From a virus, in IMG/VR virus record IMGVR_UViG_3300044631_003111, positions 1 through 37,304 of that record: 37,304 nucleotides of DNA. One strand, 5' to 3'. Shown here piece after piece: positions 1 to 37,304 of this stretch. The notes under the pieces were generated by a model that was given only the letters and a program-made list of their open reading frames with translations, was not told the origin of the DNA and did no database searches. A program made the position numbers and the translations under genes. How positions within the stretch are numbered: position 1 is the stretch's first letter; every line of letters begins with the position of its first letter.

Positions 1-2
1 TC

Positions 3-644
3 AAAAAAATCACCACCACCAACGACGGCGGCGTCCTTTCCGTCGAAACCGCCATCGACATCCCCTGGGACGACCGCCTCACCGCCTCCTACTCCCTCGA
101 TACCGACAACTCCTCAGGCGAAATTCCCTACATCCTCCTCGACCAGGACAACCTCACCCCCATCGGCACCATACTAAAAGTCTACGACAAAGAACCCGGC
201 CCCAACTCCGTCGCCACCCCCCTCAAGTTCCTCACCGGCGAAGACCGCATCTACATCACCGACCCCGCCTACACCGGCGGCAATGTCTGGGTGAAATTCT
301 CCCTCCCCCTCCCCCGCCTCACCACCGTCCCCTATTCCGCCTCCGCCAGCTACGCCCCCGGCGACCTCGTTTTCTTTTCCACCACCGGCGACTGCTACTC
401 CGCCCGCCAAACCACCACCGGCAACGCCCCCACCTCTGCCGAGCACTGGCGCCGCCAACGCATCCCCCACTTCCTCGCCGAATTCCTCAAACTCCGCGCC
501 CACGCCGAGACCCTCTTCGAAGACGGCCAGTCCGACAAAGGCAGCCTCGCCCTCGCCCGCGGCGAAAAAATCCTCCTCGATAAAATGGACCAAGCCTGGC
601 TCCGCAAAGGCGAAGTCCGCCGCTACTCCGCGCAGTTCCAATAA
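3..644 (+). CDS. Tail/virion protein with CBM5/12-like module, 5' end missing
   Basis: The reading frame is open from the first bases of the window and ends at the TAA at 642-644, so this is the C-terminal 213 residues of a longer gene. Visible residues 111-150 have the aromatic and glycine pattern of a small carbohydrate-binding module (CBM5/12-like): YAPGDLVFF, then CYSAR, then a P...W ending near HW. Such modules are common on phage tail and baseplate proteins and are thought to contact surface glycans. The rest is rich in Thr, Pro and Asp and looks beta-stranded. Tail-fibre-like genes follow on the same strand. A virion-surface role is inferred; the exact protein cannot be named. Confidence 0.7.
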   Translation, partial: KKITTTNDGGVLSVETAIDIPWDDRLTASYSLDTDNSSGEIPYILLDQDNLTPIGTILKVYDKEPGPNSVATPLKFLTGEDRIYITDPAYTGGNVWVKFSLPLPRLTTVPYSASASYAPGDLVFFSTTGDCYSARQTTTGNAPTSAEHWRRQRIPHFLAEFLKLRAHAETLFEDGQSDKGSLALARGEKILLDKMDQAWLRKGEVRRYSAQFQ

Positions 645-682
645 CCCCACTTGACACCCCACCCGATAATAAAAGTAACCCC

Positions 683-973
683 ATGAGCAACCCCACCGTC
701 CAAATCGCCGCCCGCTCCAGTGCAGGCATCGTCCAGCCCGTCCAAGCCACTCCCGACGGCGCTCTCCGCGTCACCACCGGCTTCGCGCTCCCCCTCTACG
801 ACGAATTTGAAATCACCCGCGTCGGCTCCACCAACAACACCGACTACACCGAATACCGCCTCAGCGGCACCGCCGTCGCCCGCATCCGGTTCCAGTATTT
901 CGGCGCGAATCCCCCCACTACCGACAACGCCGCCATCCGCCGCTCCTTCATTCAATTTCCCCCCTTCGCGTAA
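683..973 (+). CDS. Hypothetical small virion-associated protein
   Basis: A 96-residue protein starting at an ATG 39 bases after the previous stop, with only a weak A-rich ribosome site. Its stop overlaps the next start (TAATG), which indicates translational coupling within the tail operon. It has no signal peptide or membrane segment. Its composition (many Thr, Arg and aromatic residues, short alternating strands) suggests a compact beta protein. I do not recognise the family. Position between tail genes suggests a minor tail or fibre-attachment component, which is inference. Confidence 0.65.
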   Translation: MSNPTVQIAARSSAGIVQPVQATPDGALRVTTGFALPLYDEFEITRVGSTNNTDYTEYRLSGTAVARIRFQYFGANPPTTDNAAIRRSFIQFPPFA

Positions 974-1245
974 TGTCCCAAATCGCCTTCGACCCCCTCA
1001 CCGGCAGCCTCATCAGCACCACCGCCCAGGTCGCCCAGCTCGACTCCAGCGGCCAGATCGCCGGAGCCGTCATCCCCGGCGACTTCGACGATGTCCAGGC
1101 ATTCCCCAGCGTCGCCGACTTCCCCAACCCCGGCATCGTCGCCCGCATCTACTTTCCCGCAGACACCAACATCCCCCACCGCTGGGACCCAGACACCCTT
1201 TCCTACGAACCCATCTCCGCCTCAACAGACGGCGGTGAGTTTTAG
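973..1245 (+). CDS. Small tail-fibre-associated protein
   Basis: A 90-residue protein translationally coupled to the previous gene through TAATG. Residues about 40-85 carry a pattern often seen in phage tail-fibre segments: FPSVADFPNPGIVARIYFPA followed by a Trp-Asp turn (HRWDPDTLSYEPI), resembling the common 'FP..G..G.IY...T...YRW.G..Y..I' module. That module usually forms a small beta unit within fibres or tail-tip proteins. No membrane segment or enzymatic motif is visible. A structural role is inferred from the motif and the neighbouring fibre genes. Confidence 0.7.
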   Translation: MSQIAFDPLTGSLISTTAQVAQLDSSGQIAGAVIPGDFDDVQAFPSVADFPNPGIVARIYFPADTNIPHRWDPDTLSYEPISASTDGGEF

Positions 1246-1287
1246 GACTAACCCCGCAGTAACAACCCAAACACCCCCCAAAACACC

Positions 1288-2088
1288 ATGCCCAATACCC
1301 TTCGCATCAAACGCCGCCTGACCGGTTCAGCCGGTGCCCCGTCCAGCCTCGCCGTCGGCGAACTCGCCTACAACAAGGTTGACGACAAACTCTACATCGG
1401 ACTCGATTCCGGTATCATCACGCTCGCCGGTGAAGGCCACTTCGCCACAAACGCCGACCTCTCCTCCGAAGTCTCCACGCTGAACAGCAGCATCAGCTCC
1501 GAAACCTCCCGCGCCACCGCAGCGGAAGCCGCCCTCGGCGTTCGCATTGACAATGTCCTCAGCAATGTTGATGGCACAGCCCTCAATTCGCTGTCGGAAG
1601 TTGTCACCGCCTTCCAGGCCGCAGACTCCAACCTCAACGGAGCCATCACCACCCTCGCCAACAGCGCCTCCAGCAACCTCAGCAGCGCCGTCACAGCCCT
1701 CGAAGCCGCCGACAGCGCCCTCGACAGCCGCCTCGACACCGCAGAGTCCGACATCAACGCCCTCGAATCCCGCGCCACCAGCATCGAAGGAGCCGCCTCC
1801 ACCCTCGCAGGCCGCGTCACCACAGCCGAAGGCGACATCGACGCCCTTGAGACCCGTGCAGGCACCATTGAGAGCGCCGCCACGGCCCTCACCACCCGCG
1901 TCTCCACAGCCGAGTCCGACATCAACGCCATCGAATCCGCCGCCACAGCCCTGACCACCCGCGTCAGCACAGCCGAGAGCGACATCGACACCCTCGAGAC
2001 CCGCGCAGGCACCATCGAATCCGCAGCCACAGCTCTCACCTCCCGCGTCACCGCGCTCGAGACCGAGATCGACGGCGGCAGCTTCTGA
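1288..2088 (+). CDS. Tail fibre: Mtd-N-like head plus long repetitive coiled coil
   Basis: 266 residues. Residues 1-45 contain the pattern IKRRLTGSAGAPSSLAVGEL followed by AYNKVDDKLYIG, which resembles the N-terminal virion-attachment domain of Bordetella-phage Mtd-type proteins. Residues about 50-262 are a long, Ala/Thr/Ser/Glu-rich heptad stretch with repeated units such as TAESDI, ALETRAG and SAATALTTRV, predicted to be a trimeric coiled-coil shaft. The protein ends soon after the coil (EIDGGSF) with no receptor-binding head, so the tip is probably carried by one of the next genes. The DNA encoding the coil is itself repetitive in about 45-60-bp units, so unequal recombination could change shaft length. 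Confidence 0.8.
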   Translation: MPNTLRIKRRLTGSAGAPSSLAVGELAYNKVDDKLYIGLDSGIITLAGEGHFATNADLSSEVSTLNSSISSETSRATAAEAALGVRIDNVLSNVDGTALNSLSEVVTAFQAADSNLNGAITTLANSASSNLSSAVTALEAADSALDSRLDTAESDINALESRATSIEGAASTLAGRVTTAEGDIDALETRAGTIESAATALTTRVSTAESDINAIESAATALTTRVSTAESDIDTLETRAGTIESAATALTSRVTALETEIDGGSF

Positions 2089-2153
2089 TCGCCCCCCATC
2101 CCCCTCAAAGCGGCAGCGCGGTCCCAACCCGCGCCGCCGCCCAGGGCCGCCCC

Positions 2154-2189
2154 ACTTAAAACTTAATTCTTAAAACTTAAAACTTCTCC
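2154..2189 (+). repeat. AT-rich short-repeat spacer before a fibre gene
   Basis: This 36-base spacer is built from repeated CTTAAAA / ACTTAA words in a strongly GC-rich region and directly precedes the ATG at 2190. A similar spacer made of CTGAAAACT words precedes the gene at 9469. The low structure may help ribosome access in place of a Shine-Dalgarno sequence. The rest of the gap (2089-2153) holds a GC-rich inverted segment without a T-run, so it is not a clear terminator. Confidence 0.5.
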
Positions 2190-2552
2190 ATGGTCCTCAA
2201 GGTCAAACGCACCACCGTCTCAGGCCGCATCCCCACCGCGAACCAAGTCGCTACCGGCGAACTCGCCTTGAACCTCGCCGACCGCCGCCTCTACAGCAAA
2301 GACCATCTCGGCGAAGTTTTTCGCCTCGCCCGCCCCCGCGACCCCAGCGACTACCAGCTCCTCCACGCCGCAGACGGCGACCACCTCTACCTCGGCCGCC
2401 TCGCCTGGGCAGACTACCCCGCCTCCGGCCCCGCCGAGGACTCCACCGCCTGGACAATTTACAAAATTACCACCAACAGCGCCGGAGATGTCCTCTCGGA
2501 GCAATCCGCAGTCGGGCAGTGGTCTTCCAAACAATCTCTCACCTACAGCTAA
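2190..2552 (+). CDS. Second Mtd-N-like fibre adaptor protein
   Basis: A 120-residue protein whose residues 1-45 repeat the theme of the gene at 1288: basic start (MVLKVKRTTVSG), then QVATGELALNLADRRLYSKD. This again resembles an Mtd N-terminal attachment domain. The remainder has beta-rich features and several Trp and Tyr (YLGRLAWADYP, WTIYKIT) but no coiled coil. Having two such attachment modules side by side suggests two different fibre or tip proteins docking on the same virion site. It is separated by only three bases from the next fibre gene. Confidence 0.7.
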   Translation: MVLKVKRTTVSGRIPTANQVATGELALNLADRRLYSKDHLGEVFRLARPRDPSDYQLLHAADGDHLYLGRLAWADYPASGPAEDSTAWTIYKITTNSAGDVLSEQSAVGQWSSKQSLTYS

Positions 2553-2555
2553 ACC

Positions 2556-3533
2556 ATGATCGCAAACGCACTCCCTCGCCCGCTCACCGCAGGCTCAGTT
2601 GACAACGCCATCCTCCGCGCAGACGGCACAGGCGGCGCGACTCTGCAAAATTCTGATCTCGTCATAGACGATGCCACCACCTCGACTCAAAACAATGTCG
2701 CAATCACCAACCAACACAGCGGGCAAACCAACTCCGCCCTCGTCCTCTCGCCGAAAGGCACGGGGGCACTAATCGCTGGGGCGAAGCCAGATGGAACCAC
2801 TGCGGGAGGTAATGCAAGGGGCGATTTGGCTATTGATTTACAGTTAGCTAGATCAAGCTCTGGTCAAGTTGCCACTGGACAGCGGTCCGCTATATGCGGA
2901 GGAGGCGAAAATTTTGCCTCAAGTTCTTATGCGGGAGTTTTGGCGGGGCATCAGAATGGGGCCTCTGGCAGCAGGAGTGCAATTTGTGCAGGTCAGTCGA
3001 ATTCGGCGTCAGGAAGTAGGTCGGGCGTTTTATCTGGGAATACTAATACAGCATCAGCAACAAGTGCTGTTACTGTTGGCGGAGAGCAGGCTGTCTCTGA
3101 TAGGTTCTCAATGCTGGCCCACGCATCAGGCCGCTTTGCAGCCAACGGCGACGCCCAGCGCGCCCGCTTCGTCATGCGGAACAAGACGACAACGAACAGC
3201 GCAGTCGAGCTATTCCTCGACGGAAGCGCCACCCGCCTCACGATCCCTTCTGGCAAGGTTGTCGCTCTTACAATTAACATCACAGGTATTTCCAGCACAG
3301 GCGCAGCAGTGGCCCACTACATGCGGCAGTATGCGCTCAAGAATGTCTCTGGCACGACCAGCGAGGTTTACGCCCCCGTTACTATCGGCACAGACAACGC
3401 CGCTGGCACATCCATCGCGCTCTCCGCGAGCGATGCGTCAGACGCCCTCATCGTGAGCGTCACCGGCACAGCCTCCACCATCTGGCGCTGGGTAGCCAGC
3501 GTCGATGCCGTCGAAATCGCATTCGGAACTTAA
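2556..3533 (+). CDS. Tail fibre with YadA-like beta-roll repeats
   Basis: 325 residues. Residues about 108-178 contain degenerate 14-residue repeats of the form S-x-S-x-(I/V)-x-x-G-G/Q-x-N-x-A-S (for example SAICGGGENFASSS and SAICAGQSNSASGS), the hallmark of YadA/trimeric-autotransporter head beta-rolls, also used in phage fibres. Residues 189-325 form a C-terminal beta-rich domain of unknown fold. The stretch at about 2760-3120, covering the repeats, has visibly lower GC and different codon choice from both flanks, suggesting an exchanged receptor-binding segment. The ATG lies right after the previous stop. Confidence 0.75.
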   Translation: MIANALPRPLTAGSVDNAILRADGTGGATLQNSDLVIDDATTSTQNNVAITNQHSGQTNSALVLSPKGTGALIAGAKPDGTTAGGNARGDLAIDLQLARSSSGQVATGQRSAICGGGENFASSSYAGVLAGHQNGASGSRSAICAGQSNSASGSRSGVLSGNTNTASATSAVTVGGEQAVSDRFSMLAHASGRFAANGDAQRARFVMRNKTTTNSAVELFLDGSATRLTIPSGKVVALTINITGISSTGAAVAHYMRQYALKNVSGTTSEVYAPVTIGTDNAAGTSIALSASDASDALIVSVTGTASTIWRWVASVDAVEIAFGT

Positions 3534-3544
3534 CCAACCACACC

Positions 3545-3784
3545 ATGAGAACATACGGCCTTATATTCGCAGACGGACGCAAGGAACTCGCCAGCATCGT
3601 GCTGGACGAAAACGACGAGCCACGCATCGACACCATCCGCCCCTATCCCTGCCCAGAAGATTGGGTAGACCCGCAGATCGTGCCCCTCGTCAAAATCGAC
3701 CAACCCGAAAGCGGCGACTGGGAACCAAAACTCGTCTGGTTCGCAGATCGCGTCGAGCGCCAGTGGATTCCAGCAAACTCCTAA
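3545..3784 (+). CDS. Small hypothetical protein after tail fibre
   Basis: 79 residues, acidic (many Asp and Glu), ending in a Trp-rich tail (LVWFADRVERQW). No signal peptide, membrane segment or known motif is visible. Small acidic ORFs directly behind fibre genes are often fibre-assembly chaperones or accessory proteins. Here that is only inference from position. The start ATG lies 11 bases past the fibre stop. Confidence 0.6.
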   Translation: MRTYGLIFADGRKELASIVLDENDEPRIDTIRPYPCPEDWVDPQIVPLVKIDQPESGDWEPKLVWFADRVERQWIPANS

Positions 3785-3796
3785 CTAAACACGATT

Positions 3797-4510
3797 ATGC
3801 CAAACGAACTCAACATCGCCCTCGCCACCAGCGGCCTCACCGTCACCGCCCAACGCTACCAAGCCGGAGCCGCCGTAGGCTCCGCCATCTCCTGCCCCGA
3901 AGTCGGCAGCACCGGATTCTACTCTGGCAACATGACCGGCACAGCAGGAACCTACCAAGTCGCCTTCCTCGCCTCCTCCGCCAATGTCGGCAGCGGCAGC
4001 ATCGTCTGGGACGGCACAGCCGAAGTCGCCCCCAGCACCCTCACCGCCGCGCAAGTCAACGCCGAAACGGACACAGCCCTTGCCGATGTTGGCCTCACAA
4101 GCACCGTTACCGGGCGCATCGACGCCGCCATCTCCTCCCGCCTCGCCCCATCCGGCACGCTCGCCACCGTCACCAACCTCACCAACGCCCCCGCCAGCGT
4201 CACGCCAGCCGACATCTGGTCGCACGCCACCCGCACCATCACCGGCGGAACGGTAGACACCCTCACCAACGCCCCCAGCGTCCCCAGCGCCACCACCATC
4301 GCCAGCCAGGTCCGCACAGAGCTCACCGCCGAACTCAACCGCCTCGACGCCACCGTCTCCAGCCGCCTCGCCTCCGCCAGCTACACCGCCCCCGCGAACT
4401 CCGACATCACCGCTATCAAGGCCAAAACCGACGCCCTCAACACCGACCGCCTCGCCCAGTGCAGCACCGTCGCCACGACCGGCTCCCAACTCGCCGCCGC
4501 CCTCAGCTAA
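3797..4510 (+). CDS. Putative tail/fibre structural protein
   Basis: 237 residues, extremely rich in Ala, Thr and Ser. Residues 1-80 form a small beta domain (LTVTAQRYQAG, GFYSGNMTGTAGTYQVAF). The C-terminal part has repeats of the type 'AAISSRLAPSG' and 'ATVSSRLASASYTAP' followed by DITAIKAKTDALN, a motif series common in phage structural proteins. This suggests a thin helical stalk. The stop codon overlaps the start of the next gene (TAATG), tying it to the lysis cassette. A virion role is inferred; no enzymatic residues are seen. Confidence 0.7.
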   Translation: MPNELNIALATSGLTVTAQRYQAGAAVGSAISCPEVGSTGFYSGNMTGTAGTYQVAFLASSANVGSGSIVWDGTAEVAPSTLTAAQVNAETDTALADVGLTSTVTGRIDAAISSRLAPSGTLATVTNLTNAPASVTPADIWSHATRTITGGTVDTLTNAPSVPSATTIASQVRTELTAELNRLDATVSSRLASASYTAPANSDITAIKAKTDALNTDRLAQCSTVATTGSQLAAALS

Positions 4511-4698
4511 TGGACCAGCACCTCGCCACCTTCAAAACCGCCCTCACCGGCCTCCTCGGCGCAGCCGCCGGGGTAGGCGGCGCGGTCGTCAGCACCCTCC
4601 CCGCCCTCGAAAGCGGCCTGCGAGTCGCCAGCGCCGGAGTCGGCCTCCTCGCCGCCCTCCTCGCCCTCCTCAAAGTCTGGCGCGACCTTAAAAAATGA
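4510..4698 (+). CDS. Holin-like small membrane protein
   Basis: 62 residues with two hydrophobic segments (about residues 10-30, GLLGAAAGVGGAVVSTL, and 38-55, VASAGVGLLAALLALL) and a positively charged tail (KVWRDLKK). Size, topology and a position ahead of a lipoprotein, a second membrane protein and an amidase fit a class II holin, which forms the inner-membrane lesion at lysis. The start overlaps the previous stop as TAATG, and the stop overlaps the next start as ATGA. A second holin-like gene lies at 4916, so one of the pair may be an antiholin. Confidence 0.65.
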   Translation: MDQHLATFKTALTGLLGAAAGVGGAVVSTLPALESGLRVASAGVGLLAALLALLKVWRDLKK

Positions 4699-4919
4699 AA
4701 CCCCTCGCCGCCCTCCTCGCCCTCACGCTCCTCCCCGGGTGCGTCACAGTCCCCATCCCCCCCTGGGGCCAGCAGCGCGGCGAAATGGGCGACCTCAAAG
4801 TCAGCGTCGCCATCAACTACACCCCCCGAGTCAAAAACCAAACCCCCGCCACCGCCTCCCAGTCCCACGCCTGGGACCAATTCTTCGCCAGCAAACCCAA
4901 AACCCTCCACGACAAATGA
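4695..4919 (+). CDS. Small lipoprotein, possible o-spanin (Rz1-like)
   Basis: 74 residues. The N-terminus is a lipoprotein signal (MKPLAALLALTLLPGC) with a clear LPGC lipobox and Cys16 as the predicted lipidation site. The mature part is short, with Pro near the start (VTVPIPPWG). In a lysis cassette this fits an outer-membrane spanin subunit that helps disrupt the outer membrane. No separate inner-membrane Rz partner is evident, though the following membrane protein is adjacent. The gene overlaps both neighbours by four to three bases. The spanin function is inferred from context. Confidence 0.6.
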   Translation: MKPLAALLALTLLPGCVTVPIPPWGQQRGEMGDLKVSVAINYTPRVKNQTPATASQSHAWDQFFASKPKTLHDK

Positions 4920-5086
4920 AACTCCTCGACCCCCTCCTCCACCAACTCAGCCAAAACTCCACCTGGCGCGGTATCATTTTGCTCGCCACCAGTTGCGGCG
5001 TCGCCCTCAGCCCCAGCCACCAAGAAGCCATCGTCGCCGCCGGACTCGCCCTCGTCGGCCTCATCAATGTCCTGAGAAAAGGCTAA
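4916..5086 (+). CDS. Holin
   Basis: 56 residues. The pattern STWRGIILLATSCGVALSP then EAIVAAGLALVGLINVLRKG matches a known small phage holin type ('STWRG...L.T..G..LSPE....I.AAGL...GLI.V.R'). Two hydrophobic helices span residues about 17-31 and 38-53, and the tail is basic. The start ATG overlaps the previous stop, and the amidase begins two bases after its stop. It likely controls endolysin release across the inner membrane. This is the better holin candidate of the two in this cassette. Confidence 0.75.
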   Translation: MKLLDPLLHQLSQNSTWRGIILLATSCGVALSPSHQEAIVAAGLALVGLINVLRKG

Positions 5087-5087
5087 A

Positions 5088-5687
5088 ATGATCCTGCGCT
5101 GGCTCAGTCGAATCTTAGGCGCGCCGTCGTCCCCGACGGCCCCTCAGCCCCCCGCCCCCAAGCCGCCCGCGCCGCCAGCCGCCGCCCCACTCCCCGTCAC
5201 CGCCGTGACGCGCCTCTACCCGCAAACGAACCGCCGCACCCCCAATGTGAGCGTCGGCCGCACCATCCGCCCCACCCACATCGTCCTGCACCACACCTCC
5301 GGCGCCTACGCAGGCAGCGTCTCCTGGTGCATGGACCCCCGCAGCGCCGTCAGCTACCACTGCATCATCGCCCGCAACGGCAAACGCACCATCCTCGCCC
5401 CCCCCACCGCCCGCACCTGGCACGCCGGAGTCTCCTCATGGCAAGGCCGCCGCGACTGCAACTCCTACTGCCTCGGCCTCGCCTGGGAAGGCGACACCTA
5501 CCAGACCCCCTTGAGCGAAGACGCCATCCTCTCCGCCGTCGAATACCTCCTCCCCATCCTCGACAAATTCGACATCCCCCTCTCGCACATCCTCCGCCAC
5601 GCCGACATCGCCCCCGCCCGCAAGAACGACTGCTCCCCCGCCGCCCAAAAGGAATTCCTCGCCGCCCTCAAACGCGTCCTCAAATGA
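5088..5687 (+). CDS. Endolysin, N-acetylmuramoyl-L-alanine amidase (Amidase_2/PGRP fold)
   Basis: 199 residues. It should cleave the bond between N-acetylmuramic acid and L-alanine in peptidoglycan. Residues 12-36 are a Pro/Ala-rich linker after a short amphipathic N-terminus. The zinc amidase domain spans about 60-199: IVLHHTSG (His68 predicted zinc ligand), SYHCII (Tyr90, like the catalytic Tyr of T7 lysozyme), TWHAG, and LRHADIAP...DCSP (His171 and Cys182 predicted ligands). All expected catalytic positions are present. No signal peptide is clear, so export probably depends on the adjacent holins. The 3' end overlaps the next start by four bases. Confidence 0.9.
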   Translation: MILRWLSRILGAPSSPTAPQPPAPKPPAPPAAAPLPVTAVTRLYPQTNRRTPNVSVGRTIRPTHIVLHHTSGAYAGSVSWCMDPRSAVSYHCIIARNGKRTILAPPTARTWHAGVSSWQGRRDCNSYCLGLAWEGDTYQTPLSEDAILSAVEYLLPILDKFDIPLSHILRHADIAPARKNDCSPAAQKEFLAALKRVLK

Positions 5688-5929
5688 GCAAGCCCGCGCC
5701 CAAAGCCCCCGCAGACCGCGAAGCCATACTCAAGCAAGCCCGCGCCCTCCTCGCCGAGCACTTTGAGCATGGCGTCTGCGTCGTCTCATGGGACGCCGAA
5801 GGCACCACCTACCATTCCGAATTCAAATTCGGCAACGACTACGCCGCCAAATCCCTCGCCAACGACGCCTCCGAAATCCTCTGGCCATGCGAGGAAGACG
5901 AAGAAGAAGACGAAGAGGAGGAAGCCTAA
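5684..5929 (+). CDS. Hypothetical acidic small protein
   Basis: 81 residues with a basic N-terminus and an extremely acidic C-terminal tail made almost entirely of Glu and Asp (from about residue 69). The middle has a helix (REAILKQARALLAEHF) followed by strands (VCVVSWDAEGTTY). The start ATG overlaps the amidase stop (ATGA). No family is recognised. The acidic tail could mimic nucleic acid or bind a basic partner, which is speculation. Confidence 0.6.
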   Translation: MSKPAPKAPADREAILKQARALLAEHFEHGVCVVSWDAEGTTYHSEFKFGNDYAAKSLANDASEILWPCEEDEEEDEEEEA

Positions 5930-5934
5930 CCCAC

Positions 5935-6942
5935 ATGAAAACATCCTGGTCCGCCATCGCCCGCGAGCAAGCCGCCACCGCCCACAAAAGCGAAGTCGAT
6001 TCGCTCAAAGCCAAAATCCAGCAATACCAGCACACCGTCGCCGATCTCGAGCAGCAGCTCGGCATCGCCCTTAGTCTCGGCAAATCCAAAATCCGCCCGC
6101 GTCCCTTGGAAGTGTCCATGACGGACAAAGCCGAAGCCGTTGCAGTGGCAATGGCCAGCGACTGGCATGTCGAAGAAACCGTCGAATCCACCAGCGTCAA
6201 CGGCCTCAACCAATACAACCTCACCATCGCAAAATCCCGCATCGAGAAATTCTTCGCCACCATCGCCCGCCTCACCGAGATCGAGCGCCACGGGGCCCGC
6301 ATCGACGATTTAATCCTTTGGCTCGGAGGAGATTTGCTTACAGGAATGATTCATGAGGAACTCGCCGAGACCAACTCCAAAACCCCCACCGAAACCCTCC
6401 TCTGGCTCCAAGAGCGGCTCCTGTCCGGCCTTGCCACACTCAAGCCCCATTTCAAGCGGATCCTCATCCCCACCAGCTACGGCAACCACGGTCGCACCAC
6501 CGTCAAACCCCGCCACGCCACCGGAGCCAAGCACTCCTACGAATGGCTCCTCTACCGCATCCTCGAAGGACGCCTCGCCGGAGACCAGCAAATCGAATTC
6601 CAAATCGCAGACCAGTATTTCAACTTCATGTCAGTCTATGGCCGCAACATCCGGTTTCACCACGGAGACGCGCTGAAATACAACGGCGGCGTCGGCGACA
6701 TCAGCATCGGCGTCAACAAAGCCATCGCCGCATGGAACAAGAGCCCCAACCGCGCCGACCTCGACATCTTCGGCCACTGGCACCGCTACCAGCAAAACTC
6801 AAACTGGCTCTGCAACGGAAGCCTCGTAGGGTATAACGCATTCGCCCTCAGCATCAAGGCGAGCTTCGAACCCCCACTCCAGACATACTTTTTGCTGGAT
6901 AAGAAACGCGGCAGAACGATGACCGCCCCCATTTACCTATGA
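5935..6942 (+). CDS. Calcineurin-like metallophosphoesterase
   Basis: 335 residues. The metal-binding motifs of the calcineurin-like phosphoesterase superfamily appear in order: D76-W-H78 (ASDWHVE), GGD at 131-133, GNHGR at 183-187, HHGD at 242-245 and GHWH at 280-283. The enzyme should be a dinuclear-metal phosphatase or nuclease. Residues about 15-50 form a coiled coil (SLKAKIQQYQHTVADLEQQL). Similar phage proteins exist, but their substrate is unknown to me. An upstream extension of the frame is open, but the ATG at 5935 is the first sensible start and follows the previous stop closely. Confidence 0.85.
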   Translation: MKTSWSAIAREQAATAHKSEVDSLKAKIQQYQHTVADLEQQLGIALSLGKSKIRPRPLEVSMTDKAEAVAVAMASDWHVEETVESTSVNGLNQYNLTIAKSRIEKFFATIARLTEIERHGARIDDLILWLGGDLLTGMIHEELAETNSKTPTETLLWLQERLLSGLATLKPHFKRILIPTSYGNHGRTTVKPRHATGAKHSYEWLLYRILEGRLAGDQQIEFQIADQYFNFMSVYGRNIRFHHGDALKYNGGVGDISIGVNKAIAAWNKSPNRADLDIFGHWHRYQQNSNWLCNGSLVGYNAFALSIKASFEPPLQTYFLLDKKRGRTMTAPIYL

Positions 6943-7343
6943 GCAGTTGGAAATCCATAGCCAAACGCACCAACTCCCTCCCGCCCGGCTGGAGTTCGCC
7001 CGACGAAATCGCCGCCGACCTCGACTGCGAAATCAACGAAGTCCCCAAAATCCTCGCCGCCGCCATCCGCGACGGCCAAGTCGAAAAGCAAAACTTCCCC
7101 TGCTGGACCCCCGGCAGCCGCCAGCTCCTCTACCAGACCGGCTACCGCCAGCGCACCCCCGGCACCAAGCCCACTCCCGCCACCGCCAGCATCCCCGGCA
7201 TCCCCGACGACCTCCTTCCGCGAGTCCGCGAGAAAATCGCCGCCCACCCGCACAAAACCGCCGGAGCCATCCGCGACCTTTTCTCCACCAACAACCGCCG
7301 CCGCCTCAGCACCGCCGCCATCCGCAGCATTTTGGCGCGGTGA
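6939..7343 (+). CDS. Putative HTH-containing phage protein
   Basis: 134 residues, basic. The N-terminal part (PPGWSSPDEIAADLDCEINE followed by KILAAAIRDGQVEKQNF) has the layout of a winged-helix unit. The C-terminal part (REKIAAHPHKTAGAIRDLF then RRRLSTAAIRSILAR) resembles another helix-turn-helix. It overlaps the phosphoesterase gene by four bases, suggesting coupled expression. DNA binding is inferred from the helices and charge. No family is recognised. Confidence 0.6.
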   Translation: MSSWKSIAKRTNSLPPGWSSPDEIAADLDCEINEVPKILAAAIRDGQVEKQNFPCWTPGSRQLLYQTGYRQRTPGTKPTPATASIPGIPDDLLPRVREKIAAHPHKTAGAIRDLFSTNNRRRLSTAAIRSILAR

Positions 7344-7357
7344 TATTATAGAAGTAG

Positions 7358-9433
7358 ATGCCTGACGACCAAACCATCATCGAAGGCGACGCCGGATTCC
7401 TCGGCATGGCCTCCCGCTTGAACCCGCTGCAACTCCAGCCGGGCATGGTCCAGTATGTCGAAAACATGCGGCTCGACCGAGGCGTCGCCCAAACCCGCAA
7501 AGGAGCCAAGCGCCTCGCCGAATCCATCGGCAACATTGGCGAAGCCGTCACCGTCCCCTTCCAGCTCGGCCCCGACAAAACTATCACCACCCTGACACGC
7601 GGCGGCACCGGCAACCTCACCGCCACCGCCACCCTCACCGCCCACGGCTACGCCACAGGCGACCGCATTAACATCCGAGGAGCTTCCCCCTCCCAGTTCA
7701 ACGGCGACTTCTTCATCACCGTCACCAACGCCAACACCTTCACCTACACCATGGCCGCAGATCCCGGCGCAAACGCCACCGGCACCCTCATCGCCAATAA
7801 AGGCCCCGTCATCCAATCCACCTACACCGGCGGCATCATCGGCGCAGGCATTTACTCCTCGCCCCGCCTCGACAATGCCAACGAATACATCGTTCTCGCC
7901 GGACCCAACGCCGCCTACCTCTGGCGCGAAGGCGCAAATCTCCAGACCATCTCCTACCCCGCCACCGATACCCTCGTCGCCGGAGACGACATCGAAATCA
8001 TCCAGGCATTCGACAAACTCTACATCCTCCGCACCCGCGAGGAACCCCTGATCCGCCTCACCTCGCTCACGCAATCCAGCGGCACCGCCACCGCCACCAC
8101 CCTCGGCACCCACACCTACCAGACCGGCGAGGTCGTCCGCATCAGCGGGGCAGGCGAGGCCGGATACCTCGCCGATTTCACCATCACCCGCCTTTCCTCC
8201 ACGCAATTCACCTTCAGCGTCCCCAGCGGCACCGCCACCCCGGCCACCGGCACACTCATCTCCCAGCGCGTCCAGCCCGCCCTCGTCTGGGACGGCATTC
8301 TGGCAAACAACTTCACCCGCGTCTCCCAAGGCACCCACCCGCTCGGCGAAACCTTCTCCCGCCTCCCCAGCACCAGCATCGCCACCTATTTCAACAACTC
8401 CCTCGTCATCGCCCGCAACCGCGACGAAGTGATGATTTCCGATGTGTTCGATGGCGACACCTTCGATCCCCTCGGCAAAGCCTTCCGGGCCAACTCCGGC
8501 AGCAACGACTACATCGTCGCCCTCCACCCCTATGCCGATGGCCAGGCCCTCGTCTTCTGCCGCAAGAGCATCTGGCTCGCCACTTGCGTCCTCGATACCG
8601 ACGGCGTCTCCATCGACTCCTTTAATTCCCGCCTCCAACTCCTCACCGACGAGATCGGCTGCTCCGCCAAGCGCAGCATCGCCACCGCAGGCGTCTTCGT
8701 CTTTTTCCTCAGCGACAACGGCGTCTATCGCCTCGACAACCAGTTCGACCTCAAACTTCGCGGCAACACCCAGACCCTTTCCGACCCCATCGCCGACCTC
8801 ATCTCCAGCATCAACGCCCCCGCAGCCCACTTGAGCAACGGCATCTATTTCGGCAACCGCTACTACCTCGCCGTCCCCCTCGGCACCAGCACCGCGCCGA
8901 ACGCCCTCTTCGCCTACAATATGCTCAACCAGCAGTGGGAAACCAAAGACACCTACGGCTTCCCCCTCGACCGCCTCCTCATCACCGACTACGGCACCCA
9001 GCGCCGCCTCTACGCCTCCACGATCAACGGATTCCTCTATTTGCTCGATGAGCAAGACAATGGCGAGGACGACACCGTTTCCAACCTCGGCACCACCACC
9101 GTTCAAGGAACCCTCCTCACCCGCCGTTACGGCTGGAGCAGCCTTAACGCCAAACGCCTCACCCGGTCCAAAGCCAGCATCGTCCTCCCCGCCGGAGCCG
9201 CCTGCTCCCTCGATGCCGTCACCACCGACTTCGACGCCGATTTCCAGATCGCCGCCCTCACCAACTCCACGGCCTCGCAAGAAGACTACACGCTCAAAGC
9301 CCCCCTCCGCTGCAAAGCCACCGCCCTCGACCTCCGCTACCGCACCACCGCCGGACGCCCCATCCTCCGCCAAATCTCCGCCGAAGCCGTCCGCAGCAAC
9401 TTAGACCCCACCGAGACCCGCACGCTCAATTAA
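7358..9433 (+). CDS. Large beta-rich tail/neck virion protein
   Basis: 691 residues. The N-terminus (LNPLQLQPGMVQYVENMRLD then RGVAQTRKGAKRL) matches the 'N..N.R...G....R.G' start of podovirus tail-accessory/stabilisation-type proteins (P22 gp10-like; tentative). Two copies of a ~70-residue domain are inserted, at about 76-148 and 232-304, each with the pattern 'hGY.tGd.v.I.GA...' and '...tFtf...' (TAHGYATGDRINIRGA; THTYQTGEVVRISGA). The remainder is repetitive beta structure of propeller style with many Trp and Tyr. It probably caps the portal or forms the tail tube. The start ATG lies 14 bases after the previous stop. Confidence 0.7.
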   Translation: MPDDQTIIEGDAGFLGMASRLNPLQLQPGMVQYVENMRLDRGVAQTRKGAKRLAESIGNIGEAVTVPFQLGPDKTITTLTRGGTGNLTATATLTAHGYATGDRINIRGASPSQFNGDFFITVTNANTFTYTMAADPGANATGTLIANKGPVIQSTYTGGIIGAGIYSSPRLDNANEYIVLAGPNAAYLWREGANLQTISYPATDTLVAGDDIEIIQAFDKLYILRTREEPLIRLTSLTQSSGTATATTLGTHTYQTGEVVRISGAGEAGYLADFTITRLSSTQFTFSVPSGTATPATGTLISQRVQPALVWDGILANNFTRVSQGTHPLGETFSRLPSTSIATYFNNSLVIARNRDEVMISDVFDGDTFDPLGKAFRANSGSNDYIVALHPYADGQALVFCRKSIWLATCVLDTDGVSIDSFNSRLQLLTDEIGCSAKRSIATAGVFVFFLSDNGVYRLDNQFDLKLRGNTQTLSDPIADLISSINAPAAHLSNGIYFGNRYYLAVPLGTSTAPNALFAYNMLNQQWETKDTYGFPLDRLLITDYGTQRRLYASTINGFLYLLDEQDNGEDDTVSNLGTTTVQGTLLTRRYGWSSLNAKRLTRSKASIVLPAGAACSLDAVTTDFDADFQIAALTNSTASQEDYTLKAPLRCKATALDLRYRTTAGRPILRQISAEAVRSNLDPTETRTLN

Positions 9434-9468
9434 CTGAAAACTGAACTCTGAAAACTGAAAACTAAAAA
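9432..9468 (+). repeat. AT-rich short-repeat spacer before the tail-collar gene
   Basis: The spacer consists of CTGAAAACT / CTGAACT words repeated four times, then an A-run up to the ATG at 9469. It resembles the spacer at 2154-2189 in length, periodicity and position before a tail gene. No Shine-Dalgarno sequence is present. It may act as an unstructured translation enhancer or as a homology block for fibre-gene exchange. Confidence 0.5.
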
Positions 9469-10128
9469 ATGGCTACCGTCACCCCAGGCTACACCTTTTC
9501 CAGCAACGAAGTCGTCACCCCCGCCAAACTCAACTCGGCAGCCGTGCCCACCGTAGTCGTCGCCAACGACGAAATCACCACCGTTAAAATCCTCGATGCC
9601 AATGTGACTTTAGCCAAACTCGCCGCCGCCGTCCAACAAGCACTCCTTCCCGCCGGAGCAGTCCAAGCCTTCGCTATGGCCTCCGCCCCGTCTGGATGGC
9701 TTATCGCAAACGGAGCCGCAGTAAGCCGCACCACCTACGCTGCACTCTTCAGTGCAATCGGCACAACTTACGGCACAGGCGACGGTAGCACGACTTTTGC
9801 CCTACCAGACCTGCGCGGATACTTTGTGCGCGGAAGTGGCACCAATAGCGACGGCACGGCGGCGGGGACATTTGGCGCGAAGCAGGCAGATGATAATAAG
9901 GCGCATACGCACACCGGAACAACGTCAACAACTGGAGCGCATACACACACCTACACCTTTAAGACAACGACCGGCGGATCATCGGCAGGTGGAGACCTCA
10001 ACAACATTGGTAACGGCACTTTTAATACCGGATCTGCCGGAAACCACAGTCACACATTTACAACGGATTCATCCGGCACCGAAACCCGCCCGAAAAACAT
10101 CGCCATGCTGTATTGCATCAAGTTCTAA
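9469..10128 (+). CDS. Phage tail collar domain protein
   Basis: 219 residues. Residues about 60-125 form a phage tail collar domain: PAGAVQAFAMASAPSGWLIA, then TTYAALFSAIGTTYGTGDGS and FALPDLRGYFVRG. Residues 140-205 contain repeated His-Thr-His clusters (AHTHTG, AHTHTY, NHSHTF), typical of collar proteins and possible metal sites in a trimeric needle or fibre. It ends in the usual RPKNIAMLYCIKF. The N-terminus (GYTFSSNEVVTPAKLN) is the usual attachment segment. The C-terminal half has lower GC than the N-terminal half, consistent with exchange of receptor-binding parts. Confidence 0.9.
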   Translation: MATVTPGYTFSSNEVVTPAKLNSAAVPTVVVANDEITTVKILDANVTLAKLAAAVQQALLPAGAVQAFAMASAPSGWLIANGAAVSRTTYAALFSAIGTTYGTGDGSTTFALPDLRGYFVRGSGTNSDGTAAGTFGAKQADDNKAHTHTGTTSTTGAHTHTYTFKTTTGGSSAGGDLNNIGNGTFNTGSAGNHSHTFTTDSSGTETRPKNIAMLYCIKF

Positions 10129-10131
10129 CCG

Positions 10132-10479
10132 ATGACCCCATGGCAACGCGCAAAAGAATGGTGGGACGAACACAGCACGCAAGACTTCTGGGAAGCCGTC
10201 GGGGAGCATCTCTCCGTAGGCTATGTCTGGAATTCTCCCGACTGCTTCATGCTCGCCAAAGCCACCCGCTGGAACCCGGAGGACGAATCCTTTGAACACG
10301 GCCCGCCCAACTGCTGGTTCGTCACCCTGGCCGCCACCGCTCCCGGCACACACCCCGTCCGCGAGTGCCTCCGCGTCGCCCCGCATCCACACCCCTTTGT
10401 CGCCTGGTGCCGCCGAGGCACCTTCGAGCCACATGTCTATCCAATGAAACAACTCACCAAAAAATTAGGAGGAAACTAA
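10132..10479 (+). CDS. Conserved-looking hypothetical phage protein
   Basis: 115 residues with many Trp, His, Pro and Cys. The N-terminal helix is KEWWDEHSTQDFWEAVG. The middle contains SPDCFMLAKATRW and PNCWFVTLAA. It has no membrane segment or signal peptide. It lies between the collar protein and the internal-virion-type genes. Small proteins of this style accompany virion genes in podoviruses, but I cannot name a function. Confidence 0.6.
   Translation: MTPWQRAKEWWDEHSTQDFWEAVGEHLSVGYVWNSPDCFMLAKATRWNPEDESFEHGPPNCWFVTLAATAPGTHPVRECLRVAPHPHPFVAWCRRGTFEPHVYPMKQLTKKLGGN
10467..10472 (+). promoter_or_regulatory. Strong Shine-Dalgarno site
   Basis: A consensus AGGAGG lies eight bases before the ATG at 10481. 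Most other genes here rely on overlapping start/stop codons or weak purine tracts. This site implies high translation of the following virion protein and supports its start choice. Confidence 0.75.
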
Positions 10480-10480
10480 T

Positions 10481-11317
10481 ATGGGAGGATCACCCAAAGC
10501 CCCACCGCCACAGCCCGTCCCCGCAGCCCCCGCGCCCATCGACTACGACAAGATGGCCGAAGCGTCCATCCGCGTCGCCAAAGCCCAGACCGCCGAAGAG
10601 GAGGCCGCCATCAAGCGCCTGTATCCCGAATACATCAAGATGCAGTTCGGCACCGCCGACCAGCTCGCCGGGAAACTTGACAACCAATACCTCGCCCGCA
10701 CCCGCGATGTCGTTAGTCAGGAACTCGATGCCGCCAGCGCCCCAAACGCCATCGAAGCCCGCATCCAAGCCGATGCCGAACGCGAACTCGCCCTCGGCCG
10801 CTCCCTCACCCCCGAGCAAGAGCGCATGGCCCAGCAAGCCGCCCGCTCTGGAATGGCCGCCCGGGGCCTCGGAGTCGGCAACGCCGCCCTCGCCGCCGAA
10901 GTCCTCAACCGCGACGCCTTCGCCACCGCCCGCGAGCAAGACCGCCGCAACTTCGCACTCGCCGCCAACACGCTCGACCAAGCCCGCCGCCAACGCCGCG
11001 TCGGCCTCGCCGGAGCCTATCAGGAACTCGACCCCTTCCGCCAATCCATCGGCCCTGCCTTTGGCCTCGGCACCAGCACCCTCGCCAACACCACCGGCCA
11101 AGTCAGCAACATCTTCGGCAACTCCCTGCAACAAAGCGGCAATGTCGCCAGCTTCAACACCAACATGCTCGAAACCCGCCGCAACACCATCCTCAACAAT
11201 AACGCCGCCATCCAAGCGGCCTCCATGCAAGCCGGTGCCGCTGGCCAAGCAGGGATGATGGGCATGGTGGGCGGTATCGGCGGCGGGGCTCTTATGGGAG
11301 TCGGATTGGCAATTTAA
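10481..11317 (+). CDS. Internal virion / DNA-ejection type protein
   Basis: 278 residues. The N-terminus is Pro-rich (PKAPPPQPVPAAPAP). Residues 25-210 are mostly helical and rich in Ala, Gln, Arg and Glu. The C-terminus (about 245-278) is a Gly/Met/Ala hydrophobic stretch (GMMGMVGGIGGGALMGVGLA). This layout resembles podovirus internal-virion or DNA-transfer proteins (P22 gp7/T7 gp14-like in style) that leave the capsid and form a conduit across the envelope. The excellent ribosome site fits a multi-copy virion component. The stop overlaps the next start (TAATG). Assignment rests on composition and position. Confidence 0.65.
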   Translation: MGGSPKAPPPQPVPAAPAPIDYDKMAEASIRVAKAQTAEEEAAIKRLYPEYIKMQFGTADQLAGKLDNQYLARTRDVVSQELDAASAPNAIEARIQADAERELALGRSLTPEQERMAQQAARSGMAARGLGVGNAALAAEVLNRDAFATAREQDRRNFALAANTLDQARRQRRVGLAGAYQELDPFRQSIGPAFGLGTSTLANTTGQVSNIFGNSLQQSGNVASFNTNMLETRRNTILNNNAAIQAASMQAGAAGQAGMMGMVGGIGGGALMGVGLAI

Positions 11318-12420
11318 TGAACCAGCACTTGCAAGCACTCGTCGATCAAACCCTCTACCGCGCCGAGCATTGGCTGCGGGAGTTTCGTAATCCTGTCGTC
11401 CTCTGGAGCGGAGGTAAAGACAGCACCGCCATGCTGCATTTGCTCATCTTCAAGCTCGGGGTAAATCTTCCCTGCATCCAGTGGCGCGAGCCTCGTTTCC
11501 GCCACCGCTACGCCCACAGCGACCTCCTCGCCCGCGAGTGGGACTTGACCCTCTACGACTACGCCCCCGGGCGCATCGCCATCCAGGATGGGTATGACAT
11601 CGAAACCGGCGCACCCCGTTTCGACTTCCTTAAATACTACCAGTGGGGACACCACTCAGCCCTCATACTGAGCCTCGGCACCGAAGCTCCCACCGCGCAG
11701 GAAGTGTCCGAGGGCCGCTACCTATGCGGCCTCGCCGATGTCCTCCAGCGCCCCACCGGCACCTTCCATTGGCCGTGGGATTCCTGCTTTCACGGCCAGA
11801 AATCCGCCGATGTCGATCTCATCAAAGGAGCCGTCCCACTCATGCAGGATGTCCGCCGCACTCCAGACTCGCCCACCCAGCTTTACCCAATGCGGTATTG
11901 GACCGACGACGACATCTTCAACTACCTCGAATCCGAAGGCGTCCCGATGGACCCCACCCGCTACGACCGCTCCACCGGCAAATGGGGCCACAAGCAGGAC
12001 AAATCCCACAACGCCGACTACTACCCCATATGCTGGAACTGCGTGAACCGCCACCTGAGCAGCCCTGTCCATTGCCCGAAACTACAAAGCCAGGTCAACA
12101 ACATCGCCCACCTTGCCCCATACGAGGACAACGCGATCCCCGAGCAGGGCTTCCGCCACAACTGGAACAATACGACTGTCAACGGTGTGGCGCATGTTGC
12201 AGCCACAAATGGTCATGGCCCGTCCTCCGGCGAGACCGCTCCGACGCCACCGGAATCCCTGCCGAATACCTCCGCACCGACTATCCGTTGCTCAAAACCT
12301 CACCCTGCGGACGCTGCATCGCCCTCCGGGGCGAGGTCGGCCGAAGAGTCTCCTGCTCAATCTACGAATCACGCCCGCATGCCTGCCGGGCATTCCAGCC
12401 AGGCAGTCCACTCTGCATAG
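11317..12420 (+). CDS. PAPS-reductase-like (PP-loop) protein
   Basis: 367 residues in this frame. The PP-loop motif WSGGKDSTAML (Ser31-Ser36) marks the adenine-nucleotide alpha-hydrolase superfamily containing CysH, CysD, DndC and tRNA thiolases. The motif PMRYWTDDDIFNYLESEGVP fits the PAPS-reductase family. A Cys-rich stretch, CWNCVNRHLSSPVHC, may bind metal or an Fe-S cluster; the classic CysH ECGLH tail is absent. Possible roles are sulfur metabolism, DNA phosphorothioation or RNA thiolation. From about 12,165 on, the protein turns low-complexity because another frame encodes a YkgJ-like domain there, so the natural end or a frameshift needs checking. It lies among ejection-protein genes. 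Confidence 0.8.
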   Translation: MNQHLQALVDQTLYRAEHWLREFRNPVVLWSGGKDSTAMLHLLIFKLGVNLPCIQWREPRFRHRYAHSDLLAREWDLTLYDYAPGRIAIQDGYDIETGAPRFDFLKYYQWGHHSALILSLGTEAPTAQEVSEGRYLCGLADVLQRPTGTFHWPWDSCFHGQKSADVDLIKGAVPLMQDVRRTPDSPTQLYPMRYWTDDDIFNYLESEGVPMDPTRYDRSTGKWGHKQDKSHNADYYPICWNCVNRHLSSPVHCPKLQSQVNNIAHLAPYEDNAIPEQGFRHNWNNTTVNGVAHVAATNGHGPSSGETAPTPPESLPNTSAPTIRCSKPHPADAASPSGARSAEESPAQSTNHARMPAGHSSQAVHSA

Positions 12421-12455
12421 AAGCCCGCAAAACCAAAAACCTCCAACCCACCTAA
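12162..12455 (+). CDS. YkgJ-like cysteine-rich (Zn/Fe-chelating) protein, start uncertain
   Basis: About 97 residues in the -1 frame relative to the PAPS-reductase-like gene. The pattern is the YkgJ family: CQRCGACCSHKWSWP, then GIPAEYL, then CGRCIALRGEVGRRVSC, SIYESRPHACRAF and SPLC. Eight or more conserved Cys should bind metal or a cluster. No ATG, GTG or TTG precedes the first conserved Cys closely. A CTG at 12162 gives LEQYDCQRCGACC, where an ATG would be expected. Either a rare CTG start, a mutated start, or a -1 frameshift from the upstream gene produces it. The frame is conserved in pattern although the overlap exceeds 250 bases, so this domain is real. Confidence 0.7.
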   Translation: MEQYDCQRCGACCSHKWSWPVLRRDRSDATGIPAEYLRTDYPLLKTSPCGRCIALRGEVGRRVSCSIYESRPHACRAFQPGSPLCIEARKTKNLQPT

Positions 12456-12460
12456 AAACC

Positions 12461-12982
12461 ATGTTCGCATACAACCCACAAGTCACCGACCGCTCCGGCG
12501 AATTCATCGCTCAAGGCATGTCCAACGCCGCCCAAATCAACTCCCAATCCATGCAGCAAATGGGCCAAGACATCGGAGGCGCCATTTCCTCCCTCGGCGC
12601 CATGTATGCCCAAAATAAAATGCAAGCCGCAGGCGGCAAGGCATTCAAAGACTTCATGGGCATGGCCGGCCCATCCATGGGCATTAAAGACGAGCAACTT
12701 AAATTATTCAAAAGCATGAACGACAGTGATGCCTACCAGATGAGCCAAATGTTCATGCCCATCGCCCCGTCCATGATCTCCGCCACCGGCCTCGGCAACT
12801 ACAACAACCGCCTCGCCCTCGCCAACCAGCAAGCCGCCAACCAAGCCGCCGCCCGCCAGCCCGCCGCCAATCAAGTTCCATTGGGTGCCCAGGCTCCCGC
12901 CGCTACCGCCAATCCCGAAACATTACCCGCACCCGCCTTTATCGACCCAAGCGTCAAAACCCGCAGCCTTTTAAAACGATAA
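12461..12982 (+). CDS. Putative internal virion protein
   Basis: 173 residues, rich in Gln, Ala, Asn and Met. The N-terminus (DRSGEFIAQGMSNAAQINSQ) and the Gly/Met-rich part (ISSLGAMYAQNKMQAAG, DFMGMAGPSMGIKD) look like helical ejection-type proteins. The C-terminus is Ala/Pro-rich (NQQAANQAAARQPAANQ). No enzymatic residues are seen. It sits between the PAPS/YkgJ pair and another helical virion protein, so a role in the ejected protein complex is likely but inferred. Confidence 0.6.
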   Translation: MFAYNPQVTDRSGEFIAQGMSNAAQINSQSMQQMGQDIGGAISSLGAMYAQNKMQAAGGKAFKDFMGMAGPSMGIKDEQLKLFKSMNDSDAYQMSQMFMPIAPSMISATGLGNYNNRLALANQQAANQAAARQPAANQVPLGAQAPAATANPETLPAPAFIDPSVKTRSLLKR

Positions 12983-12986
12983 TCCC

Positions 12987-13832
12987 ATGTTCCCAATTTT
13001 CGCCAACGCCTTCCAAGCCGCGGATCCAGCATTGCCAGAGGAAACTCCGGCAGCCGAAGACCTCGCCGCTTTCTCCAGTCCTGTAGATGAGATGGCACCC
13101 GCGCCGCTTATCCCGCAGCAAACCTCCAAAGGCGTGTCCTTCGATTGGTCCGTCCTCCGCGCCCAGTCCCAAGAGGAATACGACGCCAAACCCCCGGAAC
13201 TCCAGCAGCTCATCCACGAAATCCGCGAACTCGGCACGCTCCCTTCACAAGAATGGGCCGCCAACCGCGTGATCGAAATCCAAAAAGACCTCGCCGCCCG
13301 CAACTCCCCGCAAGCCCAAGCCGAAGCCGCAAAGGCCCAGATGGACCTCGCCGCAGCCCAAGCCGAAGCCCGGTCCAAAGCCAACGAATCAGCCGCGGCC
13401 CGCACCCGCATCTCCAGCGCCATCGAGTCCATCAACAAACTCGAGCCCGACCTCGACAATCTCGTCGGCCCGCTCGCTCCTGCGGCACAAGTCAGAGACA
13501 AATTCTTCAACCCCGAAGTTTACGCCAAACGCTTCGAACTCGCGAACACCACCAAAAACGATGTCCTCGACGCCGCGAAGTATGTGAAGCCACTCACCAA
13601 CGACGAGCGCAAATTCCTCGAGGACATGTTCCCGAAAATCGACGACCCGGCCCCCGTCTGGCGCAACTACTTCGAACGGTCCCGCCGCATGCTCTCCGCC
13701 GGCCTCGGCGACTCCGCACCCGCTCCCCAGGCCGCCCAGCAGGCCGCTCCCTCACTCCCCGCCGAACGCATCATCCGCGGCCAACTCTGGAAACTAAATC
13801 CCCAAACCGGAAAATATGCTCCAGCTCAATAG
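12987..13832 (+). CDS. Coiled-coil virion-type protein
   Basis: 281 residues. Residues 85-160 form a long helical or coiled-coil region (AARNSPQAQAEAAKAQMDLA, AAQAEARSKANES). The C-terminus is Ala/Pro-rich and ends with QLWKLNPQTGKYAPAQ. The 3' end overlaps the next, very large gene by 17 bases. The protein probably belongs to the same internal or ejected assembly as its neighbours. No catalytic motif is visible and no family is recognised. Confidence 0.6.
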   Translation: MFPIFANAFQAADPALPEETPAAEDLAAFSSPVDEMAPAPLIPQQTSKGVSFDWSVLRAQSQEEYDAKPPELQQLIHEIRELGTLPSQEWAANRVIEIQKDLAARNSPQAQAEAAKAQMDLAAAQAEARSKANESAAARTRISSAIESINKLEPDLDNLVGPLAPAAQVRDKFFNPEVYAKRFELANTTKNDVLDAAKYVKPLTNDERKFLEDMFPKIDDPAPVWRNYFERSRRMLSAGLGDSAPAPQAAQQAAPSLPAERIIRGQLWKLNPQTGKYAPAQ

Positions 13833-16800
13833 GGAATTATCTCCCGAAGAACTCGACGCTATGGAGGCGCAGGATGCCGCGGCACCTTCATCGCCTGCCC
13901 AGCCGCCCGCCACGCCGCTCGCCATGGGGCCCATCGCGCAGCTCGACCCCGCCCGCGAATACACCGCCGAGGAGCTTGATCTCTACGAAGAGGCAAATTC
14001 CTTCACCCCCGACGAACTGGATCAAAAGCTCGTCGCTTCTGTCCTTGACGACCCCACCTACATCCCCTCCCGCGACGAATACTTCCAAGCCAAGGACGCC
14101 AAAGCCCGCCTCAAATCTGAAGGAAAACTCCCGGGCCTCCTTGATTATGCCGCCACCGGCGCCGGCGCATTCATCCAGACACTCGGCGACATGGCGACCG
14201 AGATCGTTGACGATCCCGGCGATTTCCTCGCCCGCGGACCCGCCACAGGCGAAGCGATAAAAAGAAAATCCTGGCGTGGAACCAACGACTTTGCGCGGTG
14301 GTTCCGCCAGCTCAATGCCACAAACCCTGTCGGCCGTTACGAGGACACCGGAGAATTTGTCTACGACCAGGTCGGCTCGGATGTCGTGCCATTGGCAGAC
14401 CATCAAATGAGGGCGCTCGAGCAAGGCCGAAAAATCCGTCCCGTCAACGAAGAGGATGTTAAGGATGCCGAATACGAGCGTTTCATCTTTGAGCGGTCCC
14501 GGCAGAAGGAACTTGAAGAATGGGTCGCCGGCGTGAGCGAACGCACACACCCGCTCACCCGCCTGTTTAGTGAGCGCGACCAGCAGGAGCAACCGATGCA
14601 GGCCACCTCGGATATTTTGGGCGGCGTGTTGGAACCTACCAATGCCCTCACCATGGCCATCCCGTTTGGCGCAGGCGCGAAATCCATTGGCTTCTCCCGT
14701 GTGGCTAAAGATTATGGATCCCGCACCGCCCGCGTCCTTGAACGCTCCGCAGGCGCCGGCGCCGATGCCATGGAAGCCGGCGCTTCCCGCCTCCAATCCA
14801 TCATCGAAAAAGGCACCCGCCTCTCACCAGAGAACCAAACCAAGATTGCCAAGTGGTCCGCAGCGGGCGGTGTCGGCGGTGCCGTATTCGGCATGGACAC
14901 TGACATCCCTGTCCTTTCTCAAGCGCAGGACGCCGCCAAATTCCTCGGCGGTGCCTACATTGCCTACAAAGGCGGCGTTGGCACACTCCGCACCGTCCAG
15001 AAAGTCGCAGGCCCCACCAGCGTCGCCCTCCGCATCGCCGCCGATCCCGCTGATGGCCTCGACGCCGTCGCTCAGGCATCAGTCGCCACCAAGCTCAACG
15101 CCTTCCCAGAACTCTCTCCCGTCCGCGAGGTCCTCGAAAATCCCACCCGCTTCCGGGCCATTGAGAGCACACCGGCCCGCATTGCTGCCGATCCCCGTTT
15201 CGGCCCGCAAACCCGCGCCATCGCTGACTCCCTCGCCAATCCCGCCATCGTCCAAGGCGTGCGCGGAGCCTCTGCTGTAGCCGGTGGAGCCATCAAAGGC
15301 GCCGCCGCCAACGCCCCCTTCGTCGCCCTCGCCCTCAATGCCGAAGAGGAACAAGCCGCCGGCAACATGCTCGGCATGGGAGCCGCATTCGGTGCCGCAG
15401 GCGGAGCCGCCAGCCGCTTCACCGGCCTCAAACAACGCCGCGCCGAAGCCCGCTCCTCCGACATCGCCCGCATGCTCATCGATGTCGAACTCGCCGGCGG
15501 AGATGTCGGCAAATTCGCCCAGACCTACTCCCCCCAGCAGCTCGGCGACCTCGCCTCTATGCAAGGCTTCTTCCGCGACAAGGTGGAATTTGTCCCGCTC
15601 AACAAAACCGACTTCGACCTCAACACCAAAGCCCTCGGCGGAACCGGAGCCGCCGGCCTCCATGTCCAAGCCGCCCCCGGCGAAAAAGCCCGCATCTTCA
15701 TCAACCTCGACGCCAAACGCGAAGGCATCGTTCCCCACGAACTCGGCCACGCCCTCATCAAGTCCGGCGCCCTCGGCGGCATGCAGGCCGACTCCATCCG
15801 CGCCTTCACCACCCGCCGCTACACCCAAGCCGGAGTCGAAGCCCGCGCCCGCGAATACGCCACCACACTCATCCAGAACGAAAACGCCGCCAAGTTCCCC
15901 GGGCAAAACCTCGCCATCTCCCAAGACGCCATCCAAGCCAAGATGGACGAACTCGGCCAATCCGGCCTCCTCCGCGGCGACACCGACCCCCTCGACTGGG
16001 CCCGCGACGAAATCTTCGCCGAAGACTTCCGCCAAGCCAGCCAATCCATGGACTTCGCCGCCATCCGCCGCAACCTCCCCGCCGAAGGCTCCTGGCTCGG
16101 CAGCATGGAAGGCATCCTCGGCGCCCAGGCAAACGCCCTCTCCATATCCGGCGTCCGCATCGACCCCGTCACCGGCCAGCCCGACCCCCTCTTCAAAACC
16201 AACCCCATTCTCGACACCGACCCAGTTCTCAAAAAACAAGTCGGCCAGTATCTGAACAACTACCGGCAGTGGATCAACCACCCCGATCAAACCAAAGCCC
16301 GCGGCGTCCGGGTCGCACCCGCCGCCCGCCCGCAAGACCTCGTCAACAACCCCCTCGTCACCTTCCACGATTACGGCGGCGGCGTCCTCGCCAACGAATT
16401 CGCCCGCATCGATCCCGCCACCGGCCAAGCCATCCTCCGCGACCAACGCGACATCAACGCCGAGACCGCCAAACGCCAGCAGCAGGTAAAAGCCCTCGTC
16501 GGCTCCAAACTCCTCCCCGCCACAGACCCCAACCTCGGCCCCAAAAAAACCGCCGATGGCCGGGTCACCGTCCGCGGCCGCACACTCCCCCAGCAATTCG
16601 ACTTCCTCAACGGCTTCGCACAGCACCAGCGCACCTTCGCCCGCCAGCTCGAGACCGCCGCAGCCAATGGCGAATCCCTCATGGTCCGCTACCACAGCAT
16701 CGGCACCGGCGACTCCGGCAGCTTCCGCGTCCGCAACCTCGGCAACCTCGAAGCCATCACCCGCGAAGTCATCCCCTGGGGTTGGGAACTGACATCCAAA

Positions 16801-19581
16801 GGCAACCTCCTCACCTCCGTCCTCGACCTCACGCAATTCCGCAACCGCGCCCTCAAAGCCATCAACGCCGGCGACCCCACCATCGGCCGCCTCTACAACA
16901 ACGACCTCAAAGCCATCGAAGCCGACCTCAAGCAGTGGATGGAAAACCACCGCCAAGACCTCCCCGGCAGCAACAAAATCGGCGAGCAACGCCGCGACGC
17001 CATCAACTCCCTCATCGGCATCGCCACCAATGTGAACAAGGGCGCAAACCCCTTCAGCGGCAAAATCGCCGGCCCCAGCTCCGCCATCAAACAATTCCGC
17101 CTCGACCGCCTCGACGCCGCCACCGGCACCGGCCGCACCGGCTTCCATTTCGATTACGACAAAGCGAACGGCAACCTCCTCCCCGAAATCCCCACCCCGC
17201 TCCCCGACTTGTCAAAAGACCTCCCAACGCCTAAAGGCGCTTCCCAAGCAGAAGCCCCCACCATCAAAGTGCGATTTGGCAACACAGGTCAAAACTACAG
17301 CCTCATCCCTCCTGGGCAGGCTATACCTGACGCTTACCACGGCACGCCGCACAAGGTAGACCGTTTTAGCACAGACAAAATCGGCACCGGCGAAGGAGCG
17401 CAGGCTTATGGTTGGGGGTTATATTTTGCGGAGAACCAGAAAGTAGCTGAAGACTACCAACGCACGCTCGCAAAGAGAGCGGGAACGACAGATGCATGGT
17501 TTTTGCGACCAATCGATTCGGCTACGGAAAAATTCCGTAAGGCAATTAACTATGCCGATGCTGCCCCAATGGCGATTAGTCAGACAATATCGGCTATGAG
17601 CGCAACCGAGGCTGATGCGCCTCGCATTTCCAGAGAACTTGCCGCATCTGCACGCAAGCCAGAATACATCAAAGCCTACAACGACATTGCCGACATGATT
17701 GATTCTGGAGAGGTTATTGTTTCAATCCCTTCTGGAAACCTCTACTCTGTAAAACTGAATGTTGACGATGCCGACCTGCTCGATTGGGACAAGCCATTAA
17801 GTGAGCAGAGTCCAAAAGTGCAGGCGGCACTTGCGGAGATGAATCCAGATTTCTACTCGCCAGAGGGAGCAGACTACGATGGCAACGAACGGGGCCAAGT
17901 TACATACACTCGGCTTTCGACTGACTTTGTTCAAAAACAGAATAGGCGCGAGGTTCCATACGGGAATACTTACAAGCAGGCATCTGAAAAATTACTTGCC
18001 CTTGGCATCCCCGGCATCCGCTACGCCGACCAAGGCAGCCGGCAATTCAACGCCACGGACGAGCGACTCTTGGAGCTTGCCAAAAAATACAACGGCAACA
18101 AGGAAGCCGCCGTCGATGACTTTATGCGAAGCGTCTATGACGCGCCCAAGGCCAAGGAAAAAATGCGAAACGACCTTCTTCGCAACTTTCCAGAGCGCAC
18201 CTACAACTATGTGGTCTTCGATGAAAACCTCATTCGCATCACCGAGGAGAACGGCAACCGAATCCCCGCCTCGCAAGCCCTCGACACCCCCGGCCAAGCC
18301 ATGCCGGATGTGGTGCATTCTGCGGGATATGCCCTTCCAAAAAAAGTTCCGCAACGAGGCTATTTTTCTATTGGAACACTGCCAACAACCGACGGACGCG
18401 TGCTGGAGTATCATGTAGACCCTACCACGACAATTCAGCCAAGAGTCGCTGGAATAAACAGCATACGCGGAGAACAAGTCGCCATGTTAGAGGCCGACAG
18501 GCACAATACTCGCGGTGACAACATGGGCGGCCCATTGCATCCTTTTTTAATTAGCAACCAAACCGTCGCTAGATTGCCTGATGGACGAGGCTACAAAGCA
18601 GTGTGGGCAAATATGAATAGTGCCTTTGTCACACGAGCAAAAAACATCGTTAAAACCACGACTGCAGGCCATGCGCTGATTCAGATAATGAAAGAGAATG
18701 CACACCGCAGTAATCGCAAGTTCGTAATGGATGTAACTGCAGAAATTGACAAGCGCAGTTCCACTATGTCGAAAGACCAAGTCGATTTCTTGCATGTAGT
18801 GCTGGAACTTGGCGCAATCAATCCTAAAGGCCGAATGAATCAAGCCGCCAGTAAGTTGGAAAGAACAGCCAAGGCGGCACTCAATAAGGAAGTGCCAATG
18901 CAAGAATTGGCTGACGCGCAAAAAGAATATGATGCGACACTCAATAAGTATCAGCCCATGGTTGAGTTTCTCTCGCGTTTAAGCCCCTTAAAATCTCACG
19001 CAACACGCGGAAGAATGCCTGCGTTTGACAACGAGTTTGCATCTATTCTTTCCAATTACCGAAACCAACCGTGGTTTGAGTCTATGGCTTCAAAATACCG
19101 CAACACAAAATTTGTCGATGAGGCTGCAAGGTTTTCGTTCAATCAGCGTGGGGCTGCAATGGATCGCATCACCGGCATCCCATTTGCCCCTAATGTAAAG
19201 TCTATGCTGAAAAGTTCGATGGACTTTGTAAATGGCCAAAACCTCGATGTTGTCGGAGTGGTGCAATTGTCAAAAGACGCAGATGCATTTGCCGTTTACT
19301 TTGGGAAAAATTCAAAAGAAGAAGGAAAAATGAGCCCGAATGAAAGATTGCTTCGAAATCAACTTTTGGCCTCTGGTTCGTTCAAGCCACACCCTTCCTA
19401 TGATTGGGTCATGCTTGGCCCAGAAAACGCGGACAGCTTTATCCTGGATACACCTGCTGACCCGCTAAAATTGTTTCCCGATTACGCCAAGAACCACCCA
19501 AACAAAAATGTGCGCGAAGGCAGTAAAGAAACAGTTGTCGGGACGATGAAAAAGAGTAAGATTCCTTTAGTTCTCAAATGA
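13816..19581 (+). CDS. Giant polyvalent protein: HELGH protease-like and ADP-ribosyltransferase-like domains
   Basis: 1921 residues. Large polyvalent proteins are carried in or injected with phage DNA and combine effectors against the host. Residues 1-75 hold acidic repeats (SPEELDAME, TAEELDLYEE, TPDELDQKL). Gly/Ala-rich hydrophobic stretches near 350-390 and 490-540 may aid membrane passage. Residues 641-645 are HELGH, a zinc-protease motif; the WARDEIFAEDF segment around 732-736 may supply the third ligand. Residues about 1172-1300 resemble polyvalent-protein ADP-ribosyltransferase domains (YHGTPHKVDRF, GTGEGAQAYGWGLYFAE). A further segment begins near 1505. The part from about 17,270 on has lower GC and different codons, with a GC-rich island at 18,001-18,320, indicating domain acquisition. 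Targets are unknown. Confidence 0.8.
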   Translation: MLQLNRELSPEELDAMEAQDAAAPSSPAQPPATPLAMGPIAQLDPAREYTAEELDLYEEANSFTPDELDQKLVASVLDDPTYIPSRDEYFQAKDAKARLKSEGKLPGLLDYAATGAGAFIQTLGDMATEIVDDPGDFLARGPATGEAIKRKSWRGTNDFARWFRQLNATNPVGRYEDTGEFVYDQVGSDVVPLADHQMRALEQGRKIRPVNEEDVKDAEYERFIFERSRQKELEEWVAGVSERTHPLTRLFSERDQQEQPMQATSDILGGVLEPTNALTMAIPFGAGAKSIGFSRVAKDYGSRTARVLERSAGAGADAMEAGASRLQSIIEKGTRLSPENQTKIAKWSAAGGVGGAVFGMDTDIPVLSQAQDAAKFLGGAYIAYKGGVGTLRTVQKVAGPTSVALRIAADPADGLDAVAQASVATKLNAFPELSPVREVLENPTRFRAIESTPARIAADPRFGPQTRAIADSLANPAIVQGVRGASAVAGGAIKGAAANAPFVALALNAEEEQAAGNMLGMGAAFGAAGGAASRFTGLKQRRAEARSSDIARMLIDVELAGGDVGKFAQTYSPQQLGDLASMQGFFRDKVEFVPLNKTDFDLNTKALGGTGAAGLHVQAAPGEKARIFINLDAKREGIVPHELGHALIKSGALGGMQADSIRAFTTRRYTQAGVEARAREYATTLIQNENAAKFPGQNLAISQDAIQAKMDELGQSGLLRGDTDPLDWARDEIFAEDFRQASQSMDFAAIRRNLPAEGSWLGSMEGILGAQANALSISGVRIDPVTGQPDPLFKTNPILDTDPVLKKQVGQYLNNYRQWINHPDQTKARGVRVAPAARPQDLVNNPLVTFHDYGGGVLANEFARIDPATGQAILRDQRDINAETAKRQQQVKALVGSKLLPATDPNLGPKKTADGRVTVRGRTLPQQFDFLNGFAQHQRTFARQLETAAANGESLMVRYHSIGTGDSGSFRVRNLGNLEAITREVIPWGWELTSKGNLLTSVLDLTQFRNRALKAINAGDPTIGRLYNNDLKAIEADLKQWMENHRQDLPGSNKIGEQRRDAINSLIGIATNVNKGANPFSGKIAGPSSAIKQFRLDRLDAATGTGRTGFHFDYDKANGNLLPEIPTPLPDLSKDLPTPKGASQAEAPTIKVRFGNTGQNYSLIPPGQAIPDAYHGTPHKVDRFSTDKIGTGEGAQAYGWGLYFAENQKVAEDYQRTLAKRAGTTDAWFLRPIDSATEKFRKAINYADAAPMAISQTISAMSATEADAPRISRELAASARKPEYIKAYNDIADMIDSGEVIVSIPSGNLYSVKLNVDDADLLDWDKPLSEQSPKVQAALAEMNPDFYSPEGADYDGNERGQVTYTRLSTDFVQKQNRREVPYGNTYKQASEKLLALGIPGIRYADQGSRQFNATDERLLELAKKYNGNKEAAVDDFMRSVYDAPKAKEKMRNDLLRNFPERTYNYVVFDENLIRITEENGNRIPASQALDTPGQAMPDVVHSAGYALPKKVPQRGYFSIGTLPTTDGRVLEYHVDPTTTIQPRVAGINSIRGEQVAMLEADRHNTRGDNMGGPLHPFLISNQTVARLPDGRGYKAVWANMNSAFVTRAKNIVKTTTAGHALIQIMKENAHRSNRKFVMDVTAEIDKRSSTMSKDQVDFLHVVLELGAINPKGRMNQAASKLERTAKAALNKEVPMQELADAQKEYDATLNKYQPMVEFLSRLSPLKSHATRGRMPAFDNEFASILSNYRNQPWFESMASKYRNTKFVDEAARFSFNQRGAAMDRITGIPFAPNVKSMLKSSMDFVNGQNLDVVGVVQLSKDADAFAVYFGKNSKEEGKMSPNERLLRNQLLASGSFKPHPSYDWVMLGPENADSFILDTPADPLKLFPDYAKNHPNKNVREGSKETVVGTMKKSKIPLVLK

Positions 19582-19811
19582 TGAAGTTCAACCCAAAAGT
19601 AGATCATGTGCTAGTGACCGACAACGACGCTGGTCCCGAAGGTTGGGAGCTTGTGCCTGTGCAAGATTTAAATGTTTTCTACAATCCATCCAAAATGGAT
19701 GAGGCAGAAATGGCCAACATCATTGAGGACTTTGAGAGTGGCGATGGCAAGCTCATGGATAAAGTAGCTCACTTCGACACCGCTTTAGACCGCGAGTTGG
19801 CGGCAATTTAA
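19578..19811 (+). CDS. Small acidic protein coupled to the polyvalent protein
   Basis: 77 residues, acidic (many Asp and Glu). The start overlaps the giant gene's stop (ATGATG, with an alternative ATG one codon later). Its base composition matches the low-GC 3' part of that gene, so the two were probably acquired together. Such a coupled small acidic partner could be an immunity protein or chaperone for the ADP-ribosyltransferase-like part. That is inference, and no family is recognised. It is the last rightward gene before the convergent integrase. Confidence 0.6.
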   Translation: MMKFNPKVDHVLVTDNDAGPEGWELVPVQDLNVFYNPSKMDEAEMANIIEDFESGDGKLMDKVAHFDTALDRELAAI

Positions 19812-19821
19812 TCCGCGAAAG

Positions 19822-20829
19822 TCACACCGCCCACCACTTTTCAGCCTCGCGGCGCGTCACGCAATTCGCGTAGGTCTGGTAGAGCAACGCCGGACTGGTG
19901 TGCCCCATCTCAAACGCCGTCTTCGCCGCATCGCGGAAGTGCGCCAGGTGGTAGCTGGCGAACGAATGCCGAAGACAGTTTGGCGGCCACACGCCCTCCC
20001 CCACGCCGATCAACCGGCACGCCTCCTTCGCCATCGGCTCCCATTTTTTCTTGCTCCACCCCTCCACCAGCAGCCCCTTCCCAGTCGGCATGTGCCGCTT
20101 GAACGCCGGCTGGATCGTGATGTTCCGCGGCCGCGCCGCCCAGCCCTGCTTCGAATCCTCCGTGCGGATCGTGATTTCATCGTAGTCCCAATCAATCGCC
20201 GAAAACTCCACCGCAAAAATCTCCCGAGTCCGCATCCCCGCGAATCCCCCCGCCACCAACCAAGCCCGGAACCACGCCGGCCACTCCGCCGCCATTAGCT
20301 TCTGCATCTGCGCCGGAGTCAGAATCTCCAGCCGCGCCCCCTTGTCCCTCTTGGGCGGAGCATCCGAGAACGGATTTACCGGCACCCGCTCCCGCACCGT
20401 CGGCCAGTTGAAAAAATCCCGGCACACCGCAAACACATTGAACCGGCCCCGAGTCTCAAGCGGCAGGTGATCCACCCAATGCCGCGCCGCCGCCGCATCC
20501 AACTCCTCCAGCCCCCCCAGCCCCGCCCGCTCCACCAGCATATTCAGCGCCCACTTCAACTGGCGCAAAGTCACCGGCTCCACCTCCACCGACTTCTTCG
20601 CCAAGAACAACCCCACAAAATCCACCAACCGATCCCCCTTCGCCACCTGTGACGGCAACACCCCTTGGTGCGACAACCCAAACACCATCTTCGCATGTTC
20701 CCGATTCGCCTCCTCCTGGAACGCAAAAAACTTCCGCAGCCGCTTCCCCCCATTCAAAGACGCCGGCACATCGATCACCCAGCGGTTCCGTTTGCGGTTG
20801 AATTGAGGAATGAGCTTTTGCGCGTCCAT
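19822..20829 (-). CDS. int: Tyrosine recombinase integrase
   Basis: 335 residues, transcribed leftward and ending 10 bases from the previous gene. It joins phage and host DNA at att sites. The N-terminal SAM-like core-binding domain is at about 60-150. Catalytic residues in the C-terminal domain are Arg200 (AGMRTREIF), Lys about 227, Arg287 in NCLRHSFASYHLA, His310 (EMGHTS) and the nucleophile Tyr320 (LYQTYAN). The usual first His of the HxxR box is Asn284, a variation known in some families. Direct and inverted GTGCCACTTT repeats cover its promoter side, which suggests autoregulation. A tRNA-3'-end-like attP lies about 140 bases upstream of the start. Confidence 0.93.
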   Translation of the reverse strand: MDAQKLIPQFNRKRNRWVIDVPASLNGGKRLRKFFAFQEEANREHAKMVFGLSHQGVLPSQVAKGDRLVDFVGLFLAKKSVEVEPVTLRQLKWALNMLVERAGLGGLEELDAAAARHWVDHLPLETRGRFNVFAVCRDFFNWPTVRERVPVNPFSDAPPKRDKGARLEILTPAQMQKLMAAEWPAWFRAWLVAGGFAGMRTREIFAVEFSAIDWDYDEITIRTEDSKQGWAARPRNITIQPAFKRHMPTGKGLLVEGWSKKKWEPMAKEACRLIGVGEGVWPPNCLRHSFASYHLAHFRDAAKTAFEMGHTSPALLYQTYANCVTRREAEKWWAV

Positions 20830-20835
20830 TGCAAT

Positions 20836-20869
20836 AAAGTGGCACTGCAGTGCCAGTCAGTGCCACTTT
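20836..20869. repeat. Left arm-type repeats flanking attP (at int start)
   Basis: Three copies of a GTGCCACTTT-type word lie here: AAAGTGGCACT (20836-20846), AGTGCCA (20849-20855) and AGTGCCACTTT (20859-20869). The outer two form an exact 11-bp inverted repeat. The same word recurs at 21012-21054 on the other side of the core. Paired clusters on both sides of a core are typical of integrase arm-binding sites, and this cluster also overlaps the int start. Confidence 0.7.
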
Positions 20870-20970
20870 TTAATTTTTGCCAATTTTTTCCAAAAACTTC
20901 CACCGCCCGCCAACCCGCATGAACACTGGCTCCGCGGGCTTTTCCATCACTTTCCTCCAACCTCCAAAAA

Positions 20971-20998
20971 TGCGGAGGGGGTGGGATTCGAACCCACC
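20971..20998 (-). other. attP: attP core: 3' end of a tRNA gene (Ser-like)
   Basis: Read on the minus strand, this carries a T-arm (GTGGG, TTCGAAT loop, CCCAC) followed by the 3' acceptor strand CCCCTCC, discriminator G, then CA. No D-arm, anticodon arm or 5' acceptor strand precedes it, so it is only a 3' tRNA fragment. Such fragments act as integration cores that restore the host tRNA. Discriminator G with a GC-rich acceptor fits tRNA-Ser; the host gene apparently does not encode CCA. Confidence 0.85.
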
Positions 20999-21011
20999 TT
21001 TTTACCTACTG

Positions 21012-21054
21012 AAAGTGGCACTAAGTGGCGCGTTGGTGCCAGTTTTGTGCCACT
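21012..21054. repeat. Right arm-type repeats flanking attP
   Basis: Four copies of the arm word are visible: AAAGTGGCACT (21012-21022), AAGTGGCGC (21023-21031), TTGGTGCCA (21033-21041) and TTGTGCCACTA (21044-21054 region). They mirror the cluster at 20836-20869 around the attP core. They are candidate integrase and perhaps excisionase binding sites. The gene to the right ends at 21053. Confidence 0.65.
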
Positions 21055-21634
21055 ACCTCTGGCTGATGGTGGGGGCGGCGGCGCTTTGCATGTATTGGGT
21101 CGCGTGGGGGTGCATGAATAAAACGGTCTCAGGAGGCGTGGAGGTGGTGGGGAAGGGCTCGAGCAGGGCCATGCCGTCGAGCCAGCGGGCGCGGAGGACT
21201 TGGATGATGTGGCCGTTCGCCGGCCAGCTGCCGCGGTAGCAGCGTTTGAGGTCGTAGGTGAACGGGGTGGTGCCGATGACATCGCCGTTCAAGTCCACAA
21301 TGGCGCCGCTGGGGGCGGAGTGGATGGTGACTTTTCGGTCGGTGAAGTTGGCGGCCCACTCGGCGTCAAACTTGGCTTTGCGGGCGGCTTCGCGTTCGGC
21401 GGTGGCGCAGCCGCTGGTGAACAGGGCGAGGAGGCAGAGGAGAATGATAAAAGACCAGAAGCGTTGGTTTCCGGCTTCGTGCCGTTCTCCGCTAATTGCG
21501 GACCGGAGACCCCAAGGGGCGTAGAAAGCGGCGAACACCCACAACCACGCCCACCCTCCTTCGACGCGACTGGCGACTGCCGAGGCGCAGAGGATGGCGA
21601 GGGTGAGCCAGCCGAACCATTTGAGGATAGCCAT
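21053..21634 (-). CDS. Membrane protein with lipobox-like segment and PEGA-like region
   Basis: 193 residues from the ATG at 21634; an upstream in-frame extension starts only at non-ATG codons and overlaps the next gene. Two hydrophobic segments lie at residues about 6-20 (GWLTLAILCASAVAS) and 24-40, and a third (FWSFIILLCLLALFTSGC) ends in a lipobox-like TSGC. The part after it (VTIHSAPSGAIVDLNGDVIG, TTPFTYDL) matches a PEGA-type beta motif. Located with integrase and a ribbon-helix-helix protein on the minus strand, it is a candidate prophage-expressed envelope protein, for example for superinfection exclusion. Function is inferred from location. Confidence 0.6.
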   Translation of the reverse strand: MAILKWFGWLTLAILCASAVASRVEGGWAWLWVFAAFYAPWGLRSAISGERHEAGNQRFWSFIILLCLLALFTSGCATAEREAARKAKFDAEWAANFTDRKVTIHSAPSGAIVDLNGDVIGTTPFTYDLKRCYRGSWPANGHIIQVLRARWLDGMALLEPFPTTSTPPETVLFMHPHATQYMQSAAAPTISQR

Positions 21635-21650
21635 GGCAATGTGAGGTCGA

Positions 21651-21998
21651 TTATTTCGCCTTCCCAGTTTTCCGGTAGGTCGTGCTCCTGGCTGTTGAGT
21701 ATCCACCAACGGAGGTTTCGGACGGCTCGATGATATTCCGCCCAGAGTGAGGATGGGCCGGTGCTTTTCCCGAGTCGTTGTTCAAGATGATGCGGTCGGG
21801 CATGGCTTGTCCGGGGATGATGGCGGCCTGCTCTTCCCTTGCTTTCATTTCCTCGACCGCGTCGGCGATGATGGCGCTGACGGATGTCCGCAAACGGCGG
21901 TCGCGGTTGTTCAACGCCTGCTCTTTTTCTTTCACCCACTGCGCCACATCAGGCGGCAAGGTGATCGTGATGCGGGCGAATTTTTCGCTCTTTTTCAT
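21651..21998 (-). CDS. Ribbon-helix-helix regulator (CopG/Arc-type)
   Basis: 115 residues. Residues 1-55 form a ribbon-helix-helix: ARITITLPPDVAQWVKEKEQ (DNA-reading strand, then helix), then a second helix (RTSVSAIIADAVEEMKAREE). Residues 60-115 form an unstructured tail containing PGQAMPD, a word also found twice in the polyvalent protein. It is transcribed leftward, divergent from the early operon, next to palindromes at 22102-22115 and 22150-22167. It is a good candidate for a lysogeny repressor or autoregulator, by position. Confidence 0.7.
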   Translation of the reverse strand: MKKSEKFARITITLPPDVAQWVKEKEQALNNRDRRLRTSVSAIIADAVEEMKAREEQAAIIPGQAMPDRIILNNDSGKAPAHPHSGRNIIEPSETSVGGYSTARSTTYRKTGKAK

Positions 21999-22177
21999 GT
22001 CACACCAGTAATACCGGATATGAAAAAAGCAAGCGGGGTGTGAAATTTTTTTTCGCCCGCCGCGCCAGTATTCATGGGCGTGTCAAGTGAAATCTGCATG
22101 GTAGGTGAACACCTAATTGCGCCGGAATAAAAATTTTTCTTGGCACACCGATATGATCGCTCATATCAGTATGCGCC
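21999..22177. promoter_or_regulatory. Divergent control region with two dyad operators
   Basis: This 179-base gap lies between divergent ribbon-helix-helix genes. It contains a near-perfect dyad TAGGTG-AA-CACCTA (22102-22115), a perfect 7-bp inverted repeat GATATGA-TCGC-TCATATC (22150-22167) and an extra GATATGA half-site (22017-22023). A possible rightward promoter has TTGGCA at 22140-22145 with -10-like sequence within the second dyad. The dyads are probable operators of the flanking regulators. Promoter positions are not certain. Confidence 0.6.
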
Positions 22178-22345
22178 ATGCAGACGGAGTATGAGCGAAC
22201 CACAGTGAGTCTCCCCTCGGGGCTGATGACCTACCTCAAGGGGAAGAGTGAAGAGTTTGGAACACCGGTGAGCCGACTGATCGCGGCGGCACTGCGCGAA
22301 AAAATTTCACGCGAAACCAAAACCAAAAGGGGGAGTAAAAAATGA
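22178..22345 (+). CDS. Small ribbon-helix-helix protein
   Basis: 55 residues: MQTEYERTTVSLPSGLMTYL, then KSEEFGTPVSRLIAAALREK, the strand-helix-helix layout of Arc/CopG-type regulators. A basic tail follows (RETKTKRGSKK). It is the first gene of the rightward early operon, and the palindromic operator lies just upstream. Its stop overlaps the next start (ATGA). With the divergent RHH gene it may form the lysis-lysogeny switch. It was too short for routine ORF calling. Confidence 0.7.
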   Translation: MQTEYERTTVSLPSGLMTYLKGKSEEFGTPVSRLIAAALREKISRETKTKRGSKK

Positions 22346-22515
22346 AGCCTGGTTATTTGAAACCGAAAGAGGCTGCTGAATACCTGAGCGTGTCGGTCTC
22401 GATGATCTACGCGCTGAAGGGTGCGGGCACGCTCAAATTCTACAAGCTCGGCGGCGCGACGCTGCTGAAGGTCAGCGAACTCGATGCGGCGGTGGAGAAG
22501 GGGGTGCTGCAATGA
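22342..22515 (+). CDS. Excisionase-like (MerR-type HTH) protein
   Basis: 57 residues with the typical small excisionase-family helix-turn-helix: YLKPKEAAEYLSVSVSMIYA followed by LKFYKLGGATLLKVSELDAA. Such proteins bend DNA at attP to steer the integrase towards excision, or act as regulators. It overlaps both neighbouring genes by four bases and starts at the overlapping ATG. Position in the early operon next to the regulator, and near the integrase, fits Xis. Identity as Xis is inferred. Confidence 0.7.
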   Translation: MKPGYLKPKEAAEYLSVSVSMIYALKGAGTLKFYKLGGATLLKVSELDAAVEKGVLQ

Positions 22516-22664
22516 GTCTGTATTTTTGCCAAAGCACCGACCCTTTGTTCGGGCTGCTCGGGGATTACTTTTGGGCGAAGAGCCGCATGGATGCGGAGCT
22601 TCAATTTCAGAACAAGCACAACATCTGGCCGCACTATGTGAGGCGCGAATGGGGGTCTAAATGA
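22512..22664 (+). CDS. Small hypothetical early protein
   Basis: 50 residues with Trp, Phe and Tyr-rich sequence (DPLFGLLGDYFWAKSRMDAE, NIWPHYVRREW). It has no clear membrane segment. The start and stop overlap both neighbours by four bases, so it is translated as part of the tightly packed early operon. No family is recognised. Confidence 0.55.
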   Translation: MSLYFCQSTDPLFGLLGDYFWAKSRMDAELQFQNKHNIWPHYVRREWGSK

Positions 22665-22822
22665 CGGCCTCGGACTTTGCCATCGGGTTCGCCCTTGTCG
22701 GGCTGCTGGTCTGGTTTTTCCACGGCGCGATTGAGCACCGGATCCGCAAGGCGCGGGAGCGGCACTATGTGCAGCAGTGGTTCAACGGGCGCCAGAGGCG
22801 CACCTACCAGTGGCGGCAATGA
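22661..22822 (+). CDS. Small membrane protein
   Basis: 53 residues with one hydrophobic helix (residues 6-20, FAIGFALVGLLVWFF) and a strongly basic cytoplasmic-type tail (HRIRKARERHYVQQWFNGRQ). Overlapping ATGA junctions at both ends show operon coupling. It is a single-pass inner-membrane protein by prediction. Function is unknown. Confidence 0.6.
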   Translation: MTASDFAIGFALVGLLVWFFHGAIEHRIRKARERHYVQQWFNGRQRRTYQWRQ

Positions 22823-22980
22823 ACGGACTCGAAGCTCTGGCCCTCGCATGCCTCGTCTTTGTCAGCATCGTCCTCGCCTACTGGCCTGGCCAGGCATCGG
22901 TCTGGCACCGGATTCGGCGGGAGGAGGAGCGGGAGGACGAGAGGCGGCGGCGTTGGCGGGAGTTTCGCGACGCGGACTGA
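22819..22980 (+). CDS. Small membrane protein with charged tail
   Basis: 53 residues: a hydrophobic N-terminal helix (residues 4-22, LEALALACLVFVSIVLAYW) followed by a helix of alternating Arg and Glu (RIRREEEREDERRRRWREF). It follows another single-pass protein with the same layout, so the two could act together. The ATG overlaps the previous stop. The next gene starts 10 bases downstream. Function is unknown. Confidence 0.6.
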   Translation: MNGLEALALACLVFVSIVLAYWPGQASVWHRIRREEEREDERRRRWREFRDAD

Positions 22981-22990
22981 ATTTTTTAAT

Positions 22991-23794
22991 ATGACAAACA
23001 CACAACTCGTCCCAGTTGGGGACATGCAGACCATGGCGGGAGCATTCGCCAAATCGGGACTCTTCGGAGTCAAAACATCGGATCAAGCATTGGCCTTGAT
23101 GCTGGTGGCGCAGGCGGAGGGCAGGCACCCGGGCTCGGTGGCCAGCGACTACCACATCATCCAGGGGCGGGCGGCGCTGAAAAGTGACGCGATGCTGGCG
23201 AGGTTTCAGCAGGCCGGCGGGCGGGTGGAGTGGCATGACCACACGAACGAAAAAGTCTCAGCCACCTTTTCGCACCCGCAGGGCGGCAGCCTCCGCATCG
23301 ACTGGGACATGGCCCGGGCGAAGGCGGCGGGGCTGGGCGGGAAGGACAACTGGAAAAGCTATCCGCGCCAGATGCTGCGGGCGAGGGTCATCAGCGAAGG
23401 TGTGCGGGCGGTTTTCCCCGCGGTGCTGAATGGCATGTATGCGCCGGAAGAGGTGCAGGAATTCTCGCCGCAGCGGGTGACGGTTTACGACTCGCGCATT
23501 GAGTCGGTGAATGCGGAGCTGCAAGCCCTGCCGGCGCCGGTCTCTGTAGAGCCGGTATCGATTAACGATACTTTGCGGGACCGCGACCGGCTGGAGGATT
23601 TTGCGGCGGCGTTTGCCGGGAAGGAAGCAGAGGTGGAGGCGTTCCTCATCGCCCGCAAGCAAATCGAACCCGGCCACACTTGGCGCGTCGCGGCCGAGTA
23701 TTTCGAGGAGCGGGTGGCTGGGAAGATTCCAGCATTCCTGCAAGCGGTCGCCGAATTCAGCAAACAGCAGCAACCGGAGGCGAAGGCCGCCTGA
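22991..23794 (+). CDS. RecT-like single-strand annealing protein
   Basis: 267 residues. The core (FAKSGLFGVKTSDQALALML, SDYHIIQGRAALKSDAMLAR, WKSYPRQMLRARVISEGVRA) has the pattern of RecT-family phage annealing proteins, which coat single strands and anneal complementary DNA. The C-terminal part (from about 210) is helical and less conserved. A PD-(D/E)XK nuclease and an SSB-like protein follow, a typical RecE/RecT-style recombination set. The ATG at 22991 follows an AT-rich run; an upstream frame extension lies over the previous gene and is unlikely. Confidence 0.8.
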   Translation: MTNTQLVPVGDMQTMAGAFAKSGLFGVKTSDQALALMLVAQAEGRHPGSVASDYHIIQGRAALKSDAMLARFQQAGGRVEWHDHTNEKVSATFSHPQGGSLRIDWDMARAKAAGLGGKDNWKSYPRQMLRARVISEGVRAVFPAVLNGMYAPEEVQEFSPQRVTVYDSRIESVNAELQALPAPVSVEPVSINDTLRDRDRLEDFAAAFAGKEAEVEAFLIARKQIEPGHTWRVAAEYFEERVAGKIPAFLQAVAEFSKQQQPEAKAA

Positions 23795-23795
23795 C

Positions 23796-24311
23796 ATGGA
23801 CGGGGATTTGGAGGCGTTTGTGCGGCAGATGCCGGACGGCAGCTACGCCCTGCGTCTCCAGCCCCTGACCTTCGCCGACGCCCGCACGGGGTTTGGTTTT
23901 CCGAGCCTGCGGGAGTTTGACACGGCACTCAACACAGCACTCAAAAAATATGCACCACGCAAAAGAAAATTCGGCCGATACGGGAAAGCCCGTCATTCGC
24001 CACAGCACACTGCCGAAACTGGCGGCGTGCCCGAAGTATCTTCCGAAGTCGGGGCCGGTGGGTCCGGCGGCGGAGAGGGGAACGCGGATGGATGCGGCGA
24101 TCCGCAGGGCATTGGAGGGCGACCGCTCCCTGCTGGAGGGATTGACACCGGAGGACAAGGGGCCGGCGGAGTGGGCGGTCGCCCTGTTGCAGAGCTACAA
24201 GATGACGGGGGAGCTGGAGACGCGGGAGGAATACCTGGCCATGCATACGCCGGGCATCAGCCATGTGGGGACGGCGGATGTGCTCAACCGGAAGTTGCAA
24301 TGGGTCGCTGA
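23796..24311 (+). CDS. Hypothetical protein overlapping the nuclease gene; 3' extent doubtful
   Basis: The ATG is next to the RecT-like stop. The first ~60 residues look like real protein (EAFVRQMPDGSYALRLQPLT, FPSLREFDTALNTAL). After about 23,980 the frame becomes almost pure Gly, Ala and Pro, because a different frame encodes the nuclease. The gene therefore either has a low-complexity tail running 361 bases into the nuclease gene, or the functional part ends sooner through an unseen frame change. It could be a RecT-linked accessory. Only the N-terminal part is well supported. Confidence 0.5.
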   Translation: MDGDLEAFVRQMPDGSYALRLQPLTFADARTGFGFPSLREFDTALNTALKKYAPRKRKFGRYGKARHSPQHTAETGGVPEVSSEVGAGGSGGGEGNADGCGDPQGIGGRPLPAGGIDTGGQGAGGVGGRPVAELQDDGGAGDAGGIPGHAYAGHQPCGDGGCAQPEVAMGR

Positions 24312-25017
24312 CATTAAGACCGGCCAGCTTCGCGACTACTACCACCAGCTTGCCGCTTACGCCCTCGCCTGCATGGAGCGGACCTTTGCCCAAGATTGGA
24401 CCGGCCATGTGGTCTACACGGACCACAAGAAGGTCGTCAGCTACATCTTCGAATACGCCGAGGCGAAGCGGGCGATTGAGACCGTGCTGGCCGAGGTGCG
24501 GGATCCGAACTCGCAGCCGCGGGCGTGTGACTACTGCGACTGGTGCGCCAGAAAAGACACCTGCCCCGCGGTGGTGAAGCCGGTGGAGGATGGGTTGGCG
24601 GTGGTCTACACCCCGCGTGCGACTCTCTCGGAGATGCGGGAGAGACTTTTCGGCGACCTCCGCATGCTGGCCGAATTCGCGGCGCAGTGGAAGGCGGTGG
24701 AGAAGGAAATCGCCGAGCCTGCTTTGGAAAAAATCCGCGAGATGCTGGAAGCCGGCGAACAGGTGCCGGGTTGGAAACTCTCGAAGACCGCGCCCAGCGA
24801 ATACTACGACGCGGACGGCATCCTGTGGGTGGCCAAGGAAGCCTCGGCGCCGCTGGAGGGACTCATCGAGGCGATGGGCGGGAAAATGGGTTCGGCCAAA
24901 TTCGCAGCCTGGGCGGGTTCGCTCGGCGTCCAACCCCTCACCTCACACATCCGCACGGGCAAACCGACCACACGACTTTTGCAAGACCGCAAGAAACAGA
25001 AAGCACTCGCGAACTAA
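23950..25017 (+). CDS. Fe-S PD-(D/E)XK nuclease (Cas4/AddB-like)
   Basis: 355 residues from the ATG at 23950. Nuclease motifs are AERGTRMDAA (about 41-50), HVGTADVL (Asp110), WVADIKTG (Asp121, Lys123) and the Q-box HQLAAYALAC. One Cys (Cys27, LAACPKY) and a C-terminal cluster CDYCDWCARKDTC (Cys193, 196, 199, 205) make an iron-sulfur 'staple' as in Cas4 and AddB. The C-terminal ~100 residues are an extra helical domain. With the RecT-like protein and SSB it probably resects DNA ends for phage recombination. The gene continues past the overlap in its own frame to a stop five bases before the SSB-like gene. Confidence 0.85.
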   Translation: MHHAKENSADTGKPVIRHSTLPKLAACPKYLPKSGPVGPAAERGTRMDAAIRRALEGDRSLLEGLTPEDKGPAEWAVALLQSYKMTGELETREEYLAMHTPGISHVGTADVLNRKLQWVADIKTGQLRDYYHQLAAYALACMERTFAQDWTGHVVYTDHKKVVSYIFEYAEAKRAIETVLAEVRDPNSQPRACDYCDWCARKDTCPAVVKPVEDGLAVVYTPRATLSEMRERLFGDLRMLAEFAAQWKAVEKEIAEPALEKIREMLEAGEQVPGWKLSKTAPSEYYDADGILWVAKEASAPLEGLIEAMGGKMGSAKFAAWAGSLGVQPLTSHIRTGKPTTRLLQDRKKQKALAN

Positions 25018-25020
25018 TTT

Positions 25021-25509
25021 ATGAACAAACCAGAAAAGCAGTATGTCAACGCTGAGGGGAAATACCTCGCGAAAGTCAAGCAACCCGGCAACGGGTGGCT
25101 GGGAGAAACCAGCTCGGGCAAGCAGTTCATCCGCGTGCCGCTCATCATCACCGACGAGGGGCCGCAGAAGGACCGCGAGGTGGTGTGGCAGGGATACCTG
25201 ACCGAGGCCGCCGAGGAGCGGACATTCAAGACGCTCAACGAACTCTTCGGGCTGGGCTGGACATTCGACTCCCTCTTTGCCGGCAAGGTGAGTTGGGCCG
25301 GGGCGCTGGTCTCGGTGACGGTCACCGCCGAGGAATACAACGGCGAGACCCGCTACAAGGCGAAGTGGATCAACCCGCCGAGCAAGAAGGCGGATGTGGA
25401 GGAGGACGAGGTGGCCGGTTGGGACAAGAAGCTCGCCGCCATCCGCGGGACCGCGCCGGCGCCGACCATGAAGACCAAAACCGAGGACGGCGACGACATC
25501 CCGTTCTGA
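25021..25509 (+). CDS. Single-stranded DNA-binding-like protein
   Basis: 162 residues. A beta-rich OB-like core (residues about 10-120) is followed by an acidic C-terminus ending in DGDDIPF, the hallmark SSB tip that recruits partner enzymes. The core is not a classic SSB sequence, so a phage-specific family is likely. It lies directly after the Fe-S nuclease in the recombination cluster. It should coat single-stranded DNA during replication and recombination. The tip motif is the main evidence. Confidence 0.7.
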   Translation: MNKPEKQYVNAEGKYLAKVKQPGNGWLGETSSGKQFIRVPLIITDEGPQKDREVVWQGYLTEAAEERTFKTLNELFGLGWTFDSLFAGKVSWAGALVSVTVTAEEYNGETRYKAKWINPPSKKADVEEDEVAGWDKKLAAIRGTAPAPTMKTKTEDGDDIPF

Positions 25510-25512
25510 CCT

Positions 25513-25797
25513 GTGAAGGCGATCCTCAAATACGAACTGCCGGAGGAGATGCACGAGCATTCCTATGCCCTCGCCGGGTTGGATGCGCTGCTGTTGATTG
25601 ACAACCTGTTGTCTGAAATCCGCAGCGAGTTGAACCACCACGGCGGGCAACTGCATGAGTGGCAGGCCGAGGTTTACAACGACAGCACCAATCATTTCGA
25701 AAGACGCAAGGTGACGGCGTGCCAATACACGCTCGAGCGGGTGCGGGACTTGGTGCTGGAATGGCGGCAGGAGCGCCGGCTGCCGGAGTTGGCATGA
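25513..25797 (+). CDS. Hypothetical early protein
   Basis: 94 residues starting at GTG (25513), four bases after the SSB-like stop. It is mainly helical and acidic (LPEEMHEHSYALAGLDALL, LERVRDLVLEWRQERR). It resembles small proteins of phage replication clusters but no family is recognised. Its stop overlaps the next start by four bases, so it is part of the same operon. Confidence 0.55.
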   Translation: MKAILKYELPEEMHEHSYALAGLDALLLIDNLLSEIRSELNHHGGQLHEWQAEVYNDSTNHFERRKVTACQYTLERVRDLVLEWRQERRLPELA

Positions 25798-26036
25798 AGA
25801 TTGTGGATATGCTCACCGCTTTGAAGGCCGCGCCGTTTAGGTGTCCCGCCTGTGATGTGGAGTGGCAGGACCACCCGGGCATCGGCGTGACCTGTGCCGA
25901 GCGGGGGGAACTCTACGAGGCGCTGGAGGCGGTGCTGCCGTATTGCCGGCCGCCCATCGACAAGGGGATTGACGAGAATGTGGAATACTTGCGCCGGATG
26001 GCGCGGGCGCAGAAGGCGCTGAAGGAGATGGCATGA
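25794..26036 (+). CDS. Small protein with CxxC motif
   Basis: 80 residues. An FRCPACDVEW segment near residues 15-25 gives one CPAC motif and a further Cys lies at VTCAERG, so metal binding is possible. A helical C-terminus follows (DENVEYLRRMARAQKALKEM). It overlaps both neighbours by four bases. No known family is recognised. Confidence 0.55.
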   Translation: MKIVDMLTALKAAPFRCPACDVEWQDHPGIGVTCAERGELYEALEAVLPYCRPPIDKGIDENVEYLRRMARAQKALKEMA

Positions 26037-26482
26037 CGATCCTCGCCATCGACCCTGGAACTACGGATTCGGCGTTTGTCCTGTGGGACGGTGCTCGCGT
26101 GATCGATGCCGCCCATTGGCCGAATGCGGACATCCGCCAGGTGCTGATCGGGCGGGAGTATGATTTGTGCGCCTGTGAGATGATTGCCAGCTACGGCATG
26201 GCGGTGGGCAGGGAGGTTTTCGAAACCTGCGTGTGGATCGGGCGCTTCGCTGAGATCGCCCGCCAGCCGGTGCAGCTCGTCTACCGGCGGGATGTGAAGC
26301 TCCACCTGTGCCACTCGCCGCGGGCGAAGGATGCCAATGTGCGGCAGGCGCTCATCGACCGCCTCGGGCCGCAGGGGACGAAGAAAAACCCGGGGCCGAC
26401 CTACGGCATGAAGAGCCACCTATGGGCGGCGTTGGCTGTTGGCGTGTATGCGATGGACAAGGTCGTGAGGGAGGAAAGGTGA
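26033..26482 (+). CDS. RuvC-like Holliday-junction resolvase family protein
   Basis: 149 residues with an RNase H-like fold signature: ILAIDPGTTDSAF (Asp7), DLCACEMIASYG (Glu49) and a distal Asp/His region (RAKDANVRQALID, Asp100; MKSHLWAALAVG). This fits the phage RuvC-like resolvase or nuclease superfamily, which cuts branched DNA. The final catalytic Asp of classic RuvC is not obvious, so activity needs testing. It sits between the SSB/nuclease genes and the methyltransferase in the replication cluster. Confidence 0.7.
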   Translation: MTILAIDPGTTDSAFVLWDGARVIDAAHWPNADIRQVLIGREYDLCACEMIASYGMAVGREVFETCVWIGRFAEIARQPVQLVYRRDVKLHLCHSPRAKDANVRQALIDRLGPQGTKKNPGPTYGMKSHLWAALAVGVYAMDKVVREER

Positions 26483-27880
26483 ATGTGGATACTCCCAAAA
26501 CAATTACACACCTCGGACTTTGTGCCGGATACGGCGGCATTGAGATTGGACTGCACCGAGTTATCCGAAATCTGCGCACGGTCGCTCTTTGCGAGATCGA
26601 AGCCTTCGCCTGCGCGAACTTGGTCAGCAAAATGGAAGCGGGACTCATGGACGCAGCACCTATCTGGACGGATCTTAAATCCTTCCCATGGGCAGAGTTT
26701 CGTGACCGCGTGGACATCCTCACTGGGGGTTATCCCTGCCAGCCCTTCAGCGCAGCCGGAAAGCGCCTCGGCACCGAAGACCCACGGCACCTCTGGCCCT
26801 TTATCGCAGACGGAATTCGACTTCTTCAACCCCGCATTTGCTTTTTCGAGAATGTCGAAGGCCACATCTCCCTCGGACTCCGAGAAGTCATTGGAGAGCT
26901 GGAATCAATCGGTTACCAGACGGCGTGGGGAATATTCTCTGCGGCTGAAGTCGGCGCGCCTCACCAGAGAAAGCGGGTCTTCATCTTGGCCTACGATAAG
27001 AGCCAGCGAATACAAGGACACTGGGCCGATTGGCTCCAAGAGTCACGACCACATGCTGGGCAAGGGCTACCTCTGCGCGGTGGTGACGCAGGATGCGGCG
27101 AATTGGCTGACGCCTCAATCGGGAGATGTGACTGGCAGCACGCAGGAAGCCGTAGTGATGTGGGCCAATGGGCAACGCCCCAAGACATCCGATCAGAGGC
27201 TACGCACCCAAGTTGCTGCGGAGCAACTCAAGTATGGCCAAGCCGCCCCGGCCAACCCCAGCACGGATGGGAGCCGCCAAGGGTTGTGGCCGACAGCAAG
27301 AAGCCTGGATGGAATGGTGAGCGAGTCTTTGGGGACTTGGGAGGCGAGGAGGATCAGGAAAGCTGCGGAGGGGATCAATTTACATCGACCCCTACCGATT
27401 GCGGTGATGCAGGAGCAATTTCCAACGCCGAGAGCTTGCGACTGGAAGAGCAGTCCCGATGCGGACAGCAACATCAAGAGGATGGCCAGCGGACAAGCAA
27501 CATTGGGCGAGTTTGTTCATGCGAAGGAGAAGCAATGGCGAACCCCGTCCGTAGCAGAGGAGAAGAACCAGAACACCTCGACGCAAATCTACCTACAGAA
27601 TCAAGTTGGTGCGACTCCGAAAGCGTGGGCAACGCCGCAACTTCAAGACGGCCACAACATCAACCAAGATTCAACGACCCACAAAACGATCCCTGCACAA
27701 CTGACCAAAATGAACATGGCGGGCAAACTCAACCCCCGCTGGGTGGAGACGCTGATGGGCCTGCCGGTGGGCTGGGTTATGCCGAGCTGTGCGTCACCTG
27801 TGACAATCGCACCGACGAACTGCGCCTCCTCGGCAATGGAGTTGTGCCAGCAACAGCAGAACGAGCTTTTCGAATTTTAA
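26483..27880 (+). CDS. Overprinted 465-codon ORF inside the methyltransferase gene
   Basis: An open frame in +1 register from ATG 26483, two bases before the methyltransferase GTG, within the same ATGTG. The purine tract at 26471-26479 serves both starts. The ORF carries six W/F-x-T-x words in one frame at 26987, 27104, 27287, 27419, 27536 and 27626 (WPTI, WLTP, WPTA, FPTP, WRTP, WATP) and ends with LNPRWVETLMGLPVGW. From memory, similar words occur in predicted phage proteins. Whether it is translated is unknown; it may also be a by-product of conserved DNA in the methyltransferase. Confidence 0.35.
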   Translation: MWILPKQLHTSDFVPDTAALRLDCTELSEICARSLFARSKPSPARTWSAKWKRDSWTQHLSGRILNPSHGQSFVTAWTSSLGVIPASPSAQPESASAPKTHGTSGPLSQTEFDFFNPAFAFSRMSKATSPSDSEKSLESWNQSVTRRRGEYSLRLKSARLTRESGSSSWPTIRASEYKDTGPIGSKSHDHMLGKGYLCAVVTQDAANWLTPQSGDVTGSTQEAVVMWANGQRPKTSDQRLRTQVAAEQLKYGQAAPANPSTDGSRQGLWPTARSLDGMVSESLGTWEARRIRKAAEGINLHRPLPIAVMQEQFPTPRACDWKSSPDADSNIKRMASGQATLGEFVHAKEKQWRTPSVAEEKNQNTSTQIYLQNQVGATPKAWATPQLQDGHNINQDSTTHKTIPAQLTKMNMAGKLNPRWVETLMGLPVGWVMPSCASPVTIAPTNCASSAMELCQQQQNELFEF

Positions 27881-27903
27881 TAGAAGAACTGACAAACACA
27901 TGA
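26485..27903 (+). CDS. C5-cytosine DNA methyltransferase
   Basis: About 472 residues from GTG 26485 (GTG 26479 is an alternative). Motif I is LCAGYGGIEIGL, motif IV GGYPCQPFSAAGK with the catalytic Cys, motif VI ENVEG, motif VIII QRKRVFI and motif X LLGNGVVPATAERAF. The enzyme transfers a methyl group from SAM to cytosine, probably to evade host restriction or mark phage DNA. The long segment between VIII and X (27,000-27,770) should be the target-recognition part and contains repeated [A/G/S][D/N]-type words (LADAS, VADSK, ISNAE, MANPV). A second frame is open across nearly the whole gene; see the separate entry. Confidence 0.85.
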   Translation: MDTPKTITHLGLCAGYGGIEIGLHRVIRNLRTVALCEIEAFACANLVSKMEAGLMDAAPIWTDLKSFPWAEFRDRVDILTGGYPCQPFSAAGKRLGTEDPRHLWPFIADGIRLLQPRICFFENVEGHISLGLREVIGELESIGYQTAWGIFSAAEVGAPHQRKRVFILAYDKSQRIQGHWADWLQESRPHAGQGLPLRGGDAGCGELADASIGRCDWQHAGSRSDVGQWATPQDIRSEATHPSCCGATQVWPSRPGQPQHGWEPPRVVADSKKPGWNGERVFGDLGGEEDQESCGGDQFTSTPTDCGDAGAISNAESLRLEEQSRCGQQHQEDGQRTSNIGRVCSCEGEAMANPVRSRGEEPEHLDANLPTESSWCDSESVGNAATSRRPQHQPRFNDPQNDPCTTDQNEHGGQTQPPLGGDADGPAGGLGYAELCVTCDNRTDELRLLGNGVVPATAERAFRILIEELTNT

Positions 27904-28175
27904 AAACCAACAAAAAGAAACAGAAGGTGCAGCTCGTCGAGCGGCACAACCCCGAGTGCGAGAATGAGTTTTTGAGGTTCCAATTTGGAATCGAGACGCT
28001 CCGCAGCCTGCGCCGGCCGGTGTATGCGGGGCGAGTGGTCGTGGGGGATGAGAGCACCAAGGCGTTCGGCACGGTGTTCCACTTGCTGGGGTGGTCTTCG
28101 GACAAGGCGCGGGCGTTGCGAATGGCGAAGGATGCCCTGGAACGACTGCAAGACGGGGTAGTGGAGCAGGGGTGA
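27900..28175 (+). CDS. Hypothetical early protein
   Basis: 91 residues, basic N-terminus (MKTNKKKQKVQLVERHN), then mixed helix and strand (FQFGIETLRSLRRPVYAG, LGWSSDKARALRMAKDALER). The ATG overlaps the methyltransferase stop. No motif identifies its function. It may be an accessory to the methyltransferase or the helicase that follows 34 bases downstream. Confidence 0.55.
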   Translation: MKTNKKKQKVQLVERHNPECENEFLRFQFGIETLRSLRRPVYAGRVVVGDESTKAFGTVFHLLGWSSDKARALRMAKDALERLQDGVVEQG

Positions 28176-28209
28176 GGATTTTAAACCCATCGAAATCGAC
28201 GGAATAAGA

Positions 28210-29697
28210 ATGACCGCCAAACTCTCGCACCCGGAAAAGGAAAGCGCCGTCGTGGGCTACATCGGAGCCCGCGGGTTCGATGGGGTGCCGAACGAGGCGG
28301 TGATCGAGCCGGAGACATTTACCTCGACGCTGCATGGGATATTCTATGCGGCGGCGCTGAACCTGCGGCACCGCGGGCGCCCGGTCTCGGTGGTGACGAT
28401 CCTCGAGGAGGTGGAGAAGAACAGCTATTGGCTGGAACTGGCGGGACGGGTGGCGAAGGACGCCGGCAAGCCGGACTGGCGGGATGAGCTGCTGCTGGGG
28501 AATGATGCCCTCCAATACAACCCGCAGGGCGGGCAGATCATCGGCGAGTTTTTAAGTGACATCGCGGAGGCTGCGGCGGCGCGGAAGGCGACGAAGATAG
28601 GGCAGGCGCTGGTGGATGGGCAGGTGGCGCCGGAAGAGGCGGCGAAGGCGCTCCAGAAGCTGCGGGCGGTGAGGGGTTCGGGCGTGGAGCGGCACACGAT
28701 CAAGGGGCTCTTCGCTTTCGAGCCGAAGGCGGATCCGAGCACGCTCTTGGGGAACCGCTGGGTGTGCAAGGGCGGGCAGCTGCTGCTGGTGGGTCAGTCG
28801 GGCGTGGGCAAGTCGTCGCTCACAGTGCAGGCGGCGATGACCTGGGCGCTGGGGTTGCCGTTTTTTGGAATCAAGCCGGCGCGGCCGCTCAAGAGTCTCT
28901 ACATACAGGCGGAGAACGACGAGGGCGACATGGCGGAGATCGTGCAGGGGGTGATGTCGTATGTGGTGGCGCACTCGGGCATGCCGCAGGACGAGGCGTT
29001 GCGGATGCTCAACGAGAATCTGGAGTTCGTGCGGGTGACGGCGGCCGCGGGCGAGGAATTCGGCGCGGTGGTGCGGGACCTGGTGCGGGAGCGGTCGGTG
29101 GACCTTGTCTTCGGCGATCCGCTGCTCTCGTTTGTGGGGGATGATATTTCGCAGCAGTCGGTGGCGAGCAGGTTCCTGCGCGGTGTGCTGAATCCCATCG
29201 CTTTTGAAAATGGCTTCGCGTGGGTTTGGAGCCACCACACCGGCAAGCCGCAGAGTGACAGCAAGGCCCGGGCGCATTGGAACGCGAATGACTACGCCTA
29301 TATCGGGCTGGGATCCAGCGAACTGACCAACTGGGCGCGTGCTATCGCTGTGCTCCAGACGACCAAAGAGGAAGGCACCTTCAAGCTCCTGCTGGCCAAG
29401 CGCGGCGGTCGCGCCGGTGTGGTGGACGAGCACCGCCTGCCGGTCACCACCCTCGTCCTCCAACACGCCGAGCAGGGGCTGCATTGGGAAGCAGGCAAGC
29501 TCGACGAGGAGGCCGAGCAGCCCGCGGGCGCCAAGGGCCATGCCGGCCGCAAGCATTCTCTGTCCGCTGCCGACCTCATCCAACTCAAGGCCGAGCACGC
29601 CGCACACACCGGACCAATGGGCGCCTTTATCTCCGCCATGAAGAAGAAATACGGCATCTCCAAATCGAAAATCTATGACGCCCTCCGCTCAAATTAA
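28210..29697 (+). CDS. Replicative helicase/ATPase (RepA/DnaB-like, AAA_25-type)
   Basis: 495 residues. An N-terminal helical domain (residues 1-155) resembles DnaB-N. The RecA-like ATPase has Walker A GQSGVGKS (195-202, VGQSGVGKSS) and a Walker B region VDLVFGDPLLSF. An SHHTGKP motif follows downstream, near the polymorphic loop. The C-terminal tail contains a helix-turn-helix-like stretch (AMKKKYGISKSKIYDALRS). This type unwinds DNA at phage or plasmid origins. An iteron-like repeat cluster follows directly after the stop, making an initiation role likely. The DNA switches from G-rich to C-rich coding strand within its last third. Confidence 0.85.
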   Translation: MTAKLSHPEKESAVVGYIGARGFDGVPNEAVIEPETFTSTLHGIFYAAALNLRHRGRPVSVVTILEEVEKNSYWLELAGRVAKDAGKPDWRDELLLGNDALQYNPQGGQIIGEFLSDIAEAAAARKATKIGQALVDGQVAPEEAAKALQKLRAVRGSGVERHTIKGLFAFEPKADPSTLLGNRWVCKGGQLLLVGQSGVGKSSLTVQAAMTWALGLPFFGIKPARPLKSLYIQAENDEGDMAEIVQGVMSYVVAHSGMPQDEALRMLNENLEFVRVTAAAGEEFGAVVRDLVRERSVDLVFGDPLLSFVGDDISQQSVASRFLRGVLNPIAFENGFAWVWSHHTGKPQSDSKARAHWNANDYAYIGLGSSELTNWARAIAVLQTTKEEGTFKLLLAKRGGRAGVVDEHRLPVTTLVLQHAEQGLHWEAGKLDEEAEQPAGAKGHAGRKHSLSAADLIQLKAEHAAHTGPMGAFISAMKKKYGISKSKIYDALRSN

Positions 29698-29698
29698 C

Positions 29699-29860
29699 TT
29701 GTCCAACAATTGTCCAGAAATGTGTCCAGAAATCGATTTTTGGACACGGCAGGGTTTGTCCAACAATCGTTGTCCAGAAATCCCCCTAAAGGGGGATGAT
29801 TCTGGACAAACATCGATTGGTTGGACTTCACCCCATGCCCCCAAGTTTGTCCAACAATTC
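29699..29860. repeat. Iteron-like repeat cluster, candidate replication origin
   Basis: Repeats of TTGTCCAACAAT (29699-29710, 29756-29767, and near 29846-29860) and TGTCCAGAAAT (29711-29721, 29771-29781, and GTCCAGAAATC at 29724-29734), with inverted copies near 29799-29811, occupy this stretch. A perfect 8-bp inverted repeat, ATCCCCCT-AA-AGGGGGAT, lies at 29780-29797. It directly follows the helicase gene, a usual place for iterons bound by an initiator. Origin function is inferred. No gene is called in 29698-29877. Confidence 0.6.
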
Positions 29861-29877
29861 TGAATTCTGGAAATCCC

Positions 29878-30672
29878 ATGAAACCCACACGCAAAGTCAA
29901 GAAGCTCGAAACACCATGGGCCTGCGCCGTCCGGCTCGCCGCTCATTTCAATGTGGCGCCTCAAACCGCCACCCAGTGGTTCGAGGTGGGCTGCCCCCAG
30001 ACATTCGACGAGGCCGTTGCCTGGAAGGAATCCCGCAACGAGGAAAACAAAATCCGCGCCGTCAACTCTGCCGGCCGCTCCAAGATCGAGAAGGCTCAGG
30101 CCGAAGCCAAGGAGACATCCCCGGACATCGACTGGTCTAAGTTGAGCACCGACATGGCCAACCTCTGCGACATCGTCGCCGAGCTCTATCTTGCGGGTCT
30201 AACTACCAGAAACATCCAAGAACGACTCGGGACACAGCAGGAAGTCGTCACACGCATCATCGCGAACCACCCCAAAACAAAAGACAAGGATAAGGAGGTC
30301 AGCGTGGACAAGTGGCGCACCATCCGCCGCCTCGCTCAGGACTCCGTCATCGACACCTTCCAAGACCCAGAGGCCCTCCGAAAACTCCGCCCTTCCGACC
30401 GCATCCTCGCCGCCGGCATCGCCCACGACAAGGTCAAGGACTCCGAAGGCCCCGCGCAGATCGCCATCAACATCAAGGCTAAAATCGACGCCATGTCCTA
30501 CGAGGAACTCATCAACTCCATCCCGAAGATGCCAGTCATCGAGGGTGAGTTTACGGCCGTGGAGACCAGTCCAGCCCCGCAGTCGCCCGAGTCAAAACCT
30601 GCTCCGCTCCCCCTAAAAAATGCCCCCGATTCTCAAGAGGACGACCCTGATGTTGAGACTGATAATGAGTAA
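29878..30672 (+). CDS. Terminase small-subunit-like DNA-binding protein
   Basis: 264 residues from ATG 29878; an upstream extension would run through the repeats. The N-terminus (RLAAHFNVAPQTATQWFEVG) is a helix-turn-helix as in small terminases, and a second HTH-like segment follows (YLAGLTTRNIQERLGTQQEV). The central region (LAQDSVIDTFQDPEALRKLR, LAAGIAHDKVKDSEG) is helical, and the C-terminus (from about 230) is acidic and low-complexity. It probably recognises the packaging site and works with TerL, 1 kb downstream. Iterons immediately upstream could also be its binding sites. Confidence 0.65.
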   Translation: MKPTRKVKKLETPWACAVRLAAHFNVAPQTATQWFEVGCPQTFDEAVAWKESRNEENKIRAVNSAGRSKIEKAQAEAKETSPDIDWSKLSTDMANLCDIVAELYLAGLTTRNIQERLGTQQEVVTRIIANHPKTKDKDKEVSVDKWRTIRRLAQDSVIDTFQDPEALRKLRPSDRILAAGIAHDKVKDSEGPAQIAINIKAKIDAMSYEELINSIPKMPVIEGEFTAVETSPAPQSPESKPAPLPLKNAPDSQEDDPDVETDNE

Positions 30673-30828
30673 TTGCATAAACCCCTGCAAATGAACAACA
30701 GCACCCCTTGCCACAACTATTCATTTGGTAGATTATCTCATGTTATGACCCACCCCCGGGGGGGGAGGGGGGTGCCGTTGTGGGTTTCCAGTTTTTCCCC
30801 CCACTGGTCACCCCGTCGGAAATTTTTT
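30673..30828 (+). promoter_or_regulatory. Non-coding gap with G-run and hairpins
   Basis: This 156-base gap contains a run of 8 G, one A, then 6 G (about 30758-30772) after a C-run, able to form either a hairpin with the C-run or a G-rich multi-strand structure. CCAGT and ACTGG (about 30788-30807) pair around a C-rich loop. It may be an attenuator or processing site before the small-gene operon at 30829. The homopolymer could also hide a sequencing error. No gene is supported here. Confidence 0.45.
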
Positions 30829-31095
30829 ATGAAAAAACCACAGAGCAAACAAGAAAAGAAAGAGTCAGCAGCGCCCGAATGGCCAAAAGCAGGGAGGGTG
30901 GCGCGAGTGAGGCAGCCGAGGAATACTCGGTTGATGATCGTGGATCTGGGCGAGGGGGAGACCCTGATGGTCCAGGTGCGGGACAACCGGTTCTACCGTG
31001 CGAACGAGAAGCTGATGGTGGAGCGGGTGGGGGAGGGCGTGTATGTGGACGCCAAGCCGAAAACGACCGCCCTGCTGCGAGGAGGGCAGGAGTGA
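30829..31095 (+). CDS. Small basic hypothetical protein
   Basis: 88 residues with a Lys-rich N-terminus (MKKPQSKQEKKES) and a beta-rich C-terminal part (RLMIVDLGEGETLMVQVRDN), suggestive of a small barrel. The start follows an AT-rich stretch with no clear ribosome site. The stop overlaps the next start (GTG at 31092). It lies in a G-rich segment unlike its C-rich neighbours, which suggests a separate origin. Function is unknown. Confidence 0.55.
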   Translation: MKKPQSKQEKKESAAPEWPKAGRVARVRQPRNTRLMIVDLGEGETLMVQVRDNRFYRANEKLMVERVGEGVYVDAKPKTTALLRGGQE

Positions 31096-31223
31096 AACCG
31101 GCGCACATTGTTTTGGGATTGGCGGTGCTGGTGTTTGCTGTGGCGGTGGTGGCCGCGGCGCGGGAGGCGGCGGCGCCGAGGTTCGATGTGTGTCCGTTGT
31201 GCGGGGGAGGGGCGGTGCGATGA
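31092..31223 (+). CDS. Tiny membrane protein with CxxC
   Basis: 43 residues: one hydrophobic helix (residues 5-22, HIVLGLAVLVFAVAVVAA) and a short tail ending in CPLCGGG. It starts at GTG 31092 and overlaps the previous stop; its own stop overlaps the next start. Similar one-helix small proteins occur in phage head/packaging operons, but no role can be assigned. Confidence 0.5.
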   Translation: MKPAHIVLGLAVLVFAVAVVAAAREAAAPRFDVCPLCGGGAVR

Positions 31224-31462
31224 AGCCCAAACCACGGCCCCGCAAAAATGGCAACATCATGCCAAGAGAGGAACTGGATTCCATCATTGCCAGCCACGGA
31301 CTTCCGGACCCCTTCGACCCGGAAACCATCAAATCCTATCGGGACCGGTGGAACTGGGAACGGGAAGTCAATCGTCAACTGCCCAGCAAAGAAGCACACA
31401 AGGTGATTGTGTCCTTCATGTTTCACGAAATCAAACAAGCTATCGAAAAAATCTGCAAATGA
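31220..31462 (+). CDS. Hypothetical small protein in packaging operon
   Basis: 80 residues, basic N-terminus (MKPKPRPRKNGNIMPREEL) and a helical remainder (NRQLPSKEAHKVIVSFMFHE). It overlaps both neighbours by four bases. It is part of the run of small genes leading to TerL. No known family is recognised. Confidence 0.55.
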   Translation: MKPKPRPRKNGNIMPREELDSIIASHGLPDPFDPETIKSYRDRWNWEREVNRQLPSKEAHKVIVSFMFHEIKQAIEKICK

Positions 31463-31719
31463 ACACCATCGAAGACAACCCGCTGCGCGACCTAAACAAC
31501 GCCCGAAATTTGCCTACGACTGATTGCCCCCGTTGCGAAGCCGGTGACGACAATTTCGCTCGGCTGCTCCGCGCCCGCGACACCCTCCTTGCCGAAAACC
31601 GCGACCTTCAAAAGCAACTCGCCGCCGTCAACGACCAGCTCCTTGAAGCCCAGTCCGTCATCCGCTCCCTTCGCAAGACTTTACGCGAGACATCCGCCTT
31701 CACCAAAGACCCCGAATGA
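31459..31719 (+). CDS. Small coiled-coil protein before TerL
   Basis: 86 residues, with an N-terminal CPRC motif (TTDCPRCEAGDDN) and a long helix or coiled coil (LLAENRDLQKQLAAVNDQLL). Its stop overlaps the TerL start by four bases. Coiled-coil proteins at this position often assist terminase or scaffold, but no family is certain. Confidence 0.55.
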   Translation: MNTIEDNPLRDLNNARNLPTTDCPRCEAGDDNFARLLRARDTLLAENRDLQKQLAAVNDQLLEAQSVIRSLRKTLRETSAFTKDPE

Positions 31720-33317
31720 CGCAAAGCTACCACCCGCTCCTGCCTTTCATCACGCCCGAGCAGTTCAAGGCCGACTTTGAGGGCGCCAAGCGCCTCCTCG
31801 CCGAGCGCGAGCAACGGATTGCCCTGGAGAAGGACGACCCCATCGCCTACGGTTTCGAGCCCGACCACTGGGCGCGGGCAGAGGAGTTTGCGCGGAAATA
31901 CAAAGACATCCTCGTCCTCGGCGGCAACCGCTCCGGCAAATCGACATGGGCCGGCAAGCTCGTCATGCGGACCTTGATCGACAAGCCTGAGAGCCGCGCC
32001 TGGTGCTTCCAGCAGACCAACGACAACTCCGTGTCGATGCAGCAGCCGATCCTGTGGAATTTCATGCCGAAGGACCTCCGCACGGCCAAGCGCGACCGCA
32101 TCACGAACATCAGCTACACCCAGAAAAACGGATTCTCCGAAAACACCTTCGTCCTCCCGAACAAATCCCAATGCTGGTTCCGCAACTACTCTCAAGACAT
32201 CAGCACGATTGAAGGCGGCGAGATCGACATAGCGTGGTGCGACGAGCTCGTCCCCCTCGACTGGCTTGAAACCATCCGATTCCGCCTCCTCGACCGCAAC
32301 GGCATCCTCGTCGTCACCTTCACGCCGGTCGAGGGCTACAGCCCCACGGTCAAACAATACCTCCAAGGCGCCAAGACCCTCGAGGAAGCTCCCGCCGAAC
32401 TCCTCCCCGACAAATCCGGCACTGGCTTTGAGTTGGTCCCCGTCTCCCAGCAATGCACCACCCGCCGAGCCGCGATCTTCTATTTCCACACCAAGCTCAA
32501 CCCTTGGGCCGGCTACGACCGCATGAAGGTCGAGCTCGACCGCCAGCCCCGCGAGAAAATCCTCTGCCGCGCCTACGGCGTCCCGGTCAAAGCCACCGCC
32601 ACCTGTTTCCCGCGGTTCCGCGAAGGCGTGCATGTCGTCCCGCCCGATAAAGTTCCCACCACGGGAACCGTCTACCACTTCTGCGACCCCGCCGGCACGA
32701 AGCCCTGGTTCATGATCTGGGCAAAGGTCGATGCCGCCGGCCGCAAGTGGATTTACCGCGAATGGCCGCAGGAGGACGAATACATCCCCGGCTTCGGCTA
32801 CCCCGGCACCTGGGCCATTTCCTCGGGCAAAAAATCCGACGGCGAACCCGGCGAAGGCCAGACCCCCATGGGTTTCGGGCTCGAGACCTACATCCAGGAA
32901 ATCCAGCGCATCGAAGCTCTCGACGGCGTCGAAGTTTTCGAACGCTGGATCGACTCCCGCTACGGGAACACGGTGGTCGTCGGCACCCGCGAGACCGCCA
33001 CCACCCTCCTCGAAGACCTTGCCGAAAAAGGCATGCCCTTCCGCAGTTGCCCCGCCGAGAACATCGCCGAGGGCATCGCCTTCATCAACGACCACCTCTA
33101 CTACGACGACACCAAACCCATCGACCATGAAAACGCACCGCACCTCTACATCAGCGCCCGCTGCACCAATACCATCTGGGCCCTCAAAGAATGGACCGGC
33201 AAAGACGGCCCCAAAGGCGCCAGCAAAGACCCCATCGACTGCCTCCGCTACCTCCTCGCCAGCGGAGTCGACGATGTCGCCGGCAAGCTCCAGGTCACCG
33301 GCGGCGGCTGCTACTAA
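31716..33317 (+). CDS. terL: Terminase large subunit
   Basis: 533 residues. The ATPase domain has Walker A VLGGNRSGKSTW (Gly69-Ser76) and Walker B IAWCDE (Asp176, Glu177). The RNase H-like nuclease domain has acidic residues at FCDPAG (Asp324), RWIDSRYG (Asp413) and KDPIDCLRYLL (Asp506/509). It cuts and drives DNA into the prohead through the portal. It starts at ATG 31716, overlapping the previous gene by four bases. The small-subunit candidate lies upstream at 29878. Confidence 0.92.
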   Translation: MTQSYHPLLPFITPEQFKADFEGAKRLLAEREQRIALEKDDPIAYGFEPDHWARAEEFARKYKDILVLGGNRSGKSTWAGKLVMRTLIDKPESRAWCFQQTNDNSVSMQQPILWNFMPKDLRTAKRDRITNISYTQKNGFSENTFVLPNKSQCWFRNYSQDISTIEGGEIDIAWCDELVPLDWLETIRFRLLDRNGILVVTFTPVEGYSPTVKQYLQGAKTLEEAPAELLPDKSGTGFELVPVSQQCTTRRAAIFYFHTKLNPWAGYDRMKVELDRQPREKILCRAYGVPVKATATCFPRFREGVHVVPPDKVPTTGTVYHFCDPAGTKPWFMIWAKVDAAGRKWIYREWPQEDEYIPGFGYPGTWAISSGKKSDGEPGEGQTPMGFGLETYIQEIQRIEALDGVEVFERWIDSRYGNTVVVGTRETATTLLEDLAEKGMPFRSCPAENIAEGIAFINDHLYYDDTKPIDHENAPHLYISARCTNTIWALKEWTGKDGPKGASKDPIDCLRYLLASGVDDVAGKLQVTGGGCY

Positions 33318-33339
33318 CGCCCTCCGCAAGCGCGATGTC

Positions 33340-33477
33340 ATGGACCTCCTCGGCATCTCCGAGCAGACCTACAAAACCTACATCGATGCCGGCCTCCTGC
33401 GCCCGATTCCCGCGCTCCCAGGCATGCATCGCACCTTCAGCCTCTCCGTCATCCGCCGCGAATTCCAACTCCAATAA
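33340..33477 (+). CDS. Small HTH (MerR-like) protein
   Basis: 45 residues from ATG 33340, with the helix-turn-helix pattern LLGISEQTYKTYIDAGLLRP followed by HRTFSLSVIRREF. Sequence just upstream (RKRDV) continues in frame and also looks like the domain, but no normal start codon lies there. A slightly earlier non-standard start within the TerL end is possible. Small DNA-binding proteins near terminase may regulate late genes or the structured region downstream. Function is inferred. Confidence 0.55.
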   Translation: MDLLGISEQTYKTYIDAGLLRPIPALPGMHRTFSLSVIRREFQLQ

Positions 33478-33480
33478 CCC

Positions 33481-33762
33481 ATGATCACCATCAAAAAAAC
33501 CATCCGTTACATGACCCCCGAACGCCTCGACGAGGACGACCTCAAATCCGCCCTCTGCATGCCCGGAATCAAATCTCCCGCGGCCATTGCCATGTTCCAA
33601 GTGCTCGAAGACCACATCGACGACCTCACCGAGCTGGTTGCAAACCTCAAGACCGCCGACAAGCACGGCACCCTTGCCCACTGCGCCGGCGGCCTTGACG
33701 CCCTCCGCGCCTACCGGGTTGACCTCATGCTGCGGATCGAAGAGGCGAGCAAGCAGAACTGA
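33481..33762 (+). CDS. Hypothetical protein between terminase and ncRNA
   Basis: 93 residues, ATG four bases after the previous stop. Mainly helical (YMTPERLDEDDLKSALCMPG, MFQVLEDHIDDLTELVANLK), with an acidic N-terminal half. No motif or family is recognised. It is the last gene of the terminase operon; the extended -10 promoter of the structured RNA starts three bases after its stop. Confidence 0.6.
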   Translation: MITIKKTIRYMTPERLDEDDLKSALCMPGIKSPAAIAMFQVLEDHIDDLTELVANLKTADKHGTLAHCAGGLDALRAYRVDLMLRIEEASKQN

Positions 33763-33764
33763 TA

Positions 33765-33773
33765 TGCTATAAT
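33765..33773 (+). promoter_or_regulatory. Extended -10 promoter of the structured RNA
   Basis: The sequence TGCTATAAT contains TGn followed by TATAAT, a perfect extended -10 element, immediately after the stop of the preceding gene. No good -35 box is at the usual spacing, as is normal for extended -10 promoters. The expected start of transcription is near 33780, exactly where the structured RNA begins. Confidence 0.7.
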
Positions 33774-33779
33774 GAATTT

Positions 33780-34133
33780 AAGACAGGCAGACGAGAGACA
33801 CGGATGAGCGGCAGTGAAGCATGGCTTCGACCCGCCACATCGAGGTCGGGAGGCGTCCGTATGGGCGACCGCAACCTTGGAAACCCGGCGTTTGAAAAGG
33901 TGGGGCCCCACCGTTCCTGTCTGACATATTTTCCGGTGGGGCAGCGAGGGCGGCCCGCCACTAAGTCGTAGCTGGAGGCGGGTGTGTAGGCGCTCGAAAG
34001 AGTTGCCGAGACCCTTACCTGGCACCTTCGGGTGGTTTCCGGGGAATCGCATCCAGCAGCCGAGCGACCTGGCCCCCACCGGACCCTTTTTCGCCCTGCA
34101 TATTCTTTGATCAAGAAATATGCAGGGCTTTTT
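33780..34133 (+). ncRNA. Structured phage non-coding RNA of unknown family
   Basis: About 354 bases without a plausible protein. Domain I is closed by AGACAGG (33781-33787) with CCTGTCT (33916-33922), enclosing ACGGATG/CGTCCGT (33800-33806/33854-33860), GAAGC/GCTTC and AAAC/GTTT hairpins. Domain II is closed by the 9-bp CCGGTGGGG (33933-33941) with CCCCACCGG (34074-34082), enclosing CCCGCC/GGCGGG (33954-33959/33977-33982), a GAAA tetraloop hairpin (33989-34007), a UUCG hairpin CACC-TTCG-GGTG (34023-34034) and its base CCTGG/CCGGG. GCTGGA (33971-33976) can pair with TCCAGC (34052-34057), a possible pseudoknot. A promoter and terminator bound it. No match to RNase P, tmRNA, 6S, SRP or group I introns is evident by eye. 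Confidence 0.7.
34093..34133 (+). terminator. Strong intrinsic terminator ending the structured RNA
   Basis: A 12-bp perfect stem (34093-34104 with 34117-34128; GCCCTGCATATT/AATATGCAGGGC), extended by CTT/AAG with one bulge and a short loop, is followed directly by five T (34129-34133). This is a textbook rho-independent terminator. It also isolates the scaffold gene from upstream transcription. Confidence 0.9.
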
Positions 34134-34154
34134 AATGCACTGAAAAGCAGGTTT

Positions 34155-34200
34155 TTTAGGTTGATTTCGGTTGGTTTAGGTTGATTTCGGTTGATTTGGT
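34155..34200 (+). repeat. Helically phased direct repeats
   Basis: A 20-base unit (TTTAGGTTGATTTCGGTTGG) occurs at 34155-34174 and, with one change at its last base, at 34175-34194, then a partial copy. Internally it is four phased 10-bp units GGTTGRTTTN, starting at 34159. Spacing of one DNA turn puts all units on one face, as in protein-binding arrays. It lies between the terminator and the scaffold gene and could be an activator, packaging or promoter site. No clear -10 box follows. Confidence 0.6.
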
Positions 34201-34222
34201 CGGCACCCCCGTGACGAACCCC

Positions 34223-34310
34223 GTTTGCGTCAGGCACTTTGGAATCAAGGACCCACTGTGCCGGTCCTTAATCCCGCACTGACCCACTTGGTGGATACCA
34301 TGACGCAAAC
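34223..34310 (+). promoter_or_regulatory. Structured 5' leader occluding the scaffold start codon
   Basis: GTTTGCGTCA (34223-34232) is perfectly complementary to TGACGCAAAC (34301-34310), which includes the end of the ATG and the next codons. Between them are a 7-bp hairpin AAGGACC/GGTCCTT (34247-34253/34263-34269) and CCAC-TTG-GTGG (34284-34294), which covers the GGTGG ribosome site. Together they form a three-way junction masking the start region. Translational autoregulation of the scaffold is inferred. Confidence 0.6.
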
Positions 34311-35334
34311 CCCAGAACCCCAGACAGCAGACACGCTCACACTCAGCGACATCGCCGCCGAAATCGGCTTTGACCTTGAGCCAGTAGAGCAGACACCGCA
34401 GGAAAAACCCGAAAAAGCCGCGGCCGAGCCCGAAAACGAGCCCGAAACCGCAGCAGATTCAGACCCCTCAGCGGAAACCGATCCTTCTCAGGAACAAACC
34501 GACGGCCAAGAGACCGAATCCGAGGACGAAAAGTCCGAAGACGAGGAATCCGAAGCCGCCGATGACGAAAAAGAGGAAACGCCGAGCGCCACGCAGGAGA
34601 AACTCCTCAAGCGCATCGACAAAATCACGGCCAAGCGCCGCGAAGCCGAGGAAAAAGCCGAGCAACTCGAGGCCGAACTTTCCGACCTCCGCACCAAGCT
34701 TGACTCCACGCCCCCCGTCACCCTCGCCCCCACGCCGGCCGACCCGCTCGCCGATGTGGAATCCCCCGAGCAGCTCGCCGAGCGCATTTCCACGGCCAAG
34801 AAAGTCCGCAAATGGGCCATCGAAAACCTCGAAGGAGGCACGGTCCAGAATGGCAAAGGCGAAGAGGTCTACTACGAGCCCGCCCAGGTGCGCCAATACC
34901 TCGCCAACGCCGACGAGGTCCTCACCGAGCACGCTCCCAAGCGCCAGCAGTGGATCGCCCAGCGCCAGACCGTCCTGCCAGAGGCCAAAGCCGCCTACCC
35001 GCAGCTTTTCCAAGCCGGCAGCCAGGAGCAGCAAATCCTCCGCGAGACCCTCAAATCCTTCCCCGCCCTCCGCGGGATGCCCAACCTCGAACTCGTCATC
35101 GGCGATGCAATCGCCGGCCAGCAAATGCGCTTCGCCCGCCAGCAAGCCGCCCAGAAAGCCGAAAAACCCGTCGCCAAACCCGAGAAATCAACCCCATCCG
35201 TCCCGTCTGCCGCCAAAGGTTCGAAAGTTCCTGCCAAAGACATCCAAACCCGCGCCGCCTCGAAATCGATTTTCGAGCGTGGAGCAAATCTAAAAACCGA
35301 CGACATCGCCGCCTTCTTAGAAGGGGCCCTGTAG
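34300..35334 (+). CDS. Capsid scaffolding-like protein
   Basis: 344 residues. Residues 25-95 are a highly acidic Glu/Asp/Ser tract; residues 95-135 form a coiled coil (LLKRIDKITAKRREAEEKAE); the C-terminal third is helical and basic in places (AGQQMRFARQQAAQKAEKPV). This acidic, helical, low-Cys layout, directly before the major capsid gene, fits a scaffolding protein that directs prohead assembly and then leaves. ATG 34300 is preferred to a TTG at 34225, since it fits the GGTGG ribosome site and the leader structure. Some scaffolds of this kind regulate their own synthesis. Confidence 0.75.
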   Translation: MTQTPEPQTADTLTLSDIAAEIGFDLEPVEQTPQEKPEKAAAEPENEPETAADSDPSAETDPSQEQTDGQETESEDEKSEDEESEAADDEKEETPSATQEKLLKRIDKITAKRREAEEKAEQLEAELSDLRTKLDSTPPVTLAPTPADPLADVESPEQLAERISTAKKVRKWAIENLEGGTVQNGKGEEVYYEPAQVRQYLANADEVLTEHAPKRQQWIAQRQTVLPEAKAAYPQLFQAGSQEQQILRETLKSFPALRGMPNLELVIGDAIAGQQMRFARQQAAQKAEKPVAKPEKSTPSVPSAAKGSKVPAKDIQTRAASKSIFERGANLKTDDIAAFLEGAL

Positions 35335-35356
35335 TCACCACCCCCCCACCAAGAAC

Positions 35357-36379
35357 ATGCCCGCTACACTCATCACCTCCCAGACTGGCATCCGCCAGGA
35401 CCTTAGCGACCTCATCGCGGTCGTTGACGCCAAAACCTGCCCCGTAGTTTCGATGGCCCGTAAAGGGTCCGAGCCCATTAATCCGCTAACACAATGGCAA
35501 GCAGATGCTTACGCATCTACAACCGTCCCCGCCGGTGTCCTCTCGAACACGGATGTCTCCTCATCCGATTTCGTCGATAACGCCGCCAACCGCGTCCTCT
35601 TGAGCGCACGAATCCAAAAGTTTCGTGAAGTCCCGAGTGTCGATGATCTTGCGAATACCGTTTCAGAGGTTGCAGGCATCGGCAAACGCCGCGAGATGGC
35701 CCGCGCCGTCACCAAATCCCTCGAGCAACTCAAGCGTTCCATGGAAGCCGCCTTCTGCTCGGACCAAGAATCGCAAGAGCAGTCCGGCAGCGCCCCCTAC
35801 AAGACCCGCGGCCTCGGCAAGTGGATCCAAAATGGAGCGCAATCAGACCTCCCGGTCAACGCCAGCTACCGCACGCCCACCGGATCGATCAACGCGACCG
35901 CCACGGCATCCCTCACCGAGAACAACATCCAGGACATGCTCCAGAGCATCTACGAGCAAACCGGCAAAGGCCAAACCTACAGCCTCGTCTGCGGGCCTGC
36001 CCTCAAGCGCCAGTTCACCTCCTTCACACGCACCCAGTTCGGATCGACCAATGTCGCCTCCGCCATCCGCGTGCTGAACCAGAAGTCCGAGAACAAGATC
36101 GTCAGCACCGTTGACATCTTCGAAGGCGACTTCGGCACCCTTGAGCTGATCCCCAGCCTGTTCCTCGCCGCTGACGCCTCCGGCGCTGGCGCCACAGCCG
36201 TCAAAAACGGCCGCGGTTATGTCCTCGACATGGACATGGTCGAGCTCCGCTACAACCGCAAGCCCCGCTTCCAAGAGCTGGAAGACCGCGGCGGTGGTCC
36301 CCGCGGCATCGTGGACGCGATCTGCGCCCTCTGCGTCAAGAGCCCTCTGGCTCTCGGCAAGTTCGCACCTACTGCCTGA
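35357..36379 (+). CDS. Major capsid protein (DUF5309/SU10-type HK97 fold)
   Basis: 340 residues. The N-terminus (TSQTGIRQDLSDLIAVVDAK) and the C-terminal strand pattern (YVLDMDMVELRYNRKPRFQE, LCVKSPLALGKFAPTA) match the DUF5309/SU10-like major capsid family with an HK97-type fold. The middle has the spine-helix-like region (REMARAVTKSLEQLKRSMEA) and GPALKRQFTSF. It follows the scaffold gene after 22 bases. It should form the capsid shell. A perfect hairpin lies downstream of its stop and may stabilise its mRNA. Confidence 0.85.
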   Translation: MPATLITSQTGIRQDLSDLIAVVDAKTCPVVSMARKGSEPINPLTQWQADAYASTTVPAGVLSNTDVSSSDFVDNAANRVLLSARIQKFREVPSVDDLANTVSEVAGIGKRREMARAVTKSLEQLKRSMEAAFCSDQESQEQSGSAPYKTRGLGKWIQNGAQSDLPVNASYRTPTGSINATATASLTENNIQDMLQSIYEQTGKGQTYSLVCGPALKRQFTSFTRTQFGSTNVASAIRVLNQKSENKIVSTVDIFEGDFGTLELIPSLFLAADASGAGATAVKNGRGYVLDMDMVELRYNRKPRFQELEDRGGGPRGIVDAICALCVKSPLALGKFAPTA

Positions 36380-36402
36380 TAAAGCCTCCCCCCGCAAGGC
36401 AA

Positions 36403-36443
36403 GGGAGGAGCGCCACACTCCCCAGAACTCCGGCGCTCCTCCC
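36403..36443 (+). terminator. Perfect 12-bp hairpin after the capsid gene
   Basis: GGGAGGAGCGCC (36403-36414) pairs perfectly with GGCGCTCCTCCC (36432-36443) around a 17-base loop. No T-run follows, so it is not a standard intrinsic terminator. It could reduce read-through to lower-copy portal genes or protect the capsid mRNA 3' end. The gap 36380-36483 otherwise holds nothing recognisable. Confidence 0.6.
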
Positions 36444-36483
36444 AAATGCGGGCCAATTTCCAGTCTAAAAAACCACCACCACC

Positions 36484-36828
36484 TTGGACGCCTCAGAACT
36501 CGAATCCGACCTCGGCGATCTCGCCCCCCTCGTCACAGAGGAACTCCGTGTCGGCTGGCACGCCAAGATGGTCACCTCCGAGATGCGCCAGCGCCGCATC
36601 AAAGCCGCCAGCGACCGCCTCGCCGAGGCCCGCCGCAGTGTCGAAGGGCTCGGGCAGCACACCATGTCCATCGATTTTGACTCCTACATGTATTGGGACC
36701 GCGAACTCCCCGGCTGCTGGTCCGACAAGACCTTCCGCGAGGAATTCGCCGCGGCAAACCCCCATGTTCGCGTCCAGTCCACATCCACCACCACCGTCGT
36801 GAACCCCGGCCTCGCCAATGCAAACTGA
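36484..36828 (+). CDS. Hypothetical head/neck-type protein
   Basis: 114 residues starting at TTG 36484; no ATG in this frame is near, and no strong ribosome site is seen. Helical N-terminal half (HAKMVTSEMRQRRIKAASDR) and an aromatic middle (DFDSYMYWDRELPGCW) end in an Ser/Thr-rich tail (VQSTSTTTVVNPGL). Located between the capsid and portal, it is probably a head-completion or assembly protein. The stop overlaps the next start by 11 bases. The start is not certain. Confidence 0.6.
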   Translation: MDASELESDLGDLAPLVTEELRVGWHAKMVTSEMRQRRIKAASDRLAEARRSVEGLGQHTMSIDFDSYMYWDRELPGCWSDKTFREEFAAANPHVRVQSTSTTTVVNPGLANAN

Positions 36829-37304
36829 CGAGACCATTTCCGAACTCATCGGCCTCGTCGAACATGCCGAAACCGACGCCGCCAATTACTGGACCCGTAA
36901 AAACCTCAACTACAACCTGCGCTACTGCCTCTGGGCCGGTCAGGATGACTCCGGGCGCAAATATTCCGCCAACCTCGGAAAACCCGCGTTCCCGTGGGAT
37001 GGGGCCACGGACAGCAAAATCCGCCTCTCCGACATGGTCATCAACGAGCGCGTCCGCATGCTCAAGTCGGCCTACTCGAAAAGCCGCATGTCCATCGTCC
37101 CCACCGAGACCACTGACATGCAAGCCGGCCGCAAGGTCGAGACCGTCATCAAATGGCTCCTCAACTCCCACTGCGCCGCCATGACCAAGCGCGAGATCGA
37201 ACTCGCCGCCAATATCCGCGAAACCTACGGCCTCGCCGTGATGGGAGTCTTCTGGCGCCGCACCACCCGCAACGAAGTCCTCTCCTTCCGCCTCGACTCC
37301 CTCC
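36818..37304 (+). CDS. Portal-like protein, 3' end missing
   Basis: The window ends inside this gene; 162 residues are visible. The segment FPWDGATDSKIRLSDMVINE resembles the 'PW.GA.D..I.L....' signature of podovirus portal (P22 gp1/T7 connector-type) proteins. Helices and strands follow (GRKVETVIKWLLNSHCAAMT, RETYGLAVMGVFWRRTT). Portals are dodecameric rings at the DNA-entry vertex and bind TerL. The ATG at 36818 overlaps the previous gene. Portal after capsid is the reverse of the usual order. Confidence 0.75.
   Translation, partial: MQTDETISELIGLVEHAETDAANYWTRKNLNYNLRYCLWAGQDDSGRKYSANLGKPAFPWDGATDSKIRLSDMVINERVRMLKSAYSKSRMSIVPTETTDMQAGRKVETVIKWLLNSHCAAMTKREIELAANIRETYGLAVMGVFWRRTTRNEVLSFRLDSL

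Follow-up and report, generated by a model that had tools for sequence, protein, structure and literature searches.

Organization of the locus

The window, i.e., the whole stretch of DNA analyzed here, is a 37,304-base IMG/VR record of an uncultured phage. Its interval 33765-34133, located between the terminase gene and an ORF in scaffold position, runs from a promoter-like site through two RNA modules to an intrinsic-type terminator. The flanking genes and the two end signals are as follows.

31716..33317, (+) strand: terminase large subunit, 533 aa (phrog_2, E = 1.4e-20; Pfam Terminase_6N)
33481..33762, (+) strand: small ORF, 93 aa, no family match, conserved immediately 5′ of the RNA slot in relatives
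33765..33773, (+) strand: extended -10 promoter-like site TGCTATAAT, kept in L001-L005, adjoining module 1 or module 2
34093..34133, (+) strand: intrinsic terminator hairpin (34093-34128) with T5, z = -5.9
34300..35334, (+) strand: ORF in scaffold position, 344 aa, no family match, preceding the capsid gene
35357..36379, (+) strand: major head protein, 340 aa (phrog_1328, E = 1.6e-42)

The five nearest relatives have TGCTATAAT or TGCTATACT at the extended -10 promoter proposed in the first-pass annotation, and the site abuts whichever module stands first, which supports the proposal. No -35 element was found for this site, and a simple sigma-70 scan, which requires one, returned nothing. The proposed intrinsic terminator with its T5 run was likewise recovered, although it was missing from the pattern-scan output despite its z score. 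The interval had also been described as lacking a convincing ORF, and indeed no frame is open across all members, with indels between relatives that are not multiples of three. A tRNA/tmRNA search of the interval (ARAGORN) gave no match, and Rfam gave none at the gathering threshold and assigned no family up to an E-value of 10; a permissive Rfam match proved to be a chance microRNA on the other strand at the terminator. Thus, neither an Rfam match nor a protein hit was found in this interval. The folding energy yielded z = -2.25 for the stretch as a whole, -1.0 for module 1, and -1.4 for module 2; taken alone, it is weak evidence for structure, and the proof lies in covariation.

Downstream of the terminator, a tandem array of 10-nt TTTAGGTTGA-like units (4.3 copies, 34155-34197) precedes the scaffold-position ORF. 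Similar arrays (GTTGATTT/GTCGATAT) stand at the corresponding position in relatives, whether or not the RNA is present, and are a candidate binding site for terminase or a regulator. A further stretch at 34278-34303, TGACCCACTTGGT..GGA..CCATGA, is conserved in relatives ahead of the scaffold-position start codon and is probably the translation start region.

Module 1 is a pseudoknotted fold backed by covariation

Relatives of module 1 were collected by pattern scans of the whole viral collection and come from several gene contexts (n = 27 aligned); the conserved bases in the 3′ part of the module are partly imposed by the search patterns. The following elements were assigned.

33781..33922, (+) strand: module 1 RNA, new family (R1 match, E = 4.5e-35; covariation)
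33781-33787/33916-33922, (+) strand: P1, AGACAGG/CCTGTCT, 7 bp
33788-33793/33889-33894, (+) strand: P2, from the module 1 alignment
within 33781..33922, (+) strand: P3, GATG/CATC, with a swappable arm, and a swappable P5 arm, from the module 1 alignment
33843-33846/33874-33877, (+) strand: pseudoknot helix AGGT/ACCT, crossing P4
33847-33850/33884-33887, (+) strand: P4, CGGG/CCCG, crossed by the pseudoknot
33852..33870, (+) strand: swappable arm GGCGTCCGTATGGGCGACC, identical in L006 and L199 module 2
33899..33912, (+) strand: hairpin with a 6-nt palindromic loop, GGGCCC (33903-33908), a candidate symmetric kissing loop

The alignment backs P1 to P4, the pseudoknot, and the terminal hairpin. 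Paired bases fill 95.8% of its cells, as against 34 to 44% with slid partners, and double-sided changes occur in 60 cells, as against 21 in shuffles. The pseudoknot, suggested earlier only as a possibility, is now backed by four alternative complementary 4-bp versions (AGGU/ACCU, GUCU/AGAC, AUCU/AGAU, and AACU/AGUU), with changes on both sides in three of its four pairs and 100% pairing. Rfam returned no match for the module 1 relatives. A hammerhead was considered because some members carry CTGATGAG, but most carry CGGATGAG, and it was dismissed by eye, without a model.

Module 2 is a nested fold read from the (+) strand

The second module was aligned from 29 relatives retrieved by pattern scan, with a short form besides; pattern matches L087-L111 were due to chance and were left out, and a weak R2 match in L113 was dropped on reading, since the sequence is unlike the element.

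33932..34083, (+) strand: module 2 RNA, second new family, long form (R2 match 33925-34088, E = 2.4e-38; covariation)

Its closing stem pairs TCCGGTGGGG with CCCCCACCGGA over 10 bp. Accordingly, of the two helix-closed domains described earlier, the 7-bp stem of the first was right, while the second is closed by 10 bp rather than 9; the GNRA and UUCG hairpins noted at the same time are a GAAA and a UUCG loop, both in domain 2. Module 2 is a nested fold of 41 pairs, 17 of which change on both sides, and 98.9% of cells are paired (33 to 44% with slid partners). Rfam matched none of the modules themselves among the module 2 relatives. Both modules thus have a conserved fold with compensatory changes in homologs, as is asked of a new family and as the first-pass annotation had proposed to check.

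Several G-U pairs of module 2 are kept in almost all members (12-168 in 26/29, 45-153 in 29/29, and 52-141 in 25/29), which shows that selection acts on the (+) strand RNA. At these positions, a DNA hairpin or an RNA from the other strand would be mismatched, and a DNA cos/pac site was rejected on this ground. A DNA-level element more broadly, be it a cos/pac site or a recombination hairpin, would account for the nearness of terminase, the inverted repeats, and the optional, cassette-like presence; yet packaging genes are kept in phages that lack the modules, and we regard this explanation as highly improbable.

In three contigs (L185, L196, and L206), module 2 is split by an insert of ~640 nt flanked by repeated CGAGGAAGCGC. 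The insert contains two small ORFs, the second of which reads into the 3′ half of module 2.

The modules are separate families that exchange parts

The interval holds two undescribed structured RNA families in tandem, fused here but normally apart. Among relatives retrieved via terminase and via the capsid protein, L001, L003, and L005 lack module 1 and have the promoter joined directly to module 2 at a clean junction (L005 with the long form, by R2 match), while L039 carries module 1 only. Many relatives carry the short form of module 2, for which the R2 match is weak but consistent (E of ~1e-5 to 5e-3). Module 1 is missing even in phages whose terminase large subunit is 98-99% identical, both modules are absent from 18 of the 44 distinct relatives of the window architecture, and each also occurs alone elsewhere. 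Because the modules come and go separately, the locus encodes two RNA families, and the earlier description of a single ~350-nt RNA is not supported. The rest of that description, an autonomous, structured, phage-encoded noncoding RNA outside any named family, appears sound, given the covariation and the lack of an Rfam match.

The two families also exchange parts, since the 19-nt arm GGCGTCCGTATGGGCGACC of the window module 1 is identical in the module 2 RNAs of L006 and L199. Among relatives of module 1, the P3 and P5 arms are exchanged wholesale.

Two neighboring sequences were recorded separately. In L013, positions 3097-3946, behind a cargo ORF, look like a decayed 5′ half of a short module 2 (TTTCCGGCGGTCATTGAGGACGC), which is consistent with module loss. 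In L016, a GC-rich inverted-repeat element (TTTGACCGGCG...CGCCGGTCAT; 3579-3931) follows a short module 2 and is possibly another structured element.

A palindromic loop in module 1

The hairpin near the 3′ end of module 1 always has a self-complementary core. Six of the eight distinct loop 6-mers are perfect palindromes (CGGCCG, GGGCCC, TGCGCA, GCGCGC, ATGCAT, and GCATGC), and all eight have a complementary central pair. When columns are shuffled, without regard to relatedness, six palindromes are reached in only ~5 per million cases (P of ~5e-6). Because neighboring bases at the loop center are unable to pair with each other inside a single hairpin, pairing between two RNA copies is the simplest explanation, and self-association of module 1 as a homodimer through a symmetric kissing loop is strongly indicated by these sequences. 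Palindrome covariance has been used as an argument for symmetric kissing loops in OLE and GOLLD (PMC12286853); it was found here in module 1 only, for which an oligomer is predicted.

Distribution and gene neighborhood

Both modules are single-copy per record and optional. Within the set of 63 sites, which are not independent, as many come from related phages, 58 have a terminase, portal, protease, or capsid gene within 2.5 kb (27/30 for module 1 and 31/33 for module 2). The exceptions are L125 and L197 (as far as their sequence was covered), together with L177 and L178 (2.8 and 2.5 kb from terminase, respectively) and L164 (3.1 kb from the capsid gene). Four clear architectures were seen: (A) terminase (phrog_2), small ORF, RNA, scaffold, and capsid; (B) terminase (phrog_15), RNA, small ORF, and portal (phrog_21); (C) RNA and an opposite-strand terminase in convergent orientation; and (D) RNA, prohead protease, and capsid (phrog_1005). 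In architectures A to C, the slot is taken by module 1 in some phages and by module 2 in others. As either module can occupy this position in unrelated phages, the two probably do the same job.

This neighborhood fits the packaging or assembly role that had been suggested from the placement alone. An RNA working with terminase, portal, or prohead in a pRNA-like fashion, with module 1 as a kissing-loop dimer, would explain the proximity of 58 of 63 sites across four architectures, the alternation at one slot in three of them, and the oligomerization implied by the loop palindromes. That role is weakened, however, because presence is optional, down to phages with 98-99% identical terminase, and two unrelated RNAs share the slot. 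Close relatives that lack the modules have intact terminase and capsid genes, the terminase family that accompanies each module varies (phrog_2 and phrog_15), the ~640-nt insert interrupts module 2 in three contigs, and Rfam shows no match to pRNA. On balance, we consider such a role rather unlikely, although it is the main alternative to the reading favored below and not far behind it.

The same layout bears on a cis-acting boundary of the late transcript between the terminase and the head genes, which could be a terminator, an insulator, a 3′-end stabilizer, or an antiterminator of the put type. The RNA lies on the same strand and upstream of the head genes in three architectures, its 5′ end in many cases comes after the stop codon of the preceding gene or overlaps it, T-runs often come after the closing stem, and in the window a strong terminator stands behind it. 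Nevertheless, in the convergent architecture the next gene is an opposite-strand terminase, the modules are far larger and more complex than put RNA (PMC9378689), and a cis element has no need of a self-complementary loop, which makes this explanation unlikely.

Outside the viral collection, R1 found module 1 only in the contig already known among 388 Verrucomicrobiota genomes, and R2 found module 2 in 0 of 388, in a search without a positive control. No similar DNA was found in cultured phages. Genome-contig pattern matches were mostly due to chance; the real ones, L138 and L142 only, both come from Verrucomicrobia bins, which suggests Verrucomicrobia as the host group. A host chromosomal repeat was rejected, as there is one copy per record and R1 matched none of the 387 other genomes.

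The RNA slot in other relatives holds accessory genes. Cargo between terminase and scaffold includes a 6-pyruvoyl tetrahydropterin synthase (L043), a Dam-like protein below the Pfam cut-off (L019), and ORFs of 212 and 260 aa without assignment (L013 and L028); L047 also carries cargo.

abiF RNA follows module 2 in other phages

At seven loci (L183, L184, L191, L192, L194, L195, and L207), an abiF RNA (RF03085) lies ~8-10 nt 3′ of the module 2 match. In L191, a tRNA gene comes after it. RF03085 gave no match in the window, whose terminator is not abiF. The Abi_2 domain (PF07751) was found neither in G000 nor in nine module 2 records, including the abiF RNA loci, some of these records being fragments; among 145 Verrucomicrobiota genomes, it is present in 12, one of them the bin in which a module 1 phage contig lies. 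The abiF RNA is an antitoxin that neutralizes its toxin by direct binding (PMC12373285), and phage escape from ToxIN via a pseudo-ToxI RNA provides a precedent (PMC5449768).

Discussion

Comparison of the relatives demonstrates, at the level of sequence, distinct conserved folds, a (+) strand molecule, carriage by phages, optional presence, and exchange of modules and arms. As for function, we tentatively favor accessory, trans-acting late RNAs that most likely serve as decoys against a host or defense factor, with module 1 acting as a dimer. The interval would then be an autonomous phage RNA locus of promoter, module 1, module 2, and terminator, and both RNAs would be produced while the head genes are expressed. 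By binding a host factor and keeping it occupied, they would allow infection to run to completion, with RNA-binding toxins of abortive-infection or type III-like systems as the best target candidates, and the exchanged arms may be interchangeable stabilizing or recognition parts. A decoy or antitoxin role leads because of the orphan abiF RNA, the presence of Abi_2 in Verrucomicrobiota genomes, and the abiF and pseudo-ToxI precedents; the locus's own promoter-like site and terminator, its optional presence, and the accessory genes at the same slot also support it. Against it, the abiF RNA stands behind module 2 in other phages only, not in the window, and the link to packaging and head genes is unexplained by this role except through late expression.

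Among known systems, the HK022 put RNA, ~70 nt with two stem-loops (PMC9378689), is likewise a phage RNA element found near a promoter and followed by a terminator. It acts in cis on RNA polymerase, whereas the present modules are larger, are pseudoknotted or multibranched, and are partly placed with no same-strand gene downstream. The abiF and type III antitoxin RNAs share small size, structure, and the phage-defense arena with module 2, which abiF follows at seven loci; however, the abiF motif is a 37-nt hairpin that neither module nor the window terminator matches, and no toxin gene is attached here. The phi29 pRNA is required for packaging and is bound to the connector and the ATPase. The resemblance to it lies in a phage RNA with intermolecular loop-loop contacts tied to packaging genes; in contrast, the present modules are optional, occur with different terminase families, have no Rfam match (at gathering or up to an E-value of 10), and, in module 1, have one self-complementary loop rather than two paired loops.

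The closest likeness is to GOLLD, ROOL, and OLE, large structured noncoding RNAs of unknown function, the first two phage-borne, that form homo-oligomers with symmetric kissing loops and, in OLE and GOLLD, display the palindrome covariance seen in module 1 (PMC12286853). The present RNAs differ in size (130-220 nt), in being two unrelated folds without an Rfam match, and in adjoining packaging and head genes rather than tRNA islands; the Rfam models of GOLLD, ROOL, and OLE matched neither the window nor the relatives of either module. They are of the kind known from GOLLD and ROOL, i.e., structured phage RNAs, with at least one module probably oligomeric, while neither Rfam nor the literature searched has a precedent for the folds, the small size, or the shared slots. 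It is possible, if still doubtful, that two unrelated folds, interchangeable at the packaging/head junction and one of them a kissing-loop homodimer, make up a new class of RNA machine in phages, working either as an assembly cofactor unlike pRNA or as a counter-defense device sometimes paired with the abiF antitoxin.

For both of these compact families there are now models and dozens of relatives, along with natural deletion variants, exchanged arms, and slots common to unrelated phages. Compact families, deletion variants, and shared slots make function testable by deletion and complementation, and the palindromic loop makes self-association testable by one loop mutation and a compensating change. 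The results bear on structured phage RNAs such as GOLLD and ROOL, and the association with abiF suggests that a phage may encode an RNA antitoxin yet lack its toxin.
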